Source: a virus. From it: a stretch of 64,000 nt of DNA. Every line of letters begins with the position of its first letter. The first letter of the stretch is position 1. The DNA is taken from the IMG/VR virus record IMGVR_UViG_3300046005_000547, positions 170,736 through 234,735 of that record; one strand, written 5' to 3'. A model generated the notes under the pieces. It saw nothing but the letters and a program-made list of their open reading frames with translations. It was not told the DNA's origin and searched no databases. The position numbers and the translations under genes were made by a program. Below, piece by piece: positions 1-64,000 of the stretch.

Positions 1-2
1 CG

Positions 3-1916
3 GCTGGTGTTGTTAGGTTTAAAATTTATCTTGGTAGTACGCGAATAATTGGCGCATCGCAAGCTAATGCAGGTGTACCGAACCTTGCTATCGCACGTCA
101 TATCAATGGACAGTCGCAGAATTTGTGGTTGAACGGTGTAAAAGATACCTCAGGTGGTGCATTTACAGGCAATAGTGTTGGTTTTGGGTATTACGGATTT
201 AATCATAGTAGCGGTACAGGCGCGTCTATTCTTAACGCTGTTTGGAATCGCGCATTAACTGATACTGAAATCAAATCGTTATCTGAAAATCCTTGGCAAA
301 TTTTCGTGCCTGAACGTCGTATTGTTGCGTTTGATGCGGCTGTTGTTAGTGGGGTGATTGATTTACCTATTTTTGGTGTAGAAATAGATTCTAATGTTGA
401 ATCCCCAATTATTTCAACATTAGAATCCCCAATTAATTCTGTATTGAGCGTATGTTCTGCAGAAAATGTAATACATTCATCTTTTAATGATTTATCCAAT
501 ACTCAATCGATTTCATTTATTGGTATTCCAAATGTAATTGGTTCATTTAATTTATCTTCGATTGGTTTGACCGGTGGTGTAGGGAATGTATCTGTTTCCG
601 TAAATGAATCGTCTTCGATAGAATTATCAGGGATCTCATCAGGATTCGGAGATGGATTCGTTACAAAATTGATAAATGTGTCGTTGAATGGATTATCTTC
701 TAATGTTGGAATTGGTGATATTTTTAAAAATGTACAGAAATCTATCACCAATATACAATCTAATGGATTATTAAATTCATTTAATGTATTAAATGATGGT
801 TTCGTAATAGGTTCATCAGCGAATGTATATATTGGATTAACATCAAGTCTAATAAATAAACAAATTTCTGATGTAAATTCTATTTCTGATGTAAATGATT
901 TGTTGAATACAAGAAGTAATTTATTGAATGGGATATCGTTAAATTCGAGTTCTGGAACCATGAGTAACGGATCGCTGAAAATTATTCAATCTTTATATTC
1001 AAACGTTTCATTAGGTAATATCGCAAACGATACAAATAAAATTATTGTTGGTAATAATTCAACACACAACGTTGGAATTTTACAAATTTTAGCAGCCAAT
1101 GATATATCTTCAACAATTTCCTCTGTAATGGGATTATTGAATTTAGGATTATTGCCGTCATCTAGTTCTTCTGTTGTATCATTGACAAATAATGCATCTA
1201 TTTTAAATTTTGGAATTATTAATAAATCTATATCAAGAAACGTATTATCAAATAATGTAAATGTTTATTCTGGTAATCTAGATAAATCGTTTAACAAAAT
1301 TGTTAATGGAATTTTGATTAGTTCTAATGTAAATGGATTATCTTCTAAATTCGAAAAACAAATTATACAAAACGTATCTTCTGTTTTAATCAATGGATTA
1401 AATGTTTCTTCAAATTTTGATATATCTTCGAATTTGATTACAAATAATCTATCATTTTTAGGTAAGAATGTAACTAAAATTATTCAACAAAATTCTATAA
1501 ACGGATATGTTAATACGATGTATCCAGAATTGTTGGGATATTTTCAAGAATTAGTTGGTATATCCTCATCATTATATCAAGGAAATTTCAATAAAAATAC
1601 CTCAAAAATGATTGATTCAATTTCTGGGTATTCTGAATTAGGGTTTATTGATGTGAATCTATTGTTTGGTTTGACGTCAGACAATATAAATGTATCGTTG
1701 AATGATTTAGATGATTTGTTTCGAGATAATGTTTTGTTACCAATTCTATTGAATTCTGAAATAGATGGAATGTATACGTCTAAACAATTTTTGAAAATCT
1801 TGGCAACCGTCATTTATTTCAATTCCATAAAAGATAGTAAATTGAATTTCAACACAATAACAGATATTAATAGATTAAATTTTAATACCATAATAGACAA
1901 AAAGGGGAAATTTTAA
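3..1916 (+). CDS. Tail fibre/lectin-like virion protein, 5' truncated
   Basis: The frame is open to the left window edge, so the start is missing; a TTG at 123 is only an internal codon. The first ~100 residues resemble the C-terminal part of a concanavalin A/LamG-like fold common in phage tail proteins: a NLWLNGV strand, then a VWNRALTDTEIKSL helix and NPWQIF. The following ~500 residues are very rich in Ser, Asn, Ile, Gly and Val, with recurrent short blocks like ISSNVNGLSS and GLLNLGLL, suggesting a long repetitive beta-structured shaft. The stop overlaps the next start (TAATG), so the two are co-expressed. The tail role is inferred from the lectin-like part and neighbour; adsorption specificity cannot be told. 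Confidence 0.65.
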   Translation, partial: AGVVRFKIYLGSTRIIGASQANAGVPNLAIARHINGQSQNLWLNGVKDTSGGAFTGNSVGFGYYGFNHSSGTGASILNAVWNRALTDTEIKSLSENPWQIFVPERRIVAFDAAVVSGVIDLPIFGVEIDSNVESPIISTLESPINSVLSVCSAENVIHSSFNDLSNTQSISFIGIPNVIGSFNLSSIGLTGGVGNVSVSVNESSSIELSGISSGFGDGFVTKLINVSLNGLSSNVGIGDIFKNVQKSITNIQSNGLLNSFNVLNDGFVIGSSANVYIGLTSSLINKQISDVNSISDVNDLLNTRSNLLNGISLNSSSGTMSNGSLKIIQSLYSNVSLGNIANDTNKIIVGNNSTHNVGILQILAANDISSTISSVMGLLNLGLLPSSSSSVVSLTNNASILNFGIINKSISRNVLSNNVNVYSGNLDKSFNKIVNGILISSNVNGLSSKFEKQIIQNVSSVLINGLNVSSNFDISSNLITNNLSFLGKNVTKIIQQNSINGYVNTMYPELLGYFQELVGISSSLYQGNFNKNTSKMIDSISGYSELGFIDVNLLFGLTSDNINVSLNDLDDLFRDNVLLPILLNSEIDGMYTSKQFLKILATVIYFNSIKDSKLNFNTITDINRLNFNTIIDKKGKF

Positions 1917-2224
1917 TGGCAAACTTTGTCGAAGGAGATACAGAATCCGCGTTACGCGTCACTTGTATGGACAATAATAATTCTTCCATAATAAACCTTA
2001 ATGGAACTTCTGTTAAGATACGTTGGAAGAATAAATCGAATGTTATTAAATTGAAAGAAATGACGATAATTGATGCACCTAAGGGTGTCGTTCAATATCA
2101 ATTTGATGTTGGTGAATTAGAACCACCAGAAATGTATTTTGATATTATAATAACAAATCTTTCTTCTGGAAGAACCGTCACATGCGAAAATGTAGTGAAG
2201 ATTATTGTAAGACATCATATTTGA
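1916..2224 (+). CDS. BppU-like baseplate/Ig-like protein
   Basis: 102 residues, start overlapping the upstream stop (TAATG) with AAGGGG eight bases upstream. The pattern GDT..LRVTC.D, then INLNGTSVKIRWK, then a VQYQFDVGELEPPEMYFDIII strand series is typical of the N-terminal domain of phage BppU-type baseplate upper proteins, a small beta-sandwich. It probably attaches or accompanies the long upstream tail protein. The family call rests on pattern resemblance, not on a search. Confidence 0.55.
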   Translation: MANFVEGDTESALRVTCMDNNNSSIINLNGTSVKIRWKNKSNVIKLKEMTIIDAPKGVVQYQFDVGELEPPEMYFDIIITNLSSGRTVTCENVVKIIVRHHI

Positions 2225-2231
2225 ATCCAAT

Positions 2232-2274
2232 AAAGAATCCCGTAAGACTAATCATCTTATGGGATTCTTTATTT
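2232..2274. terminator. Bidirectional terminator between convergent genes
   Basis: A hairpin pairs AAAGAATCCC (2232-2241) with GGGATTCTTT (2261-2270), with A-rich and T-rich flanks, so it can stop transcription from both the + tail operon and the - HNH operon. Confidence 0.8.
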
Positions 2275-2730
2275 CAAACTTTTCAACAATTTTGGATATT
2301 CAACATTCCAATTGTTTAAGAAAACATGTTGAGCTTGTTTTAATGTAATCTTACCAGAACATAACAATTTATGTACAGCATGTTCGATTACATCTTTTTG
2401 TTTGGCATTATCTAATGATTCGGGCCATAAATTATGTGGATCTGTTGGATGACCGGAAACGCTTAACGGAATCCTATGGTCTTCTTGATAATGTTTAGGA
2501 TTTGTATCTGAATATCCATACTCATGAATCTGTTGGATTTTCAATTTATTGGTATAATTTGATGATGGTCTAATCTTAGTGGTAAATCCTGGAACACAAA
2601 CTGTCTGATTCAAATTTTCCTGCGATACGTTTGTATTTAACGATCCTGGAGTTAATTCTCTGTTTGGTTCAACAGTATCCGCTGATACATTAGTTGTAAT
2701 TAAAAGGAATAACATAAACAGTAATTTCAT
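2269..2730 (-). CDS. Exported HNH endonuclease-like protein
   Basis: 153 residues with an apparent signal peptide (residues 1-18: Lys, a hydrophobic stretch LLFMLFLLIT, then a VSADT cleavage-like site). The mature part carries the small HNH signature EDHRIPLSVSG followed by HNLWPES, and later KD..E...H..LCSG...L..AQ..F..NW, the layout of secreted or periplasmic HNH nucleases. Two Cys could form a disulfide. The start overlaps the stop of the upstream GIY-YIG-like gene (ATGA type). Role inferred: cleavage of host or competitor DNA in the envelope, or a virion-associated nuclease. Confidence 0.6.
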   Translation of the reverse strand: MKLLFMLFLLITTNVSADTVEPNRELTPGSLNTNVSQENLNQTVCVPGFTTKIRPSSNYTNKLKIQQIHEYGYSDTNPKHYQEDHRIPLSVSGHPTDPHNLWPESLDNAKQKDVIEHAVHKLLCSGKITLKQAQHVFLNNWNVEYPKLLKSLK

Positions 2731-3146
2731 AATTTCACGTGTAATTGATGGACTCTACATTGTATCTGGCGATTCAAGTATTCATCAGATTCCAACACTC
2801 TACGATCCATTTGTTCCCTTGCTTCCAAATAAGACATAGTCCCTAGATTACCACATAAATGTAATATCTCTCTGATGTAATTATCTTCACCTAATTGTTC
2901 TATTTCCAATTTCAAATCATCAGAACTTGAAAAGTAAGTCTTCCAATCAGATTCAGATTTCTTCTTCACTCGTTTCTTCTTTTTGGTTCCATTTTTCAAT
3001 GTAACAGTTTTCATTGAAGAAGTGAATGAATAGAATTGTTTCTTACCAACGTATTTTCTGTTGTTAGATTTATTTGTGATAAGATATACAAATCCTATTT
3101 TACCTTCTGGTATATCTGTTAATTCGATTCCTTGATACAACCACAT
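2727..3146 (-). CDS. GIY-YIG/Seg-like endonuclease
   Basis: 139 residues. The N-terminus has GFVYLITNKSNNRKYVGKKQ, the GIY-x-YIG-like core (VYLI... KYVGKK), followed by a lysine-rich insert (TKKKKRVKKKSESDWKTYFSSS) seen in phage free-standing GIY-YIG proteins. E108 in LEAREQ is a candidate catalytic glutamate. Likely a selfish endonuclease or a domesticated relative; it is short, so a separate DNA-binding domain may be missing. It overlaps the downstream HNH gene by four bases. Confidence 0.6.
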   Translation of the reverse strand: MWLYQGIELTDIPEGKIGFVYLITNKSNNRKYVGKKQFYSFTSSMKTVTLKNGTKKKKRVKKKSESDWKTYFSSSDDLKLEIEQLGEDNYIREILHLCGNLGTMSYLEAREQMDRRVLESDEYLNRQIQCRVHQLHVKL

Positions 3147-3199
3147 ATTTGATTCTCCATAGTATGATATTATTACATATGAAGAATTTAATGATGGGT

Positions 3200-3862
3200 T
3201 TATTTGTGTGCAATTAAAACAAATCTTCTACCTTTACTGTTTGGTAACCAAATCTTATCGTCAGCCAAATTCTTTGTATCATAATTGATTACTTTACCAG
3301 AATCATCCTTTATGAAATCATGTTCTATTGTATCATAAACAAATACATTTAATGAAGGAACTATTGATAACTTCTTCCATAATCTTTTACCGCCTTCATA
3401 TTGAACGTTATCGGAAACAATAACGTATCCATCATCCATCAATGCTTGGTATATAGAAGAAGCTAATCCAAGTCCTTCTAAGTTGGGAACTGTTGCTACA
3501 ATTGATATTTGTAATTGTTTCTTATGTTCCAATTCCGCTGGTAAATTATCAATCAAAGGGTGTTTAAAATGAACTAGACACGCAACATAATATATTTTAG
3601 CTCCGTCTTCTTGCCGTATAGTTGGTATATAAACGCCAGCCATCCCTTTTGTTTTTGTCAATAAAATTGTATAATCACCAATAACACTCGAATTTTTTAC
3701 AGTTTTAATCAAATCAAATCTTCTTTGAACTGTTTCATCTGTTATATATCTACCAGCATCACCTTCGGCCGATATTGTAATCCAAGCAGACTGGTCTTTC
3801 GTTTCTGGTCTATGTTCAGGCATTTCTAATATCATCTTTCTAATTTCTGCAAATGTTTTCAT
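3200..3862 (-). CDS. Acetyltransferase-like head-internal protein with CTS-like N-terminus
   Basis: 220 residues, start supported by AAGGGG ten bases upstream. The N-terminus MKTFAEIRKMILEMPE resembles the T4 capsid-targeting sequence MKTYQEFIAE, with ILE as a prohead-protease-like (I/L)xE site. The C-terminal half (about 100-190) looks like a GNAT fold: QISIVATVPNLEGLGLASSI (V-loop-like) followed by DGYVIVSDN.QYEGGKRLWKKL, as in acetyltransferases encoded near phage head genes. Two paralogues lie at 18634-19224 and 42203-42808. I infer packaging in the capsid and injection with DNA; the acetylation substrate is unknown. Confidence 0.55.
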   Translation of the reverse strand: MKTFAEIRKMILEMPEHRPETKDQSAWITISAEGDAGRYITDETVQRRFDLIKTVKNSSVIGDYTILLTKTKGMAGVYIPTIRQEDGAKIYYVACLVHFKHPLIDNLPAELEHKKQLQISIVATVPNLEGLGLASSIYQALMDDGYVIVSDNVQYEGGKRLWKKLSIVPSLNVFVYDTIEHDFIKDDSGKVINYDTKNLADDKIWLPNSKGRRFVLIAHK

Positions 3863-3881
3863 GTTATATTTCCCCTTTAAA

Positions 3882-3905
3882 TTTTATTATAGATTTATTT
3901 AATCC
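3882..3905 (-). promoter_or_regulatory. Possible promoter of the CTS acetyltransferase-like gene
   Basis: On the - strand a TATAAT hexamer (near 3885-3890) lies upstream of the 3862 start, with a CTTTTTGGA stretch one spacer upstream in the tail of the terminator. It resembles the phage promoter set (CTTTCGA or CTTTGGA, then TATAAT). Confidence 0.35.
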
Positions 3906-3945
3906 AAAAAGAAACCCGTTAGAGCATTCAATCTCTAACGGGTTT
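3905..3945 (-). terminator. Rho-independent terminator
   Basis: A perfect 13-bp stem (AAACCCGTTAGAG / CTCTAACGGGTTT) with a T-rich tail on the - strand, just downstream of the zinc-ribbon gene and the nrd operon. Confidence 0.85.
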
Positions 3946-3956
3946 GGTATCACAAT

Positions 3957-4109
3957 CTATTCTTCATCTTCTTCAATATCATCCAATAACGGCGTTCCGC
4001 AAATTGGACAACTTCTAATGTCATTTTCCGAAAAATCCTTTGATTTAATTGTAATAGATCCTTGCGCATCACAATGGTCGCAAGCGAAGTTCTTTTTTAC
4101 TGATGCCAT
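3957..4109 (-). CDS. Small zinc-ribbon protein
   Basis: 50 residues, start preceded by AAAGGAATTAAA. It has two CxxC knuckles, CDHC at 10-13 and CPIC at 34-37, and an acidic C-terminus (DDIEEDEE). It sits between the nrd operon and a terminator. Zinc ribbons of this size often bind nucleic acid or a polymerase; function unknown. Confidence 0.7.
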   Translation of the reverse strand: MASVKKNFACDHCDAQGSITIKSKDFSENDIRSCPICGTPLLDDIEEDEE

Positions 4110-4139
4110 TTTAATTCCTTTTAATGTGTTATTGTATAT

Positions 4140-4262
4140 TCATTTAATTGTATTTAATATGAAATTATTCATGTCATTAGATAATTCTTCTATCTTTTTG
4201 AATAATAAATTTTTATTTTTAATTTCAAAATCCCAGATTACCAATACATTATAACCAGACAT
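4140..4262 (-). CDS. Short ORF after nrdB, possible nuclease remnant
   Basis: 40 residues, starting inside the last codons of nrdB (GGGGTG before ATG). The stretch GYNVLVIWDFEIKN resembles the last conserved strand of Vsr/DUF723-like phage homing nucleases (GY.V..IWE.D). No upstream catalytic part exists, so this may be the tail left by an endonuclease once inserted next to nrdB. It could also be a chance ORF. Confidence 0.4.
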   Translation of the reverse strand: MSGYNVLVIWDFEIKNKNLLFKKIEELSNDMNNFILNTIK

Positions 4263-5217
4263 CACCCCAAGAACCAGTTAATGCACCTTTTGAATAATCC
4301 GTAATTGTAGTTTCAAAGAAATTTCCATGAATTGGCGCATTAATCATTTCGTCAATCCAATTCAATGGGTTTTTCTTAATTTTATAAATTCCTTTCAATC
4401 CCATGGAAATCAATCTTCTATCGCAAAGGTATCTAATGTATTGTTTAATATCACCTGCGGATAAATTTTCCATGTCACCCATACTGAACGACAAATCAAT
4501 GAATTTGTCTTCTAGTTCAACCATTTTTTCTGCGATAGAATATAATTCGGATTTTAATTTATCGTTCCAGATATGTCTATTTTCTTCGATATGAGTTCTA
4601 AACAGTTTAATCATACCTTCGCAATGCATTGATTCATCAACTAAACTCCAAGAAACTAATTGACCCATACCTTTCAATTTACCATGTCTAGGAAAATTTA
4701 ATAACATAGCAAATGATGAGAATAATTGTAATCCTTCTGTGAATGCGCTGAATACTGCAATTTGCTGAGCAATAGTGGTGTTATCCATATGAGTGAATCT
4801 ATCAACATAATCATGTTTTTCTTTCATCTCAGAATATTCATTAAATTCGTTGTATATTCTTTCTGGCATCCCAAGAGTTTCAATTAAATGCGAATATGCA
4901 GCAATATGAATTGATTCTCTTGCAGCAAATCCTAATAACATCATTCTTATTTCTGGTTGAGGGAATGTTGGTAAATAATTTTTAACATATCCTCCAGCAA
5001 CATCGATATCACCTTGAGTGAAGAATCTAAACAAATTTGTTAAAAAATGTTTGCTGGATTCATCTAATTTCGACCAATCTTTAATATCGTCTTGCATAGA
5101 CACTTCAGTGAACATCCAATGACTTTGTTCATGAGTCAACCAATAATCATACGCCCATCCATATCTATGCGGTTTGTAATATGGTCTTTCGTCAGTTAAT
5201 TTTAAATTTTTACTCAT
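4249..5217 (-). CDS. nrdB: Ribonucleotide reductase class Ia beta subunit
   Basis: 322 residues from ATG 5217, chosen because AAGGGT precedes it; the frame runs further upstream into nrdA. It holds the diiron/tyrosyl-radical protein hallmarks: E.SHWMFTEVSMQDD, FF.QGDIDVAGGY, ARESIHIAAYSHL (E/H ligands) and SLVDESMHCEGM. The C-terminus ...SWGDVWL is hydrophobic, as needed for docking into NrdA. It supplies the radical for NDP reduction to dNDP in the cytoplasm. It directly follows nrdA, the stop of nrdA (5225) lying 8 bases upstream, so both are co-transcribed. Confidence 0.95.
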   Translation of the reverse strand: MSKNLKLTDERPYYKPHRYGWAYDYWLTHEQSHWMFTEVSMQDDIKDWSKLDESSKHFLTNLFRFFTQGDIDVAGGYVKNYLPTFPQPEIRMMLLGFAARESIHIAAYSHLIETLGMPERIYNEFNEYSEMKEKHDYVDRFTHMDNTTIAQQIAVFSAFTEGLQLFSSFAMLLNFPRHGKLKGMGQLVSWSLVDESMHCEGMIKLFRTHIEENRHIWNDKLKSELYSIAEKMVELEDKFIDLSFSMGDMENLSAGDIKQYIRYLCDRRLISMGLKGIYKIKKNPLNWIDEMINAPIHGNFFETTITDYSKGALTGSWGDVWL

Positions 5218-5224
5218 TTTATAG

Positions 5225-7021
5225 TTACCCTTCACAAGCCAAACAAGAATTTCCCTCGGCAACAGACATCATATTCATTTCTTCAATAATATGTCGTTGA
5301 ATTTGTTGTGACACTTTATCAGCCTTTCCGACTTTATTAGATCTCAAATAATACAAACTTTTTAATCCGCGTTTCCACGCACTAAAATGGACGGCATGTA
5401 AGTATTTTATATGTGCATCTGGTCTGAAAAATACATTTATAGATTGTCCTTGGTCAATAATAGCTGCTCTATCCGCAGCTAAATCGATAATCCATCTTTG
5501 GTCAATCTCCATAGACGTTTTAAACACATCCTTTTCATCTTGAGATAAAATATCTAAATGTTGAACAGATCCTTCATTTGCAATAACGCTTTTCCAAATA
5601 TCGTCTAATTTTGATTCTGTTAATGATTTATTAGATAATAATTTTTCTAATTGTTTGTTTTTGTAAATTGAAAATCCTGAAAGTGTATCTTGTCTATATG
5701 CATTTGCTCTAAATGGTTCAACACTTGGTGATGTATTTCCGACCAAAATAGACGTAGATGCATTAGGTGCGATTGCCTGCATATGAGCAAATCTTTTACC
5801 ATAACCAATTCCATCTGGACATTCCCCTCGTTCTAATGCCAATTCAGAATTACACTTATCTAAATGAACTTTGATACTTTTAAAGATACGCAAATTTGTA
5901 CTTTTTGCTAATGCGCATTCGAATGGTATATTTTTTTGTTGAAAATAATCGTGTAATCCTAATACACCTATACCAATAGAACGTTCATTCTTTGCGGATT
6001 CAACTGCTCTACGTAATTCTGGCGGAGCATTTTCGATAAAATGGGTTAAAACATTATCCAACATTTCGGCAACATCTCTATGAAATTGATAATCATCTTT
6101 CCATTCATCATAATAATTTAAGTTTAATGACGATAAACAACAAACCGCAGTTCTATCTTCAGAAGTTGCGAGTTCTACCTCTACGCAGAGATTCGAGCCA
6201 TTGATTTTTAAGCCTTTTTTTCTTTGAAATTCTGGTAATGCTCTATTTGCCGTATCAATAAAATGCAAATATGGTTCACCGCGTTGAACTCTAGTTTCAA
6301 TCAATAATTGCCAAACTTCTTTTGCCGAAACAGTTTGTGTTATTTCTTTGGTTGCTGGATCTATTAAATTCCAAGAATCGTCAAAATCTGGTTCAATCAT
6401 ACATTTTTCAATGATTTGCATAAAATCATCTGTTATATTTACACCATGATTCAAATTTGGACATCGGATATTTGGATCTCCAGTCGCCTTTCTCATTTCA
6501 ATAAATGGTATAATTTCAGGATGAGAAATATCCAAGAATGCCGCGTAACTACCTCTTCGAGTAGAACCTTGTTTATACGCTAAAGAAGACGCATCATATG
6601 TTTTTAAATGCGGGATGATTCCAGTTGATTTATCGCCAGCAGAACGAATATCCATATGGATACCAACACCCCCACCTAACATGGATAATGTATTGACTTC
6701 AGATAATGTATCAATAAGGCCCTTTGATGTATCTGGTAAGTAAGACAAAAAACAAGAAATTGGTAATCCTTTTTTATTTCTACCGAATGATAAAATCGGA
6801 GTCGAATAACTCAACCAATGCTTAGATGCATAATCATATAATCTTTGTGAATGTTCTTTATTAGTACCAAACGCATTAGAAACATATGCATATCTTTGCT
6901 GAGGTGATGATTCATCAGACATCATGTACGATTCCTTAAATCGTTTATGTCCTAATTCATCTATCAAATTGTCTCGCGAATAATCAACATTTATTCCTAA
7001 ATACAATTCCGTTATACTCAT
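5225..7021 (-). CDS. nrdA: Ribonucleotide reductase class Ia alpha subunit
   Basis: 598 residues with AAGGAAATTAT before ATG. The ten-stranded barrel signatures are present: PISCFLSYLPD (redox Cys), SMLGGGVGIHMDIR, YKQGSTRRGSYAAFLD, NGSNLCVEVELAT (thiyl-radical NLC motif), AVCCLSSLNL (second redox Cys), PNASTSILVGNTSPSVEP and a C-terminal CLACEG tail for thioredoxin/glutaredoxin reduction. It is shorter than bacterial NrdA (~760) because an N-terminal ATP cone is absent, so dATP inhibition is probably lost, as in other phage enzymes. It forms the active complex with NrdB and feeds DNA replication. Confidence 0.95.
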   Translation of the reverse strand: MSITELYLGINVDYSRDNLIDELGHKRFKESYMMSDESSPQQRYAYVSNAFGTNKEHSQRLYDYASKHWLSYSTPILSFGRNKKGLPISCFLSYLPDTSKGLIDTLSEVNTLSMLGGGVGIHMDIRSAGDKSTGIIPHLKTYDASSLAYKQGSTRRGSYAAFLDISHPEIIPFIEMRKATGDPNIRCPNLNHGVNITDDFMQIIEKCMIEPDFDDSWNLIDPATKEITQTVSAKEVWQLLIETRVQRGEPYLHFIDTANRALPEFQRKKGLKINGSNLCVEVELATSEDRTAVCCLSSLNLNYYDEWKDDYQFHRDVAEMLDNVLTHFIENAPPELRRAVESAKNERSIGIGVLGLHDYFQQKNIPFECALAKSTNLRIFKSIKVHLDKCNSELALERGECPDGIGYGKRFAHMQAIAPNASTSILVGNTSPSVEPFRANAYRQDTLSGFSIYKNKQLEKLLSNKSLTESKLDDIWKSVIANEGSVQHLDILSQDEKDVFKTSMEIDQRWIIDLAADRAAIIDQGQSINVFFRPDAHIKYLHAVHFSAWKRGLKSLYYLRSNKVGKADKVSQQIQRHIIEEMNMMSVAEGNSCLACEG

Positions 7022-7030
7022 ATAATTTCC

Positions 7031-7240
7031 TTATGGTTTTTCTTTCAAGATAAAAACACCATCTGCCGCGCAGGTCATATATTCATTCATGATATAATCT
7101 TCACAATTGAATACAGTTGCCAAAGATGGAACAATTTTACATATTTCTTGAAATGATGGTTTATGATTGAATTCTGTAATGATTTCAGTTTTAAAATCAT
7201 TACCAGATTCGTTATAGATTTTATGTAATTGATACGTCAT
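7031..7240 (-). CDS. Small unknown protein between thyX and nrdA
   Basis: 69 residues, mixed alpha/beta, no motif that I recognise. It sits tightly inside the nucleotide-metabolism operon (9 bases from nrdA on one side, 8 from thyX on the other), so a role tied to dNTP supply is possible but unproven. Confidence 0.55.
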   Translation of the reverse strand: MTYQLHKIYNESGNDFKTEIITEFNHKPSFQEICKIVPSLATVFNCEDYIMNEYMTCAADGVFILKEKP

Positions 7241-7248
7241 GATATAAT

Positions 7249-7830
7249 TTAGTTGAAAAGATTTGGAGCAACTTCTGTCATTTGACGTTCAATTTCCTGC
7301 GCAACTAATCTGATTTCATATTGAGCTTCTTTTGTGTTGCGCAATTTAATGAAATCCAACCATGCTTGGAAATTACCAACAACATTTAATGAGGTCGGCG
7401 AGAAATTCGGAAGCACCATTCTAGCGTCTTCTTTCTTTGCACCTAATGATAATAATTTATCATATTGTTCATAAGAATGTTCTAATGATTCTTTTAATAC
7501 AATAGATGCTTCTTCAGATGTTTCAAAAAATGGCGGAACTTCTAATTCCAAGAGTTCGGATACATCTGATTTGGTGTAACGTTGACTCTTTTGAAGGAAG
7601 TCAAGATGTTTGGAACGAACCATTTGATGAGAACAGACTCTTGAGATGTCAGAGATTCTGAAGACAGCATGAGCAAAACGTAATACCGCAAGATGACCTT
7701 TTGATGAACAATGTTTGGCACGTTTTACATTTTTATCAGGATCTGATATATCGGCACCATAACATTCTCCTGCTACAATACCTAAGAATTCTTCTGCGTT
7801 TGGTGTAACAAATAACAATTCAACTTTCAT
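7249..7830 (-). CDS. thyX: Flavin-dependent thymidylate synthase
   Basis: 193 residues. Signatures in order: FRISDISRVCSHQMVRSKHLDFLQKSQRY at 57-85 (split: the Q-x-V-R-x-K core and S-x-R-Y), then AR.VLPNFSPTSLNVVGNFQAWLDFIKLR (substrate binding). The ThyX RHRx7S motif appears as RSKx7S (R72 to S82), with His replaced by Ser and Arg by Lys. It makes dTMP from dUMP using FAD, NADPH and methylene-THF. Together with nrdAB it forms a dNTP operon; if thymine is hypermodified in this phage, dTMP supply is relevant. Confidence 0.88.
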   Translation of the reverse strand: MKVELLFVTPNAEEFLGIVAGECYGADISDPDKNVKRAKHCSSKGHLAVLRFAHAVFRISDISRVCSHQMVRSKHLDFLQKSQRYTKSDVSELLELEVPPFFETSEEASIVLKESLEHSYEQYDKLLSLGAKKEDARMVLPNFSPTSLNVVGNFQAWLDFIKLRNTKEAQYEIRLVAQEIERQMTEVAPNLFN

Positions 7831-7837
7831 ATTTCCC

Positions 7838-8389
7838 TTATTTTATTTCTTTAATTTTAGTCTTCTCTACGAATCCATAAAATTGTAAATCGATTAGTTT
7901 ATCAGTTTCTTTACCAGTACAAATACATTCACCATTCATAAAACAAACTTTTTTGTTTTTAATGGATTCATTATATTTCGCTTGGAATAAGAATTTCATT
8001 GGTATGTATATCGTTCCTCTTTTGGAATTATACGGATATTTCAATACATAATTTTTCAACCATTCAGACCACCATGGTATTTTAATTTCATATAATGTTT
8101 CAATACCTTGTTTGATGTATTTACCAGTACATTCAAATTCACCATTAAGATGTTGATGGTATCCCCCTGTTATACTTACTCGAGTTCCAATTCTACAATC
8201 CATTGTTTTATTATATTTGATTGGAATTAATTCATTATTCCATACAAATCGTTTTTCATAATCAATTTGATATTTTCTGAAAAATAGAAATTTTGATATG
8301 AATTTATTTGTTTTCTCCGTTTGTACCACTATATTCCTGAACGGATCCGTTTTGAATAGGTAATTCATTTTGAACCTTATTTGTATCAA
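7838..8389 (-). CDS. Unknown protein, start uncertain
   Basis: Up to 183 residues. The full frame overlaps the neighbouring 8304-8495 gene by ~85 bases; a GGAG at about 8315-8318 suggests a later start, but no ATG follows it closely (the next in-frame ATG opens MDCRIGTRV at residue 63). The middle and C-terminal parts repeat a beta pattern, RIGTRVSITGGY and LNGEFECTGKY versus GECICTGKE, suggesting a small duplicated beta-barrel (KOW/SH3-like). Function unknown. Confidence 0.5.
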   Translation of the reverse strand: MIQIRFKMNYLFKTDPFRNIVVQTEKTNKFISKFLFFRKYQIDYEKRFVWNNELIPIKYNKTMDCRIGTRVSITGGYHQHLNGEFECTGKYIKQGIETLYEIKIPWWSEWLKNYVLKYPYNSKRGTIYIPMKFLFQAKYNESIKNKKVCFMNGECICTGKETDKLIDLQFYGFVEKTKIKEIK

Positions 8390-8495
8390 TTAAAGCGTTG
8401 ATGATGTGTAATTCATTTTCATCATATTTCAATTTCATTAGATCTTTCAATTCTTTATCAACATCAAATTTACAAGGTTTATCTTCTTTCAACAT
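8304..8495 (-). CDS. Small acidic unknown protein
   Basis: 63 residues, ATG preceded by GGAGG and overlapping the end of the primase gene by seven bases. Largely helical and charged (KELKDLMKLKYDENELHI). Position suggests translational coupling to primase; no known domain. Confidence 0.55.
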   Translation of the reverse strand: MLKEDKPCKFDVDKELKDLMKLKYDENELHIINALIDTNKVQNELPIQNGSVQEYSGTNGENK

Positions 8496-9502
8496 TTCCT
8501 CCAAGTGATATATTTCATGAGAGCGGATGCTCCGACGAATGTATTATTATCTATAATACTTTTTGCGTCTATACCATTCAAATACATATCATTGATGTCT
8601 TTTTGTTTTATCTTGGAATCCCAAATACAAACCGAATATCCAAATTTGATACTGTTTTCGAGTAATCTCATTATTTCAATTGCTCTGGGTTCATTATCAT
8701 AAACCAAGACAACATTGTCTTTATGTTCCTTAATGAACACATTACTGTTAAATGACGAACCAGAAACAGCTATACAATTATCTATAAACAATGAATCAAT
8801 TGGACCTTCAACAACGTATATCTTCTTAGAAGTATCAATTCTTTCTAAACCATATACAGGATAATCCGTATCCATCAATTTGATATTAGAATATCTCATG
8901 AAGTTGTTATCAATTGCTCTACCCGTTAATTGGAATATATATCCTTCTGGATTGAAATATGGAATAACAATTCTAGGTGAATCAATTACAGAATCAAACT
9001 TTTCTGGGATGATCGAATTGATTAACTTTTTGTATTCTGTTGTATAATACAATAGTTTCCATTTATCCTCTGGTATATTTCTTCTTGAGAGAAATTCAAT
9101 TGCTTCTTTAGATTCAGATGCTGGAATCAATTGAGATAGAATTTTGTTATTGTAAATTGATGATTCAGAAAATGATGGTTTTGAATCAGGAAGTTCAATT
9201 GTTTTGTTTGCTCTATGTTTATTGATTCCTTGTTTGTATCGTTCGACAACATAATCTGAATATAACAAAGAATTGACTTCTTTTAGGAATGTACCAAACG
9301 ATACAGAATACTGGCAATTGAAACATCTATAGAACATATCATTTTTAACGGTATAGATGAATCCTCTGGCTTTTCTGGTATTCTTTTTTGAATCCCCACA
9401 AATTGGACAACTCATCTTCCATGTTTCTTCATTTATCTTTCTGAAGTTGCGCATGGAAGATGAGAACAAATGGATGTATTTCTTATCGATGTATAATGAC
9501 AT
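8489..9502 (-). CDS. DNA primase, T4 gp61-like
   Basis: 337 residues. An N-terminal zinc finger uses CPIC (32-35) and CFNC (60-63). A TOPRIM-like core follows: KKIYVVEGPIDSLFIDN with the conserved Glu, VSGSSFN, and VVLVYDNEPRA with the metal-binding Asp. This is the layout of T4 gp61-type primases, which make short RNA primers on the lagging strand with the DnaB-like helicase. The matching helicase is at 34400-35800 in this window. The two genes are far apart, as is common in T4-like genomes. Confidence 0.88.
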   Translation of the reverse strand: MSLYIDKKYIHLFSSSMRNFRKINEETWKMSCPICGDSKKNTRKARGFIYTVKNDMFYRCFNCQYSVSFGTFLKEVNSLLYSDYVVERYKQGINKHRANKTIELPDSKPSFSESSIYNNKILSQLIPASESKEAIEFLSRRNIPEDKWKLLYYTTEYKKLINSIIPEKFDSVIDSPRIVIPYFNPEGYIFQLTGRAIDNNFMRYSNIKLMDTDYPVYGLERIDTSKKIYVVEGPIDSLFIDNCIAVSGSSFNSNVFIKEHKDNVVLVYDNEPRAIEIMRLLENSIKFGYSVCIWDSKIKQKDINDMYLNGIDAKSIIDNNTFVGASALMKYITWRKC

Positions 9503-9505
9503 ACT

Positions 9506-9676
9506 TTACCATTTCTTTTGATTCTTGTTGTTATATTGTTTAGGAGGATGCGTCTGTTTTCCTGTCTTTGGAATTTCAATGTATCGTACATTAGCATCCA
9601 CTCCATTACATGTTAATATAAACATTTCATCTTTTTGGATACCACCTAACATAATTCCTTCCAATTCATTTATCAT
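9506..9676 (-). CDS. Small basic protein upstream of primase
   Basis: 56 residues (starting MINELEGIM, ending NNKNQKKW), start overlapping the upstream small membrane ORF stop (TTATGATAA). Proline/lysine-rich basic tail, possibly nucleic-acid binding; otherwise unknown. Confidence 0.55.
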   Translation of the reverse strand: MINELEGIMLGGIQKDEMFILTCNGVDANVRYIEIPKTGKQTHPPKQYNNKNQKKW

Positions 9677-9828
9677 AATAATTTCATTCCAATTAAACCA
9701 CTATACATAATCAAACAAATTCCAATGTAAAACAATTTGAACACTTCATGTAGTTTTAATCTACCAGAAAATAACATATCCATACAAAAATAAACCCCGA
9801 TTAGATTTAATAAAATCAATAAATTCAT
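9673..9828 (-). CDS. Small membrane protein
   Basis: 51 residues with two hydrophobic segments (LLILLNLIGVYF and FYIGICLIMYSGLIG) split by a charged turn, predicting a two-pass inner-membrane microprotein. Start overlaps the upstream stop (ATGA). Confidence 0.55.
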   Translation of the reverse strand: MNLLILLNLIGVYFCMDMLFSGRLKLHEVFKLFYIGICLIMYSGLIGMKLL

Positions 9829-10154
9829 AATTCACCTTTAATGTAAGAAATGATTGAATCGAACGGTATATCTTCAACAGAATTGTATCTTGTATATCCA
9901 ATATCGTTATATTCAATCCATATTAAAATGTCATCATTATTAACATTTATTTCAATGTAACAAGTCTCAGATTCATTATCCAATTCTATCTTAACTGATT
10001 TAAAATCTTCGGAAATATCCACGGTTTTGATATTCTGTTTTATATCATCTAATTCATATAGAATCCTTTTTGAATTAGAAATTATAACAAATGATGGATT
10101 ATCCAATGAATCTAAATTATCTATTTCCTCTAAAAAAGAATCAATGTGAGACAT
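9825..10154 (-). CDS. Acidic protein of unknown function
   Basis: 109 residues, rich in Asp, Glu and Ile, predicted alternating helix and strand (SETCYIEINVNNDDILIWIEYN). Overlaps the upstream gene by one base. No motif recognised. Confidence 0.6.
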   Translation of the reverse strand: MSHIDSFLEEIDNLDSLDNPSFVIISNSKRILYELDDIKQNIKTVDISEDFKSVKIELDNESETCYIEINVNNDDILIWIEYNDIGYTRYNSVEDIPFDSIISYIKGEL

Positions 10155-10372
10155 TATTCTAATCCATCAGAATTCAAATTGTAAATTTGGTCAATAAACA
10201 TTTGGAAATTCGATTCATTTAATTCATTACTTCTAATGCCTTTATAATAAACAGAAGATCCTTTTGAATGTAGAACCTCAATTTTGTTTTCATGAACGTC
10301 GAAATATGTAACATTGTCTACAATCAAAACTCGAACTACATTGTTGTTAAATTCAATCTTAATGGCTCTCAT
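10154..10372 (-). CDS. Small unknown protein, first gene of operon
   Basis: 72 residues, beta-rich (IKIEFNNNVVRVLIVDN, KIEVLHSKGSSVYYKG). First gene after the 10.4 kb promoter, with AGGAGAAAAT before ATG. Function unknown. Confidence 0.6.
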   Translation of the reverse strand: MRAIKIEFNNNVVRVLIVDNVTYFDVHENKIEVLHSKGSSVYYKGIRSNELNESNFQMFIDQIYNLNSDGLE

Positions 10373-10396
10373 ATTTTCTCCTAGTTGAAAAACTAT

Positions 10397-10425
10397 ATTA
10401 TAATCTATTATATCAGAAACGAAAG
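10397..10425 (-). promoter_or_regulatory. Phage promoter (CTTTCGT-N16-TATAAT)
   Basis: On the - strand the -35-like box CTTTCGT (10419-10425) and TATAAT (10397-10402) are separated by 16 bases, 25 bases before the first operon gene. Fits the window-wide consensus. Confidence 0.7.
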
Positions 10426-10434
10426 AATAAAGAT

Positions 10435-10537
10435 ATAATACATCTTATTTGTTGAATACACAACGAAAACAATACATCCTGTATGATATATTGTTCTAAT
10501 CATTAACATTGTTTAAACGACAAATAAGATGTATTAT
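10435..10537. repeat. Perfect 18-bp inverted repeat, 67-base spacer
   Basis: ATAATACATCTTATTTGT at 10435-10452 is exactly mirrored by ACAAATAAGATGTATTAT at 10520-10537. The spacer contains ACATCCTGTA, shared with the R2 repeats elsewhere. It lies between a promoter and an upstream terminator, so it is intergenic DNA with conserved structure rather than gene. Confidence 0.75.
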
Positions 10538-10547
10538 AACTGATATT

Positions 10548-10584
10548 TTATCCAAAAGAAATCCCATCATTTTATTGATGGGAT
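10548..10584 (-). terminator. Rho-independent terminator
   Basis: A stem AATCCCATCA / TGATGGGATT with a TTTCTTTT tail on the - strand directly after the coiled-coil gene at 10589. Confidence 0.8.
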
Positions 10585-10588
10585 TATC

Positions 10589-11035
10589 TTAAGGTTTTGA
10601 CGCAAATACATTAAAATGTTCAATATAATAACCGATTGCGCCAGCTATACCAACAATAAACCATTTCCATTGTTCAATCTTAGAAATACGTTCTTCTAAT
10701 TCTTCAATTTTATCTACAGTGTCTTCCAATTTATCTTTGTGAGCTTCAGCAAATTTTGAACCAAATTCAGCAACGCTTTTATTGATTTGTTTATCAGATT
10801 CATCCACTTTAGAAGATACGGCTTTAACATCTTGAACTAGAGATTTATGTTGTTCTTCAAATTTAATAATTTTTTCTTCATGTACAGCAACCATTTTATT
10901 CATGGTGATTGTATTTTCAGCAACCTTTTCAACAACTTTTTCTAATCTGTCGATTGTTCTTTGTTGGGATGCCAATTCAATATCGGCGACGTGGTCGGAT
11001 GCTCTTCTTTTAACAATCTGCTCTTCCATATGCAT
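10589..11035 (-). CDS. Coiled-coil protein with C-terminal membrane anchor
   Basis: 148 residues. Residues ~20-120 are heptad-rich charged helix (RTIDRLEKVVEKVAENT, DKIEELEERISKIEQ), followed by a single hydrophobic segment WFIVGIAGAIGYYI and a short tail. This architecture is seen in phage proteins placed near structural genes, and in some holin/spanin-like or tail-associated proteins. Which one cannot be decided here. Confidence 0.6.
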   Translation of the reverse strand: MHMEEQIVKRRASDHVADIELASQQRTIDRLEKVVEKVAENTITMNKMVAVHEEKIIKFEEQHKSLVQDVKAVSSKVDESDKQINKSVAEFGSKFAEAHKDKLEDTVDKIEELEERISKIEQWKWFIVGIAGAIGYYIEHFNVFASKP

Positions 11036-11420
11036 TTTCCGTTAAAGTTAAAAAATCAATCACTTGAATTTCTTCTTGTAATCGTTTATTTGATGAGACA
11101 ATATCTAAAAATTGTTCAGAAATTATATTCTCATCCATGTTGTTCTTGTATGATTCTTTGATTAAGAACATAGCAGCAGCTAAATTTTTAATTCTAGTGT
11201 CACCTCCAGGCAACATATTCATCATACGTTTTAAATTAAAAACTAATCTTTTTAGATAATTGACTGAATCTTTCTCTTCAGATGTTTTTAATGTATTGTA
11301 TTTTTTCAACACTTTACCATTCTCATCAATGATGCCTAATTTAAAAGCATCAGTTTGATTAAATGGTGTGGTCAATAATGACAATATACGTAAAGCAATA
11401 AGATTATCGATAATTTTCAT
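11010..11420 (-). CDS. Conserved T4-like phage protein of unknown function
   Basis: 136 residues, mostly helical. The block DAFKLGIIDENGKVLKK followed by RLVFNLKRMMNMLPGGDTRIKNLAAAMFLIKE is a pattern I associate with a conserved protein near neck/assembly genes of T4-like and cyanobacterial myophages. It overlaps the coiled-coil gene by 26 bases and the upstream gene by one base. Function not established. Confidence 0.6.
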   Translation of the reverse strand: MKIIDNLIALRILSLLTTPFNQTDAFKLGIIDENGKVLKKYNTLKTSEEKDSVNYLKRLVFNLKRMMNMLPGGDTRIKNLAAAMFLIKESYKNNMDENIISEQFLDIVSSNKRLQEEIQVIDFLTLTENAYGRADC

Positions 11421-11761
11421 TACATTCCTCTTAACATGTTAAATGTTTTTTCATCATATTCCATTCCTTCATCTATATCATAATTAAGAAACATTACAAC
11501 AGAAGCAATTACACCCCAATGTTTCTTATCTATTTTATTGTAGAGGAATTCTGTTGTATTAACACCAAAAACATTATATAGAATTATGATATGATTGACT
11601 ATCAATTTAATACAAGATTCTTCATTGTTTGTATATCTGACAAGCAATTTCCTCAATAAATTAAATCTTGCATAATCATATTTGAATTCAAAGATATTAT
11701 TACATTGAAGATTATTATAAGAATTTTTTGCTTTATCGAAGAAATCATTGTCGTCATTCAT
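11420..11761 (-). CDS. Conserved helical phage protein
   Basis: 113 residues, all-helical (FEFKYDYARFNLLRKLLVRY, NHIIILYNVFGVNTTEFLYNKI). The pair with the downstream 136-aa gene recurs in T4-like phages near virion genes, which is the only hint at function. Confidence 0.55.
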   Translation of the reverse strand: MNDDNDFFDKAKNSYNNLQCNNIFEFKYDYARFNLLRKLLVRYTNNEESCIKLIVNHIIILYNVFGVNTTEFLYNKIDKKHWGVIASVVMFLNYDIDEGMEYDEKTFNMLRGM

Positions 11762-11763
11762 TT

Positions 11764-12633
11764 TTACACCACAGTCAACGTTGCAGCTGTTGTTAATTTA
11801 GGTGTAGCATTTGTTGCCGTCACATTACACGTATACTTTTTACCATTCAAACCAGTTGTATTTGAAATGGTCAATGTCGCGGTCGTTGTGCCGGTATAAA
11901 CACCCACGTTTGTTAAATCAACGCCATCGACTTTCCATTGGTAACTTAATGTACCACCACCAGCCGAAATTGTAGCAGTCGTCGCAAATGTTGTTCCAGC
12001 AGGAGCAGTAATTGTTCTATTTGTTGGAGCAGACGCTGAAATTACAAATGGATCTTTCATTCGCAATTCGCCAAATTTAGTAGTCACAGTATCAGCATTA
12101 GCTGCAGTTACAATACAACGATATTTCTTACCAATCAAACCAGTCGTAGAAGAAATAGATAACGTATTTGTCGTCGCTCCTAAATAAACACCAGTATTGG
12201 ATACGTTGGCGAATGTTTTATTCGAAGCAGAAACTTGCCATTGGTAACTTAATGCACCACCACCAACCGAAATAGTCGCTGTTGTTGAAACGGTTGCTGC
12301 AGTTCCTTCGAAGATTACACTTGATGCTGGATCTGTAGCTGAAATTACATAAGTTTGAGTCGCAGTTAAATTGGCATCCACTGCTCTGGTGACACCAATT
12401 GAATATCCAGAATTCGATGCTGGATTTAACAATTCAGCTTTATGTCGAGTTGTTCCAGCGGAATCTTTATACGTAAAGTATTTCCAATATCCTGAACATG
12501 TAATCCCTTTCAATTTAGTGTCTGGATCGTCAGCTTCCGCTTGAGATACAAAAATTACATTTCTTCTATCATCTTCCGATAGAAATGACGGTAAATTGGT
12601 TTCCGTATCTGTTCCAAATTTCCATGTACCCAT
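11764..12633 (-). CDS. Virion decoration protein with tandem Ig-like domains
   Basis: 289 residues. After ~90 N-terminal residues come two related beta-sandwich repeats: ATVSTTATISVGGGALSYQWQV...TLSISSTTGLIGKKYRCIV (about 110-190, split here) and ATTATISAGGGTLSYQW...TLTISNTTGLNGKKYTCNV (about 210-285). These are the V-set/I-set-like Ig repeats common on phage capsids and tails, where they bind surface sugars. Start preceded by AAGGAAC; a T4-type late promoter (TATAAATA) lies 39 bases upstream. Confidence 0.75.
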   Translation of the reverse strand: MGTWKFGTDTETNLPSFLSEDDRRNVIFVSQAEADDPDTKLKGITCSGYWKYFTYKDSAGTTRHKAELLNPASNSGYSIGVTRAVDANLTATQTYVISATDPASSVIFEGTAATVSTTATISVGGGALSYQWQVSASNKTFANVSNTGVYLGATTNTLSISSTTGLIGKKYRCIVTAANADTVTTKFGELRMKDPFVISASAPTNRTITAPAGTTFATTATISAGGGTLSYQWKVDGVDLTNVGVYTGTTTATLTISNTTGLNGKKYTCNVTATNATPKLTTAATLTVV

Positions 12634-12671
12634 TTTGTTTGTTCCTTATAAAAATAATAGTGGTATGGAAT

Positions 12672-12679
12672 TATTTATA
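12672..12679 (-). promoter_or_regulatory. T4-type late promoter motif TATAAATA
   Basis: An exact TATAAATA on the - strand 39 bases upstream of the Ig-like virion gene. T4 late promoters consist of just this octamer, read by gp55 with the sliding clamp. Fits a late structural gene. Confidence 0.5.
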
Positions 12680-12688
12680 TGGATGTAT

Positions 12689-13621
12689 CTAACGATGCGC
12701 AGATAATCTCGCAGATTCAATTTTCTTGATTTTTGGTAACAATTTATTTGCCAATTTTGTGATAGTTGCTCGTTTCTTCTGAACCATCTTTTCCAATCTT
12801 TCTTTTTCAGGAATCGATAATGTATTCAGAGGTTTCTTAGCCATTTTTGTTTTAAACGCAATAATGGCAGCATGTCTTGCTCTGGAAGCAATTTTAGCTG
12901 GAGATGATTTTGTATGTAATGCCAATTTCATTTTAGCGGTTCGTTTCGATTGAGATTGATGAAATTTAACAGCCATTTTCAATCGAGCCATTCTACTTAA
13001 CATTTCATCAAGACGTTCCACAGATTCATTAGTTGGTACATAAGGATCTACAATACCTGGATGAATATACCCCATATGATTATCTTCATCATCAACAATA
13101 TGTAATTCATCGTCGTCATATACATCCATACCAATTAAATCTTCTAAATCTCCGATACTGTCGTAAATATCATCAACAACATCATCGTTAATTCCAATTA
13201 AATTCCCGAAAATATCTTCTGTTGTTGTATCGTCTTCTAAATCATATTCTAATTCTTCAACTTTACCGTCATTGTCGATATCTCCATCAATCTTACCATC
13301 TTTATTCTTATCTTGTAAATGATCTGGAATATCATCATCATTGAAATCTGTATAAGATTTTCTTGGTACATTATATAATGAATCCATTGTACCACTAGAT
13401 GTGGCTTCATTTACTCGTTTTCTTAATTCTTTGAATGTTTGCATTGGTTTAACCGATTCTGATACTGTTGAAATAATGACATTCGATGCCGTCTTTTTAA
13501 GAGCATCGGGGATTGTCTTGTCGTCTTTTAATCTTACCATCATTTTCTTCTTAAAATCTTTATCTTTTGGATTTAAGTCAAATGTATCGGCAAGCATCTG
13601 TAATAATTGTTCGTCTTTCAT
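12689..13621 (-). CDS. Prohead core-like protein with internal CTS and EF-hand-like acidic region
   Basis: 310 residues. Residues 60-76 (MQTFKELRKRVNEATSS) match the CTS-like peptide, here internal, with VNE followed by Ala as a prohead-protease-type site. Residues ~90-115 carry Ca-binding-like repeats (DFNDDDIPDHLQDKNKDG, DGDIDNDGKVEE). The C-terminal ~100 residues are very basic and helical (KMAVKFHQSQSKRTAKMKLAL, RARHAAIIAFKTKM), ending KRATITKLANKLLPKIKKIE, a pattern found in phage core or DNA-binding head proteins. The acidic middle and basic end suggest a processed scaffold or DNA-associated internal protein. Inference only. Confidence 0.55.
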   Translation of the reverse strand: MKDEQLLQMLADTFDLNPKDKDFKKKMMVRLKDDKTIPDALKKTASNVIISTVSESVKPMQTFKELRKRVNEATSSGTMDSLYNVPRKSYTDFNDDDIPDHLQDKNKDGKIDGDIDNDGKVEELEYDLEDDTTTEDIFGNLIGINDDVVDDIYDSIGDLEDLIGMDVYDDDELHIVDDEDNHMGYIHPGIVDPYVPTNESVERLDEMLSRMARLKMAVKFHQSQSKRTAKMKLALHTKSSPAKIASRARHAAIIAFKTKMAKKPLNTLSIPEKERLEKMVQKKRATITKLANKLLPKIKKIESARLSAHR

Positions 13622-13645
13622 GAGATTCCTCTATTCAATATGTTA

Positions 13646-14191
13646 TTATTTATGTATTAAACATTCCCATATTTCAAGAGCTTCCCTATAATGACATTCA
13701 TGGGGTAACATTTTATAGAAAGAATTGTAATCATTATTTTCAACATATTCTCTCATTTTAGAACTGGAATAGGATGACGGTCCAATACCAAATCTTTCAC
13801 CTCTTGATACAATTTCAACAGATTTGAATTCAAAATAATCTCTTGTATTTAAAAACAAATCGAATCGAGTTTTATATTCATCAAATCTATCTTCACCGCA
13901 TACCACTATTACTTTTTCATATTGATTTTGATGTGCGTAATGTAATAGATTGATTGGTTGTTTTACTTTTTTATCATAATCAATCTTAACAAGTCCGTCT
14001 GTCCATTTGTTCATCAACAACGATTTAATCTCATATGGTAAAGGATTTTTGTTATTGTCTTCTGTGTGAGATAAGAACATAGCAGAATCAGCATTGTATT
14101 TCTTAGCCAACTCCTTGATTTTAGAAATCAATAAGAAATGTCCTTTATGTGGTGGATTGCATCTGGCAAATGAACAGACTAATGTTTTCAT
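13646..14191 (-). CDS. NMNAT/cytidylyltransferase-like nucleotidyltransferase
   Basis: 181 residues of the HIGH-type nucleotidyltransferase fold. FARCNPPHKGHFLLI (8-22) is the (T/H)xGH nucleotide-binding loop, VVCGEDRFDEYK the central strand, and SSYSSSKMREYV the C-terminal (I)SSxxxR-like motif. This family includes nicotinamide-nucleotide adenylyltransferase (NadM/NadR-like) and phosphopantetheine or CTP transferases; phage members are often annotated NMNAT-like. Its neighbours are a ligase-like and a polymerase-beta-type nucleotidyltransferase gene. An NAD role would fit the PARP-like and sirtuin genes but is not shown. Confidence 0.7.
   Translation of the reverse strand: MKTLVCSFARCNPPHKGHFLLISKIKELAKKYNADSAMFLSHTEDNNKNPLPYEIKSLLMNKWTDGLVKIDYDKKVKQPINLLHYAHQNQYEKVIVVCGEDRFDEYKTRFDLFLNTRDYFEFKSVEIVSRGERFGIGPSSYSSSKMREYVENNDYNSFYKMLPHECHYREALEIWECLIHK
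13647..13654 (-). promoter_or_regulatory. Possible late promoter (CATAAATA)
   Basis: One-mismatch version of TATAAATA on the - strand, 26 bases before the core-like protein gene, inside the 3' end of the upstream gene. Confidence 0.3.
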
Positions 14192-15039
14192 TGTTTCATC
14201 AACTCCTTAAATTCTAATGTTGTAACTTTATACCATGTATCGTTAATCTTAAACATAATACCTTCAAACATTTCTCCCATTAAATTGGTTCCGACAACCT
14301 GAGATAAAATATATTCAGAAAACAAATCTTTACGTTCTTGTAATACATGTTTGATTGATTCTTTTTGAACCTTATCTATTTTCTTTCTTGATGTTAAAAT
14401 TTGTTCAACATTTGGTATGTCCAATACTTTGAACACCCATTCTAATTCTTTCAGAATATTGACATTTTTGAATGAGATGAACGGATTAATGAATTTGTAA
14501 TTATTATTTGATTCCATTAACAAACCATCAATTATTTGTTTTGATTCAGGATGTTCTTCATTATACACTGAATCTAAGACAGTGTGTGGGAATAATGTAG
14601 CAACTTGCCCCAATAATGGACAAGGATATGCGATATGTACAAATTTGATTGTATTCATTCGCATTGGAGTCAATCCATTTTTGTACATTAGAACTTCCAT
14701 ACAAACTTCTGTATCACAAGGAATACACAAAAATCCATTCAAATATGAATCAGCCAAATCTCTATACATTTCTGCTCGTTTGATTTGTAAAGGATCTGTA
14801 ATTCCTTTCAATTCGATATAATCAATGAATTCTTGACCTCTGTAAATTTCACCAGAATTGCTTGTTTTAACATAAAGTTTTCCTGATAATTCTTTACCAA
14901 TTCTGAATCCAAATCCATCAATTTTTAACATGACTGGAATATCAGAAAGGATGTCCCCTTTTTGTTTAATTGTTTTTAACATATTGATGAATTCAATATC
15001 TTTCATCTTATGTACATGTTGAACAGATTTTCTAGTCAT
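14188..15039 (-). CDS. ATP-dependent RNA/DNA ligase-like protein
   Basis: 283 residues. A KxDG-type motif is present (MLKIDGFGFRIG, about 41-52; K43 would be the adenylated lysine). It is followed by KLYVKTSNSGEIY (motif Ia-like), EVCMEVLMYKNG (motif III-like), and near the end MFEGIMFKINDTWYKVTTLEF (split: EGIMFK motif IV, YKV motif V). This is the nucleotidyltransferase fold of ATP-dependent nucleic-acid ligases. It overlaps the 15032 nucleotidyltransferase by eight bases, and the NMNAT-like gene by four, forming a repair-like trio. RNA versus DNA substrate cannot be decided. Confidence 0.6.
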   Translation of the reverse strand: MTRKSVQHVHKMKDIEFINMLKTIKQKGDILSDIPVMLKIDGFGFRIGKELSGKLYVKTSNSGEIYRGQEFIDYIELKGITDPLQIKRAEMYRDLADSYLNGFLCIPCDTEVCMEVLMYKNGLTPMRMNTIKFVHIAYPCPLLGQVATLFPHTVLDSVYNEEHPESKQIIDGLLMESNNNYKFINPFISFKNVNILKELEWVFKVLDIPNVEQILTSRKKIDKVQKESIKHVLQERKDLFSEYILSQVVGTNLMGEMFEGIMFKINDTWYKVTTLEFKELMKQ

Positions 15040-16096
15040 TGTTTAATCCTCTTGAATAATAATCAGATATTATCTTACTATAATTTACATCTAAATCAAT
15101 ATCTAATTTTTCGCATATAAACATCAATCCTGTAACTTTTTCATCATAATCTTTAACAGGATTATCTCTTACAATCATCTGAGAGTTGACACTAAACATC
15201 CTACCAACATAATCATCTACAATCGATTTAATATGTTCTGGTAGGAATCGTTGAATCAATCTAATACATCCATTGAATGATTTTATTTCATTCTTATACA
15301 TCAATGATTTTACTCCAAACAATATCTCAAGGATACTATCCAAATCTGTATGGAATATCGATTCATCAGATGTCAGTTCATTAAATACAGGAATTCCATT
15401 ATCAAACAATTCAGTTGGTATGTATCGCCAACGTAATCCTCGTTGAACAGAAAATGCTAATTGACTTTTTTCAACAATTTTTGGTTTCTTTGTTTTTCCT
15501 GTTAACAATACAATTCGTTCTTTTGTCCTTGAAGCGGCAATAGATTGTAACATGTATTTGTGATGGAATCCTTTAATGTCTTGAATTATATCATCCCATG
15601 AACTAGAATGTGAAAATTTACTCCATTCAGTGGGTTCTCCGTTTTCAAATTCAACCAGTTCAAAATCAATCTGAATGTTGAGATTAAATTGATTGAAATG
15701 CCATAATGTGATGTATTGACCAGCAGATGTCTTATATCCAATTAGTTTCCATTTTTCAAAATCAACATATCCAGTCAGACTATCAAGCATTCTTCTGATT
15801 GAATCTTTCGTGTTAATATCAACCATCAAATCAATATCACCAACTGTATCCTTTTTCAATACAAATTGATATGTTGGTATATCATCTACGTTGAATAGAT
15901 GATATGATGAACCAGAAAGGAATTGTTTGGAATTGAATAATGAATCATTCCAAATTTGTCGTTTATTGAACGTATTATGTAATTGATTCAATGTTGATAA
16001 CAATTCATCAACTTCTTGGACTAGGGTATCTCTGTCAACATGTAATAAATCAATCCTGTCTGCTTTGATACCATCAATTATAACATTTCCACCCAT
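15032..16096 (-). CDS. Polymerase-beta-type nucleotidyltransferase
   Basis: 354 residues. SGSSYHLF (about 68-75) followed by KKDTVGDIDLMVDIN gives the G-S...D-x-D signature of the pol-beta superfamily, and IQIDFELVEFENG supplies the third acidic residue. The rest is helical and may hold the nucleic-acid-binding part. It is translationally coupled to the ligase-like gene. Candidate roles: tRNA or RNA end repair, or DNA-modification chemistry. Confidence 0.6.
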   Translation of the reverse strand: MGGNVIIDGIKADRIDLLHVDRDTLVQEVDELLSTLNQLHNTFNKRQIWNDSLFNSKQFLSGSSYHLFNVDDIPTYQFVLKKDTVGDIDLMVDINTKDSIRRMLDSLTGYVDFEKWKLIGYKTSAGQYITLWHFNQFNLNIQIDFELVEFENGEPTEWSKFSHSSSWDDIIQDIKGFHHKYMLQSIAASRTKERIVLLTGKTKKPKIVEKSQLAFSVQRGLRWRYIPTELFDNGIPVFNELTSDESIFHTDLDSILEILFGVKSLMYKNEIKSFNGCIRLIQRFLPEHIKSIVDDYVGRMFSVNSQMIVRDNPVKDYDEKVTGLMFICEKLDIDLDVNYSKIISDYYSRGLNND

Positions 16097-16296
16097 TAGA
16101 TTTTACCTTTACGTTCTTCAAATGCATATGACTGTATTTTATCCACTAAATCTGGTCTACGTTTTTTATAGAATACATCGGTACAACGTTCATCAATCGC
16201 AGAGTAAATTTGTTTTATCACATTAAAAGGATCTTCTCCTTTACGGATATGATTTTTTAATATGATGTTCAATAACCATTTTTCTAATCTATTCAT
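16096..16296 (-). CDS. Small basic helical protein
   Basis: 66 residues, helical and basic (LNIILKNHIRKGEDPFNVIKQ). Overlaps the nucleotidyltransferase gene by one base. Function unknown. Confidence 0.55.
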   Translation of the reverse strand: MNRLEKWLLNIILKNHIRKGEDPFNVIKQIYSAIDERCTDVFYKKRRPDLVDKIQSYAFEERKGKI

Positions 16297-16516
16297 TTTT
16301 AAATACCTGATGGAAGAAACGTTCGTCGGATAATTTGAAACCTAATTCAACGCAATTCAAATATACATCTATATCAGAATCAATGATATTGTCATTGGTG
16401 TTGACATATTTCATGATTGATTTATACACTGATGTTGAACTTCTGCTACCAGAATAAAATCCAGTTAACATCTGTTTGAATTGCTTGGAGTTGATATATT
16501 CAGAAATTGATAACAT
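16289..16516 (-). CDS. Small protein with weak CTS-like N-terminus
   Basis: 75 residues from ATG 16516, chosen because AAAGGAAC precedes it. The start MLSISEYINSKQF resembles the phage's MLSFKEYNELLEA-type peptides, but with Ile for Phe and without an (I/L)xE site. The body is helical and otherwise unknown. Overlaps the next gene by eight bases. Confidence 0.5.
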   Translation of the reverse strand: MLSISEYINSKQFKQMLTGFYSGSRSSTSVYKSIMKYVNTNDNIIDSDIDVYLNCVELGFKLSDERFFHQVFKNE

Positions 16517-16526
16517 TTGAGTTCCT

Positions 16527-16952
16527 TTAAGATTCATGACGTAAAGAGTTTTTCTTTACTTTACCAGTTGATGTTAATGAGACATTCCATAAAATACCAG
16601 TATCAGAATTGATATGGAACCAGACATATTTCTGAGTTTGGTCAACAATTTTGATTTCATCTGATTCCAGTAAATCCGCTTCTTTTTTGATTTGTGTTGT
16701 TAAATCAGAAACGGTATTTTCTACATATAAAATTTTAATCAAAGCTGTTTGGATGTGATTGTCATCAAGGTATTCATAAAACGTATCAGACAATGTATAA
16801 TTTTCTAATTTATTGATGTGATGGAAGATTCTCCATGCTTGTTGGACTCTTGATTGGTCAGAAACCAAAGACAATGGTAATTTGAACTCTGAGATACCAT
16901 GCATTTCAATAGCAGTTTTCAACATTGTTTGATGTTCAGATGTCATTTTCAT
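16527..16952 (-). CDS. Unknown protein, first gene of operon
   Basis: 141 residues. The C-terminal half is beta-rich (KYVWFHINSDTGILWNVSLTSTGKV), the N-terminal half helical. It lies just downstream of a strong phage promoter, with GGAGGAATTAAAAATGAAA at the start (an in-frame ATG three codons in is possible). No family recognised. Confidence 0.6.
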   Translation of the reverse strand: MKMTSEHQTMLKTAIEMHGISEFKLPLSLVSDQSRVQQAWRIFHHINKLENYTLSDTFYEYLDDNHIQTALIKILYVENTVSDLTTQIKKEADLLESDEIKIVDQTQKYVWFHINSDTGILWNVSLTSTGKVKKNSLRHES

Positions 16953-16987
16953 TTTTAATTCCTCCGATATAATTCAACATGAAATCT

Positions 16988-17016
16988 ATTATAATGTTTT
17001 TTAGATTCATCGAAAG
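16988..17016 (-). promoter_or_regulatory. Phage promoter (CTTTCGA-N16-TATAAT)
   Basis: CTTTCGA at 17010-17016 and TATAAT at 16988-16993 on the - strand, exact 16-base spacer, just downstream of a terminator. Drives the 16952-to-10589 gene run. Confidence 0.8.
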
Positions 17017-17029
17017 ACTTTTCTTTATC

Positions 17030-17068
17030 TAAAAAGAAACCCGATAGAGATTTTCGCTCTATCGGGTT
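17030..17068 (-). terminator. Rho-independent terminator
   Basis: Stem AAACCCGATAGAG / CTCTATCGGGTTT with CTTTTT tail on the - strand, after the 17074 gene. Confidence 0.85.
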
Positions 17069-17073
17069 TGGTG

Positions 17074-18540
17074 TCATGAAATTTTGTAGAACACAGAACT
17101 AAAATGATTTTGTTTCTTAGAGGATAAACATAACATCTTTAATGTTTCTCTCATGTTAGTTTGTTCTAAACAATATAAGAAATGTAATAACACAAGACAT
17201 CTTTTAATTGTATATTGATTATCAGGTTCTTCAGTTTCCAACGTTTGAATGTCAATGAATACAAATTTATCGTTCTTTACATAATCAACAAATCCTGAAT
17301 ACTTTGAATCAATCGAATCCAATGTTTTCAATACATTAGATTCAGGAACTAATTGATAATCAACGTAATCCTTGAATTCAGGAATAATGAAATCAGTCAA
17401 TTTGTTAATCAATGCCTTAGAACTGCTACCGTCCCAATTAGATTTGTTGAAATCGGCAGAACCTTGACAATATACATTCAGGTCGTTACTCTTACCTCTT
17501 GGTGCCAATCTGAACATGTATTCGTAATCTTTACCAAATTCTTCCATGATACAATACATATTGATGTAAGATAACATATCATTGAATTTGAAAATCTTTA
17601 ATGGTCTATCATACCATAAATTATCAACATAATTGTAATCAACTTCGACTTTCTCTACCTTAGCAAATTCATTCAATGTTGATTCAGAAACTAATCCTGT
17701 TGTTGGAGCAATGACTTTCTTCAGGGAGAAACCAATCAATTGTCTTGTGTCAAACAGATGTTTAATGGTATCATTCAGGTCATATACATCTGCTCGTCCT
17801 GTTTCAATTCTGTATAGAACTTCCGAGAGGGTATCAATGACATTTTGTTTATGATGTTTGTTGATTGCCCATACATCAGATGGATTCCAATTATCTTTCG
17901 AGTCTGGTAGATATTTGGATTGAGTCATTGTAGTCAGAATTGGTAATTTATTCTTATCGGAATCTCTATAGAATTCATAAGAATGAATATCAATCACTCT
18001 ACTGACAGCATTATATGTTTCTTTGAATGATAAGAACCATGTGTCGTCAAATTCAAACCCGATTGTCTTATTGATTTGAGATTTGGTAGGATATTCAGGA
18101 AATGAGTTTAAAATGTAAGTGATAGCTTCTTCATGTTGATATGAACTTGGTCTATTATTTACAGTTTCATTACCATCTTCATCAACCACTCTTTTGAATC
18201 CACCTCCAGATTTATAGAATGTAAATGATACTCCACCGGTATGGAATTTAATGGCATTCTTGTCTTCTGAGATATGTTCAATACCAATATGCGAGATAGC
18301 ATCATACATTCGTTTGATGGATTGAAAATCATCTACAATGGAGAAATGGATGTTGTTTGTGATTTTATTATCGATTATCTTTAGATGCAATTTAGATGCA
18401 TAAGGTTGTAATGCATTCAACAATGTATTTATATGAGAATTGTTTTGAAATTGTTGACGTATTACTTCGAACGCAGATTTACCTAATCTATAATGGGTTG
18501 CTTCCTGTATTGTGTTGTTATACTGTTTAAAAGATAGCAT
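17074..18540 (-). CDS. Putative head-internal protein with CTS-like N-terminus
   Basis: 488 residues, start with AAGGAATATAA. The N-terminus MLSFKQYNNTIQEATHYR has the CTS-like form and an IQE-Ala cleavage-like site at residues 11-14. The body has WNPSDVWAINKHHKQN and RQLIGFSLKKV, a W.P.D.W ... LIG.SLKK pattern I have seen in large uncharacterised phage virion proteins. No enzyme motif is evident. It stands alone between two terminators, consistent with separately timed expression. Packaging and injection are inferred from the N-terminus. Confidence 0.5.
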   Translation of the reverse strand: MLSFKQYNNTIQEATHYRLGKSAFEVIRQQFQNNSHINTLLNALQPYASKLHLKIIDNKITNNIHFSIVDDFQSIKRMYDAISHIGIEHISEDKNAIKFHTGGVSFTFYKSGGGFKRVVDEDGNETVNNRPSSYQHEEAITYILNSFPEYPTKSQINKTIGFEFDDTWFLSFKETYNAVSRVIDIHSYEFYRDSDKNKLPILTTMTQSKYLPDSKDNWNPSDVWAINKHHKQNVIDTLSEVLYRIETGRADVYDLNDTIKHLFDTRQLIGFSLKKVIAPTTGLVSESTLNEFAKVEKVEVDYNYVDNLWYDRPLKIFKFNDMLSYINMYCIMEEFGKDYEYMFRLAPRGKSNDLNVYCQGSADFNKSNWDGSSSKALINKLTDFIIPEFKDYVDYQLVPESNVLKTLDSIDSKYSGFVDYVKNDKFVFIDIQTLETEEPDNQYTIKRCLVLLHFLYCLEQTNMRETLKMLCLSSKKQNHFSSVFYKIS

Positions 18541-18594
18541 TTATATTCCTTGGAAAAACAATATCATTGATAAAGATTTCCTATTTGGTTAAAT

Positions 18595-18630
18595 TGAAAA
18601 AGCGAAAAACCTCGTCAGGAATTTCGCTTT
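18595..18630 (-). terminator. Rho-independent terminator
   Basis: Stem AAAGCGAAA / TTTCGCTTT with a TTTTT tail on the - strand, after the 18634 gene. Confidence 0.8.
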
Positions 18631-18633
18631 GTA

Positions 18634-19224
18634 TTACATTGTAATTTGTTTATTCCTTAAAATCAATCTGATATGAGATAAGTCTTTATCATAAGACCAT
18701 ACTCGAGTATCGAATTCCCAATCGTTAGACCCATGATATAATGTAACATCAGTTTCAACGATTTTGTTTTCTTTCAAATCGATAATGTCGACGCAAACAT
18801 CTTCCATTCTGGATAATTTAGTCCATAATTTTCTGGCACCAAAGAATTGTTCCTCGTCGCCTAAGATAATCATATCATTATTCTTAACAAAATGTGTATA
18901 CATTCCAGCAGCGATTCTAGTACCTTGACATTTCGTAACAACCCTTACTCCGTCGACATTATATACGTTGTTGTAATGTAAAATCGAACCTCTGTAATCT
19001 AATTCAATTATACCATACGTTCTAAATTCAGTAATTTGTCTTCTTGTACAAAATTTACCAAGACGATACATTATGTTAGATTTTGATTCTAACTTACGAA
19101 TTTCATATTTCCATCCCTGTACATTTATTTCTTCAGGAATAGGATATTTGTCCTCTATAATTTGAAGAGAAACATTTTGAAAATCAATATCATCAATCCA
19201 GTCACCAACTCTAGCAATCGACAT
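18634..19224 (-). CDS. Acetyltransferase-like protein, paralogue without CTS
   Basis: 196 residues from ATG 19224 (AAGGTTGG upstream). The segment GTRIAAGMYTHFVKNNDMII, then GDEEQFFGARKLWTKLSR, matches the other two GNAT-like proteins of this window (3200 and 42203) in the pattern (A)..Y/F......D..Q...G.(K/R).LW.KL. It lacks the CTS-like N-terminus, so it may act from expression in the infected cell. Substrate unknown. Confidence 0.5.
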   Translation of the reverse strand: MSIARVGDWIDDIDFQNVSLQIIEDKYPIPEEINVQGWKYEIRKLESKSNIMYRLGKFCTRRQITEFRTYGIIELDYRGSILHYNNVYNVDGVRVVTKCQGTRIAAGMYTHFVKNNDMIILGDEEQFFGARKLWTKLSRMEDVCVDIIDLKENKIVETDVTLYHGSNDWEFDTRVWSYDKDLSHIRLILRNKQITM

Positions 19225-19236
19225 TTCCAACCTTAT

Positions 19237-19395
19237 TTAATTGTTTCTAAGAACTCCGAAAATAATGAATTCATATTTGGTGATAATTTCCTCATTTGAT
19301 AAATCAATGTTTGATTCAATTTCTTCCTGTAAAATATTGAACAATCCAAGTAGGATAGAAATTTGAGGATTGTTAAAAATAGTTGGATTTAACAT
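19237..19395 (-). CDS. Small helical protein
   Basis: 52 residues (MLNPTIFNNPQ... IIFGVLRNN) with hydrophobic and acidic helices. It fills the gap between the kinase and acetyltransferase-like genes, with the start just after the kinase stop. Function unknown. Confidence 0.5.
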   Translation of the reverse strand: MLNPTIFNNPQISILLGLFNILQEEIESNIDLSNEEIITKYEFIIFGVLRNN

Positions 19396-19396
19396 A

Positions 19397-19942
19397 TTAT
19401 TTTTCCGAAAGAATTGAATTGATAAAATCTAAGATTTTAGATTGTTCTTCTTTTGTCTCATTTTTGAATTCTGTGATATATTCAGCTAATGAAAAATTGT
19501 TTTGGATATTTGAGATTTTCGTTTCTCTACCGTTCAAGAATTGGTCAGATTGATTAGATCCTCTATCCGCATATCGTTGTTTCAACAAATCTTGTTTACA
19601 TTTTAAGACAACGATATGAAATTCAATATCAGGTTGTTCTGACATCAATTCATATAGATTCATATTTGTTAATCTATCACCTTCCATCAAAATGTTTGAT
19701 TCTGTGACCTTGAACCATTTAACAAATTCTGGTTGAACAGCCAGACTCAACTTATCTGTTCCAGGAAACGTCTCACCTTCATCATATTTCCCTAAGATAT
19801 ACAAATCTAAATCTTTAGAGTATTCAGAATCCACTAATTTGGCAGGTTGTGTTCTTTCCCAAGTGGACGATTTCATGAATTCTCTGAACAGAGTAGATTT
19901 ACCAGTTCCTGGAACCCCACATACAGCAATAACTTTTCTCAT
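19397..19942 (-). CDS. P-loop nucleotide/nucleoside kinase
   Basis: 181 residues from ATG 19942, sharing one base with the upstream stop. Walker A is GVPGTGKSTLF (about 8-18). A LID-like region LLKQRYADRGSNQS (about 125-138) follows a hydrophobic strand ending in FHIVVLKC. This is the layout of deoxynucleotide kinases and of phage 5-hydroxymethyl-pyrimidine kinases. Coupling to the 19942-20859 gene, which looks like a base-hypermodification protein, favours a role in modifying DNA bases or precursors. T4-like dNMP kinase is the alternative. Confidence 0.65.
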   Translation of the reverse strand: MRKVIAVCGVPGTGKSTLFREFMKSSTWERTQPAKLVDSEYSKDLDLYILGKYDEGETFPGTDKLSLAVQPEFVKWFKVTESNILMEGDRLTNMNLYELMSEQPDIEFHIVVLKCKQDLLKQRYADRGSNQSDQFLNGRETKISNIQNNFSLAEYITEFKNETKEEQSKILDFINSILSEK

Positions 19943-20859
19943 TATATTTTCTCGCAATCTAATTCTGTTATATTCATGTCAATCAATTTTAATCTATTAC
20001 TCAATAGATTATCAACTGAACCTTTCAATTTCTCTGCTATCAGAGAATCATTATTATACTCTAATGCAGCTCTTAATTTAAGAACTTTATCACCTTTGTT
20101 TAATGTCCCTTTAAATGTCTTCCTATAATCGCAAAAGAATGTCTCAATTTCAGTGACGCCAATACATCTATTTGGATTATGAGGACATTTATATTCTTTG
20201 AAGAATTCCAATTCCGATAAGAACAATTCATCTAACAGAGGATCTTGTCTAATCTGTTCCGATGAACGTTTGGAGATAGACGATCCTGTTCTAACCAATT
20301 CAAATCCCGATAATGAACCCTTTGGTATAGTCTTCTTGAAATCATCCGACCAGACTGGTTTGTAATTCATGTCAAATATAGATTCAACCATATCAGCAAC
20401 TTTGAACGCAAAGTATTCACCAAACGTAGGAATCATCTTAGCGGATTCAAGTGATGTCTTCCAATCAACAGTATGTTCTAATACATTATCAATCCATTGT
20501 TCAGGAGTTTTAATCCTCATTTTATCTATCTGAGTGTTATAACTTCTTGATTTAACATTTGTTTCTCTTGAAGCTACATCAATTCTGTCTTTACCAACTT
20601 TTGCTTCCTTGAACAACATTCTCACATAATCATAGTATTCATCGTCTGGTATAGAACATAATTTAATGGAATGTTTTAAATCATATACCATTAGATTAGA
20701 GAAGATTAACCGTTTCTTCTCAGTGTCCGATAATTCAGAATTTCTAATCATTGTATAGATGGGATCCACTTCACCCAGAGCAATATGTTGAAATGAAAAC
20801 TTCCTGAATTCATCTAATAATATATAGACATCATCAAATAGATTATTCATTGGATTCAC
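19942..20859 (-). CDS. Putative thymine hypermodification helical protein (aGPT-PPlase2-like)
   Basis: 305 residues, mainly helical. [51 protein letters not shown] and [17 protein letters not shown] follow the order I associate with the alpha-glutamyl/putrescinyl-thymine pyrophosphorylase clade 2 proteins. Those are DNA-glycosylase-like helical proteins found in phages with hypermodified thymine. The adjacent P-loop kinase and the two TET/JBP enzymes in this window fit. Sequence similarity was judged by eye, so the assignment is tentative; a profile search would settle it. Confidence 0.45.
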
Positions 20860-21304
20860 TAATCATCTGGTAATATCCTTTATTTGCCAGAGAATCCGCC
20901 TTCTCGTTTCCTGGATGACCAACATGTCCTTTAATCCATACAAATTCAATATCATGTAAATTCATTGCTTCATCTAATCTCCTCCATAGATCCTCATTTT
21001 TAACGGGTTGTTTAGAAGCAGTCTTCCAACCATTTTGTTTCCAACCTTTCATCCAAGATGATGCTCCATCTAATACATATTTAGAATCACAACATAATTT
21101 AACGGGACATGGTCGTTTTAACAATTCTAACGCATTGATAACAGCCATTAATTCCATTCTGTTATTGGTTGTATTACGTTCTCCACCACAGATTTCCTTC
21201 TCAACACCCTTGAATGAAAGGATAGCTCCCCATCCACCATTTGAATTATCTTTACCGTTGGATTTACAAGCTCCATCCGCATAGATTATCACTTGTTCAG
21301 TCAT
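20843..21304 (-). CDS. rnhA: Ribonuclease HI
   Basis: 153 residues from ATG 21304. The four acidic residues of RNase HI are visible: [12 protein letters not shown] (Asp), NNRMELMAV (Glu), [11 protein letters not shown] (Asp) and [15 protein letters not shown] (catalytic His region and Asp). It degrades RNA in RNA-DNA hybrids, removing primers or R-loops during phage replication. Full length for the family. It overlaps the 20859 start by 17 bases. Confidence 0.95.
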
Positions 21305-21506
21305 AATTATCACTTAATGTATATAATTCAGAAATTGTATTCGATTCATGATTCCATAGTTCTGTTCTAATGATTTCATGAATGGAAATAGGTTCAACAT
21401 TTTCATCAGAATGAATCATCCAATCAGCATCGTTGATTGCGTCAATAATGTTCTCGTGAAATGATGATTCAATTTTACTACCAGTTGCATATTGTAATTC
21501 AAACAT
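21297..21506 (-). CDS. Small acidic unknown protein
   Basis: 69 residues, acidic, probably helical ([15 protein letters not shown]). Overlaps the rnhA start region by eight bases. No motif. Confidence 0.55.
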
Positions 21507-21512
21507 ATTTTG

Positions 21513-22022
21513 TTATAATCCTAATTGGTCTAATCTTTCTCTGACAAAATGAACCGATACCCAAAAGTAATCGGCAAGATCTGTCGCAGAATATCCTTCT
21601 ATAATTTTATTTTTAACTTCATCTTCCGGCATCAAAAAATGATACGCAAATTCATCTGCTTCATTTAATTCGTCGAAGATGTATTTTTGATACGATCCAT
21701 ATTCAATTTCAGGAACATCCGTATGAATTAGATATTCACCAATACATCTGGCAACTAATTCCCGTAAGATAAGGATCGATTTGGCGTAATCATTTACAAT
21801 GAAAATTGGGTTTGAATTTGGACCAATTGAAACCAACGTCTGTAATTCATACCCAAATTCTCCATTATGAAAACATTGTAGATTACCAATTTTATTGGCA
21901 ATTTTGATTACATCAACTGGAAACAGATGTTTTGTATTCAATTCAATACGTTTTATATCAGCATATTCAGCTAATGCTGGATTCAATTCTTTAATTGTAT
22001 TATGCCCTCTAGGTGATTTCAT
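21513..22022 (-). CDS. ImmA/IrrE-like protein lacking the HExxH motif
   Basis: 169 residues from ATG 22022 (GGGATTATAAT upstream). The C-terminal half, DELNEADEFAYHFLMPEDEV then ATDLADYFWVSVHFVRERL, closely follows ImmA/IrrE metallopeptidases. At the place of the HExxH helix, however, the sequence is LVARCIGEYLIH, with both histidine ligands gone. So it is probably a catalytically dead relative, perhaps a binding decoy or regulator of repressor-cleaving ImmA systems. The family call is fairly strong, the function open. Confidence 0.6.
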   Translation of the reverse strand: MKSPRGHNTIKELNPALAEYADIKRIELNTKHLFPVDVIKIANKIGNLQCFHNGEFGYELQTLVSIGPNSNPIFIVNDYAKSILILRELVARCIGEYLIHTDVPEIEYGSYQKYIFDELNEADEFAYHFLMPEDEVKNKIIEGYSATDLADYFWVSVHFVRERLDQLGL

Positions 22023-22023
22023 A

Positions 22024-22500
22024 TTATAATCCCATTGATTTAGCTGTTGACACAAATTTCATTAGATTACCAAATGATTCTTTACAGAATTCTTGAAATT
22101 TCATTCTCGTTTCTGGTTTGATTTTATTTGAACGTAATGCTCTGATAGCAACACCGGCGGATCTAGTGTCAACTCGTCTTGATGTCCCGTCTTTGAAGAA
22201 CACTTTATGATTTTTATTGGTACAATTTCTTAATTGAGAGATGATGTTATCGAATACAAGTTCATTACCACAAATCATTTCAACTTCTTCGTCTACGTTT
22301 TTTGTTACAGGAGGAACTTTATAATAATCTTTGGCAATTTTATTTTCACTCATCCATGTTTTAACGGATGCTGGAATTTCAGATAACCCCAATAGAGAAG
22401 ATACATGTTCAAAAACTTCTTCATGTAATCCATGGTCAAATTTAGAATCAGATTTGTAGTAAAATGTAGTGACGATTGATAAGAATGTATTTTTGTCCAT
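22024..22500 (-). CDS. Paralogue family F1 (FxDGTS) member
   Basis: 158 residues. The motif VFFKDGTSRRVDTRSAGVAI followed by KIKPETRMKFQEFCKESFGNLM is shared with the genes at 24985-25485 and 26667-27335, as is the N-terminal layout (…W...N....Y..P.....V). The three form an in-window paralogue family of unknown function. Stop and next ATG are nearly fused. Confidence 0.6.
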   Translation of the reverse strand: MDKNTFLSIVTTFYYKSDSKFDHGLHEEVFEHVSSLLGLSEIPASVKTWMSENKIAKDYYKVPPVTKNVDEEVEMICGNELVFDNIISQLRNCTNKNHKVFFKDGTSRRVDTRSAGVAIRALRSNKIKPETRMKFQEFCKESFGNLMKFVSTAKSMGL

Positions 22501-22509
22501 GGTAATCTC

Positions 22510-22800
22510 CTAAATTGTAAAAGTAAGTTCTAAATCAGATGAAATTGAATCGGATACAATAATGTCTTTGTATTCATGTAATCTATTTTGTATATGAATC
22601 AAAAATTGTAATACAACTTTGTTATCATATATTGATAGATATCCTTGTTTTATCGAAAACACTTCGTATTTGCCAATTTTGTTTGTATTAACCAAATATG
22701 AGATTGATACCAATACGTCATCTTGTATTTGGAATAATAAATCTCTAATTCCAGATGAGTGTTCAACATTAGTGATTAATTTGGCAACGTTCTTTGTCAT
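22510..22800 (-). CDS. Small beta-rich unknown protein
   Basis: 96 residues, amphipathic strands (DVLVSISYLVNTNKIGKYEVF, split), ending SSDLELTFTI, a tail like the upstream protein's DSDLELQGEYD. The two overlap by 32 bases and may share a fold. Function unknown. Confidence 0.55.
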   Translation of the reverse strand: MTKNVAKLITNVEHSSGIRDLLFQIQDDVLVSISYLVNTNKIGKYEVFSIKQGYLSIYDNKVVLQFLIHIQNRLHEYKDIIVSDSISSDLELTFTI

Positions 22801-23128
22801 TGTTTTCCTCCAAGTTAAATTGTATCAATACATCATATTCGCCTTGTAATTCCAAATCAGAATCTAAGTTTAATGATATTTTATATCGTCCAAAGTTTTT
22901 CATTAGATGTTTGATGAATGAAAAGATTATCATATTATGTTTGTAATCTAAAATCAAATCTTTTCTGGATGCTTTATAATTATGGATGAATCCAGTTACA
23001 CCATCAATGGTCATTTCTAATTGTAATTCATCAGAACCGTTCTCATCCCAAAAATCAAAAAGAATGTTTCTATGTTCTTCATTGAACCCAGATTCATAAT
23101 TGAAATTAATACCAGAAAAATTACTCAT
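22769..23128 (-). CDS. Beta-rich unknown protein
   Basis: 119 residues, alternating strands (ELQLEMTIDGVTGFIHNYK, YKISLNLDSDLELQGEYDV). Part of a run of four coupled small genes. No family recognised. Confidence 0.55.
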   Translation of the reverse strand: MSNFSGINFNYESGFNEEHRNILFDFWDENGSDELQLEMTIDGVTGFIHNYKASRKDLILDYKHNMIIFSFIKHLMKNFGRYKISLNLDSDLELQGEYDVLIQFNLEENNDKERCQINH

Positions 23129-23357
23129 GTATCATTCCTCGTTTTTTAGCTATCTCCGTCGCTTTGTCGATTGCATGTTCAAAATCATTTGTTGCGTATA
23201 ACATTTCACTAAGCGATGGTGAAGATACATCTTGTATACCAATTTTATACTTAGAATAAATTGTTTTCAAAATGACAACCTTAATACCATTCTTTACATC
23301 AGATTCATATTTCTCTGAGAATCTATTTGTAATTGGTTCAATCTTATGTAATTTCAT
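23121..23357 (-). CDS. Small basic unknown protein, first gene of operon
   Basis: 78 residues, first gene after the 23.4 kb promoter, with AGGAGGAATTATG. Contains GIKVVILKTIYSKYKIGIQD and DKATEIAKKRGM. No known domain. Confidence 0.6.
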   Translation of the reverse strand: MKLHKIEPITNRFSEKYESDVKNGIKVVILKTIYSKYKIGIQDVSSPSLSEMLYATNDFEHAIDKATEIAKKRGMIHE

Positions 23358-23382
23358 AATTCCTCCTATTAAAGTAAGTTCT

Positions 23383-23410
23383 ATTATACTACTTTAAACG
23401 ATCTTCGAAA
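23383..23410 (-). promoter_or_regulatory. Phage promoter (TTTCGA-N16-TATAAT)
   Basis: TTTCGA at 23405-23410 and TATAAT at 23383-23388 on the - strand with a 16-base spacer, in the divergent region between the leftward operon and the rightward metacaspase. Confidence 0.75.
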
Positions 23411-23446
23411 CTTTAAATAATAACATATTAAATAAGGAGAGAAACA

Positions 23447-24172
23447 ATGAAAGCATTATCTATTGGTATCAACAAATACAACGTAGCACCTCTGAGAGGT
23501 TGTATAACAGATTCTAATGATTTAACAACAGAATTGATTGAAAGGGGATTTGATGTATCGAGGTTGTTAGACGAACAAGCAACCAAATCAAACATTATTG
23601 AAAAGATGCATCAATTATTGTCTGAATCCAAAACAAAATTCATTTTACATTATTCTGGACACGGTTCACAGATCCCATGTTCAAATGGTTCGGAAGAAGA
23701 TGGATTGACTGAAATCCTATGTCCATTCGATTTAATCAATTCAGACGGTTCATGGACATCCAATTATATCACAGATGATGAAATACAACAATTGTTCTCA
23801 GAGTTTCCTGATATTCATATAGAAGTTATTCTTGATTGTTGCCATTCAGGAACCGCAACTAGAGATATTAAACCAACATCCATTACTCCTAGATTCATAC
23901 AATCTCCTGTTATAAATTCATCTAAGAATATTCCATTCGGAGTATCTAATGATAATGTAATCTGTTGGAGCGGATGCACCGATAATCAGACGGCAGCTGA
24001 CTCGTTCATCGACGGGAAATACAGGGGAGCATTTACCACAGCATTTTTGACTGCTTCTGGTAACAGAGAAATAATGTTTAAGAATATTACGGATTACATG
24101 ATTAAGAATGGATATGAACAACGACCAGTCTTAACTTGTACAGATAAACAAAGGACAGAATCAATGTTCTAA
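23447..24172 (+). CDS. Metacaspase/caspase-like cysteine protease
   Basis: 241 residues, start with AAGGAGAGAAACA. It carries the p20 core of clan CD: ALSIGINKY at the N-terminus, LHYSGHGSQ with catalytic His72, the acidic specificity segment SEEDGLTEILCPFD, and VILDCCHSGT with catalytic Cys132. A p10-like part follows (FGVSNDNVICWSGCTDNQTAAD, split; GAFTTAFL). Complete for a single-domain orthocaspase. It is the only rightward gene in a long leftward region and has its own terminator, suggesting independent acquisition and control. Metacaspases cleave after Arg/Lys, caspases after Asp; which applies is not clear. Possible roles: disabling host defence or regulating lysis. Confidence 0.88.
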   Translation: MKALSIGINKYNVAPLRGCITDSNDLTTELIERGFDVSRLLDEQATKSNIIEKMHQLLSESKTKFILHYSGHGSQIPCSNGSEEDGLTEILCPFDLINSDGSWTSNYITDDEIQQLFSEFPDIHIEVILDCCHSGTATRDIKPTSITPRFIQSPVINSSKNIPFGVSNDNVICWSGCTDNQTAADSFIDGKYRGAFTTAFLTASGNREIMFKNITDYMIKNGYEQRPVLTCTDKQRTESMF

Positions 24173-24174
24173 AG

Positions 24175-24212
24175 AAATGGGATAGAATGTAAAGTTCTAT
24201 CCCATTTTTATT
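24175..24212. terminator. Terminator after the metacaspase gene
   Basis: Stem AAATGGGATAGAA / TTCTATCCCATTT followed by TTTATT on +; A-rich flank also makes it usable on the - strand. Confidence 0.8.
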
Positions 24213-24309
24213 AATGAATCATTGCTATCGAGCCGATTATGTAAATCAATATAGATGTTACAACCCAGCAAGATACAAACAATACTCCATTTATAATTCT
24301 CTTAATCAT
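24211..24309 (-). CDS. Single-pass membrane microprotein
   Basis: 32 residues: KR at the start then VLFVSCWVVTSILIYIIG, a clear transmembrane helix. Start overlaps the upstream nucleotidyltransferase stop (ATGA-like). Function unknown. Confidence 0.5.
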   Translation of the reverse strand: MIKRIINGVLFVSCWVVTSILIYIIGSIAMIH

Positions 24310-24988
24310 ATTTGAATTCCTTTATATTATTTGCGTTCATCAACAATTCTTCTATTTCATGTATGTCTGGAAACTTATTGTCTACATTCAGAATAGGATA
24401 CATCGTCAATTCATTATTTTCATACATTGAATTACATTTAGTTCTTAATTGGAGTTCCTTACTTTGTAATTCATCTTTACTCAATTTCTGATAACGTCCA
24501 ATATCATTTAATTCTGGTAATCTACCCTCCAATAGACATTCAGCAACGTAAAGACATCTTGAAATATGAAATGATTTTCGATTCTTTTTATCTTTACTTG
24601 TATTCAATAATTTCAAATCAAATTTAGCTCTACCGACGAATCCTTTTATAATTTTGTACGTTCTACATGTTAATAATTTATCCGAATTCGTTATGTCTGT
24701 GAATAACACCAATTCAGCAAAAATGTTAGATTCACCAGATAATAAATTTTTGTAAAACGTAGATTCAGTTGTCAACATCCATTGAGTGTTATTTTCGATG
24801 TCATCAAATTGAAAACAATGGATGTTTGGATAAATTCTATCTGAATTGAAAATATCGTCGAGTATTAAAACAATATCCTTGTCCGATTGTTCTGTATTGG
24901 TTTTATGTAAATGGGATCCAAACGTATATCTAGAAATTGTATATTGTTTCAATATATCAAATTGTTCTTTTGTAATTTTTATGTTCAT
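24302..24988 (-). CDS. Nucleotidyltransferase-like protein
   Basis: 228 residues. SRYTFGSHLHKTNTEQSDKDIVLI (about 19-42, split GSHLHKT / SDKDI) is the G-S-x-x-x-G/K-T...S-D-x-D signature of phage/bacterial pol-beta-type nucleotidyltransferases (the 'predicted nucleotidyltransferase' group). The remainder is helical. Third such gene in the window (with 15032 and 50965). Target unknown. Confidence 0.55.
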   Translation of the reverse strand: MNIKITKEQFDILKQYTISRYTFGSHLHKTNTEQSDKDIVLILDDIFNSDRIYPNIHCFQFDDIENNTQWMLTTESTFYKNLLSGESNIFAELVLFTDITNSDKLLTCRTYKIIKGFVGRAKFDLKLLNTSKDKKNRKSFHISRCLYVAECLLEGRLPELNDIGRYQKLSKDELQSKELQLRTKCNSMYENNELTMYPILNVDNKFPDIHEIEELLMNANNIKEFKYD

Positions 24989-25485
24989 TTTTCTCCTTTC
25001 ATCATTTCTCTGTTTAATTCAACCACTTTCAATAGATTGTTATAATTTTCGGAGACGTAATTCTGTAATTCAAACCTATTTTCTGGTTTGATGTATTCAT
25101 CCGTTAAGATTGAATATAATTCTTTTAATGTACGTTTGTCGATCTTCTTGGAGGTTCCATCTGTAAATTTGATTTCATTATTATATCGAATTGCTTTATT
25201 ACATTGGATGATAATAGGTTCTAATGGTTTTGGTTGTTTCTTCAGATTAAGGTATTGTTGAACAAAAATATCAACATCTTCTTCGATCTTGGGGATTTCA
25301 TAGAATCCTTTTGAACGAGTATTTTCTTTCATCCATTGTTTGATTCCTTTGGGTGATGGGATGTTAAGATATTCATTTGTTTCTTGGAAGAAATACTCTG
25401 GGATACCGCCTGAATTCTGCGTATCTGATAAGAAGTAAATTGATGAGATTAGAGATAGGTATTGATTAAGTGATAATTCTTTCAT
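24985..25485 (-). CDS. Paralogue family F1 (FxDGTS) member
   Basis: 166 residues. Shares IKFTDGTSKKIDKRTLKELY and YIKPENRFELQNYVSENYNNLL with 22024-22500 and 26667-27335. Expressed from a promoter at 25.5 kb and probably also from upstream repeat promoter A, whose transcript has no terminator before this gene. Confidence 0.6.
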   Translation of the reverse strand: MKELSLNQYLSLISSIYFLSDTQNSGGIPEYFFQETNEYLNIPSPKGIKQWMKENTRSKGFYEIPKIEEDVDIFVQQYLNLKKQPKPLEPIIIQCNKAIRYNNEIKFTDGTSKKIDKRTLKELYSILTDEYIKPENRFELQNYVSENYNNLLKVVELNREMMKGEK

Positions 25486-25506
25486 TATTGTATTTGTTTA
25501 ATTGTT

Positions 25507-25533
25507 AGTATAATGTATTAGATATAATCGAAA
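25507..25533 (-). promoter_or_regulatory. Phage promoter (TTTCGA-N15-TATACT)
   Basis: TTTCGA at 25528-25533 and TATACT at 25507-25512 on the - strand, 15-base spacer, 22 bases before the family F1 gene. Confidence 0.6.
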
Positions 25534-25615
25534 AAGAGTCTTGAAGTAATATAGAAAATAATAAAAGAATATTAAAATGAAACAATAGAACTAACTCAAA
25601 CCGTCGACATAGTCT

Positions 25616-25645
25616 AGTATACTGGGTTTTTATCGATTTCGAAAG
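25616..25645 (-). promoter_or_regulatory. Repeat-array promoter A
   Basis: CTTTCGA (25639-25645), 17-base spacer, TATACT (25616-25621), then the invariant AGACTATGTCGACG downstream. The predicted transcript is a ~120-base leader into the 24985-25485 gene. Confidence 0.65.
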
Positions 25646-25744
25646 GAGTAATTAGACGTTGATTATTACACATTCGATAACCTTGGTCTCTTTCGATACG
25701 TGATTATAATTGTTTCGATGTTAATGTTTAATTTAACAGTCTAT

Positions 25745-25838
25745 ATTGTTGTTTTAAGATGTATTAAATGTATCCTGTAGAGTTGATTGACATAATAAGG
25801 AAAGATTCCATTAGAGCGGATTATTGGACAAATAATGG
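25745..25838. repeat. R2 structured repeat, copy 1
   Basis: Shares TTGTTGTTTTAAGATG, TATCCTGTAGAGTTGATTGACA and TTATTGGACAAATAATGG with seven other copies. Lies between terminator B and promoter A. Confidence 0.7.
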
Positions 25839-25883
25839 ATGTTAATGATTCAACATAGAATTGATATATTGTAAATTTCAAAC

Positions 25884-26058
25884 AATAAAAATCCCGACAG
25901 AATTGTTCATTCTTATCGGGATCTGAGACTCAGAGATTTTATGTTGAATTATTGTATAGAATATATTCGATAAAGACATTAATATACTCTATAAAGAATC
26001 TAATAGTAATATAAAAGAATATAGAAAAACAATAGATACACTAACTGAAACGTCGACA
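25884..26058 (-). ncRNA. Putative short RNA B of the repeat array
   Basis: A predicted - strand transcript of about 175 bases, starting a few bases after TATACT at 26065-26070 (CTTTCGA at 26088-26094, 17-base spacer) and ending at a terminator (ATCCCGA / TCGGGAT, then TTTTTATT). It contains no convincing ORF. Its 5' end (ACTATGTCGACG) and the motifs CTTTATAGA and TTCAACATAAAATCTC recur in units D and E. RNA boundaries are inferred from motifs only. Confidence 0.5.
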
Positions 26059-26064
26059 TAGTCT

Positions 26065-26094
26065 AGTATACTGTATTTTTTATCATTTCGAAAG
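26065..26094 (-). promoter_or_regulatory. Repeat-array promoter B
   Basis: CTTTCGA (26088-26094), N17, TATACT (26065-26070), followed by AGACTATGTCGACG. Same layout as copies A, C, D and F. Confidence 0.65.
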
Positions 26095-26182
26095 GAGTAA
26101 TTAGACTCTGTAATAATCATATTTATTCGATATCCAGTCAATCTTAAGACGTATTCGATGTTCCTTTCGATACATGATATAA

Positions 26183-26488
26183 TCAGTTTCGATGAATAAC
26201 TTCGATAGATTCAATCTTAACATTATTTGATTTACGTCTATCCAACATATATTCATTGACATTTAATCTAACGAAATTCTCCGATCCTGATACAATCTTA
26301 AATTTACAGATAATATCATATCGACCATCAACCAAGTTTGAATTGTTAAAATTACCGTCAGTTACTCGTTTTAATATGAAGTCAATGTTTGGACTGAACC
26401 ATTTGAATCTCTTGGTAAAATCCAATCTATCTTTTGAATTTTCATATTCCTTCAAACACATCGCTCTGTACATTATCATATCCATCAT
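26183..26488 (-). CDS. Unknown small protein between repeats
   Basis: 101 residues, beta-rich C-terminal half (RYDIICKFKIVSGSENFVRL). Flanked by an R2 repeat upstream and the array promoter B downstream. Start uncertain among several clustered ATGs (MMDMIMYRAM). No known family. Confidence 0.5.
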   Translation of the reverse strand: MMDMIMYRAMCLKEYENSKDRLDFTKRFKWFSPNIDFILKRVTDGNFNNSNLVDGRYDIICKFKIVSGSENFVRLNVNEYMLDRRKSNNVKIESIEVIHRN

Positions 26489-26497
26489 TTAATCCAT

Positions 26498-26586
26498 CTT
26501 ATTTGTCGTTTAAACAACGTTTCCATTATATCCTGTAGAGTTGATTGACAATATCAATAATCGTCAACTATGGACAAATAATGTCC
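26498..26586. repeat. R2 structured repeat, copy 2 (divergent right half)
   Basis: Contains TTATTTGTCGTTTAAAC, TATCCTGTAGAGTTGATTGACA and GGACAAATAATG. Its left end (CATCTTATTTGTCG) also matches the 10.4 kb inverted repeat, linking the two families. Confidence 0.65.
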
Positions 26587-26619
26587 ATAATACAATAGGA
26601 ATAATAAACCTTTACGCAT

Positions 26620-26655
26620 AAAAAAATCCTAATCAACTTTTCAGCCGATTAGGAT
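26620..26655 (-). terminator. Rho-independent terminator
   Basis: Stem ATCCTAATC / GATTAGGAT with a TTTTTT tail on the - strand, immediately after the 26667 gene. Confidence 0.8.
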
Positions 26656-26666
26656 CGTATTAACAA

Positions 26667-27335
26667 TTATTTGTTTTGTTCAATAAGTTCCAACAAATTA
26701 TTGTAAGATTGACCACTATATGTTTGGAATGTCAATCTATGTTCAGTTTTGTAATCTTCAGAAGTCAATAAATCAACACCAGCTTGAGCAATTTCTCTTG
26801 GAACAATCAATGATTCGCCATTTTCAAACACGGTTTTAATAGTTGATTCCGAATCAATAGATTTATACAACTGGATTAAAATGTTTGAGAATTTTTGTTC
26901 TTCTTCGTCTTCCTCAACAATTTCGGTATCAATGATTTCTTCTTCAATATCGTCATCACCTTCTCTGTTGGTTTCATCAACCAAATCTTTCAAAATTTGA
27001 ATACCTTTTTGAAATTGAACTTGTTTAACATCAACAGTTTTTACGTCAGTTGGTTTTTTAACGGTGGTTCTTAATCTAGAACCATTAATAATGTCAGTCA
27101 AATCAACAACGATTTCAGGCAATTTGTACATTCCAACATCAGCACGATTATCTTTGAACCATTGATTTGCGCATTTAGGTGGTGAAGTTCTCCCCAACAA
27201 ATAGTTTGTTTCAAGAACCATTGGTTTAGTGATGAAAGGAACTTCTTTAGTTGAATTGTCCCAAACATAACGCAAGATTGAAGTGTATAATTCAACTGTG
27301 TTTCTTCTTTCAGTTTTGTTTTCAACGTTTGACAT
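26667..27335 (-). CDS. Paralogue family F1 member with acidic insert
   Basis: 222 residues. Keeps the family end (VFENGESLIVPREIAQAGVDL, split; YKTEHRLTFQTYSGQSYNNLLELI) and the W.KDNRADVGMYKLPEI segment matching the other members, but has an added acidic stretch (DDIEEEIIDTEIVEEDEEE). Its 5' leader is a near copy of the one at 55.4 kb. Function unknown; a highly expressed early protein is plausible from the strong promoter. Confidence 0.6.
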   Translation of the reverse strand: MSNVENKTERRNTVELYTSILRYVWDNSTKEVPFITKPMVLETNYLLGRTSPPKCANQWFKDNRADVGMYKLPEIVVDLTDIINGSRLRTTVKKPTDVKTVDVKQVQFQKGIQILKDLVDETNREGDDDIEEEIIDTEIVEEDEEEQKFSNILIQLYKSIDSESTIKTVFENGESLIVPREIAQAGVDLLTSEDYKTEHRLTFQTYSGQSYNNLLELIEQNK

Positions 27336-27345
27336 GATAATCCGC

Positions 27346-27396
27346 CTTATAATATAGTTTGTTTAAAGTTCATTGGATTCTTCCAACTTGAACTCT
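27346..27396 (-). repeat. Duplicated 5' leader, copy 1
   Basis: The stretch AAAGTTCATTGGATTCTTCC followed by AACTTGAACTCTATTATA (as read on +) is nearly identical to 55430-55468, so two unrelated genes share leader and promoter sequence. Confidence 0.75.
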
Positions 27397-27425
27397 ATTA
27401 TAGTGGTTATCTTAATCATCGAAAG
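27397..27425 (-). promoter_or_regulatory. Phage promoter (CTTTCGA-N16-TATAAT)
   Basis: CTTTCGA at 27419-27425, TATAAT at 27397-27402 on the - strand, 16-base spacer. Confidence 0.8.
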
Positions 27426-27431
27426 AGATTT

Positions 27432-28637
27432 CTATAACTCGTACAAAGAAATATTTTTATCTTCGTTACCCGTAAATTTTAACATATTTCTAGGATTATA
27501 TTTTGTTTCGAATTCTATTCTTTCTTTTTCGTCAAACCATTCATTATAATGGGAAACGCACAATTTTCCTCCAATTGATTTTTCTAAATTAAACCCCATT
27601 ATTTCTCTGGAGTTTGGTTCGTCTTTGTAATAAGTGTGGGTGTCAAAATTCAATCCTTTATCATATAATGCACTAGAATATTCTTTTTTTGTTTTTGCGA
27701 ATTCTTTCGCAAATTTACCTTTCGTATTCATAGCGATTACGAAAGGTTTAAAATTTATTTCACCTTCCCAAGAATAATATAATTTATCGTATAATTCTGC
27801 GATTTTATTGGTATTTACGTACAATTGGTAGAATAAAGGATTATGTTTTATCGTTTTTCTTAATTGACATAAACAAGTTTCTAAATTATAAATATCGATA
27901 TGGATTATAGAATTATCGTTACAATAATGATATATTTCTTTAACCTTTTCTTCGAAAAATAATAATCTATTTATGTCCGTATTTTTTGTTTTTTTAATTA
28001 TTTGCCATTCTTCTTTATTTAAAACCCAACAAAGAGCATTCCATTGCGACCAACTATTTTGGTTTTCCAACTGTAATTCCGGTATATCTATATCATAATC
28101 GAAAAACTCATACATCATTTGTTTCGTTAACCAAACCCCCATTCTACCGTATCCATGTAAACTTTGTAATTCTTCGGTTAAATTATTGAAATTAGTTATA
28201 GGATTTCCAGTTTTGGTTAATTTTTCAAAATGTTCGATTATGTCAATGTTTTCGTATCGTTCTTTTAAATCTTTAAATAATCCGACAAAATTCCTATAAC
28301 ATTTCAAAGTATCAGTCGCGTAGAAACATCTTTTCGAATTATTTTCAACGAATTCGTTTATTTCTTCTACAGAAGTTTCTAAAAAATTAGGAAACTTCTG
28401 TAGAATTATCATTGGCCAATGACTCCGATAAGATTGACCAAAAATTAAGCAATAAAAAAGTTTTTGTTTATCTGTTAAATTCATTTCGGAAGCGATAACT
28501 TTACCATGGTGCCAATGATCTATATCTCCTTCTAACATTAAAACGTTTGTATACCTTCTAAACAATTCCATTCTATTTTCAGGTAATCTCCAATCTTTAT
28601 AATTCGATTCTTCTAATTCATAATCAAATAAACTCAT
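27432..28637 (-). CDS. Putative DNA-thymine hypermodification protein (aGPT-PPlase3-like)
   Basis: 401 residues, helical. The order of conserved pieces, R.ELFRRYTNVLMLEGDIDHW, then LTDKQKLFYCLIFGQSYRSHW and ILQKFPNFLE, followed by KRCFYATDTLKCYRN and LHGYGRMGVWLTKQMMYEFF, fits the clade 3 alpha-glutamyl/putrescinyl-thymine pyrophosphorylase-like proteins of hypermodifying phages (glycosylase-like helical fold). It is directly upstream in position of two TET/JBP dioxygenases. The assignment is from remembered patterns; HMM search against that family is the test. Confidence 0.45.
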   Translation of the reverse strand: MSLFDYELEESNYKDWRLPENRMELFRRYTNVLMLEGDIDHWHHGKVIASEMNLTDKQKLFYCLIFGQSYRSHWPMIILQKFPNFLETSVEEINEFVENNSKRCFYATDTLKCYRNFVGLFKDLKERYENIDIIEHFEKLTKTGNPITNFNNLTEELQSLHGYGRMGVWLTKQMMYEFFDYDIDIPELQLENQNSWSQWNALCWVLNKEEWQIIKKTKNTDINRLLFFEEKVKEIYHYCNDNSIIHIDIYNLETCLCQLRKTIKHNPLFYQLYVNTNKIAELYDKLYYSWEGEINFKPFVIAMNTKGKFAKEFAKTKKEYSSALYDKGLNFDTHTYYKDEPNSREIMGFNLEKSIGGKLCVSHYNEWFDEKERIEFETKYNPRNMLKFTGNEDKNISLYEL

Positions 28638-28725
28638 TATTTTTTTCCTTTATCTTATTTGGTTTAATCTTCATTTAGAAATCTATTTAATAATATATTT
28701 GCGTTCGCTGTTATATCTCCAGTAA

Positions 28726-28764
28726 AACGAAAAATGGAGAAACCCGTTAAGGTCTCTCCAATCT
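28726..28764 (-). terminator. Rho-independent terminator
   Basis: Stem TGGAGAGACC / GGTTTCTCCA with a TTTTT tail on the - strand after the first TET/JBP gene. Confidence 0.75.
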
Positions 28765-28767
28765 TAT

Positions 28768-30138
28768 TTAAAAGAATTCATCCAATGATGTAGATTCAAA
28801 TTCATCTTTAAGGTCTTGATGATATTCATCAATCCATTGTTGCCCTTTCTCATGTTCTAATAAGAAATCGTACCATTCTTTCGATGTCCACATTTTTTGG
28901 AAAACGCCGTTCCAAAGTGGGCGCCATAATGGATGCGTCTCATCTTTACGTCTGGTGTCAACAAACAAACGTCTATAATCTTCATATTCCTTTGAACCCA
29001 GACCCAACATGTCTTCTCTGAAATAAGCAATAACAGAAATACGTTCACCACCTTCTTCGGTTTGAATGAATTCAGTGTTTCCATGTAAAATTTCATGATT
29101 ATTGATTAAACATAAATCTCTTGGTCTAATGTTAACTGCAATTCTATATGCAGGAAACACTAGATAACAACCTTCATAATTCTCATTTTTAGATAACACC
29201 AATAGATTTGAGAACCCTGATGTCAAATCACCGGCATCAAAATGATAATGCGTACGAAACGATTTATTTACAGTCACTGTTGTAAATACGGTTTCGGGAA
29301 TCAAAAATGCTGGATCCATTTTGTCGGCAGCTGCTCTCTGGTTACCCCATCTCCAAGGTAATAATTCCTTGAATCCTCCATTCAAACGTTTGAAAAATGG
29401 AAATGATAATTTGAATTTATCAAAATGATGGTCGGTGTATCCGGTTGCTCTACCATAAGGGATTCGTGGGTATCTTGAATACCATCCAGCAATACCAGAA
29501 TATGCTGGAGCAGCATAAACTGTATTAGACACCCAATTTTTCATTACAAATAATGCTCGTTCTTTGGCATCTTCTTGGTCCATGGATTCTAATTCTGAAA
29601 CCAATTCATCAAATTTAAAATTGTCTGGAGTTTTATTAGTCAACCATACAGAAGTTCTTAAACCGTTGTTAGATGAATTATCTTGTTGTTTGAGTTGTTC
29701 TAATGGATCCGAACCGTCTAATGTACTTGTTCTATCAATAAAGTATTCTAAAATATCATGTTGACGTTTAGTGAATCGTTCGCGTCGTTCATTATCTGTT
29801 ATTTCTTCTAACATACCAGCAGCAAGTCCGCGATTGTTAGATAATACAGCAGCATCTCTTAATCCGCCGTACGCTCCATCGTGTTCTTCAATAGTGAAAA
29901 ATCCTTTACGATATTTAAATGCGATACGCCGTTCATCAGAACCTTTATCGCATGAATTACATTCAGATACACAAGTTGCTTTGGTTGATAAATCGCATAA
30001 TGGTTCCATGTATACATCAACGTCTTCGTCGATATCTCCCCCAGGTCCAATTAAAATATCATAATGAGATCTATCTGCACCATGACCCAATAGGTGGTCT
30101 ACGTTATGTTTTTCTTTTGCTACAATAATTCTTGCCAT
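28768..30138 (-). CDS. TET/JBP-like 2-oxoglutarate/Fe(II) dioxygenase, copy 1
   Basis: 456 residues. A conserved N-terminal region has CDLSTKATCVSECNSCDKG, RIAFKYRKGFFT and LRDAAVLSNNRGLAAG. The double-stranded beta-helix core shows iron ligands H299-F-D301 (in HYHFDAGDL) and distal H352 (in EILHGN), with R366 for 2-oxoglutarate (GERISVIAYF). In phages this family oxidises the 5-methyl group of thymine (or 5-methylcytosine), giving 5-hydroxymethyluracil as the entry point of hypermodification. Paralogue at 32634-33995. Substrate not proven. Confidence 0.8.
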   Translation of the reverse strand: MARIIVAKEKHNVDHLLGHGADRSHYDILIGPGGDIDEDVDVYMEPLCDLSTKATCVSECNSCDKGSDERRIAFKYRKGFFTIEEHDGAYGGLRDAAVLSNNRGLAAGMLEEITDNERRERFTKRQHDILEYFIDRTSTLDGSDPLEQLKQQDNSSNNGLRTSVWLTNKTPDNFKFDELVSELESMDQEDAKERALFVMKNWVSNTVYAAPAYSGIAGWYSRYPRIPYGRATGYTDHHFDKFKLSFPFFKRLNGGFKELLPWRWGNQRAAADKMDPAFLIPETVFTTVTVNKSFRTHYHFDAGDLTSGFSNLLVLSKNENYEGCYLVFPAYRIAVNIRPRDLCLINNHEILHGNTEFIQTEEGGERISVIAYFREDMLGLGSKEYEDYRRLFVDTRRKDETHPLWRPLWNGVFQKMWTSKEWYDFLLEHEKGQQWIDEYHQDLKDEFESTSLDEFF

Positions 30139-30164
30139 ATGTTTGCCCTTTTGTTTAAAATTAC

Positions 30165-30194
30165 ATTATACTCTATAATGTTTAAAATAGAAAT
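30165..30194 (-). promoter_or_regulatory. Possible promoter for the first TET/JBP gene
   Basis: TATAAT at 30165-30170 and ATTTCTA at 30188-30194 on the - strand, 17-base spacer; weak -35 box. Confidence 0.4.
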
Positions 30195-30228
30195 CTTCTT
30201 AATACATTACATATAATACACAAATCTA

Positions 30229-30263
30229 ATGGAGTTCAGAATAATATCTGAACTCCATGTTTA
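30229..30263 (-). terminator. Hairpin after the 30319 gene
   Basis: A stem ATGGAGTTCAGAT / ATCTGAACTCCAT; the following T-run is weak, so termination strength is uncertain. Confidence 0.55.
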
Positions 30264-30318
30264 TCACCAACTAATTGTCCATGTATAATTTACAGTGGAA
30301 TGTCATTTTCGATATTCA

Positions 30319-31047
30319 TTATTGTTTCCGTTTAATCAAAGTTTGTTTCCAATCAATTTCACCAGACTGGATAGCGTCATACAATTTATCGTCTAAAGAT
30401 ATTGATTCGTATGAATTATCATTGATACCTTCACCCCACATTTCTGTTTCATCTCTGTCTTCCATAATAGGTTTAAATCTGTAGAACATTCCCTCTGGTA
30501 TTAAATTGATACCAACCAAATCAATAGAAAAATACTGCATATCTTCGGAACAATTCTTATTCCATACGTTACCAGTAATGAAATCATTGTATGTGATGAC
30601 ATCTTTATTTACATTAGTTCTGAAAATAATAGTTGAATAATTATATAATTCGTTCCCAATATCAAAGAATGTTTTAATATACTCGTATTGACCGTTTCTA
30701 CCATTATCCCAATATCTTTCTTTGCGCGTTGGTGCCGTTTCAAATTCAAACAATTCGCCGTCTTCATCCATGGCAGCACAAACTGCCCAATCGTTTTTGA
30801 ATTCATAATTTAACAATCCAGGATAAATTGGTTTATCGATTGTTCCGTTGTAATGATTTACAAAATCTCTAATATCAGTATCAGAATATCCATTATCATT
30901 CAAACAATTATGAATTTCTTCAAATAATTCAATACGTTCTAATTCTTCTTTAATCAAATTTACAGGAACATTAACTTGTTGATTGGTTGATGTATCTTTC
31001 ATGTTTAAAATGTAATCCGATTGTTTGGTTGTGTTAATAATAATCAT
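30319..31047 (-). CDS. Unknown protein in the hypermodification block
   Basis: 242 residues with AGGAGAACCAA before ATG. Acidic, mixed alpha/beta, with DWAVCAAMDEDGELFEFE and GYSDTDIRDFVNHY; no motif I recognise. Lies between the two TET/JBP genes, so a link to base modification is only positional. Confidence 0.6.
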   Translation of the reverse strand: MIIINTTKQSDYILNMKDTSTNQQVNVPVNLIKEELERIELFEEIHNCLNDNGYSDTDIRDFVNHYNGTIDKPIYPGLLNYEFKNDWAVCAAMDEDGELFEFETAPTRKERYWDNGRNGQYEYIKTFFDIGNELYNYSTIIFRTNVNKDVITYNDFITGNVWNKNCSEDMQYFSIDLVGINLIPEGMFYRFKPIMEDRDETEMWGEGINDNSYESISLDDKLYDAIQSGEIDWKQTLIKRKQ

Positions 31048-31059
31048 TTGGTTCTCCTG

Positions 31060-31596
31060 TTATTTTGTTGGGTCTAAATTCATTGATGCTTTACTTCTTT
31101 TGATGGCTTGTTCTCTGGTTGGATACGCTAATCCATTTTCAATATAAAACAATGATGAATGTTCATACTTCAACGTCGTATAAAAATTAGGATTCATGTT
31201 TGCTATATAGAAAATAGACCCTTCTCTAAATCCATCTCTTTGACCGTCTTCAACAAACCAACCATTTACGTTTATTTTTGGTAATTCTTTAATTCTTCTG
31301 TATTTTACTGTTCCTGATCGATGGTCATGAAAATCGGGGTGTTCTGTACAATTAACGTATCCAAATTGTGTTAATTTTTGCCATTTTTCATATGGTGTTG
31401 AATTATGTTTCCAATCTTCTGAATATGCATCAATCATAATGTTAATATCTCTACAATCGGAGAATTCCGTTACAATACAATTATCTCGATACATTCTATT
31501 ACATTTCCCGCATTTAAATTCATTTTGGTATCTAGAATCAACGCCCTTTTTAGATATAATACCATAACAATCTTCACAATGTAATTCATCTTGCAT
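31060..31596 (-). CDS. Zinc-knuckle protein with phage-specific C-terminal domain
   Basis: 178 residues. Two CxxC pairs (CEDC at 6-9 and CGKC about 29-32) form a zinc ribbon. The C-terminal part, NVNGWFVEDGQRDGFREGSIFYI then GLAYPTREQAIKRSKASM, matches the domain in 41065-41556 (NGFEVEDG...FYY...AR.RAKSM.G.DP). This GF-VEDG...A-domain is frequent in phage hypothetical proteins. Function unknown. Confidence 0.6.
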   Translation of the reverse strand: MQDELHCEDCYGIISKKGVDSRYQNEFKCGKCNRMYRDNCIVTEFSDCRDINIMIDAYSEDWKHNSTPYEKWQKLTQFGYVNCTEHPDFHDHRSGTVKYRRIKELPKINVNGWFVEDGQRDGFREGSIFYIANMNPNFYTTLKYEHSSLFYIENGLAYPTREQAIKRSKASMNLDPTK

Positions 31597-31626
31597 TTCT
31601 TATACTCTTAAAATTAACATATTTCT

Positions 31627-31655
31627 ATTATACTTTATAAAACGAAATAAGAAAG
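31627..31655 (-). promoter_or_regulatory. Phage promoter (CTTTCTT-N16-TATAAT)
   Basis: CTTTCTT at 31649-31655 and TATAAT at 31627-31632 on the - strand with 16-base spacer. Confidence 0.65.
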
Positions 31656-31659
31656 AATC

Positions 31660-32577
31660 TTATGTAATAAAAGTATGGTTTGTTGATTTAATATGTCTAG
31701 TTACATGGGATAGACTGTTTGTTTTAAATGAACAATCTTTACAATAATGCATTACATCAGGCGTTCTATTTGGATTTCTATCAGGATTTTGTTTACAATT
31801 ATCATTATGATATTTTGTTATAATCGTTTTATTTTCAGATTCAAATCCACAAACATTACAAAAATGTTTCTTTACGTTTCTATCTGGATTCTGTTTACAA
31901 TTATCTCCATGGTATCTAACATAATTACCTTTATTAGAATACACAAATTCTTCAGAACAATGAATACAAACAAATTTCGGTTCAATCGTGTCTAAGAATG
32001 ATTTGGTTTCCAACATTTTCTTGTTCATTCTATCTCGTTCTTCAGATGACATATTAACATGCCATTCTGTAACAAGTTCAGATCTTAAATCTTTTATGTA
32101 ACTTTGACTGATTCTAATTTTCTCACTAATTGCATTTTGTTCTTCTTGCGTTCGTTTGGAAATAGTGTCAGCAATTTGATTCTTAATCCTTAATTTTTCT
32201 TCTTCTGATTTGGATTTTAAATTTTTAGAATGTTCTATATTTTTGAAAATAGACAATTCAGAATATTGTCTACTTGTGATTCCTTTTTGGTATACTCTAC
32301 ACAATTTATGTAAAGTAGGAAACGATTTCTTTAATATCCAATGGGCAACATAATGTTGACGTTTTGTTAAAATTATTCTATTCCAAGGAAATAATGTAAA
32401 ACATTCAAATTCAGGAAACATATCACTACCTCTAGGTAAAATATGATGTTTGTCTGTATGTTTCATCTTAGGGTGATTCTTTCCTTGTAAAGATGTAATA
32501 AATTTTATGTATCTATTCAGATAATGTATATTGTGCGGTTTGGTGTGTAAATGTTCTATAAATGTATTGTTGTTCAT
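31660..32577 (-). CDS. HNH homing endonuclease with three zinc knuckles
   Basis: 305 residues. The HNH core is KHHILPRGSDMF...TLFPWNRIILTKRQHYVAHWILKK (split), the pattern of free-standing phage HNH homing endonucleases. The C-terminus has three Cys/His knuckles: CIHC...HGDNCKQNPDRN, CNVC...HNDNCKQNPDRN and CKDC...H...TNH, presumably DNA binding. It lies between a hypothetical gene and the second TET/JBP gene, so it probably inserted between the duplicated dioxygenase units. The knuckles resemble those of the 44570 endonuclease. Confidence 0.8.
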   Translation of the reverse strand: MNNNTFIEHLHTKPHNIHYLNRYIKFITSLQGKNHPKMKHTDKHHILPRGSDMFPEFECFTLFPWNRIILTKRQHYVAHWILKKSFPTLHKLCRVYQKGITSRQYSELSIFKNIEHSKNLKSKSEEEKLRIKNQIADTISKRTQEEQNAISEKIRISQSYIKDLRSELVTEWHVNMSSEERDRMNKKMLETKSFLDTIEPKFVCIHCSEEFVYSNKGNYVRYHGDNCKQNPDRNVKKHFCNVCGFESENKTIITKYHNDNCKQNPDRNPNRTPDVMHYCKDCSFKTNSLSHVTRHIKSTNHTFIT

Positions 32578-32589
32578 GTTTAGTAATAA

Positions 32590-32625
32590 TTGAAAAATGG
32601 AGATAGAATTGACCTATCTCCATGT
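32590..32625 (-). terminator. Rho-independent terminator
   Basis: Stem ATGGAGATAG / CTATCTCCAT with TTTTT on the - strand, after the second TET/JBP gene. Confidence 0.8.
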
Positions 32626-32633
32626 GTATATTA

Positions 32634-33995
32634 TTATCCCATTAGATCTTCTAATGAAACTGATTCGAATTTGTCTTTTAAATCTTGATGATATTCATCT
32701 AACCATTGTTGTCCTTTATCGTGAATCAATAAGAAATCATACCATTCTTTTGAGTCAAACATATGAGGATAAACCCCATTAAAGAATTCATGCCATTTTG
32801 GATTTGTTTTATCATGTTTAGAATTTTCAACAAATTGTTTTCTATGGTCTTCATATTCTTTAGAACCACATTCTAACAATCCATGTCTAAAATATGAGAT
32901 GACGCTTACTCTATGTGCATCTGGTTCATTTTTGATAATTTTTGTATTACCATGCATGATTTTACTATTATCGACAATTAACAAATCTCCTGGTCTTACA
33001 TTAACAGCAATTCTATATTCAGGGAATACTAGATACCCACCAGAGTAATTATCATTGTTAGATAATACCAACAAATTAGAAATAGCATCCTGTAAATTGG
33101 CTGCATCGAAGTGGCAACCCGTAACCCACGTGTTATTTACAGTTAGAGTGGTGAACACTGTTTCGGGAATCAAAAATGCTGGATCGATTTTATCTGTGGC
33201 ATCTTTTTGTAATTGCCATCTTCTTGGCATTAAATCTCTGAATCCTCGATTTAATGACTGGATAAATGGGTAACATTTTTTAAATTTATCAAAATGATGG
33301 TCTGTATAAGCAGTAGCTCTACCATAAGGTTGACGAGGATATCTACTCCACCACCCACAAACTCCACTCATGGCAGGAACCGCCATTGACGTTCCAGATA
33401 CATGTTTCTTATGGATTCGGATAGCTTCTGCTTGAGCATCTTCTCTACTCATCTTTGATAATGAATCCACCCATGATTCAAAATCAAACATTTCCTCACC
33501 ATACAGAACCCAGACGACACCCTTTGTTACAGTGGTATCATCTTTACGTTTCCGTAATTCAGATAATGTATCGTCATCATATAATGAATCTAACGGATTC
33601 ATGAAGTAATCAAAGATTGAACGTTGGTAATCAGATACATAATTACGTTTGGCATCTTTGTTGTTCGATTTATCGCGTTCTGTATATTTACCAGCAGCAG
33701 TTCCTCTATTGTTTGAAATAGTGGCAGCATCTTTCAATCCTTCTAATGCCATGTCTTGTTCTTCTTTTGTGAAGAAGTTCTTACGAAACTTGAACGCAAC
33801 TCTGAATTCATCAATACCTTTATCGCATGAATGACATTCAGATACACAATCAAGTTTTGTTGATAGGTCACAGACTGGTGGAGTATAAACGTCCGCATCT
33901 GATTCAATTAAAACATCATAAAATGAATCATCAATGAATGTTCCCAGTAAATGTTCACAATCAAGTTTTTCTTTTGCTACAATAATTTGAACCAT
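32634..33995 (-). CDS. TET/JBP-like 2-oxoglutarate/Fe(II) dioxygenase, copy 2
   Basis: 453 residues, paralogous along its length to 28768-30138. It has CDLSTKLDCVSECHSCDKG, LKDAATISNNRGTAAG, the iron motif GCHFDAANL, distal His in KIMHGN and the 2-OG Arg in AHRVSVISYF. All catalytic residues are kept, so both copies look active, perhaps on different substrates or steps (for example two oxidation levels or thymine versus cytosine). Start preceded by AAGAGCAGGATAACAAAT. Confidence 0.8.
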   Translation of the reverse strand: MVQIIVAKEKLDCEHLLGTFIDDSFYDVLIESDADVYTPPVCDLSTKLDCVSECHSCDKGIDEFRVAFKFRKNFFTKEEQDMALEGLKDAATISNNRGTAAGKYTERDKSNNKDAKRNYVSDYQRSIFDYFMNPLDSLYDDDTLSELRKRKDDTTVTKGVVWVLYGEEMFDFESWVDSLSKMSREDAQAEAIRIHKKHVSGTSMAVPAMSGVCGWWSRYPRQPYGRATAYTDHHFDKFKKCYPFIQSLNRGFRDLMPRRWQLQKDATDKIDPAFLIPETVFTTLTVNNTWVTGCHFDAANLQDAISNLLVLSNNDNYSGGYLVFPEYRIAVNVRPGDLLIVDNSKIMHGNTKIIKNEPDAHRVSVISYFRHGLLECGSKEYEDHRKQFVENSKHDKTNPKWHEFFNGVYPHMFDSKEWYDFLLIHDKGQQWLDEYHQDLKDKFESVSLEDLMG

Positions 33996-34022
33996 ATTTG
34001 TTATCCTGCTCTTGGAGTATTG

Positions 34023-34400
34023 TTAAAGAATTTTGAATTTAGACATTTGAATGTTTCTTAGTTGTTGAACATTTTGATTTACAACTACATCAACTGTTGA
34101 ATATCTATCGGAAGTAGAAACTAATTGTTCTGTTTCGGATAATTTAGAATTCATTGAATATAATAATTCAGTTTCTTCATATTTGTTCCAAATCTTGGAT
34201 ACAACATTTTCATTTAATGTTGCTTCAATACAATAACCAGTTACATTACATCTGAATCTTAAATTTGGATCCGTAATAGATTTGTTGAAGTATCCACAAT
34301 TTTTACATTGTTCTTTAATGGATAAATGTTCAACGTATCTCATACAGGTTGGAGCCACTGAATTAGTGGCTGTGATAATTTTATATCTAAATGATTTCAT
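34023..34400 (-). CDS. Small Cys-containing unknown protein
   Basis: 125 residues with a knuckle-like C-K-N-C-G-Y pattern and a later C..TGYC. Overlaps the helicase stop by one base, so it is coupled to helicase translation. Function unknown. Confidence 0.55.
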   Translation of the reverse strand: MKSFRYKIITATNSVAPTCMRYVEHLSIKEQCKNCGYFNKSITDPNLRFRCNVTGYCIEATLNENVVSKIWNKYEETELLYSMNSKLSETEQLVSTSDRYSTVDVVVNQNVQQLRNIQMSKFKIL

Positions 34401-35800
34401 TAGAATACAAAGTCCGATGTTGATACTTGTTTTGTTTTAGTTAAAGATGGCATTGGATTATCCTTAAATGGAGTGTAATCTGTTGAACCCTTGCCAGAGA
34501 TATTTGCTTGAGCAGAATCTTCTAAATCAAACAATCGCATTTTAGAACGGTCAATACCAACAGTGAATCTTCTATGATTATCCAAAGAATTGTAACGATT
34601 CTTCAATTGTTTAATCATTAGTTGTTGCATACCTTCTAGTTCTTCAGTTGAAATGAGACCTAAGAATAAATCACAAGTTGCTGGTAACCCAAACGATTCA
34701 CTGGTATTGGTTAAATCCATATCCGTTGAATTTGCGGCGTCCCTCGTACTCTGAGTAGCTGAGATAATAGGAACTTCATATTCAACAGCCAATCCTCTGA
34801 ATTCCTCGGCAATTGATTTGACATAAGAATATGAATTAACACTGTTACCGAATTTTAATTTCTGAGAAGCGCAGATGTTAAGATAATCGATGATAATCAT
34901 ATCTGGTTTGAAATTCTTTTTTAATTTCAATTCTTCAAGTAACGCTCTGAAATGACCAACATGAGCAGAACTGGTTGGGTATTCTTTAATAATCAATTTA
35001 CCAATAGATTTATCCATTAATCGTTTGATTCTGGTTTCGAACAAGGATTTATCCATTGTTTCTAATTCAGCAATGTTGACATTCAATAGATTAGCGTCGA
35101 TACGTTCGGCAATCTTTTCTTCTGACATCTCAGCTGTAATATACAGGACGTTCTTACCTTGCGCAATAGTTGAAGCAGCAATATGACACATAACAAGAGA
35201 TTTACCAACGCCTGTGGATGCCAATAATACATTTAACGTCTTCTTACTTAGACCACCCTTTGTAATGTTATTCAATAATTCAATATCAAATGGAATCTTA
35301 TCTTCTTTTAGATGATACAAATCAAAACGAGATTCCCAATCATCAATATATGAATGTCCAATATTGGTATCAAACGATACAGCCAATGCGTCCGATAAAA
35401 TGCTTGGTAATGCGTCTTTTGTTACATTCTGAACTTTACCATCAATCACCTTAATAGAATGCATAATGGCATTATATAAAGCTCTGTCTTGACAATACCG
35501 TTCGGTTTCCTGGATTAACCATTCAATGTTGATATTCTTATCAGAATATGAATTGACTAGATTTTCAATATCCTTTAATTCATCTTCCTTAACGTCCGTT
35601 CTGTTAGAGGATTCAATTTGTATAATTTGTTTTGTTGGTAGAGTATTGTATTTGGAAAAATACGTATCTATTTGTTGTAGGATAATCTGTTCAGAACGTT
35701 CTTGGAAATAATCTAATTTTAAAAATGGCAAGACCTTCCGACAATACTCATCTGAATGGATTAAGTTTTCTAGGATTACATTTTCTATTCTATCGCTCAT
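34400..35800 (-). CDS. Replicative DNA helicase, T4 gp41/DnaB-like
   Basis: 466 residues. The RecA-like core has Walker A STGVGKSL (194-201), then ITAEMSEEKIAERI, Walker B MIIIDYLN (301-308), VPIISATQSTRDA (motif with sensor Gln) and the DnaB end RFTVGIDRSKMRLFD. The N-terminal helical domain (1-110) is the oligomerisation part. It unwinds the fork 5'-3' as a hexamer with the gp61-like primase. Confidence 0.9.
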   Translation of the reverse strand: MSDRIENVILENLIHSDEYCRKVLPFLKLDYFQERSEQIILQQIDTYFSKYNTLPTKQIIQIESSNRTDVKEDELKDIENLVNSYSDKNINIEWLIQETERYCQDRALYNAIMHSIKVIDGKVQNVTKDALPSILSDALAVSFDTNIGHSYIDDWESRFDLYHLKEDKIPFDIELLNNITKGGLSKKTLNVLLASTGVGKSLVMCHIAASTIAQGKNVLYITAEMSEEKIAERIDANLLNVNIAELETMDKSLFETRIKRLMDKSIGKLIIKEYPTSSAHVGHFRALLEELKLKKNFKPDMIIIDYLNICASQKLKFGNSVNSYSYVKSIAEEFRGLAVEYEVPIISATQSTRDAANSTDMDLTNTSESFGLPATCDLFLGLISTEELEGMQQLMIKQLKNRYNSLDNHRRFTVGIDRSKMRLFDLEDSAQANISGKGSTDYTPFKDNPMPSLTKTKQVSTSDFVF

Positions 35801-35801
35801 C

Positions 35802-36065
35802 TTACTCCTTTGTTAACACTCTTTCTTCCACTTGTTTAATTCCATCTATGATTGACATACATGGTAAATTAAATTTATGTTTCTCGGAGAAATCTATGAT
35901 GGCAAGACTAATCCAACCATCAGGATCCAAACCATATTCAATCCAATATCCGTTTGGTTCTATATAAACAAATATAGTTCTATTGGATACATAACATGTT
36001 TTCACATTATTATATACCCAACGCAAACTATATTCAAAATCTTCCCACTTACTAATTTTAAACAT
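35802..36065 (-). CDS. Small unknown protein downstream of 36058 gene
   Basis: 87 residues, beta-rich (TIFVYIEPNGYWIEYGLDPDG). Coupled to both neighbours; no family seen. Confidence 0.55.
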   Translation of the reverse strand: MFKISKWEDFEYSLRWVYNNVKTCYVSNRTIFVYIEPNGYWIEYGLDPDGWISLAIIDFSEKHKFNLPCMSIIDGIKQVEERVLTKE

Positions 36066-36594
36066 ACAATGCTAGATTATCCAATTTTGGTTTAAATTTC
36101 ATCAATCTAAATGAATACACAAGAATCTTCAACATATTTGAGTAATCTTCTGATTTACCAACAAATTTATGTTCAATATACAATTTGAAATTATCATGAG
36201 GAAAACATTCTACGGTGGCATGTTTAGAATCACCTAATCCAAATAATGAACGTTCACTTGGAAATTTGAATTCAACTATTAATCCGTTTTCCTTTGAATG
36301 TTCTGTTGACATCCACTTGGCGTGAAAATTCATTGACATAAATCCAGTCAAATCTGATATAATTTTACCACTGTTTCGTTGTAAAGATTGTAACAATAAT
36401 TCTTCCAATTCATTTAAAGTGTTCACCAAAATAAATGATGTATCGTCATTGAAATAACATTCAAATCCATTTATATTTCCCTTGACAGTTAATATCTGAA
36501 ATTGATTTTTGAATGTGAATAATTCCCCATCTTGTGAAATATCAAACCATTTTGAGATGTTTGTCTTATCGAAAATTTGAATTGGTAATGACAT
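36058..36594 (-). CDS. Unknown protein
   Basis: 178 residues from ATG 36594 (AGAGGATCTATA upstream). Beta-rich first half, KYIEHKFV-like middle; no motif recognised. One-base overlap with the upstream gene. Confidence 0.55.
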   Translation of the reverse strand: MSLPIQIFDKTNISKWFDISQDGELFTFKNQFQILTVKGNINGFECYFNDDTSFILVNTLNELEELLLQSLQRNSGKIISDLTGFMSMNFHAKWMSTEHSKENGLIVEFKFPSERSLFGLGDSKHATVECFPHDNFKLYIEHKFVGKSEDYSNMLKILVYSFRLMKFKPKLDNLALYV

Positions 36595-37016
36595 TATAGA
36601 TCCTCTTGTGATAAATTGTTCCATTCTATGATGGTTTCGTTAAGTTTTTCTCTGATGTCCAATAATCTATCAACACCAACTTCAATTCCTGAGAATTCTT
36701 TACAAAAATCAATAAATCCTTCTTTTACATCAACTTTTTCATAAGAAGCAATTCCATTGAAATAGACAGTTGAATCGTTGTTGAAACCAATTGAAATTCC
36801 ATCAACATAAAGTTTAATCATACCAGATGGAGTGACATGGATCCAAGGATTTCCTTTGTAAGAAAGGGTTCTACCAACATTCATTGAATAAGACATAATG
36901 AAGTTTGAGACTTTGATTGAATTGTATCCCCCGAAGAAGAACTTTTTGAGAATTCCTTTACGGAACATTGAAGTTTCTGAAACGATTAAAGATTGAATTT
37001 CAGTATTGTTTGACAT
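36594..37016 (-). CDS. Unknown protein, first gene after promoter
   Basis: 140 residues. IKLYVDGISIGFNNDSTVYF suggests beta structure, followed by a helical end. Starts the operon that leads into helicase, with GAGGATCTACAA before ATG. Confidence 0.6.
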   Translation of the reverse strand: MSNNTEIQSLIVSETSMFRKGILKKFFFGGYNSIKVSNFIMSYSMNVGRTLSYKGNPWIHVTPSGMIKLYVDGISIGFNNDSTVYFNGIASYEKVDVKEGFIDFCKEFSGIEVGVDRLLDIREKLNETIIEWNNLSQEDL

Positions 37017-37056
37017 TTGTAGATCCTCAAGTAAAGTATAAAAGTAATTACGTTCT

Positions 37057-37085
37057 ATTATACTTTACATTTAGAGATTCGAAAG
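37057..37085 (-). promoter_or_regulatory. Phage promoter (CTTTCGA-N16-TATAAT)
   Basis: CTTTCGA at 37079-37085 and TATAAT at 37057-37062 on the - strand, 16-base spacer; upstream of the 37016-to-34023 run. Confidence 0.8.
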
Positions 37086-37096
37086 AACTTTTTAGA

Positions 37097-37381
37097 TTAT
37101 TCTAAAATAGCTAACACATCATCTTCTCGGAGAATCAATAATGTTTCCCCATCAATCTTTGCTTCGATTCCAGCATTTCTACCAAATAACACTTTATCAT
37201 CAATGGAAATCGACATTGGTCTTAATGAACCATTTTCCAATGATTTACCAGAACCAACTGAAACAACAATCCCTTGACAAGGTTTCTCTGTTCCTGCGGT
37301 AGTTAAGATAAGACCACCAGCAGATGTCGTTTCTGCTTCAGTTCGTTTTACAACAATTTTATCATACAATGGTTTAATCAT
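37097..37381 (-). CDS. GroES-like co-chaperonin (gp31 analogue)
   Basis: 94 residues with the complete GroES fold: PLYDKIVVKRTEAE, the mobile loop TTSAGGLILTTAG (contacts GroEL), GIVVSVGSGKSLENG, DKVLFGRNAGIEAKIDG and LILREDDVLAIL. Unlike T4 gp31 it is close to bacterial GroES in length and sequence. It probably caps the host GroEL to fold the major capsid protein. Confidence 0.92.
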   Translation of the reverse strand: MIKPLYDKIVVKRTEAETTSAGGLILTTAGTEKPCQGIVVSVGSGKSLENGSLRPMSISIDDKVLFGRNAGIEAKIDGETLLILREDDVLAILE

Positions 37382-37390
37382 TTTAATTCC

Positions 37391-38083
37391 TTATTTGGTT
37401 ACAACAGCGAAGGTGTTTTCTGACACTTGATAGTTTGAAATGAATTTCAATTTTAATTGTTTTTCAACAAATGTTTGTAATGTATAATTTTCTGGATATG
37501 GAAACTTCTTACGTAAAAGGCCGTTACCGCTTACGATTCCAATGTCACCAAATTCCTTTGAAATTGTATAGATTTTATGATATGATGGTGTCATAAAATC
37601 TACAATATCATCAACTGTATTACATTCTTGTTGCATTGATAAATCATGTTCATCTTTGATTGAATGATTTGTGACAAAATACATTGAATTTGTATTTTCA
37701 TTTACTCTAACATGACCAACAAGTTTCCCGTCTTTCCATAATTCAATGTATGTATCTAAAATTACATCATCAAATTGTCGTTTAATTTCTGTATTAAATT
37801 TAATGGCGAAATTCTTTTGGAAATTAGAGTTTGCATAAACATCCAATAATAATTGATTCTTATCAACAGTCTTCTTTAAATTAGAATGAGTTGCCAACAT
37901 TGTAATGAATTCAGGAATATCGTCTTTATCCACAATAATTGTATCCGAATCGTCTAATCCAAAGATTTTGACTGTTCCATCATTTTCGTAACTATCTGTT
38001 ACATAATAAACGTTTTCATTGGAACATTCTTGTTTTAATGACGTAGATATATACCCGTCTTCTTTTTCTTGTTCAATATACAT
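37391..38083 (-). CDS. Unknown protein
   Basis: 230 residues from ATG 38083 (AAGGAAAATAAA upstream). Acidic N-terminus (EQEKEDGYISTSLKQEC), then mixed beta (YIELWKDGKLVGHVRVNENT). No family recognised; co-transcribed with groES. Confidence 0.55.
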   Translation of the reverse strand: MYIEQEKEDGYISTSLKQECSNENVYYVTDSYENDGTVKIFGLDDSDTIIVDKDDIPEFITMLATHSNLKKTVDKNQLLLDVYANSNFQKNFAIKFNTEIKRQFDDVILDTYIELWKDGKLVGHVRVNENTNSMYFVTNHSIKDEHDLSMQQECNTVDDIVDFMTPSYHKIYTISKEFGDIGIVSGNGLLRKKFPYPENYTLQTFVEKQLKLKFISNYQVSENTFAVVTK

Positions 38084-38187
38084 TTTATTTTCCTTCAATA
38101 GTGATTATGTTAAAATTTCTACATCTAAATGTTGATTCGGATAACCAACAAATACATTATAATTGATTATCCGTTAAAAGTAAAATC

Positions 38188-38589
38188 TTATCTATCGTTA
38201 TTTAAAATCGAATCATTACAATTCCCTTTAATTGAACCATTCACTGTTGAACATTTACCACCAATAGAACCTCCGACTTTAACGTTTCCATTGGTCGTTT
38301 TTACGTTACCAGCGACATTCTTTTCAATCTTAACGGATCCATTCGTGGTTTCGACTTCACCAACATCTCCAGTAACAAATACGTTTTCGCATACGTCTAC
38401 TTGTAATGATTCGATATTACCATTAATTGTGATGTTAATTGTTTTCTCATCATCAGAATTCACCAATTTGTCATTAACATACACTTTATTGTTTACAACT
38501 CGAACGTTTCTACCACCAGCATATTGTTTATCGTTTACAATAATACTACCAGCAACGTTATCTGTATCTTTTGAATTCCAAAATGCCAT
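38188..38589 (-). CDS. Beta-solenoid-like protein
   Basis: 133 residues from ATG 38589 (GGAGAAATAAA upstream). The C-terminal half has short repeats: NGNIESLQVDVCENVFVTGD, GEVETTNGSVKIEKNV, GNVKTTNGNVKVGGSI, GKCSTVNGSIKGNC. This is the ladder of DUF2807/putative-adhesin-like beta-solenoids. Its start nearly touches the sirtuin stop. Function unknown. Confidence 0.65.
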   Translation of the reverse strand: MAFWNSKDTDNVAGSIIVNDKQYAGGRNVRVVNNKVYVNDKLVNSDDEKTINITINGNIESLQVDVCENVFVTGDVGEVETTNGSVKIEKNVAGNVKTTNGNVKVGGSIGGKCSTVNGSIKGNCNDSILNNDR

Positions 38590-38590
38590 T

Positions 38591-39280
38591 TTATTTCTCC
38601 ATCTTCTTGAAAATGGTATCACAAATCTTAGGAACTTGTTCTCCTGCCTTACCTTCAAAGAATTCAAATTCAGCCCACATTGTTGATGGTTTAACTAAAT
38701 CCACCAATAAAATTTTACAGTCTGAACCGACGGCATCCAATAATGACGCAGCAGGATAAACTGATAACGACGTTCCAACCACAACCATGTAATCATAATG
38801 TTCTTCTTTAATCATTGCATATGCAGTTTCAAACATCGGAACATCTTCATAGAAGAATACAATATGTGGTCTTAATTGATTACCTTGTTCAGATAATGTT
38901 CCCACAAACATATCATCAGTCCAATCATATGTAAATCCTGTTACGGTATCTCTTGCTTTAAGTAATTCGCCATGTAGATGGATAACTTTGCTGGAACCTG
39001 CTCGTTCATGTAAATTATCAACATTGGTTGTGATGACTGTTACATCATGATATTGTTCCAATTCCTTGATAGCAATATGTGCTGCATTAGGTTCAACAGT
39101 CTGAACTTCTTTGCGTCTCATGTTATAAAATTCATGAACCAATTCAGGAGTTTCGGCTAATGCCTTTGGTGTACAAACATCTTCAATGTTGTAGTTGTTC
39201 CATAATCCATCTGAATTTCTAAATGTACTCAGACCAGATTCAGCTGATATACCAGCACCCGTTAAAAATAATATCTTCAT
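38591..39280 (-). CDS. Sirtuin (Sir2 family, class III type) NAD-dependent deacylase
   Basis: 229 residues. NAD-binding motifs GAGISAESGLSTFR (8-21), TTNVDN (84-89), catalytic HLHGEL (His103), LRPHIVFFYE and VVVGTSLSVYPAASL are all present. FYNMRR carries the Y52-x-x-R55 pair typical of class III enzymes (CobB, SIRT5) that remove succinyl or malonyl groups. The four zinc-binding Cys expected between HGEL and LRPHIV are missing. It may reverse host lysine acylation, act with the ADP-ribosyltransferase in NAD chemistry, or counter NAD-based immunity; none is shown. Confidence 0.9.
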   Translation of the reverse strand: MKILFLTGAGISAESGLSTFRNSDGLWNNYNIEDVCTPKALAETPELVHEFYNMRRKEVQTVEPNAAHIAIKELEQYHDVTVITTNVDNLHERAGSSKVIHLHGELLKARDTVTGFTYDWTDDMFVGTLSEQGNQLRPHIVFFYEDVPMFETAYAMIKEEHYDYMVVVGTSLSVYPAASLLDAVGSDCKILLVDLVKPSTMWAEFEFFEGKAGEQVPKICDTIFKKMEK

Positions 39281-39591
39281 AATAATTTCTCAATAAATTT
39301 ACCAAAAATGAATCCTTGATAGAAAGGATGAACTTCATTATAATGAATCTTATTTGTCCCACCCCATTCATCAAAGAATTCAACATATGGTATTTTTCCT
39401 TGTAAAATAGTGACTCTACAAGTTTTCCAACCACCAAAACAATACTCAATATCATAAATCCCATCTTGAATATCTTTCAACAAAATACCATCATTAAGTT
39501 CATCATATGTAATGTTTGGTAAATCATATGTGTCTTCTAATTGGGTTATCTGACGATACGATAATTGATTTTCATTATCTGATTTTAACAT
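39277..39591 (-). CDS. Unknown protein
   Basis: 104 residues with GAGGATTGAAAA before ATG. Contains GIYDIEYCFGGWKTCRVTILQG, a small beta-sheet pattern; overlaps the sirtuin start by four bases. No family recognised. Confidence 0.55.
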   Translation of the reverse strand: MLKSDNENQLSYRQITQLEDTYDLPNITYDELNDGILLKDIQDGIYDIEYCFGGWKTCRVTILQGKIPYVEFFDEWGGTNKIHYNEVHPFYQGFIFGKFIEKLL

Positions 39592-39597
39592 TTTTCA

Positions 39598-39634
39598 ATC
39601 CTCTATAAAGCGGAACATCCATTATAGATGTTCC
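39598..39634 (-). terminator. Hairpin terminator
   Basis: Stem GGAACATC / GATGTTCC with moderate T content after it, downstream of the 39642 gene. Confidence 0.6.
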
Positions 39635-39641
39635 GTCCAAA

Positions 39642-39899
39642 TTATTTGTATTGATGTTTTCGTTTAGATTGAGTCTTCCAACATTTATCTGAATGACGAT
39701 GTATATCATCCCATGAACTTGGTAATCTATTTGCTCTATTACGACCAGATACATGTAATCCAGTTTCAATTACATCAGGATCGATAAAACTCATCTTACG
39801 TTCTTGTGTTGTTCTAATGGTTCTGTAACCAACGTGCATAATTTTCTCCAATTGAATAAATTCAGTGGAACCCATTATTTCTGTTATGTAAAATTTCAA
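39642..39899 (-). CDS. Small conserved phage protein
   Basis: Up to 85 residues (TTG start at 39899; an in-frame ATG opening MGSTEFIQ is an alternative). The end SWDDIHRHSDKCWKTQSKRKHQ matches a widespread short phage protein ending in a W..W.K...RKQ-type motif of unknown role. Confidence 0.5.
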   Translation of the reverse strand: MKFYITEIMGSTEFIQLEKIMHVGYRTIRTTQERKMSFIDPDVIETGLHVSGRNRANRLPSSWDDIHRHSDKCWKTQSKRKHQYK

Positions 39900-40061
39900 T
39901 CATTTTTCATCTTCCAGTAATTGTTCTACAACAGATTGTTTCCAACTCTGGTCGCCGACATTAAACAATTTCAATTGGTTGATTAACAATAATGAACCAG
40001 CTAATTGTATCTTCTCAATCGTTTGTTCATCATAAACTTGTGGTTCCGTTAAATCAATCAT
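39900..40061 (-). CDS. Small helical protein
   Basis: 53 residues, MIDLTEPQVYDEQ... VVEQLLEDEK, two predicted helices. Start overlaps the upstream gene's last codons. Resembles small coupled phage ORFs; function unknown. Confidence 0.5.
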   Translation of the reverse strand: MIDLTEPQVYDEQTIEKIQLAGSLLLINQLKLFNVGDQSWKQSVVEQLLEDEK

Positions 40062-40632
40062 ATATTGTTCCTTTCAAATTATCGATAAACTGTTCATGTA
40101 ATGCTTCTAATGTATACACAAAATTGTGTTCTGTACCAATATGATTTAATGTAATACAATCATACAATGTTCCTTGGAAATCCATCTTCTGAACAGAAAC
40201 TTTCTTATACTCAATTCCAGTTTCTTTATGTGTATAATAATTAGCCAATTCCAATGGTCGTTTATATCTACATAAAACCACATCGCCAAGAGATTCACCT
40301 GTAGGTGATCTAGTTTGACCTTTCAATACATAAGACGCAACACCTTTATGCATAACAGTCCAATCTGGTTCCAACAATTTGAATACATTGATTTCCTGAG
40401 ATTCAATAAAACCTCTAATCAATTTTTCATAATCAAACACTTTATCTGTTGAACATATTTTTGCCAACTCTTTAATTTGACCATCAATTAATCCAACAGC
40501 TTGTTTTTTAACTAATGGTTTCTTATCATCAAACCATACATTAAGATAATTCTTGTAATCATTTGTACTATACAAATCTCGTTTATGTCTAACCAAGAAT
40601 TCCGATAAATCATCAATAAATTGTGGTTCCAT
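40054..40632 (-). CDS. Unknown protein, first gene after promoter
   Basis: 192 residues from ATG 40632 (GGAGATGAAA upstream). Helical N-terminus (FIDDLSEFLVRHKRD), then beta. No motif recognised. Confidence 0.55.
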   Translation of the reverse strand: MEPQFIDDLSEFLVRHKRDLYSTNDYKNYLNVWFDDKKPLVKKQAVGLIDGQIKELAKICSTDKVFDYEKLIRGFIESQEINVFKLLEPDWTVMHKGVASYVLKGQTRSPTGESLGDVVLCRYKRPLELANYYTHKETGIEYKKVSVQKMDFQGTLYDCITLNHIGTEHNFVYTLEALHEQFIDNLKGTIYD

Positions 40633-40661
40633 TTTCATCTCCTCTCTGTTAATATATTTCT

Positions 40662-40690
40662 ATTATATTCATTTAGTCCAAATAAGAAAG
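40662..40690 (-). promoter_or_regulatory. Phage promoter (CTTTCTT-N16-TATAAT)
   Basis: CTTTCTT at 40684-40690 and TATAAT at 40662-40667 on the - strand with 16-base spacer. Confidence 0.65.
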
Positions 40691-40697
40691 AACTATT

Positions 40698-41072
40698 TTA
40701 ATCGAATTGTTTATATTCAAAATGAAATTTAGTCTGACTTTCGTTCATCAATTTAACAATACGTCTACCATCAGCATGAAATTCATCAGAACAATTCTTA
40801 TGTTCCTCTAAATCCGTATGTCCTTCCCAATACGCATGCCAATAATATAAAGCAATCATCAATCCTTCTGGTACGTATTGTTCAACATCACATTCACTAA
40901 TCATCAATCCTGTTTCATGTTCCCATAACCCACTAGAACAATAATCAGGAAATACATCAATACGTTTCTTATTCATCTTGCCCAATATATCAACCATCTT
41001 GTGATATGATTCCTTCTTGTCTTTCTGTAAATCAACAATCTCGTCTTCGGTCAACATTCTAAATTCAATCAT
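40698..41072 (-). CDS. Unknown protein
   Basis: 124 residues, acidic; ALYYWHAYWEGHTDLEEHKNC is unusually aromatic and His-rich. Overlaps the upstream gene by eight bases. Confidence 0.55.
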   Translation of the reverse strand: MIEFRMLTEDEIVDLQKDKKESYHKMVDILGKMNKKRIDVFPDYCSSGLWEHETGLMISECDVEQYVPEGLMIALYYWHAYWEGHTDLEEHKNCSDEFHADGRRIVKLMNESQTKFHFEYKQFD

Positions 41073-41556
41073 TAGGATCTATCCCCATCATTGATTTAGC
41101 TCGATTTCTAGCGGAATCTCTATCTTTATACACCATACCAGACTTTACCAATGCATTTTGAATTTCTGAATATGTATCGTATCTATTCACAAAATTTGTA
41201 TGATTGATTGAACCAAAATCAGGATAATAAAAGGAATCTCCAGGTTTCAACAATCTATTACCATCTTCTACTTCAAATCCATTGATGGTAATCATCTTCT
41301 TTACTCGTTCTGGTCTTTTTAATATACAAATCGAAGTAGATTTACCATAGGTTGTATCGAATTTCGATTTATGTATCATTCTGAATTCAACAGTCGCACA
41401 ATCATCTGGTTGTTTATCCCAATCAACAAATTGTTCGAAAAACGCATTAGGATTTTCTTTGTGAAACTCATCTATCGCTTCAATCAATTCATCCTTGTAT
41501 TCATTGTCTAACCCAATTGTTTCTAAAATACATTCGGCTAATTTAACATTACTCAT
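41065..41556 (-). CDS. Unknown protein with phage C-terminal domain
   Basis: 163 residues. The C-terminal domain (INGFEVEDGNRLLKPGDSFYY ... DRDSARNRAKSMMGIDPND, split) matches that of 31060-31596, so the two share a module joined to different N-termini. First gene after the 41.6 kb promoter. Confidence 0.6.
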   Translation of the reverse strand: MSNVKLAECILETIGLDNEYKDELIEAIDEFHKENPNAFFEQFVDWDKQPDDCATVEFRMIHKSKFDTTYGKSTSICILKRPERVKKMITINGFEVEDGNRLLKPGDSFYYPDFGSINHTNFVNRYDTYSEIQNALVKSGMVYKDRDSARNRAKSMMGIDPND

Positions 41557-41583
41557 TTTGTTCTCCTTTGTTAAGATGGTTCT

Positions 41584-41612
41584 ATTATACTATACTTTTT
41601 CAATATCCAAAG
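41584..41612 (-). promoter_or_regulatory. Phage promoter (CTTTGGA-N16-TATAAT)
   Basis: CTTTGGA at 41606-41612 and TATAAT at 41584-41589 on the - strand, 16-base spacer. The -35 box overlaps the T-tail of the neighbouring terminator. Confidence 0.7.
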
Positions 41613-41646
41613 AAAAACCTAGCTGATATTTCTACCAACTAGGTTC
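41609..41646 (-). terminator. Terminator T1 (repeated sequence)
   Basis: Stem ACCTAGTTGG..., paired with ...CAGCTAGGT, T-rich tail. Nearly identical copies at 42155-42198 and 42865-42902. Confidence 0.85.
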
Positions 41647-41655
41647 TCTGATTAT

Positions 41656-42138
41656 CTATTCAATCCAAAATGACAATTTCATAATAGAATTAAATCTATA
41701 CATTTTAGAATCTTCAACTTTTATTTTCGCGCCGCAACCAATGTATATTTCATCTCCGTTTATAAATGAATTGTAAATTACATCAACCAAATTGTAATCT
41801 ATTTTCTCTCCATTTTTACAGACATCAAAATATACATTTATATGATTTGAAATTGATTCATTAGAAATCTTATATAAATCCTTACTAGAAAATGTATGAG
41901 GATTTATATACAATAAAAATTCAACAAATTTATTTTTAGAATCAACACAAAATCCAATACATTTAGATTCAATGTTACCATCAACATTTTTAAATTCTAA
42001 TGGTTTCAATTCAGAATCATCCATTTTTACAAACATAGAACGTTCGTCAATTATATAATTTTGATTTTCGATTGTATCCAATAAATTATACAAATTATCG
42101 TTACGTTCTGAATATGATTTTGTATATTTTACCAACAT
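41656..42138 (-). CDS. Unknown protein between repeated terminators
   Basis: 160 residues, beta-rich (IKVEDSKMYRFNSIMKLSFWIE at the end, split). Bounded by near-identical terminators on both sides. No family recognised. Confidence 0.55.
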   Translation of the reverse strand: MLVKYTKSYSERNDNLYNLLDTIENQNYIIDERSMFVKMDDSELKPLEFKNVDGNIESKCIGFCVDSKNKFVEFLLYINPHTFSSKDLYKISNESISNHINVYFDVCKNGEKIDYNLVDVIYNSFINGDEIYIGCGAKIKVEDSKMYRFNSIMKLSFWIE

Positions 42139-42154
42139 CAGAATTCCTATAGTA

Positions 42155-42198
42155 ATTAAAAAAAGAAATCCTAGTTGATATTTCTACCAACTAGGTTC
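42155..42198 (-). terminator. Terminator T2 (repeated sequence)
   Basis: ACCTAGTTGGTAGAAATATC hairpin with TTTCTTTTTTT tail on the - strand, copy of T1. Confidence 0.85.
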
Positions 42199-42202
42199 AA
42201 CA

Positions 42203-42808
42203 TTACAACAATTTATCTGTAATCAACATACGTTTCATCTTATGTCTATCAGTTTTACCCCAAATATCTTTATTTTTCTTTTTGAACATTTCCCATTCGT
42301 GTAAATTATCAATCTTCTCCAATTCTTTGGTTAAAAAATCAAAATAATATACGTTCAATCCTTTATTAAACGCCTTACCGATACAACGTTCCCAAAATCG
42401 TTTACCATCAAATGTTTGAATAGAATCCGTTAAAATTGTATGGTGTCGTTTCAATAAAATTTCAAAAAACATTTTAGCCGCAACACCTTCGATATAATTG
42501 TAAACTGGATTTATCCAAACTCCAGATTGCCAAACGAAATCTCCAAGTTCTATACAACTACCCAATTTATATGTCATATCGTATGTAATCAATTCTTCTT
42601 CAATATCTAATACAAAGAAATTATCTCTCCATTCGTACATATTTGAATTTGCCGATAAATTAAACGCCAATTTCTTTCTTTGTTCTTTATACAATTCCAG
42701 ATAATTTTCTCTATTTTTATCTGCATCTATTAATTCTTCTGGATCCCAACTTTTCATAATCTTTGGCATTTCCATCAACATTTTATTGTATTCTCCAAAT
42801 CTCAACAT
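42203..42808 (-). CDS. Acetyltransferase-like protein with CTS-like N-terminus
   Basis: 201 residues from ATG 42808 (GGGAATGAAG upstream; MKML two codons earlier is possible). MLRFGEYNKMLMEMPK shows the CTS-like pattern with LME as (L/I)xE. The body has VAAKMFFEILLKRHHTILTDS.QTFDGKRFWER, parallel to the GNAT-like proteins at 3200 and 18634. Inferred to be a second injected acetyltransferase-like protein. Expressed from a CTTTGGA-type promoter. Confidence 0.5.
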   Translation of the reverse strand: MLRFGEYNKMLMEMPKIMKSWDPEELIDADKNRENYLELYKEQRKKLAFNLSANSNMYEWRDNFFVLDIEEELITYDMTYKLGSCIELGDFVWQSGVWINPVYNYIEGVAAKMFFEILLKRHHTILTDSIQTFDGKRFWERCIGKAFNKGLNVYYFDFLTKELEKIDNLHEWEMFKKKNKDIWGKTDRHKMKRMLITDKLL

Positions 42809-42838
42809 CTTCATTCCCGATAAATTAAATTTGTATTC

Positions 42839-42868
42839 ATTATAGATTATATCTATTGTTTTCCAAAG
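42839..42868 (-). promoter_or_regulatory. Phage promoter (CTTTGGA-N17-TATAAT)
   Basis: CTTTGGA at 42862-42868 and TATAAT at 42839-42844 on the - strand, 17-base spacer, before the CTS gene at 42808. Confidence 0.65.
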
Positions 42869-42902
42869 AAAAACCTAGCTGATATTTCCACCAACTAGGT
42901 TC
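42865..42902 (-). terminator. Terminator T3 (repeated sequence)
   Basis: Third copy of the ACCTAGTTGG hairpin, following the membrane microprotein gene. Confidence 0.85.
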
Positions 42903-42907
42903 TCTCA

Positions 42908-42979
42908 TCACTTTTTAAACAAATTCAAAATTGTATCTATCATGACGTATCCAATCAATACTAATGACATCCAAATCAT
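42908..42979 (-). CDS. Single-pass membrane microprotein
   Basis: 23 residues, MIWMSLVLIGYVMIDTILNL with a KK end, start overlapping the upstream stop (ATGA). Short but in the expected coupled position. Confidence 0.4.
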   Translation of the reverse strand: MIWMSLVLIGYVMIDTILNLFKK

Positions 42980-43485
42980 ACGTATTCCAATACGTTACAT
43001 TTCAATCCGTTCTCCAATATATCACATAAGATTACCTCGATATATCTCTCAAACTTCTTAACATCAAACACCGAATCAGCTGGTCTGTAATGCACGTTGT
43101 ACTTATAATTGATTACTCTATCATCGTCATCTGAATACACTGGTGGTAACTCGATATCCTCGAATGAGATAATCCATCCAACGTATTCTTCCTTCAATTC
43201 AATCGCTGTAATCTTATCTCCCAAATCGTTAATGTAACTAATTACTTCATATTTGTTTGATTTTAAAGGAATATCCCTAATTACTACAGGCGTTGCTTCC
43301 AACTCCAATACATTATCGTATTGGTCTACAACTTGAATGTCTGTATAACCAATTGATGAGAGATAAGAGATAACTGACTGGTATCTCTGGTCATCGTCAA
43401 TTCCATCCGGCAATTCTCTGATGTTCGATTCTTGGTCTTCGATGATAATTGAATCTTCTAAGTATCTTACTGTAAATTTAATCAT
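42976..43485 (-). CDS. Unknown protein downstream of uvsX
   Basis: 169 residues, acidic, beta-rich. Overlaps the uvsX stop by eight bases; translational coupling suggests a recombination-linked accessory role, which is only inference. Confidence 0.6.
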   Translation of the reverse strand: MIKFTVRYLEDSIIIEDQESNIRELPDGIDDDQRYQSVISYLSSIGYTDIQVVDQYDNVLELEATPVVIRDIPLKSNKYEVISYINDLGDKITAIELKEEYVGWIISFEDIELPPVYSDDDDRVINYKYNVHYRPADSVFDVKKFERYIEVILCDILENGLKCNVLEYV

Positions 43486-44566
43486 CTAAGTCATCCATTT
43501 CCAAGGTATCTAATTCTGCTGTAATATCCGCATCAGTCACTAAATCGCCCGATAATTTGAATTCTTCTTCAATCTTACGTTGGAATATAGGACAATTCAA
43601 TAATGGATCCCAAAATTCAGCAGTATCGGTAGCAGCTCTTCTTAACTTTTGAGGTTCAATTTCACCAGTAGCTAAATCAACTCTTGAGAACCAACCATTA
43701 CTCGGTTTAACAACAGCACCAATATCGATAGCAATATCTAATAAACCAGAGTATTTTTGAATACCACCATCATATTTTACAACAAATGGTAATTTAGATT
43801 TTTCTTTAACATTTCTTGATTTATGAATGTTGATTGTGAATTTCCATCCATCCAATTCACCATCACTAGATTTTTCTTGAGATTTAGTGATAACAAAAAT
43901 TTGATTGGAGGAATACGTCACGGCAGTACCTCCTGGAATTACAACTTTTTGATAGAGCTCGAGTGTAAGATAAACATGGTTGATAAGGAAACATGGTAAA
44001 TTCTTTTTACTTAATTGTATTGTAGCCAATCTCAATAATGACCTTAAACTTTTTGCACGCGTCATATCTACAGTTGATTTTTCATCACTTGTATCATCAA
44101 CTTCTTTTTTTGAACTAATTTGACCAATTGAATCAACCAAAAAGAATACATGGTCACCCCTTTCAATTGAATCTAATTTCTTCATGAAATCGAATTTTAA
44201 TTGTTCAATATGTTCCACTGGAATATGGATTACTCTAGTTGGATCTATTTTAAAACTTTTAATGTAATCAGGAGTGATTCCAAATTCAGTATCATATATA
44301 ATTCCAATGGCGTCATCATATTTGTCCAAATACGCTTTCATACAATATAGAGCCAGAGCCGTCTTAAAAGTTTTGCTATCTCCAGCTGCCGTTGTAATTC
44401 CAGGTGGCACACCACCGTCTAATTTACCATGGAATGCAATATTCAGAATTGGTAAATCTGTCACTGCCAACGGTTTTACTCCAAACATATCAGAATCGGC
44501 TAAAATAGAAGCTCCTGTTGTTGACCCAGTTTTTAACAATTTGTCCAATAATTTATTTTTGCTCAT
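43478..44566 (-). CDS. uvsX: UvsX/RecA-like recombinase
   Basis: 362 residues. Walker A is AGDSKTFKT (61-69, the T4-like variant of GPSKSFKS), followed by GIIYDTEFG, Walker B DHVFFLVDSIGQ, LPCFLINHVY, the L2-like PGGTAVTYSSNQIFVITKS and HKSRNVKEKSKLPFVV. A long acidic tail (ELDTLEMDDLDD) resembles that of UvsX, which binds partners. It drives strand exchange and recombination-dependent replication. A homing endonuclease gene sits directly upstream. Confidence 0.92.
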   Translation of the reverse strand: MSKNKLLDKLLKTGSTTGASILADSDMFGVKPLAVTDLPILNIAFHGKLDGGVPPGITTAAGDSKTFKTALALYCMKAYLDKYDDAIGIIYDTEFGITPDYIKSFKIDPTRVIHIPVEHIEQLKFDFMKKLDSIERGDHVFFLVDSIGQISSKKEVDDTSDEKSTVDMTRAKSLRSLLRLATIQLSKKNLPCFLINHVYLTLELYQKVVIPGGTAVTYSSNQIFVITKSQEKSSDGELDGWKFTINIHKSRNVKEKSKLPFVVKYDGGIQKYSGLLDIAIDIGAVVKPSNGWFSRVDLATGEIEPQKLRRAATDTAEFWDPLLNCPIFQRKIEEEFKLSGDLVTDADITAELDTLEMDDLDD

Positions 44567-44569
44567 GTT

Positions 44570-45958
44570 TTATTCCTTGAATTGTGATGAAGATTTTGAC
44601 TCACAGATCTTCTGTAACTGTTCGAAATCAAAATTATTTTTAAAATCATTCCAACTTTTAGATTCATATGGATTGAAATTATCATTAATAATTTTTTTAA
44701 CTATATTAGCAATTGCATTATCTTCTAACCAGTTGTATGATGGAGATAACAATTCTTTAATTTTTAATGTAGTTTGTTTTTGTGTTGAATTGTATTTGGA
44801 TATTCTATTATACATATCAAAAATTTCATCAGCCTTACTATATGTTAAAATGAAATTTGGTCTTTCTGTTATAGTGGATTGATTTTCCCAAGGTCTCCAT
44901 TTTTCTTTGTTATAATTTGGATGTTGTTTACATTTTTCATTATGGGATTTTGTTATATTACCTTTGGTAGTTTTTGTATGGCAATATATACATTCTATCA
45001 ATTCATTGTGTTTTCTATTCGGATTATTATCGCAAAATAATTCATGAGATAATATCTTCTTAGATGTGTGATCGCAAAATTGACATTTGACTAATGGTTT
45101 GGCATTAAGAGTCTTACTTATCTTAGGTCCTCTAGCCTTTGCTACACCAGGAATTTGAGAAGGATTAGAAACTCCATATTTTATCTGTAATGTTTTATTT
45201 CTAGAAACTGCGATCTTTGCTCCAACACCAGGAATTTGTGATGGAGATGACATTTCCGTTCCATATTTAACTAATAATGCATCCAGAAATCCAATTCTAC
45301 TTTTATCAACGAATTCTTGGATACGCATTACATTATCTACACCATATTTCTTTCTATTACCTTCTAATGCTGCAACTTTACATTTTTCAACAACTTCTGG
45401 TATATGCATAGCGGAAGTGACTCCATGTTTCTCATGATACGCTTCCAATTCTCTTCTGGCTTCTACCATGAATCCTTCACCTTTTGCTAATACGGTGGCA
45501 ACCATATTAGCAGTTCTTCTTACATATATTTCATCCAAAACTTCTTGTGGTGCATTTTTGACCCATAATGGTAAATTACCTTGATTCCCTTCATATCCTA
45601 ATTCAGGAATCAAATTAGCAAAATCTTTATTATTTACAACATCAAACAAATCGCTGTAAAATTTACACATTTCGGCAAATTCTTGTAAATCGTCACTTGA
45701 AAATAAAAGTTTTGTTAAAATTCTAGAAGGATGTTTCTTTAACAACGATTTCCATAATTTACCAGAACCTTTATATTTTACAAATTCTTTAGTTTTTGTT
45801 ATACAAAGATAATTGAATCCTAATTCCCAATGTTGTTTTAACATCAATTTGTATTTCTTTACATCATGTGTCGAATAATCCGTTTGAGGAATTTTATCTT
45901 CCGCGCATAGTTGTTTTGCGATTATTGAATTTTGACGCATTCTTTCCATTAATTCCAT
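44570..45958 (-). CDS. GIY-YIG-like homing endonuclease with NUMOD repeats and zinc knuckles
   Basis: 462 residues. The N-terminus has FNYLCITKTKEFVKYKGSGKLW, a degenerate GIY-YIG-like core, followed by LTKLLFSSDDLQEFAEMC. The middle contains NUMOD-like repeats: KKYGVDNVMRIQEF.DKSR, VKYGTEMSSPSQIPGV, IKYGVSNPSQIPGVAKA. Cys/His knuckles follow (CQFCDHTSKK...HELFCDNNPNRKH; CIYCHTKT...HNEKCKQHPN). It is adjacent to uvsX, a common homing site. The NUMOD and knuckle part should set target specificity. AAAGGACAAACA precedes the ATG. Confidence 0.8.
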   Translation of the reverse strand: MELMERMRQNSIIAKQLCAEDKIPQTDYSTHDVKKYKLMLKQHWELGFNYLCITKTKEFVKYKGSGKLWKSLLKKHPSRILTKLLFSSDDLQEFAEMCKFYSDLFDVVNNKDFANLIPELGYEGNQGNLPLWVKNAPQEVLDEIYVRRTANMVATVLAKGEGFMVEARRELEAYHEKHGVTSAMHIPEVVEKCKVAALEGNRKKYGVDNVMRIQEFVDKSRIGFLDALLVKYGTEMSSPSQIPGVGAKIAVSRNKTLQIKYGVSNPSQIPGVAKARGPKISKTLNAKPLVKCQFCDHTSKKILSHELFCDNNPNRKHNELIECIYCHTKTTKGNITKSHNEKCKQHPNYNKEKWRPWENQSTITERPNFILTYSKADEIFDMYNRISKYNSTQKQTTLKIKELLSPSYNWLEDNAIANIVKKIINDNFNPYESKSWNDFKNNFDFEQLQKICESKSSSQFKE

Positions 45959-46100
45959 TGTTTGTCCTTTCGATTTATTTTATACATTTTGATTGAAAGA
46001 TAGACGTATTTTAACTATCTAGAAAAACATTTACATTCAGTAAATTTATTTCCTTAAATTATTATACTACTAAACTTATCGAAAGGCAAGAGATACCTAG

Positions 46101-46430
46101 ATGCATATAACAAGTAAGCCGATAAACGATTTATATAATCATTATAAGAATTCAGCAGCGTCCCGATCTATCCCATTTACATTAACCAAATTGGATTTCC
46201 ACGAATTGTCCTTTCCATTGACATGCCCTATTTTGGGTATGCCGTTGAGATTTAATACAGGAAGAACGATGTCAGATGATTCTTATTCATTGGACAGGAT
46301 AGATTCAAGTTTGGGATATACAAAGGAGAATTGTATAGTGATATCAAATAGAGCAAATATCTTGAAGAGAGATGCTACATTGGATGAACTTCAGAAATTG
46401 TGTAAATTTTATACAGAGTTGTTGAATTAG
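46101..46430 (+). CDS. HNH endonuclease-like small protein
   Basis: 109 residues, rightward. Pattern CPILGMPLRFNTGRTMSDDSY then SLDRIDSSLGYTKENCIVISNRAN (split), a compact HNH-like nuclease family found in phages (C-P-x-L-G ... S-L-D-R-I-D...G-Y...N..V-S..A-N). Orientation opposite to its neighbours and a convergent overlap with the PRTase gene end suggest a recent, mobile insertion. Confidence 0.7.
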   Translation: MHITSKPINDLYNHYKNSAASRSIPFTLTKLDFHELSFPLTCPILGMPLRFNTGRTMSDDSYSLDRIDSSLGYTKENCIVISNRANILKRDATLDELQKLCKFYTELLN

Positions 46431-47215
46431 GTTTTAAAGATGGTTAATCCAAAGATTGTGGAAGTTGAATCTTCATCGTCTAATATGGATTTTAGGTCAA
46501 CAACATCTTTGATTAAGGAATTCAGGGTGGTACCAGAAGCGATAAGGTCATCTAGGACTAATACAGTGGAGTTCCTTAGTTTGCCAATTTTGGGATCGTC
46601 TTTTAATTTGTAGAAGTTTTGGAGGAATTTGGTGTCGCGTTTATTGAAGTCTTTCATTTGGAAAGAGTCTTTATCATTTGCTCGTTTTAGACCATATTCT
46701 AGCGACCTGATGATGCTGGGAGAAATCTTAGGATGATTTTTGTCTATTTCAATTTTAGAGATTTCATTTTTGACATATAATTTTGGGACAAACGAGATAT
46801 GCGGATTCCTTGATTTCAATTCAACAATTAGGTCATCTAGGATGGAGGATGTTGAATCAGGAGTGATGATTACATCTACCAGCTGATGGTCATTAGATTT
46901 GGTTAAGATTTTGTACGAGATATAGATTGCGGTTCTCCTGATGAAATTTGTATAATCATCAGGAGATAGATTTTGTTGTTTCTTTAATTGTTTGATTACA
47001 GAAGTGACATCCACATATTCATCTTTTGTGGTCTTGTAGATAGAATAAATTGGAACGCCATTTACATTGGAACCTTTTGATACATACGGGTCGAACGATT
47101 TAGTCTTACCAAATTTAGTGGATATGCCTTGTTTGTCGGAGTAGTTGAATTGTAGACCAGAGTCAGTTTGTTTGATTGCTTCTAGCAATTCATTGTATTC
47201 TTTAAAAGATAGCAT
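46427..47215 (-). CDS. Phosphoribosyltransferase-like protein with CTS-like N-terminus
   Basis: 262 residues from ATG 47215 (GGAATGAG upstream). It begins MLSFKEYNELLEAIKQTDSG, the best CTS-like peptide of the set, with LLE-Ala as cleavage site. The PRPP loop is STVLVLDDLIASGTTLNSLI (about 222-241), the type I PRTase signature (DD.IASGTT), as in ComF and purine/pyrimidine PRTases. The preceding part contains VIITPDSTSSILDD. Likely binds PRPP and transfers a base or uses it in an injected enzyme role. It is encoded just after a SLOG-family gene. Confidence 0.65.
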   Translation of the reverse strand: MLSFKEYNELLEAIKQTDSGLQFNYSDKQGISTKFGKTKSFDPYVSKGSNVNGVPIYSIYKTTKDEYVDVTSVIKQLKKQQNLSPDDYTNFIRRTAIYISYKILTKSNDHQLVDVIITPDSTSSILDDLIVELKSRNPHISFVPKLYVKNEISKIEIDKNHPKISPSIIRSLEYGLKRANDKDSFQMKDFNKRDTKFLQNFYKLKDDPKIGKLRNSTVLVLDDLIASGTTLNSLIKDVVDLKSILDDEDSTSTIFGLTIFKT

Positions 47216-47549
47216 TCTCATTCCATATGAATAGTTGTTTGTTTTGTTTTTTAGCATGGTCTATTGAATTCTTTGTACCTTTAGATACGCCGTCCCAGAT
47301 GGCAATGACGCAATCTGAATCATCAATGATTTGTTTATTTCTGACAAATCCAGCACCTCTGCCATATTTCTTCCAATCTGGTTTATAGATTGTGGTGGGA
47401 ATGTTATGTTCATTGGCATATTGTTCTGCCATGGAATCAATACCATTTGCCCCACCAGAAACAATATGAGATATTTCATATTGTTTTAATATATTTACAA
47501 CATATTCATAATCTGTGATGTTTCTTGAACCAACAACTGCGAATTTCAT
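47202..47549 (-). CDS. SLOG/DprA-like (YspA/cpYpsA-type) protein
   Basis: 115 residues with the Rossmann-like SLOG fold: MKFAVVGSRNITDYEYV, HIVSGGANGIDSMAEQYA and GFVRNKQIIDDSDCVIAIWDG with SKGTKNSIDHAKK. SLOG proteins bind nucleotides or NAD-derived ligands and appear in defence and DNA uptake systems. Its gene overlaps the CTS-bearing PRTase gene by 14 bases, so the pair may act on one nucleotide substrate. Confidence 0.8.
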   Translation of the reverse strand: MKFAVVGSRNITDYEYVVNILKQYEISHIVSGGANGIDSMAEQYANEHNIPTTIYKPDWKKYGRGAGFVRNKQIIDDSDCVIAIWDGVSKGTKNSIDHAKKQNKQLFIWNENAIF

Positions 47550-47602
47550 GTCACCTCCAATAAAAATATAATTTTACTCTATTGACTGAATCTTAGAAAG
47601 GA

Positions 47603-47839
47603 TTATCTATCTGTACAACGTTCAAGACAATTCATTTTCATATTGTAACGTCTATCTTTGCATACAGAATATCTAACGGCCCCAAAATGTATTTTGAAAT
47701 ACATGTTAGAGGTTTTCTCTCTGAAAGTATAAAATCTTGAATGGTTGAATTTGGATTCAAATCTATCAAACCATTTATAACGTCTTCTTTTGTTGAGTTG
47801 TTTGTATTTTAATTCCCATAGAATATCAAACGAGTTCAT
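47603..47839 (-). CDS. Small very basic protein
   Basis: 78 residues from ATG 47839, very rich in Arg, Lys, Tyr, Phe (QLNKRRRYKWFDRFESKF). Probably nucleic-acid binding; overlaps the upstream gene by four bases. Confidence 0.55.
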   Translation of the reverse strand: MNSFDILWELKYKQLNKRRRYKWFDRFESKFNHSRFYTFREKTSNMYFKIHFGAVRYSVCKDRRYNMKMNCLERCTDR

Positions 47840-48177
47840 GAGTAATCCATATCCCAAATTTTCAAGACCAACGATTGTACAATTTCTGGATTGTACCTAC
47901 CATTTGTATGTTTCATGAATAACATAGTCAAATCTTTAACAAATGTTGTTCTGTTATTGTAATCTATTGATTCTATGTTTTTATTCAATAATTGGTATAG
48001 TAGTGTTCGGATACGTTGAGTATCATTACCATCTAATCGACGTAGTCCTTTGTCATCAATTATTTGGTCAACAGATTTGTCGGTATTGAATACATCCGAT
48101 AGAATTACTTTGGCAATTTTGAATGTAACGACATCATTTTGTATTGCATCTAGTAAGTCTTTGATTTTAGTTTCCAT
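47836..48177 (-). CDS. GatB/YqeY-like domain protein
   Basis: 113 residues. FKIAKVILSDVFNTDKSVDQIIDDKGL followed by TMLFMKHTNGRYNPEIVQSLVLK (split) parallels the tail domain of GatB and YqeY (…AK.VF......P..IIEEKGL... LVGQVMK.T.GKANP..VN.LL). That domain binds tRNA in the glutamine/asparagine amidotransferase. A free-standing phage copy could bind host tRNA or GatCAB. Judged by eye. Confidence 0.55.
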   Translation of the reverse strand: METKIKDLLDAIQNDVVTFKIAKVILSDVFNTDKSVDQIIDDKGLRRLDGNDTQRIRTLLYQLLNKNIESIDYNNRTTFVKDLTMLFMKHTNGRYNPEIVQSLVLKIWDMDYS

Positions 48178-48352
48178 GCCAAATTACCTGTGCCGTACAT
48201 TTTTGTTGTTTCTTATGTTTATCGAGATACACTGCTGTTCTTACAATTCCAGTATGACCAAATCCATCATCAAATGGTTCTTCAATGTATTCAATTAATT
48301 GACAAGGAGGTTTGGTGTATATAGGATAAAATGGTACAATTTTGTTAGACAT
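48167..48352 (-). CDS. Small unknown protein
   Basis: 61 residues from ATG 48352 (MSNKIVPFYPIYTKPPC); an earlier ATG at 48370 is possible. Overlaps both neighbours. No motif. Confidence 0.5.
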   Translation of the reverse strand: MSNKIVPFYPIYTKPPCQLIEYIEEPFDDGFGHTGIVRTAVYLDKHKKQQKCTAQVIWHGN

Positions 48353-48536
48353 AATATATGATTGTCCCAAATGAATTGAATACCGTTATATTAGAAACAG
48401 TGTATCCTTGAGAACGATAATGATTTCTAATATTAGATACATTTTCTATAATCATTTTGGTATCCGTATTTTCATCAACTGGTATTGATATAGGAAACGT
48501 ATTGGTTCGTTCCTTTAATATGATTTGTATTAACAT
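48345..48536 (-). CDS. Small unknown protein
   Basis: 63 residues from ATG 48536 (MLIQIILKERTN). Beta/alpha/beta pattern, first gene after a terminator; no family recognised. Confidence 0.5.
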   Translation of the reverse strand: MLIQIILKERTNTFPISIPVDENTDTKMIIENVSNIRNHYRSQGYTVSNITVFNSFGTIIYYV

Positions 48537-48547
48537 TTTAAATTCCA

Positions 48548-48583
48548 AAAAGAAACCGATATGCAATTAACATATCGGTTTGA
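48548..48583 (-). terminator. Rho-independent terminator
   Basis: Stem AAACCGATATG / CATATCGGTTT with TTCTTTTT tail on the - strand. Confidence 0.85.
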
Positions 48584-48584
48584 A

Positions 48585-49103
48585 TTATTGATAAAGATTA
48601 TACCATGAGACGAATTGTTCTTTTGAAATCAACCCAAAACTAACTAAATCATATACCGTATCTTCAAAACATCCTCTGAGATTAACATTGAATTCGATTT
48701 GATTGTATTTGTATAGAATGTCGATGTTCTTTGCTTGGAATAAATCAACCAGAGATTCAATTAATTTCAATTCAATATCAGGGTCATGACAATACCCAAA
48801 TACAAATTTACGTTCTTTGTAGAAGAACCATTGGTCATTATGGTCTTGTTTCATTGTTAATTGACATTCGACTTCCATTATATCTTTAACAATATGAATT
48901 TCTGTGTCTTCTTTAATTGTAAATTTCATACCATCAGAAGTGATAACAACGTAATATCTATCATCCAATGTTGCATAGAACCAAAGATAATCCGTCTTCC
49001 ATTCATCTAATCTGAATACATAACCGTCTTGCGGATATAATGTACCTTCATCAGGACATTCTCTGTATAAATCTTTATTTTGCAGTAGTTCGTTTATCTT
49101 CAT
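48585..49103 (-). CDS. Unknown protein
   Basis: 172 residues, acidic, aromatic-rich beta segments (EWKTDYLWFYATLDDRYYVVI). No family recognised. Its start lies inside the end of the small membrane gene 49075-49227. Confidence 0.6.
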   Translation of the reverse strand: MKINELLQNKDLYRECPDEGTLYPQDGYVFRLDEWKTDYLWFYATLDDRYYVVITSDGMKFTIKEDTEIHIVKDIMEVECQLTMKQDHNDQWFFYKERKFVFGYCHDPDIELKLIESLVDLFQAKNIDILYKYNQIEFNVNLRGCFEDTVYDLVSFGLISKEQFVSWYNLYQ

Positions 49104-49227
49104 GTTTTAATTGGTAATTAATAATCAATGATGTTATAATGACAACAATCAACATTAAGAATAACGGTTTATAGATTAAAGAAACAGCCAATAATGTAAC
49201 AATTATCCCAATTAGAAATTTCATCAT
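49075..49227 (-). CDS. Two-pass membrane microprotein
   Basis: 50 residues, KFLIGIIVTLLAVSLIYKP then LFLMLIVVIITSLII, with a basic tail. Overlaps the downstream gene by 29 bases. Typical phage inner-membrane microprotein. Confidence 0.5.
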   Translation of the reverse strand: MMKFLIGIIVTLLAVSLIYKPLFLMLIVVIITSLIINYQLKHEDKRTTAK

Positions 49228-49230
49228 AAT

Positions 49231-49326
49231 TTATTTTTCGTATTTGTATGTTGTAAGATATCCAGCGTAAAATATAACGACTACGTTGAAAATTAAAAAT
49301 GCTATGTTATAGATATAGTCCAACAT
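49231..49326 (-). CDS. Single-pass membrane microprotein
   Basis: 31 residues with YIYNIAFLIFNVVVIFYAGY as membrane span and a charged end (YKYEK). Overlaps the upstream gene. Confidence 0.45.
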   Translation of the reverse strand: MLDYIYNIAFLIFNVVVIFYAGYLTTYKYEK

Positions 49327-49690
49327 TATAGTCTAATCCTAAGTCTTCGATAAATTGAGTGAATGTTTGATTGTTTAAGAAAACTGCTTGGACATGTTTG
49401 TTCTTGCGATTGACTCTGTTGGTATAGAATTTATATTGTTTATTGTTGATGAATTCCAACAATATCACAATAGTGTTTTCGCAACCAGTAGCCATGTAAA
49501 TGTTGATAATCGGAACCTTAGATAAATCAAATGAAAAGTATTGACCACAAGAATCTGATACATCAACTCGTTTTATTTTACAACAAGTTGATTCCCCTTC
49601 ATATGGAACACATTCATTTGTATGTTCATCATTAGAATTCTCGTTACCATTATTTCGATTATCATTTCTTGTTACAATTAAATCTGTCAT
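49307..49690 (-). CDS. Unknown protein with Asn-rich N-terminus
   Basis: 127 residues from ATG 49690 (GGGGAGATAGT upstream). An Asn/Glu-rich start (NDNRNNGNENSNDEHTNEC) leads to a beta-rich domain (NTIVILLEFINNKQYKFYTN). Several Cys; function unknown. Confidence 0.6.
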   Translation of the reverse strand: MTDLIVTRNDNRNNGNENSNDEHTNECVPYEGESTCCKIKRVDVSDSCGQYFSFDLSKVPIINIYMATGCENTIVILLEFINNKQYKFYTNRVNRKNKHVQAVFLNNQTFTQFIEDLGLDYNVGLYL

Positions 49691-49759
49691 ACTATCTCCC
49701 CAAACGGTCAATGAAAACATTTCTCATTGTATGATATTATTTATTAAAATGGATTCGTT

Positions 49760-49891
49760 TTACACCTTGAATTTCTTTTTGTATTCTTCCGTACAATTTC
49801 TGATGAATAATTGTTTGGTCGCTTCATTGAAATTGTCGTATCTTGAACCATATTCATCAATGTACATTTTAATGTATTCATCTAATGTCAT
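49760..49891 (-). CDS. Small acidic/basic helical protein
   Basis: 43 residues, MTLDEYIKMYIDEYGSRYDN ... EEYKKKFKV, with GAGGACAAACT before ATG. Start overlaps the upstream stop (ATGA). Unknown. Confidence 0.5.
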   Translation of the reverse strand: MTLDEYIKMYIDEYGSRYDNFNEATKQLFIRNCTEEYKKKFKV

Positions 49892-50031
49892 AGTTTGTCC
49901 TCATTATACATAACTAGACAAGCGATAACAATCATCAATATTCCAGTTAAAATAAGACCTAATGTTTTAAACAACCAAGAAATCATTCCCAGAAAAATAA
50001 TAAAAAATCCTAATACAATAATCTGTTCCAT
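49888..50031 (-). CDS. Two-pass membrane microprotein
   Basis: 47 residues: IIVLGFFIIFLGMISWLF and LGLILTGILMIVIACLVM. Overlaps the next gene by four bases. Confidence 0.5.
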   Translation of the reverse strand: MEQIIVLGFFIIFLGMISWLFKTLGLILTGILMIVIACLVMYNEDKL

Positions 50032-50032
50032 A

Positions 50033-50542
50033 TTATGATCCAATAATTTTGTTATACTCTACAATCCATTCAACAGGAATTTCTTTACCAGTTTCAATTC
50101 TATTGTTGATTGACTCTTTTAGGATAATCTTGAGAAGACCAATATCTTTTGTATCAGATTTAACACGTTCAATTTCTTCAATTAAATCATATTGATGAGG
50201 TCGTTCTTCTCCTTCCAACCATGAACCATTTTTATTCCAATAATCACCTTGTCCATTTGTAAATCTATCGCCTTGATTATTGGTTCCAATTATTTTCACA
50301 ATTGAATCATTTCTTCTACGATACTTCTTACCAACTTCTAATCTAAGATCCCATTTTACAAAAAAATTTGACGGACATTCAAACGTTTTTTCTAATGCAT
50401 CTTGTATTGTTAAATGCGAACAGATACATCCATCTTTATTGTAAACAGAATATGATACAACACCATTATAATTATTTTGGATGATAGAATATGGCGTTTT
50501 ATAATCGTCATTGCGTTGATGAATCCATCCCATTCTAATCAT
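50033..50542 (-). CDS. Unknown protein with beta-barrel-like middle
   Basis: 169 residues. LRLEVGKKYRRRNDSIVKIIG followed by RFTNGQGDYWNKNGSW resembles a small phage beta domain seen in many hypothetical proteins. Overlaps the upstream gene by eight bases. Function unknown. Confidence 0.55.
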   Translation of the reverse strand: MIRMGWIHQRNDDYKTPYSIIQNNYNGVVSYSVYNKDGCICSHLTIQDALEKTFECPSNFFVKWDLRLEVGKKYRRRNDSIVKIIGTNNQGDRFTNGQGDYWNKNGSWLEGEERPHQYDLIEEIERVKSDTKDIGLLKIILKESINNRIETGKEIPVEWIVEYNKIIGS

Positions 50543-50963
50543 TGTTTAAAACCTCTGTTACATCAGTCATAGTAATTGTTTCTGGGTTATACCAAACTTT
50601 GATTGAATCAACCACTCGATATTTTTCACCATCATTCCATACATCAACAAATTCTTCAATCAATTCTAATATACAATAATCATCAATTTCATTATTCTGA
50701 GACGCAGCATTTTTAATGTATTCTGGTAAAGATTTAAACCAATCAATAACAGATTGTTCGATATCACAAATTTCTCGATTACCAAACGTATTATCGAAAC
50801 TGTTCGATTTGTATCCAGAATTAAACTTTTTGTATATTTCATTCAAGAATAATACTTCCGACCATTCTAATCCAGTGTGAGTTTCTGTTTTGTAATTATC
50901 TCCATCATTTTCCCAAGTGGTAAGTTCAACATAATAACCAGATTCAATAATTTTATCGCTCAT
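50535..50963 (-). CDS. Unknown acidic protein
   Basis: 142 residues, negatively charged, mixed alpha/beta; IELVDVWNDGEKYRVVDSIKVW-like segments. No family recognised. Confidence 0.55.
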   Translation of the reverse strand: MSDKIIESGYYVELTTWENDGDNYKTETHTGLEWSEVLFLNEIYKKFNSGYKSNSFDNTFGNREICDIEQSVIDWFKSLPEYIKNAASQNNEIDDYCILELIEEFVDVWNDGEKYRVVDSIKVWYNPETITMTDVTEVLNND

Positions 50964-50964
50964 A

Positions 50965-51888
50965 TCAATCGTCCTCTTTGAATTTTCTAATAAGATTTAA
51001 TTCTAACGCATTTTTGAATTTAATACAATAGTCTTCATTATAATTTTCTTTAATCAAATCATAATTTCTCCAACACCATTCTCTGAACCAACCAGACGTA
51101 ATACTCGTACAGACTTTAACAAGAGCAATATCAAATGTCTTCTTTGGATCCGTCTTAAATTCATTTGGTATCAACCCGCGTTCCAATGATAATACATAAC
51201 ATTCTTCTAACGCGCAATGTAATCGTTGTTGTTCAGTTAATGTATTCCATTTATCCAATGAACATTTAACTTGTTGACCTTCTTCGATAATCATCTTATA
51301 CGCAGGTTGTTCTCCAATTTTGACCGATTCATGAATGTCATCGTGTTGATAAAAATTGTAAGTTTCATCCTTGAAGAACATATTCTTATCTACATTCAAT
51401 ACCGGATGTTTGTAATTATACGTTTCTTTTTCTCTACGTTCAAAGAATTCCTTGTCTTCAATAACGGCACCAGCAGCTTCCATTAACTTAATGTCATTCA
51501 TTGTCTTATGGAAATGCGGCGAATTCTTGAGGTAACGATGACTCATCTTTAATTCATATAGTAGATCCAAATCTGCGATAGTGTTGATAATAATTTCTCT
51601 ATCCGGTTGGTCGACAATTGTATTTTTGTATCGATTAAGAATCATTTCCGCTGTTGAACCTTGCCAAGCAATTTCAATTTCAACAATTTTATCGTCATAT
51701 TTTACAATTTGTTTCTTACCATTATTGGTGGGGTAACATGCACGAATTGTTTTATGTTGTTTCAACAATCCAATGTATTTACAATAAGTATCCCATTTCA
51801 TAATCTTATCCGAATCTCTTGGTTCTCTACCAATATCAAGATGTTGCGATAAAGCGTAACTTCCTATATGAACTATTTGATGGATCAT
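50965..51888 (-). CDS. MNT-like nucleotidyltransferase-domain protein
   Basis: 307 residues. HIGSYALSQHLDIGREPRDSDKI (about 7-29, split) is the G-S-x-A-L...R-x-x-D-x-D signature of phage MNT-like nucleotidyltransferases. The second half, HPVLNVDKNMFFKD then YQHDDIHESVKIGEQPAY and TSITSGWFREWCWRNYDLI (split), is a recurring phage domain. Third pol-beta-type gene in the window. Target unknown. Confidence 0.55.
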   Translation of the reverse strand: MIHQIVHIGSYALSQHLDIGREPRDSDKIMKWDTYCKYIGLLKQHKTIRACYPTNNGKKQIVKYDDKIVEIEIAWQGSTAEMILNRYKNTIVDQPDREIIINTIADLDLLYELKMSHRYLKNSPHFHKTMNDIKLMEAAGAVIEDKEFFERREKETYNYKHPVLNVDKNMFFKDETYNFYQHDDIHESVKIGEQPAYKMIIEEGQQVKCSLDKWNTLTEQQRLHCALEECYVLSLERGLIPNEFKTDPKKTFDIALVKVCTSITSGWFREWCWRNYDLIKENYNEDYCIKFKNALELNLIRKFKEDD

Positions 51889-51913
51889 AGTGACCTCTAT
51901 GTTATTGTTTTAA

Positions 51914-52168
51914 TTAACAACTTTGCGAGCTTGGATTCCAACCTTGATTGTCAGACGAAATCCAATCGTCATCTGATGCAGCCCAGCTTGGTTTATACCC
52001 AGTGCCATAAAATGTCCCATTCATACCATATTCGAGATCCCAATCAAATTCTAAACCAAATTCATTGGCAATTGCTTCAGCTTTATTGATATTGGTATAA
52101 GCACCATCAAGTAATTCTGCGATCTGTTGGTTTGCTTCTTTGATTTGTTCTTCTGTAAATTTGCTCAT
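51914..52168 (-). CDS. Small acidic phage protein
   Basis: 84 residues, helix then a Gly/Tyr-rich end (EYGMNGTFYGTGYKPSW) ending in SSQSC. Pattern seen in small phage proteins of unknown role. Confidence 0.55.
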   Translation of the reverse strand: MSKFTEEQIKEANQQIAELLDGAYTNINKAEAIANEFGLEFDWDLEYGMNGTFYGTGYKPSWAASDDDWISSDNQGWNPSSQSC

Positions 52169-52169
52169 G

Positions 52170-52376
52170 TTAAATTCCTAATTGAGATTCAATGATTACT
52201 TCTAATTCTGTTCTTGTCATCTTTGTGATTACATAATTTCTATCATGTAACCAATCAGCCAATGTCTTCAGTCTGTTCTTTTCCAATGTTCCTTTGTAGA
52301 ATATAGTTGATGAGATTCCTTGTTCATCAATAAGTTTTGTGGAACCGTAAGATAATTCTAATTTAAATTTTTTCAT
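52170..52376 (-). CDS. Small unknown protein
   Basis: 68 residues, mixed, no motif. One base from the next gene. A further 18-codon ORF may lie at about 52374-52430. Confidence 0.5.
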   Translation of the reverse strand: MKKFKLELSYGSTKLIDEQGISSTIFYKGTLEKNRLKTLADWLHDRNYVITKMTRTELEVIIESQLGI

Positions 52377-52418
52377 TGTACACCAAATACTGTTTGTAAT
52401 CGTTCAACAATTCCAACA

Positions 52419-52616
52419 TCAATAATCATTGCCTGCGCAAATAATACAATCATTATAACCAAAGATTTGATTCCGTATGAGGTAACAATCATCAGATTCC
52501 TTCACTATATCGTCTTTAGATAGACCAGTATGTTTCATCAGATAACTTCTGAATCTAGCGAAGTTATCGCTGAATGGAATTACAGTTCTGTTATCAATTT
52601 TAATGTTCAGTTTCAT
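52419..52616 (-). CDS. Small unknown protein
   Basis: 65 residues, beta start (LNIKIDNRTVIPF) and two C-terminal Cys. Start overlaps the upstream ORF stop. Confidence 0.5.
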   Translation of the reverse strand: MKLNIKIDNRTVIPFSDNFARFRSYLMKHTGLSKDDIVKESDDCYLIRNQIFGYNDCIICAGNDY

Positions 52617-52771
52617 TTGACTTCCTGATACATTATTGTAAATGTTGTAGAATTTAATCCATCATCTAAATGATGAGAGAATCCAATAACTTTGTATCCA
52701 TTTTCAATCATGTATTCCACTTGTCGTTCGCAAATTTCATAACTGGAATACGTTTCGATTTTAATGTTCAT
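52613..52771 (-). CDS. Small unknown protein
   Basis: 52 residues (MNIKIETYSSYEICERQVEY ... TFTIMYQEVK), ATGA overlap with the next gene. A small alpha/beta protein. Confidence 0.5.
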   Translation of the reverse strand: MNIKIETYSSYEICERQVEYMIENGYKVIGFSHHLDDGLNSTTFTIMYQEVK

Positions 52772-52772
52772 A

Positions 52773-52973
52773 TCAATACCATTCTTTATCAAATTGTCTT
52801 AATTCGCCGAATTTACCACCTTCAATTAAATTGATACTTTGATAAAATAACCAAGTTCCACCAAATATCAACACCATTTTAAAGATACAATCTAATAATG
52901 GAAATCCCCCAATATACCCTAAGATGAACGATAATGCCACCAAGATAATCCATCCAACTGTTTTACTTTTCAT
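52773..52973 (-). CDS. Two-pass membrane protein
   Basis: 66 residues: GWIILVALSFILGYIGGFPLL and FKMVLIFGGTWLFY spans, charged tail. Overlaps the upstream gene by 11 bases. Confidence 0.55.
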   Translation of the reverse strand: MKSKTVGWIILVALSFILGYIGGFPLLDCIFKMVLIFGGTWLFYQSINLIEGGKFGELRQFDKEWY

Positions 52974-53181
52974 TTGTTAATATTCCTTTCAATTCCGATA
53001 GATGTTTAACAATTCCATCAATAATTTCATTAATTGATTCCGAATTGTTCGTTAAAATTTCAACATTTTGTTTTGTTCTATCGAAGAATTGGGAATAATA
53101 ACGATTATGGTCTAAAATTCTTCTATCAAATTGTTGAATTTCGCAAATAAGATTTTCAATATCGCGTTGTATATTATTCAT
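52963..53181 (-). CDS. Small helical protein
   Basis: 72 residues, one long charged helix (coiled-coil-like, IQRDIENLICEIQQFDRRIL). Function unknown. Confidence 0.55.
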   Translation of the reverse strand: MNNIQRDIENLICEIQQFDRRILDHNRYYSQFFDRTKQNVEILTNNSESINEIIDGIVKHLSELKGILTNEK

Positions 53182-53620
53182 ATTTGAATTGTCCTGTTCT
53201 CATAAAATGTTCAGTTAATTTTAAAGCTAATTGATGTTCTTTAGAAATCCTTTTAAATGAAGCTAAGATTCTCCAATACGGTCTTGACTTATCTTCGGTC
53301 TCAATCAGATTGATTTTGGCATATTCTGTTAACACGATTTTGTTCTTATCAGCAAATTCCAATATCTGTTCATGAGATGGTTTGAAATGTAATTTCATCA
53401 TTAAATGGGATTCGCTGATAACTACATTTTCATCTTTGATTTGTCTGTCGTCATTTATGTCGTCAATAGCAACTTGAATGTAATCAATACGTCGTTGTAT
53501 ATAGTCATCATCGATTTCTTGAGATTCATCTAACGAATTTTGTAGAATGTATTTGGTTGTACTCAATATACCCATTAACAATTCTTCATTGGTCATCTTA
53601 GTTGATTGTCTGATTGTCAT
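53174..53620 (-). CDS. Unknown protein coupled to the HD hydrolase gene
   Basis: 148 residues from ATG 53620, sharing one base with the HD gene stop (TAATG). Helical, acidic middle; no motif. Coupling suggests common expression. Confidence 0.6.
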   Translation of the reverse strand: MTIRQSTKMTNEELLMGILSTTKYILQNSLDESQEIDDDYIQRRIDYIQVAIDDINDDRQIKDENVVISESHLMMKLHFKPSHEQILEFADKNKIVLTEYAKINLIETEDKSRPYWRILASFKRISKEHQLALKLTEHFMRTGQFKYE

Positions 53621-54117
53621 TAGATACACTCCAGTAAGATATCCAAACAAATAGTTGATTGTGTCTTATTCATATTTCGATTCTGTCTTAGATATTGAAT
53701 AATCTGAATTGTTGATTTCTTATAATTATCAGATGGACAATCCATTACATTCGATAATCTATCAACTAATTTAATGGTAAGTCCGTAAGATGACATCGAA
53801 ACTAATTTCAACATCAGGTAATTAGTCTTACCAATAATTTTAATTTGTTCATCGTCGGAAGTCATCTCATCAACTAGGTTGGCAATCAGATCCCCAAATC
53901 TCGTTCTGATTTCATCGTTAGATACTTCACAGTCTTCTTGTACGTCATGTAATAGACAAACAGAAACCAATGATTCGATGTTCTTAGATGTTTTATATTT
54001 GCGTAACAATTCTGCTACATGAATAGGATGAGTGATATATTCTTTACCAGTCTTTCTTCTGAATTGACCTTGATGTTGTTCTGTGGCAAATTTTAACGCA
54101 TCGTCGATAATGTTCAT
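53620..54117 (-). CDS. HD-domain (p)ppGpp hydrolase-like protein
   Basis: 165 residues. Follows the RelA/SpoT hydrolase/MESH1 order: ALKFATEQHQGQFRRKTGKEYITHP (split; H-Q-G-Q-x-R-K ... YITHP), CLLHDVQEDCEVSNDEI (the HD pair and ED), FGDLIANLVDEMTSD and KLVDRLSNVMDCP (second D-x-x-x-N). Length fits small alarmone hydrolases. It may keep the host stringent response off during infection. Preceded by an R2 repeat rather than a standard promoter. Confidence 0.75.
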   Translation of the reverse strand: MNIIDDALKFATEQHQGQFRRKTGKEYITHPIHVAELLRKYKTSKNIESLVSVCLLHDVQEDCEVSNDEIRTRFGDLIANLVDEMTSDDEQIKIIGKTNYLMLKLVSMSSYGLTIKLVDRLSNVMDCPSDNYKKSTIQIIQYLRQNRNMNKTQSTICLDILLECI

Positions 54118-54123
54118 TTAACA

Positions 54124-54223
54124 CCATTATTTGTTGTTTTAAGATGGATTAGATTTATCATGTAGAGTTGATTGACATATTATGGAAACGTTCCACTAGA
54201 GTGGATTATTGGACAAATAATGG
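54124..54223. repeat. R2 structured repeat, copy 3 (best preserved)
   Basis: Perfect 11-bp end repeats CCATTATTTGT (54124-54134) and ACAAATAATGG (54213-54223) enclose TGTAGAGTTGATTGACA and the hairpin CCACT-AG-AGTGG. Confidence 0.75.
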
Positions 54224-54247
54224 AGGAATTATATGCCAATCAACGAA

Positions 54248-54544
54248 TCATTTTTGTACAAAAACGAATGTACAATTACCAGAATCAATCATACAAGTTT
54301 TTAATTTGTTTTTTAATTCTAATGGTGACATCTGGTCGATGTATTGGAACGTCATTTCAATGTCATGGGTTTGTTCAAGTTTATATTGAGAATGAACTTG
54401 AAATCCACTGATACAACTGACAATCAATAATCCACCAGCAATGTTAATGAACATTTTATCTTTGTCATGTTTTTGTAGATAATACAAACTATAACAAAGG
54501 ATAACGATAATTGCGTAATTTGCTTGTAATAGATACGACCACAT
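54248..54544 (-). CDS. Three-pass membrane protein
   Basis: 98 residues from ATG 54544 (GGTGGATGAA upstream). Spans: LLQANYAIIVILCYSLYYL, MFINIAGGLLIVSCISGF; the rest is soluble. Stop of the upstream gene lies just before. Function unknown. Confidence 0.55.
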   Translation of the reverse strand: MWSYLLQANYAIIVILCYSLYYLQKHDKDKMFINIAGGLLIVSCISGFQVHSQYKLEQTHDIEMTFQYIDQMSPLELKNKLKTCMIDSGNCTFVFVQK

Positions 54545-54545
54545 T

Positions 54546-54734
54546 TCATCCACCTAAGATTAAACTTGATACATAGACTTGTTGTATCTTATTTGTAGAT
54601 AAGAAATGTACAAGTATATTAACGTGATGATTGTTACCCGTCAAGAACGGTTCGGATATGATTTTACATCTGGCTCTTTCTGGGTGAAATGTAGCAAGTT
54701 GTCCCAATAAAGAACTGTTAATTGAAACGTTCAT
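54546..54734 (-). CDS. Small unknown protein
   Basis: 62 residues. SLLGQLATFHPERARCKII is similar to LLGQVATLFPHTVLDS of the ligase-like protein, which may be chance. No function evident. Confidence 0.45.
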   Translation of the reverse strand: MNVSINSSLLGQLATFHPERARCKIISEPFLTGNNHHVNILVHFLSTNKIQQVYVSSLILGG

Positions 54735-55013
54735 TTAATACTCATCCTGATTAGACCAGTATTCATAAGACATTTCCAAAAGGACATCTTCAAGGTTAGA
54801 TAATGTTTCTGGTAAAAATTCATCCCAATGTATATTGGCAACAATTTCTCCATCATTACCATACCAATACATTCTTTCGATAAATTCTCCTGTTATAACA
54901 ACCGTTGTATTAACACCGTTGAACACCACTTCATATTTACCTTCTGGTAAAGGTGGAACATCATTGTCTGAATCATGTCCATTAAAGAACCAGTTATCGT
55001 AATCGCTTGACAT
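54735..55013 (-). CDS. Small acidic unknown protein
   Basis: 92 residues, Asp-rich start (SSDYDNWFFNGHDSDNDVPP), then beta. Adjacent to the next gene without a gap. Confidence 0.55.
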   Translation of the reverse strand: MSSDYDNWFFNGHDSDNDVPPLPEGKYEVVFNGVNTTVVITGEFIERMYWYGNDGEIVANIHWDEFLPETLSNLEDVLLEMSYEYWSNQDEY

Positions 55014-55024
55014 TGTATTATCCT

Positions 55025-55396
55025 CTATTGAAATAAGTTGAAAGAAGTTTCTTTATCAACAAAGACTGAAAGATGTTTAACATTTTCATATAATGCCATC
55101 ATTTCTTCACCCTCCCCTTTGTAATTGCATAATTCACAAATCAATAATTCTGGATTGTATTCAACTCCGAATTCTTCTTTGAAACGGATTGTTGGTTCAA
55201 TGTAACAGAATTTACGTTCATTGTCAGACAAATCGTTCCATTCTTCCATCAACATTTCCATGTATTCAGACGCTTGGTAAGGTTTTGAACGGAACATGTT
55301 TCTGTACATTTTGTTTGCTTGTTCAAATGTTCTTGGATCTTTCAAACCAGCTTCAAGAGCTTCAGCTAATTCAGTTTTGAAATTTGGATTTGACAT
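55025..55396 (-). CDS. Unknown protein under a strong early-type promoter
   Basis: 123 residues from ATG 55396 (AAGGTGG upstream). Helical and acidic; CELCNYKGEGEEMM near the end carries a CxxC pair. Its leader copies the one of the 26667-27335 gene. Likely abundantly expressed; function unknown. Confidence 0.55.
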   Translation of the reverse strand: MSNPNFKTELAEALEAGLKDPRTFEQANKMYRNMFRSKPYQASEYMEMLMEEWNDLSDNERKFCYIEPTIRFKEEFGVEYNPELLICELCNYKGEGEEMMALYENVKHLSVFVDKETSFNLFQ

Positions 55397-55429
55397 AATA
55401 ACCACCTTATATAGAGTTCGTTTAATTTA

Positions 55430-55462
55430 AAAGTTCATTGGATTCTTCCAACTTGAACTCTA
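55430..55462 (-). repeat. Duplicated 5' leader, copy 2
   Basis: Near-identical to 27370-27396. It overlaps the last ~12 codons of the lipase gene, so those codons are part of a shared regulatory block. Confidence 0.7.
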
Positions 55463-56136
55463 TTATAATGATTTTTATTTACATCGAAAGAACTTTCTAA
55501 AGATTTAATATAAAAATTAATGTCGTGTGAATTTTTAATAAATTTACCAGTCAATCTATCTTTGATTATGTCCATTATATTACAGTCTTGAACGATATTC
55601 CCTTTGGAATTTATATACATTAAAATCCCATGATGTCTATAAGGATAAATCGGAGTCATGGGAGCATAATCATACGCAGCAGCAAATCTATAATGTGTTG
55701 ATTTAACGTTATCCACAAATTCTTTATTACCAATTCTAGGGGATCCAAAAGAATATATGACACAATCATCTCTGTCGATTAAATGTGAAAAGATAACTGC
55801 GATTGCACCACCCAATGAATGTCCAGTCAAATATAATTTTTTATTTTTGTCTAATCTATCACCCAATGATTCCAATAACAATTCAGAATATCTCAAGAAT
55901 CCACTTTGAATCCCTTTTTTCAATGTAAATGATATATCAGCAATCCAATCTTCTGGTTCGTCAGTGCCTCTGAATACAATTATTTGTTCAGTTTCTGATT
56001 CCAATAAGAATGCTTGCGCAAAACAATTTGAAAATAATTCAACAGAATACCCTTGTACAGTTATTGAATCGTTGTATGATTGTTTAGATAGATTAGCGAA
56101 GAATAATGCTTCATATAGAATCATAAATCTGTCCAT
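55435..56136 (-). CDS. Class 3 lipase-like alpha/beta hydrolase
   Basis: 233 residues. QIIVFRGTDEPEDWIADISF (oxyanion region), KLYLTGHSLGGAIAVIFSHL with nucleophile Ser107, VIYSFGSPRIGNKEF and a YDYAPMTPIYPYRHHG segment (catalytic Asp near 155, His near 165) follow fungal/bacterial lipase_3 proteins. A hydrophobic N-terminus (MILYEALFFANLS) may target the membrane. It could hydrolyse host lipids, changing the membrane or helping lysis. The C-terminal ~12 residues are translated from promoter sequence, so the tail may be a recent extension. Confidence 0.85.
   Translation of the reverse strand: MDRFMILYEALFFANLSKQSYNDSITVQGYSVELFSNCFAQAFLLESETEQIIVFRGTDEPEDWIADISFTLKKGIQSGFLRYSELLLESLGDRLDKNKKLYLTGHSLGGAIAVIFSHLIDRDDCVIYSFGSPRIGNKEFVDNVKSTHYRFAAAYDYAPMTPIYPYRHHGILMYINSKGNIVQDCNIMDIIKDRLTGKFIKNSHDINFYIKSLESSFDVNKNHYNRVQVGRIQ
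55463..55491 (-). promoter_or_regulatory. Phage promoter (CTTTCGA-N16-TATAAT) inside lipase 3' end
   Basis: CTTTCGA at 55485-55491 and TATAAT at 55463-55468 on the - strand, 16-base spacer, coding for the C-terminal residues of the lipase in the same strand. Confidence 0.8.
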
Positions 56137-56306
56137 TCTCTATCAATAAAATAAGACCAAGCATACAACCAAAGTAAAATATACAATGGAAATGCATATT
56201 TGATGTTGAACCAGTCCAATTTTAAGTGTTCCAAATAAAAGAAAGGAAATACACCACATGTAATTGGACTGAATATAATAATGAGATACCATAAATTCTT
56301 TTTCAT
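56121..56306 (-). CDS. Two-pass membrane protein
   Basis: 61 residues: LWYLIIIFSPITCGVFPFFYL and FPLYILLWLYAWSYFI. Overlaps the lipase start by 16 bases, so coupled to it; could act with the lipase at the membrane. Confidence 0.55.
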   Translation of the reverse strand: MKKNLWYLIIIFSPITCGVFPFFYLEHLKLDWFNIKYAFPLYILLWLYAWSYFIDREWTDL

Positions 56307-56702
56307 TTAATATCTCATGGAGTCATATAATGTATCTGTTGAATCTGAAATTGTATATACGGATCCTTGACCGTCGTATCTTCTGAAGAGCAACCCTCGA
56401 TATTCATAACAATATGACATGAACATAGAATCTTCATCCGTTGATTCTACTCCAAATTCGGCGGCGGTTTCAAATAATGCATTATTAAAGAATCTACATC
56501 TACCATTATTCGATTTGTCGATAATCTTATGTAAAACAATTTTAAAGTCTGCGTCAGATAATCCATTTAGATAAACGCCAAATTGTTCTTCGCGTTCTTC
56601 TTGTCGTCTCAACATTTTAAAATGTTTATCTAAAGATGCTTCTCCTTCAGGAGTGTTCATCCAATCTATCATTGATTGTATTGGGTGTTTATTATTCGAC
56701 AT
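56307..56702 (-). CDS. Unknown helical protein
   Basis: 131 residues; IQSMIDWMNTPEGEASLDKHF at the start, acidic and helical. No family recognised. Confidence 0.55.
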   Translation of the reverse strand: MSNNKHPIQSMIDWMNTPEGEASLDKHFKMLRRQEEREEQFGVYLNGLSDADFKIVLHKIIDKSNNGRCRFFNNALFETAAEFGVESTDEDSMFMSYCYEYRGLLFRRYDGQGSVYTISDSTDTLYDSMRY

Positions 56703-56934
56703 GTAATACTCTCTTCAAAAACGATTCAAGGTGTTCAACCATTTCTTTATGGACATCCATTATGTTATCGATATATTCAGAATTTGTAAATGGTTCTAAT
56801 TTATCGATGTAATGACTGTACATTGAACTTACTAATGCAGAAATCGGTAACACAATTATTGATACCAATGCAATCATTAACGCAACAACTTGAATCGACC
56901 AATATATAAACGTTCTGTATAAGATTTGTCTCAT
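56692..56934 (-). CDS. Single-pass membrane protein
   Basis: 80 residues with a long N-terminal span (FIYWSIQVVALMIALVSIIV) and a helical tail. Overlaps the neighbouring genes by 11 and 4 bases. Confidence 0.55.
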   Translation of the reverse strand: MRQILYRTFIYWSIQVVALMIALVSIIVLPISALVSSMYSHYIDKLEPFTNSEYIDNIMDVHKEMVEHLESFLKRVLHVE

Positions 56935-57218
56935 TTATCCTCCAATTTATGGAAAATTTCAATATCAACTTCTGATTCCCAATCCAAGTATTCTTTTAAC
57001 ACAGATAATCCATTATCGTCGCATAAATCAATTTTGTTGAAACTCCAAGGTCCGTCATGTTCTTTTACATGTTGAATCCTGAACGATCTATAATTTTGTT
57101 TAAAGATAATACAGACATCAGAACGAACCGAGCTTAAAAAGATATTGTAATCTATTGTGTTTATTGAAGAATCCTTTCCTCGAAAATGTAAATACTTTTT
57201 GATTTCTTTCAATAACAT
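56931..57218 (-). CDS. Unknown protein
   Basis: 95 residues from ATG 57218; an in-frame extension upstream would overlap the membrane microprotein 57220-57321 and is unlikely. Beta-rich (SVRSDVCIIFKQNYRSFRIQH). No motif. Confidence 0.5.
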   Translation of the reverse strand: MLLKEIKKYLHFRGKDSSINTIDYNIFLSSVRSDVCIIFKQNYRSFRIQHVKEHDGPWSFNKIDLCDDNGLSVLKEYLDWESEVDIEIFHKLEDK

Positions 57219-57219
57219 A

Positions 57220-57321
57220 TTATTCTCTATATTTGTTTGTGAACAAAGCATCATATAATAATTTTGTATATCCAATAACAGCGATACACCCGACAATCAT
57301 AAACAACGCATTCCAAATCAT
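57220..57321 (-). CDS. Single-pass membrane microprotein
   Basis: 33 residues with WNALFMIVGCIAVIGYTKLLY as membrane helix. Start overlaps the upstream stop (ATGA). Confidence 0.5.
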   Translation of the reverse strand: MIWNALFMIVGCIAVIGYTKLLYDALFTNKYRE

Positions 57322-57596
57322 AACCACTCCTCAATAATGTTTAACAATTCGTCGATAGTCTCAAATTTACCATTATCTACATCGATTATAACATAATCTC
57401 CATCCCCTTTAAGACAACAAATCACTTCGCCTATTTGTTTACCGATATCTACAACCATTTTAATTGTGGTGTCTGTATTAGTTAATTCAAACACTCTACC
57501 AACCGTCGAAGGATAATTTCTAATCAGGAACTTTGTTCTCAATAATTCATTGAATTGGATCTGATTATGTAATGATTCTTTCTTCATGACGATCAC
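57318..57596 (-). CDS. Small unknown protein
   Basis: 92 residues, beta-rich middle (TVGRVFELTNTDTTIKMVVD, split by DIGKQIGEV). Overlaps its neighbours by four bases each. No family recognised. Confidence 0.55.
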   Translation of the reverse strand: MIVMKKESLHNQIQFNELLRTKFLIRNYPSTVGRVFELTNTDTTIKMVVDIGKQIGEVICCLKGDGDYVIIDVDNGKFETIDELLNIIEEWL

Positions 57597-57787
57597 CCTT
57601 CACATTTAACTGAATACCCAAGGATTGAATCTTGGTTCATTTGTTCCAACAATTTGACTTGTTCTTGTTTTCCTCTGATGCATTCAGAACGAGAAGGATA
57701 CCCAATTTTGTATTCATGATTCACCAATTCAGTTTGTCCACCAGTGATTATTGATGCAGAGAGAAAGGAAACGATTAAGATTGACAT
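57593..57787 (-). CDS. Small exported protein
   Basis: 64 residues with a signal-peptide-like start (ILIVSFLSASIITGG) and two Cys in the mature part, suggesting periplasmic location. First gene downstream of the repeat array. Function unknown. Confidence 0.55.
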   Translation of the reverse strand: MSILIVSFLSASIITGGQTELVNHEYKIGYPSRSECIRGKQEQVKLLEQMNQDSILGYSVKCEG

Positions 57788-57843
57788 TGTTATTACCTCA
57801 TAAAATTGTAAATGAAATTCAGGATTAAACCAACTTGAAATCT

Positions 57844-57872
57844 ATTATAATGATTTTAATATACATCGAAAG
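57844..57872 (-). promoter_or_regulatory. Phage promoter (CTTTCGA-N16-TATAAT)
   Basis: CTTTCGA at 57866-57872 and TATAAT at 57844-57849 on the - strand, 16-base spacer; its leader (CCAACTTGAAATCTATTATA as + text) is a looser third copy of the duplicated leader. Confidence 0.8.
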
Positions 57873-57972
57873 GAATTTTCCAGTTGAAATGTATATAAAA
57901 TAAAGTCGAGGAAGACACTAAAAGAAAACCTAAAAACAATAGATACACTAACTCAAACCGTCGACATAGTCT

Positions 57973-58002
57973 AGTATATCCGAGTTTTATCGATTTCGAA
58001 AG
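57973..58002 (-). promoter_or_regulatory. Repeat-array promoter C
   Basis: CTTTCGA (57996-58002), N17, TATACT (57973-57978). Its transcript has no terminator before the 57787 gene, so it acts as a leader promoter. Confidence 0.65.
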
Positions 58003-58114
58003 GAGTATTCTTATCATGTAATAATCATATTCGATGCTTACGGTTATCCTTCGATGTCCTTAATGCTCTTTCGATATGTTGAATTTACAGTTTCGATGTA
58101 ATCATTAAATCCTT

Positions 58115-58213
58115 TCCAATTATTTGTTGTTTAAGATGGATTCATTATATCCTGTAGAGTTGATTGACATTTAACATAAAGATTCCATTAGAGTGGATTA
58201 TTGGACAAACAAT
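58115..58213. repeat. R2 structured repeat, copy 4
   Basis: CCAATTATTTGTTG, ATATCCTGTAGAGTTGATTG and CCATT-AG-AGTGG with TTATTGGACAAA. Between terminator D and promoter C. Confidence 0.7.
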
Positions 58214-58257
58214 AGATACATTAGGGTTGTTTTGGAATGACAATTCTGTATATTGAA

Positions 58258-58457
58258 TCCAATAAAAATCCCAACAGAATGTTTAGTTCATATTGGGATT
58301 CTGGATGACAGAGATTTTATGTTGAATAATTGATATAATAAAGTCTATAAAATGTCTTGTGATGATATAATAAAGTCTATAAAGAGTCTTGAAGTAATAT
58401 AAAAGAATACTAAAACGAGTAAAGAACATTAATAGAACTAACTCAAACCGTCGACAT
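58258..58457 (-). ncRNA. Putative short RNA D
   Basis: About 200 bases on the - strand from promoter D (CTTTCGA 58486-58492, N17, TATACT 58463-58468) to a terminator (AATCCCAA / TTGGGATT, then TTTTTATT). It contains two tandem copies of the TATAATAAAGTCTATAAA motif (as + text) and no ORF. Boundaries inferred. Confidence 0.5.
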
Positions 58458-58462
58458 AGTCT

Positions 58463-58492
58463 AGTATACTGGGTTTTTTATTATTTCGAAAG
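58463..58492 (-). promoter_or_regulatory. Repeat-array promoter D
   Basis: CTTTCGA, 17-base spacer, TATACT, then AGACTATGTCGACG. Confidence 0.65.
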
Positions 58493-58616
58493 GAGTATAA
58501 GACGATGATTATTACACATTCGATACATTATTTCATCTTAAGATTCCGTTTCGATGTTTAATATGTTCTTTCGATATGTTGAATTTACAACTTCGATGTT
58601 CTTGTTTATTATAGAC

Positions 58617-58718
58617 ATCCATATTGTTGTTTTATGATGGATTCAATATATCCTGTAGAGTTGATTGACATATAATGGAAACGATCCATTAGAGCCCATT
58701 AACGAGCAAATAATGGAT
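58617..58718. repeat. R2 structured repeat, copy 5
   Basis: Ends ATCCAT...ATGGAT; carries ATATCCTGTAGAGTTGATTG and the AGCCCATTAACGAGCAAATAA variant also seen in copy 8. Confidence 0.7.
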
Positions 58719-58761
58719 ATATTAAGAATGATTCGGAACAAACATATTGTAAATTTCAAAC

Positions 58762-58934
58762 AATAAAAATCCCACTCAGAATAAATCTGGCGGGATCTGA
58801 ATGACGGAGATTTTATGTTGAATATAGATGATTATATTATGTCGTTGTAGTAATATAATAATGTCTATAAAGAATCTAATAGTAATATAGAAGAACACTT
58901 AATGAAAGTAAAGGCAATAACTGAAACGTCGACA
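58762..58934 (-). ncRNA. Putative short RNA E
   Basis: About 170 bases on the - strand ending at a hairpin ATCCC / GGGAT with TTTTTATT. Its promoter is degenerate: TTTTCGA and TATAGT (58941-58946) are only 11 bases apart, so this unit may be weak or dead. Confidence 0.35.
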
Positions 58935-59082
58935 TAGTCTACTATAATTGAATTTCGTCGAAAAGTCAAGAGAAATCTTTAGCTTGTAATAATCATATTC
59001 GATGCCTTAGATTATCGAACAATACCTTTAATGCTCTTTCGATACATGGTATCTATTGTTTCGATGTTAACATAAAATCCTG

Positions 59083-59184
59083 TCCAGTTATTTGCTGATT
59101 TAAGATGGAGAGATTTTATGACATAGAGTTGATTGACATAATATACAAAGATTCCATTAAGATGGAATATTGGACAAATAATGG
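59083..59184. repeat. R2 structured repeat, copy 6
   Basis: Carries TTTGCTGATTTAAGATGG, CATAGAGTTGATTGACAT and ATTGGACAAATAATGG. Confidence 0.7.
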
Positions 59185-59229
59185 ATGTTATATGATTGGA
59201 TTGAAATCATATTATGTAAATTTTAAACA

Positions 59230-59361
59230 ATAAAAATCCCAACAGAATGATTAGTTCACGTTGGGATGAATTATAAAGTCGATAAAGAATCTTGAAGTAA
59301 TATAGAAAACAATAAAAGAATATAGAAATGTTATTAAAGGTAATAACTGAAACGTCGACAT
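59230..59361 (-). ncRNA. Putative short RNA F
   Basis: About 130 bases on the - strand from promoter F (CTTTCGA 59390-59396, N17, TATAGT 59367-59372) to a terminator with stem ATCCCAA / TTGGGAT and TTTTTATT. Shares the AAAGAATCTTGAAGTAATAT motif (as + text) with units A and D. Confidence 0.5.
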
Positions 59362-59366
59362 AGTCT

Positions 59367-59396
59367 ACTATACCCGAGTTTCTGACATTTCGAAAG
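59367..59396 (-). promoter_or_regulatory. Repeat-array promoter F
   Basis: CTTTCGA, 17-base spacer, TATAGT, then AGACTATGTCGACG on the - strand; divergent from the ADP-ribosyltransferase gene. Confidence 0.6.
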
Positions 59397-59501
59397 GAGT
59401 TTAAGACGTTGATTATATCAAGCTCGACGTTTCGTGTATTCTTAAGACTCTTTCGATACATTGAATTTACATCTTCGATGTTAACATTTAATCCTACATG
59501 G

Positions 59502-59597
59502 AAATTTGCTGATTTAAGGACGATTCATTATATCCTGTAGAGTTTCCTGTCATACATAATAAAAACATGTTAAATTGTATTATTGAACAAACAAATA
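59502..59597. repeat. R2-related repeat, copy 7 (degenerate)
   Basis: Keeps TTTGCTGATTTAAGG and TATCCTGTAGAGTT but loses the GATTGACA box; runs up to the ADP-ribosyltransferase leader, which includes tandem AAAT repeats (59588-59610). Confidence 0.55.
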
Positions 59598-59629
59598 AAT
59601 AAATAAATAAAATAACAAAAGGATAATCC

Positions 59630-62431
59630 ATGAAAACCTTCACTGACATACGCAAACAAATCAACGAGAACAGTCTTTATACTTCTCAACAAGAGAAAGA
59701 CGACTTCCTGAAAGATAAAAAGAAAATTGTAACTGCATTCTTATACTCTTTCATCGGTAATCTATCTCTTTACAATAAAGACTCTGCCAAAGCAAAACAT
59801 TATTTCTTATCGGATAAGAAATTACAGATTGTCAACATCAATGACGATAACAATGATGCGTCTTTAATTCTGAAAATCATGCATGATGAACATGGATTCA
59901 AGAATACAAACACTGCCAATGAGATGACTAAATTATTGGCAAAATTGAAAGTCTCGGATGTATCATCATTCGATGATGCAATTATCAGAGCATGGTTGTC
60001 GGATCTATCTCCTGCGTTCCATTCCGCTATCCCAACGGATTTGAAAAAGACTGTCGATGATTACATGAATAGTGTCACCAGTTTCGATAGATTGAGTTAC
60101 AAATTGTATAAACATAAGACTGCTTATGGTGACGGAGAGTATCTTGATTTGGCAAAGAAAGTTGGTCGAATCGAAAGACATACACATAAACCGAAAGTCG
60201 TAGTGACTCCAACTGCATCTGCCGTTCCACCTACATTAGCAAATCCTCAGATATTTGTTCCTACCGTTAATACATCGACTGCTGTTGTTACAACTCCACC
60301 GGATGTTATAGATGAACCTATTCAAATTGTTGAGAAAGAACCAGAAGTTAAACAATTCAATCAAGAATTGTATGACAAATTTAAAGTTAAAAATTTATTG
60401 AGTGATGATGAATGGGATGAATTGATTGAGGATAAAGAAGTTTTCGTTAAAATAATGATTGAATCTCCGAAACGATTATATACAACCCAATACCATAAAA
60501 TTAGAAAAGTTATGTTCAAAGAATTATCGGAAGAACAACTCATGGAAATGAAGAAAGTCTCCTGGAATTTAGATGTATTTAAATATGATATCAAAGATTC
60601 AATCATGATTCTGAAAGATAGAAATATGGATTTCGTTAAGATTTTTGGACCTTTACGAGTTGCGCAATATATGTGCGACAAAGATATTTCCGCGGGTAAA
60701 GAAATCATTGATTTTTATACTGAACAAAAGATCTTAATTTCAACTGATAATGGTAATCGTATTGTAAAGGATTTTCCAGAAATCTTAGTGGATGCAGTTA
60801 AATTGACAATCAAAGACATGGGAGTCGATTATGGTAGCTCGATGGCTGTTCATTTAAATCAACAACAAATTGATGAAATTTATGATGTTAATGATAGATT
60901 ACTTGTATTACGAAATGTTGTATTGACTGGTAGATTGATAAAGGATCCAGTTGATTTATTGAAGAAATTCAATTACAATGAAGTTTTAATCAAAGCTGGT
61001 TTAGAAAATACAAGTGTGCCTCATTTCACGCCGTATCTAAATTCAATGAATAAATTGTTCATGGAAGATATGGATAAATGGTATCCATGGGAACGAAAAT
61101 ATAGTTACATTAAACAATTATTCACCAAACCAAATGTAATTGATTATTTCAATGATAAATTTAAAAGAGCATTTACGGATGATGGTGTATTTGAATACTT
61201 CGACGACAAAGAACGATTAGATGGTATTTCATCATCATTGTTTGATTTGTTAGTATCCAATTATAAAACCAAACCGGAACTTGTTGATTCTATCTTCAAT
61301 GATTTTGGTGATAAGATTAAAACAAGAGTCAAAAAGAATTTCAACTCGACATTCAGAGTGATGCATGATTTAAAAGATAGCGCATTACCAATCAAAGAAG
61401 AACTAGATGCCAAATCTATTCAAGCTATCTTGGAATTCAATGACATCGACCTTAGTGTAATTTCTGGCACCAAAATGAAATTCTCTAAGAACAAATCGTT
61501 AAGTCAAACAATCAATGATTTTGTTAAAGATGAATCTGTTACCACTATTGAACCATTGAAAATTGTTGATTTGAAAACATCTGATGCAGATAACAAGAAG
61601 TTATCTCAGAAGATTGTTGATGAAACGCATTCTGGTGGTAAACATGGGGACATCTATCCATTAGTCTTACGTCAATTTGAAGTTCATCTACCAGATGATA
61701 AATTCCAAGAGTTCAAAAAATTGATGATTCAGAATAATTCACATAAAGAGATTGTTCCTGCTTTCCATGGCACTGGTTCTATTGCAGCTAATATGATTCT
61801 TAGATATGGATTTAAAGTGTTACCAGAACAAAGTAATTCTGCTATTGGTATACAAGGTAGAATGTTAGGTGATGGTATTTACTTTGGTACCAATATCGAC
61901 AAAGTATTACAATATGTTGGTAATAAAGGAATGACCAGAAGACTTGGTACAACTGGATATGTATTTGAAATGGAGAACGAACTTGGGGTAAAAGGTAATG
62001 ATTACAAAGAAGCTGGGTTGGGTAATGATAAAATTGCTTCGCCAGAATGGGTTGTATTTGATGCCAACAGACAATTAAAAATTATTAAGGCGTATGAAGT
62101 GAAATTGGTAGATAAATCAGAATTAGATAAATCATTAAATGAATCAGTCAAACCAAGAATGATGTCATTCAAAGAATATGTTGATATCAAGAAGAACAAT
62201 TATACATCATACAATTTCTATGACAGAAATGTAATTACGCCTGATGGCAAAGTAATCAAATCGACTGATGTAACAGACACTACATTTAAGAAAGGTATTA
62301 GAGTTGAAATCAGAGGAAGAATTACATCAGTGATTATTCCAACGAAACAATTAGAATTCAATGATGTATTGAGTTGTTATGATTTACAGGATAAACAATT
62401 AGACAAGTATCTTCGTCTATTGAATAAATAA
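59630..62431 (+). CDS. PARP-like ADP-ribosyltransferase with CTS-like N-terminus
   Basis: 933 residues, start with AAAGGATAATCC. It begins MKTFTDIRKQINENSLY, a capsid-targeting-like peptide with INE as cleavage-like site. Residues ~185-240 are a Pro/Thr/Val-rich linker; ~245-640 are helical and unassigned. The catalytic domain spans ~690-820: H713 in AFHGTG, Y751 in GDGIYFGTNIDKVLQY and E806 in SPEWVVFDANRQLKI, i.e. the H-Y-E triad of PARP-type transferases. Residues 845-858 (MSFKEYVDIKKNN) repeat the CTS-like pattern, suggesting fusion of a second head-targeted segment. By analogy with T4 Alt it may enter the host with the DNA and modify host proteins at once; T4 Alt, however, is of the R-S-E type, so this would be convergent. 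Targets unknown. Confidence 0.78.
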   Translation: MKTFTDIRKQINENSLYTSQQEKDDFLKDKKKIVTAFLYSFIGNLSLYNKDSAKAKHYFLSDKKLQIVNINDDNNDASLILKIMHDEHGFKNTNTANEMTKLLAKLKVSDVSSFDDAIIRAWLSDLSPAFHSAIPTDLKKTVDDYMNSVTSFDRLSYKLYKHKTAYGDGEYLDLAKKVGRIERHTHKPKVVVTPTASAVPPTLANPQIFVPTVNTSTAVVTTPPDVIDEPIQIVEKEPEVKQFNQELYDKFKVKNLLSDDEWDELIEDKEVFVKIMIESPKRLYTTQYHKIRKVMFKELSEEQLMEMKKVSWNLDVFKYDIKDSIMILKDRNMDFVKIFGPLRVAQYMCDKDISAGKEIIDFYTEQKILISTDNGNRIVKDFPEILVDAVKLTIKDMGVDYGSSMAVHLNQQQIDEIYDVNDRLLVLRNVVLTGRLIKDPVDLLKKFNYNEVLIKAGLENTSVPHFTPYLNSMNKLFMEDMDKWYPWERKYSYIKQLFTKPNVIDYFNDKFKRAFTDDGVFEYFDDKERLDGISSSLFDLLVSNYKTKPELVDSIFNDFGDKIKTRVKKNFNSTFRVMHDLKDSALPIKEELDAKSIQAILEFNDIDLSVISGTKMKFSKNKSLSQTINDFVKDESVTTIEPLKIVDLKTSDADNKKLSQKIVDETHSGGKHGDIYPLVLRQFEVHLPDDKFQEFKKLMIQNNSHKEIVPAFHGTGSIAANMILRYGFKVLPEQSNSAIGIQGRMLGDGIYFGTNIDKVLQYVGNKGMTRRLGTTGYVFEMENELGVKGNDYKEAGLGNDKIASPEWVVFDANRQLKIIKAYEVKLVDKSELDKSLNESVKPRMMSFKEYVDIKKNNYTSYNFYDRNVITPDGKVIKSTDVTDTTFKKGIRVEIRGRITSVIIPTKQLEFNDVLSCYDLQDKQLDKYLRLLNK

Positions 62432-62436
62432 TGAAA

Positions 62437-62471
62437 GAATCCCAGACATGTTAAAGTGTCTGGGATTTTTA
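62437..62471 (+). terminator. Terminator of the ADP-ribosyltransferase gene
   Basis: Stem AATCCCAGACA / TGTCTGGGATT followed by TTTTT on +. Confidence 0.85.
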
Positions 62472-62573
62472 ATGGAAATTTGTTGTTTTAAGATGGAATA
62501 ATAACATCCTGTAGAGTTTATTGACATATAATGGAAACGAACAACTAGAGTCCATTAACGAACAAATAATGGA
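62471..62573. repeat. R2 structured repeat, copy 8
   Basis: TTTGTTGTTTTAAGATGG, CATCCTGTAGAGTTTATTG, TTGACATATAATGG and TCCATTAACGAACAAATAAT. Lies between the rightward transferase terminator and the leftward terminator at 62.61 kb, so the transferase gene is bracketed by R2 copies 7 and 8. Confidence 0.7.
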
Positions 62574-62611
62574 TGTTTTAATATTGATTTGTGGTCAGAA
62601 TATTGTATCCA

Positions 62612-62645
62612 ATAAAAATCCCAGTCAACTTCGGTCTTCTGGGAT
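62612..62645 (-). terminator. Rho-independent terminator
   Basis: Stem ATCCCAG / CTGGGAT with a TTTTTATT tail on the - strand after the 62653 gene. Confidence 0.8.
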
Positions 62646-62652
62646 AATATAT

Positions 62653-62955
62653 TTAGATAGATGCGATGGAACCTTTGATGATACCAATACCATGTTTTTC
62701 TAAAAATTCGGAAGGTAAATCTTGTACATGGACGATAATACCTTCTTCTCTATGGTTGAATGCACCTTTACCAGAATTTGGACTATCGACAATTTTAGCA
62801 TCAGTGATAAACAATTTAATGTAATCAGTGCCTTTGGCTGACATTTTGATTTTGAAATTTACAGGGCGACCGTCTGCGTCAACGTAAATTTGTTCACCGC
62901 TTGATGATTTAGCTTCTTCCATAACCATCGCTTGGAATTCTTTAAATGTACTCAT
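62653..62955 (-). CDS. Small head-internal-like protein with CTS
   Basis: 100 residues with AAAAGGAACAAAC before ATG. N-terminus MSTFKEFQAMVMEEAKSSSG has the CTS form, with VMEE-Ala as cleavage-like site, close to T4 IP MKTYQEFIAEA. The remaining ~85 residues are a beta-rich basic domain (FKIKMSAKGTDYIKLFITDA). Size and N-terminus match T4 internal proteins, which are injected; e.g. T4 IPI inhibits a restriction enzyme. Target unknown. Confidence 0.6.
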   Translation of the reverse strand: MSTFKEFQAMVMEEAKSSSGEQIYVDADGRPVNFKIKMSAKGTDYIKLFITDAKIVDSPNSGKGAFNHREEGIIVHVQDLPSEFLEKHGIGIIKGSIASI

Positions 62956-62986
62956 GTTTGTTCCTTTTAATTTTAAATTAGAATCA

Positions 62987-63015
62987 ATTATAATGATTTC
63001 GCATTATATCGAAAG
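62987..63015 (-). promoter_or_regulatory. Phage promoter (CTTTCGA-N16-TATAAT)
   Basis: CTTTCGA at 63009-63015 and TATAAT at 62987-62992 on the - strand, 16-base spacer, before the small CTS protein. Confidence 0.8.
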
Positions 63016-63028
63016 ACTTTAATTATAT

Positions 63029-63223
63029 TTAGTCTTTCCAATCAATCCTTAGATTGTTCTTTGTAAAGAACTTCACAACGGATGAACTAATTACATTTCT
63101 GAAACATTGATGTAATTTAAAATTAGGTATCTTAACGCCGATATTACGAGTTATCCATTCAGATACATCTTTCTCAACGTAATTAATCAATTCTCTAATC
63201 TCATGGTCTTTTAAACCATTCAT
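63029..63223 (-). CDS. Small helical protein
   Basis: 64 residues, helical with basic and acidic faces (DHEIRELINYVEKDVSEW). Overlaps the 2H phosphodiesterase stop by four bases. Function unknown. Confidence 0.55.
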   Translation of the reverse strand: MNGLKDHEIRELINYVEKDVSEWITRNIGVKIPNFKLHQCFRNVISSSVVKFFTKNNLRIDWKD

Positions 63224-63690
63224 GATTCTTTAATCGGTTCAATACTGAATGAATCGAATGTCAATTTATTTCCTTGTAATTGTTTAGTTAATTCTTCGAT
63301 CTTCTGAATATCTTCATCACTTGGTTTATACTTAATCGATAAATGTGGGATGTATTCAGGATAAGAATGTTTGTATCCTAGATTACTCAATACATTATGT
63401 TGAGCAATCAAATCAGGAGATTCTAATGTCAATGTAACGGCACCCCATGTAGAACCTTTCTCACCAAGTAATTTACATCCAGCGATAATACCAACAAATT
63501 TATCATGTAATGATTCAACTTTGTATGCGGGATTAGATACATCATACATTAATGTTACATGTAAATCCTCGATGATGTCTTCAATTCCATTATCATTGAA
63601 GAAACCTCTGATACGTTTGGAATCCTCTTCCGATAATTTAACAGATACGTATCCACCATTATATTGTTTCCATTGTTCAAATGTTAACAT
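63220..63690 (-). CDS. 2H phosphodiesterase, Acb1-like candidate
   Basis: 156 residues with AAAAGGAAAATAA before ATG. Two HxT/S motifs are present: LHVTLMYD (His44) and PHLSIKYK (His about 137), the hallmark of 2H phosphoesterases. The intervening text (STWGAVTLTLESPDLIAQHNVL... YPEYIPHLSI) resembles the T4 57B/Acb1 group, whose members degrade the cyclic nucleotides of CBASS defence; size fits (T4 Acb1 ~150 aa). The N-terminus MLTFEQWKQYNGG is weakly CTS-like but has no (I/L)xE. Other 2H functions (RNA 2',3'-cyclic phosphodiesterase) are possible. Confidence 0.65.
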   Translation of the reverse strand: MLTFEQWKQYNGGYVSVKLSEEDSKRIRGFFNDNGIEDIIEDLHVTLMYDVSNPAYKVESLHDKFVGIIAGCKLLGEKGSTWGAVTLTLESPDLIAQHNVLSNLGYKHSYPEYIPHLSIKYKPSDEDIQKIEELTKQLQGNKLTFDSFSIEPIKES

Positions 63691-64000
63691 TTATTTTCCT
63701 TTTAAAATGTATGAATTATTGACCAAATAAAAATTTACAAATCCTTTACTCGTTTTTTCATCAACGAATGTGAACCCCAATGAAGAATCTCTTGAAATCT
63801 TTTTAGATAATACTCTATACATAGAAACTCTGTTTGATTCTGATGTATCTGCACTAAATTGTAATTCAACAATTTCATTATGTGAATGGAAATCCTTTAT
63901 ATTAGATAATACAGTTGAAAATTTTAATGTTGCATTTCCTTTATTAGATTCATCTTGTAGATAATTATCAGAACCTTTAATTTTGAAATCAACTTCATAA
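63691..64000 (-). CDS. Unknown protein, truncated at right edge
   Basis: 103 codons of the C-terminal end are visible (reading YEVDFKIKGSDNYLQDE ... GFVNFYLVNNSYILKGK) with stop at 63691-63693, directly before the 2H gene start. The N-terminus lies outside the window. Beta-rich, no motif; the ending is basic. Missed by simple start-to-stop calling because the start is absent. Confidence 0.6.
   Translation of the reverse strand, partial: YEVDFKIKGSDNYLQDESNKGNATLKFSTVLSNIKDFHSHNEIVELQFSADTSESNRVSMYRVLSKKISRDSSLGFTFVDEKTSKGFVNFYLVNNSYILKGK

Follow-up and report, generated by a model that had tools for sequence, protein, structure and literature searches.

A phage PARP-type ADP-ribosyltransferase with predicted head-targeting and prohead-protease signals at both ends: a likely functional analogue of T4 Alt

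Could a PARP do in a T4-like phage what Alt does in T4? T4 Alt, an ADP-ribosyltransferase (ART) with an R-S-E triad (PF03496), is packaged in the head and injected, whereas the protein considered here is a PARP with an H-Y-E triad. It is encoded in the window, i.e. the whole 64-kb stretch of DNA that was analysed, which is the right-hand part of a 234,735-base viral contig. When the initial 25 kb of the window were searched against the annotated phage collection, no near-identical phage was retrieved. The same genome encodes T4-type gp20 (portal), gp21 (prohead protease), gp22 (scaffold) and gp23 (major capsid), together with a gp55-type late sigma factor. The head genes do not adjoin the PARP gene, which proved to be the 933-aa open reading frame given in the preliminary description, at the same coordinates and, as also described there, transcribed opposite to most genes: nearly all neighbours lie on the minus strand. 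The gene and its putative expression signals are the following:

59596..59609, plus strand: late-promoter-like element with TAAATA repeats (AATAAATAA; -36, -32 and -28 from the ATG)
59619..59623, plus strand: ribosome-binding site AAGGA, read directly from the sequence
59630..62431, plus strand: PARP-type ADP-ribosyltransferase, 933 aa, ATG start
62438..62467, no strand assigned: palindromic terminator-like hairpin just 3' of the stop codon, in a region whose hairpin count is not above that of shuffles

TAAATA is the core of T4 late promoters, and both elements that were sought as indicators of T4-type late expression, a TAAATA-type late promoter and gp55, are present. The sequence AATAAATA is also found upstream of gp18, gp19 and gp22 in the present genome. 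Within 90 nt upstream of the start, TAAATA occurs in 27 of 33 PARP genes as against 39 of 465 other ORFs of the same loci, and among all 6-mers upstream of the PARP genes it is the most frequent (26/32). The control ORFs often lie inside operons, so the contrast arises in part because the PARP gene has a promoter to itself. In a scan for sigma-70 promoters, the number of sites was not above that in shuffles.

By its fold and its intact H-Y-E triad, the 933-aa protein is a PARP-type ADP-ribosyltransferase. The catalytic features are:

61550..62134, plus strand: PARP catalytic domain, residues 641-835 (Foldseek to PARP1/2/3/4 catalytic domains; Pfam PF00644)
61766..61768, plus strand: catalytic H713 (FHGTG), at least 90% conserved among 32 aligned homologues
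61880..61882, plus strand: catalytic Y751 (GIYFG), invariant among the 32 aligned homologues
62045..62047, plus strand: catalytic E806 (SPEWV), invariant among the 32 aligned homologues

The earlier reading had been made to depend, beforehand, on a PARP fold, and such a fold was found when the predicted structure was compared with PARP1 catalytic domains by Foldseek; all leading PDB matches of the predicted catalytic region are PARP catalytic domains (best E ~1e-9, prob 1.00). PARP is also the only domain of the protein that Pfam recognises (PF00644, residues 664-764, E=4e-5), with 23.6 bits against a curated cut-off of 26.7 bits, and it is matched at E<=1e-3 in 29 of 32 family members. Despite the sub-threshold Pfam score, the PARP identity is taken as settled, because the structure prediction matches PARP catalytic domains. 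The three triad residues sit exactly where they had been assigned and are conserved across homologues; with their flanking motifs, they form the most conserved part of the protein. Two homologues, L048 and L068, have lost the catalytic His (FYGTG and FSGTG, respectively), so that some family members may be inactive or altered. Cellular PARPs such as PARP1 and the tankyrases are alike in catalytic fold and triad; they differ in sequence (about 16-18% identity), and the N-terminal domain and the tail described below are phage-specific.

Homologues are found at 45 IMG/VR loci and in phages of Aeromonas, Stenotrophomonas, Xanthomonas, Pseudomonas and Ochrobactrum, and a putative match was counted in two Lysinibacillus phage records; the protein family is therefore not new. 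The member in phage Aeh1 was named a viral PARP in 2014 as one of four proteins, three of which retain H-Y-E (PMC4245714), and jumbo-phage PARPs were noted in 2021 (PMC7824862); phage PARPs with this triad have already been described in both studies. PARTs were placed among viral ARTs in 2022, when phage ARTs in general were proposed to be often head-packaged (PMC9503650). Aeh1p141 and the other phage PARPs (PHROG 18612) are direct homologues that have the PARP domain in common and, in most cases, the N-terminal domain and the tail; the present copy is shorter (933 vs about 1190-1500 aa). What appears to be new, as judged from the sequence signals at the two ends of the protein, is the likely route of this family into the virion. 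The part in front of the catalytic domain is organized as follows:

59630..59668, plus strand: predicted capsid-targeting propeptide, residues 1-13, MKTFTDIRKQINE, with a predicted prohead-protease cut after E13
59669..60169, plus strand: N-terminal all-helical domain, residues 14-180, pLDDT mostly 85-95
60170..60349, plus strand: disordered P/T/V-rich linker, residues 181-240, pLDDT below 50
60350..61549, plus strand: helical middle region, residues 241-640, poorly conserved, of variable length and poorly predicted

The CTS-like character that had been ascribed to the N-terminus is borne out: with the predicted cut marked by a slash, MKTFTDIRKQINE/NSLY resembles T4 IPI, MKTFKEFTSTTTPVSTITE/A, and it is part of a pattern conserved across homologues. 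Among 25 unique homologues with the same N-terminus, all homologue counts given here being raw as to relatedness, P3 is L or I in 25 of 25 and P1 is E in 25 of 25, and the P2 position between them is free (10 residue types). This (L/I)xE site matches the cleavage rule of T4 gp21. The prefix that precedes it, about 4-22 aa long, is variable in sequence and CTS-like, and it often follows the pattern M..F..[FYL] that is seen in T4 internal proteins (MRFKEFIQLQE, MTKNFKSFLGE, MKSFKSLRSDITE). An (L/I)xE is common by itself: of the 234 ORFs in the genome with 100 aa or more, 73 have one within their first 25 residues, and therefore the weight of the argument rests on conservation. The residues N-S/T-L-Y directly after the site are also conserved, which could reflect folding and not cleavage, and P1' is almost always N, as against A, S or L in the compared T4 sites. 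Residues 1-12 are predicted to be disordered (pLDDT below 50). The all-helical domain that follows is exclusive to the PARP protein family; a search with residues 14-180 alone retrieved the PARP-family phages and two weak matches in small unrelated viruses. Some divergent members (L046, L052, L057 and L063) lack the N-terminal pattern. Three of them, L046, L052 and L057, have a different N-terminus (LLTELFNMGSAKGYPF in L057, LNEVFDPDSAYPF in L052), which still offers an early (L/I)xE and recalls T4 Alt, MELITELFDED.

A corresponding set of features is found behind the catalytic domain:

62135..62143, plus strand: predicted C-terminal prohead-protease site LNE, residues 836-838, followed by a disordered stretch, residues 839-855
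62159..62185, plus strand: internal CTS-like element MMSFKEYVD, residues 844-852 (FKEFLREA or FKEFINEG in homologues)
62195..62428, plus strand: conserved C-terminal tail domain, residues 856-933, pLDDT mostly 85-93, with F863 (invariant), D865 and P869; predicted to be removed

E838 is at least 90% conserved in the homologue alignment (A2), with P3 looser than at the N-terminal site, and most homologues have a second Glu site after the PARP domain. A further, second C-terminal site has been lost in the present phage. Both proposed cuts lie at junctions of predicted disordered stretches with folded domains, and the predicted tail after E838 comprises 95 aa. In the homologue of Ochrobactrum phage OC, the protein ends at the C-terminal site, without a tail. 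Many homologues carry F-K-E-F-[LI]-x-E-A after the C-terminal site. In the present genome, the CTS pattern is matched by 11 of 628 N-terminal Mets vs 3 of 990 internal ones (p=0.004), a difference that is only indicative, as the pattern was chosen after seeing the sequences. Two of the three internal matches are the tail element of the PARP protein itself, and among 391 ORFs the tail segment and only one other have an internal Met that matches. The tail was also considered as a free-standing phage protein and rejected as such: that of one homologue had matches only in pf16 and in Stenotrophomonas phages, and every one of these carries the PARP.

The same layout is known from Alt. Mass spectrometry has shown that T4 Alt is cut at both ends, at ITE-6 and LTE-619, and that the C-terminal cut removes 63 residues (PMC5694885). 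The two proteins are thus alike in an N-terminal targeting propeptide with an (L/I)xE site, predicted at the sequence level in the PARP, and in a second cut near the C-terminus that frees a tail (63 aa in Alt, a predicted 95 aa in the PARP). Some Alt tails have a CTS-like segment, too, of the F.xF[IL]xEA/S type (FSSFISEA in RB49, FSKFLQES in Muldoon). In contrast, no sequence match exists between the two proteins or between their tails, and profile comparison detected no homology of the C-terminal tails (hhalign probability 2%). The genes also lie in different places: in T4, alt is found close to the DNA ligase gene, and several relatives have it next to gene 54; the PARP gene is at neither place. 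The ART class differs and no homology to Alt is detectable, which suggests independent evolution, with the phages having recruited a second, unrelated class of ADP-ribosyltransferase for Alt's job. That, in T4-like phages, the RSE-type Alt and the HYE-type PARP each came independently to a common two-ended packaging scheme, consisting of an N-terminal CTS that the prohead protease removes and a removable C-terminal tail with an internal CTS-like segment, is a proposition to which we give an even chance.

Iyer et al. (2017, 2022) have proposed that polyvalent and MuF-fused phage ARTs, some of which have H-Y-[EDQ] triads, are likewise carried in the head and injected. For those enzymes, the proposal was drawn either from fusions with a MuF, portal or RNA polymerase domain or from head genes next to them, whereas the present PARP has neither such fusions nor head-gene neighbours and the case is built on targeting and protease signals.

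Taken together, the data are probably best explained by a PARP that is made late, packaged in the head, processed at both ends and acts like Alt. The PARP fold, the H-Y-E triad, the conserved signals at both ends, the late-promoter-like element and the genes for the prohead protease and the late sigma factor were all computed here; from them, we infer packaging, cleavage, injection and enzymatic activity, along with possible targets and a product that may be mono- or poly-ADP-ribose. The enzyme would be synthesized late in infection and brought into the prohead by its N-terminal capsid-targeting propeptide, where the gp21-type protease would trim both ends, cutting after E13 and after E838. 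The latter cut would free the 95-residue tail with its own CTS-like segment. The mature enzyme of ~825 residues would then travel in the head and reach the cell along with the DNA. There, at the onset of infection, it would ADP-ribosylate host macromolecules by means of NAD+, just as T4 Alt does with another class of ART domain. A nicotinamide phosphoribosyltransferase (NAMPT) is encoded a few kilobases from the PARP gene in the related contigs L013 and L014, and such a phage enzyme could recycle the nicotinamide released; nadV is annotated in Aeh1. The literature on OC, Ps15, DLP6 and pf16 yielded no virion proteomics of a PARP phage and no report of the PARP protein in virions.

Late synthesis, as indicated by the promoter-like element, would also fit an enzyme that stays in the cytoplasm and modifies proteins of the host or the phage, either during assembly or in defence against competitors. 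The signals at the ends would then mark the boundary of the N-terminal domain and a tail that regulates activity; the conserved N-S/T-L-Y after the first site could be structural, and a regulatory role could account for the conservation of the tail domain. However, a P2 that is free while P3 and P1 are fixed, along with a highly variable prefix, fits a fold boundary less well than a protease site, the CTS-like segment inside the tail is otherwise hard to explain, and T4 Alt has the same two-ended layout, so that this reading appears rather improbable. Packaging signals, in turn, would fit a head protein that has a structural role or organises DNA and in which the PARP domain has no activity or is incidental, in line with the loss of the catalytic His in two family members. 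With the triad and its surrounding motifs being the best preserved part of the protein and with NAD-salvage genes nearby (L013, L014 and Aeh1), we regard such a role as very improbable.

Another role is suggested by the ADP-ribosylglycohydrolase gene that lies immediately upstream of the PARP gene in Aeh1 and PX29; the ART-ARG pair of Aeromonas phages was classed as toxin-antitoxin by Iyer et al. 2022 (PMC9503650). As the present genome also encodes an ADP-ribosylglycohydrolase, the PARP might be one half of a toxin-antitoxin or modification-reversal pair (DraT/DraG-like) that operates inside the infected cell, and not a virion protein. Here, however, the glycohydrolase gene is ~108 kb from the PARP gene, so the two do not form an adjacent pair; in X1, Moby and the Ochrobactrum phage, no glycohydrolase was detected. 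A pair would, moreover, leave the CTS-like prefix, the two protease-type sites and the late-promoter-like element unexplained, and it is considered an unlikely function. Models of known defence systems yielded no match to the PARP protein.

The preferred reading of a head-packaged, Alt-like PARP does not imply that it took Alt's place. No canonical Alt was found in the present genome, neither as a PF03496 match nor by tblastn with T4 Alt, nor was one found in the two closest IMG/VR relatives, although all three of these IMG/VR records are possibly incomplete; X1, Moby and OC yielded none either. Aeh1 and PX29, unlike the present phage, encode a canonical Alt in addition to the PARP and have the glycohydrolase gene adjacent to the latter. 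Because these two phages have both enzymes, the PARP is not simply an Alt replacement, and replacement as a general rule was rejected. An H-Y-E ART with head-targeting and head-protease signals is supported, but the functional analogy to Alt that the preliminary description had drawn should not be read as plain replacement.

If the enzyme is indeed delivered from the head, head-delivered ADP-ribosylation would be a strategy reached with two enzyme classes and no peculiarity of Alt, and PARP chemistry, which is known mainly from eukaryotes, would be at work in bacteria in the first minutes of infection. If the two-ended scheme holds, PARPs would be delivered into bacteria by phage heads, and the C-terminal tail would be a second, overlooked targeting or silencing element of large head-packaged enzymes. 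The layout would then bear on a question raised for T4 Alt, the role of its two propeptides (PMC5694885), and the arrangement that both proteins have at their ends may provide a rule by which other packaged enzymes can be found from sequence.

The surroundings of the gene include a degenerate repeat of ~470 nt, arrays of which occupy several intergenic places. The gene had been described as bracketed by repeats, which is literally true, with copies at ~57.9-59.5 kb (window 57932-59570) and at 62478-62630. As a mark of the gene, the bracketing does not hold: further arrays in the genome (G000) lie at 41.7-43.7, 72.5-74.0, 103.9-106.1, 140.2-143.2, 161.9-163.3 and 196.3-196.8 kb, so the repeat is uninformative on the PARP gene, and a PARP cassette flanked by repeats was rejected. 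The stretch of the repeat that was tested matched no Rfam family. Two neighbours on the minus strand are listed here:

62653..62955, minus strand: small ORF (MSTFKEFQAMVMEEA...) from a set of ORFs with a common start; candidate internal head protein
63220..63690, minus strand: Acb1 anti-CBASS homologue, starting MLTFEQWKQ (CTS-like), Pfam PF23474 E=1.5e-15

The Acb1 homologue is a conserved neighbour of the PARP gene in L013 and L014. A class 3 lipase-like protein (window 55435-56136, minus strand; PF01764 E=7e-18) is encoded near the PARP locus in L013 and L014, too. The window also encodes another NAD-using enzyme, a SIR2 family protein (38591-39280, minus strand; PF02146 E=2.6e-40). The set to which the small ORF belongs starts M-x-x-F-x-x-F...VMEE/VMEQ; its members are candidate internal head proteins, and the others are located at G000 positions 65248, 67471, 72117, 136421 and 152044.
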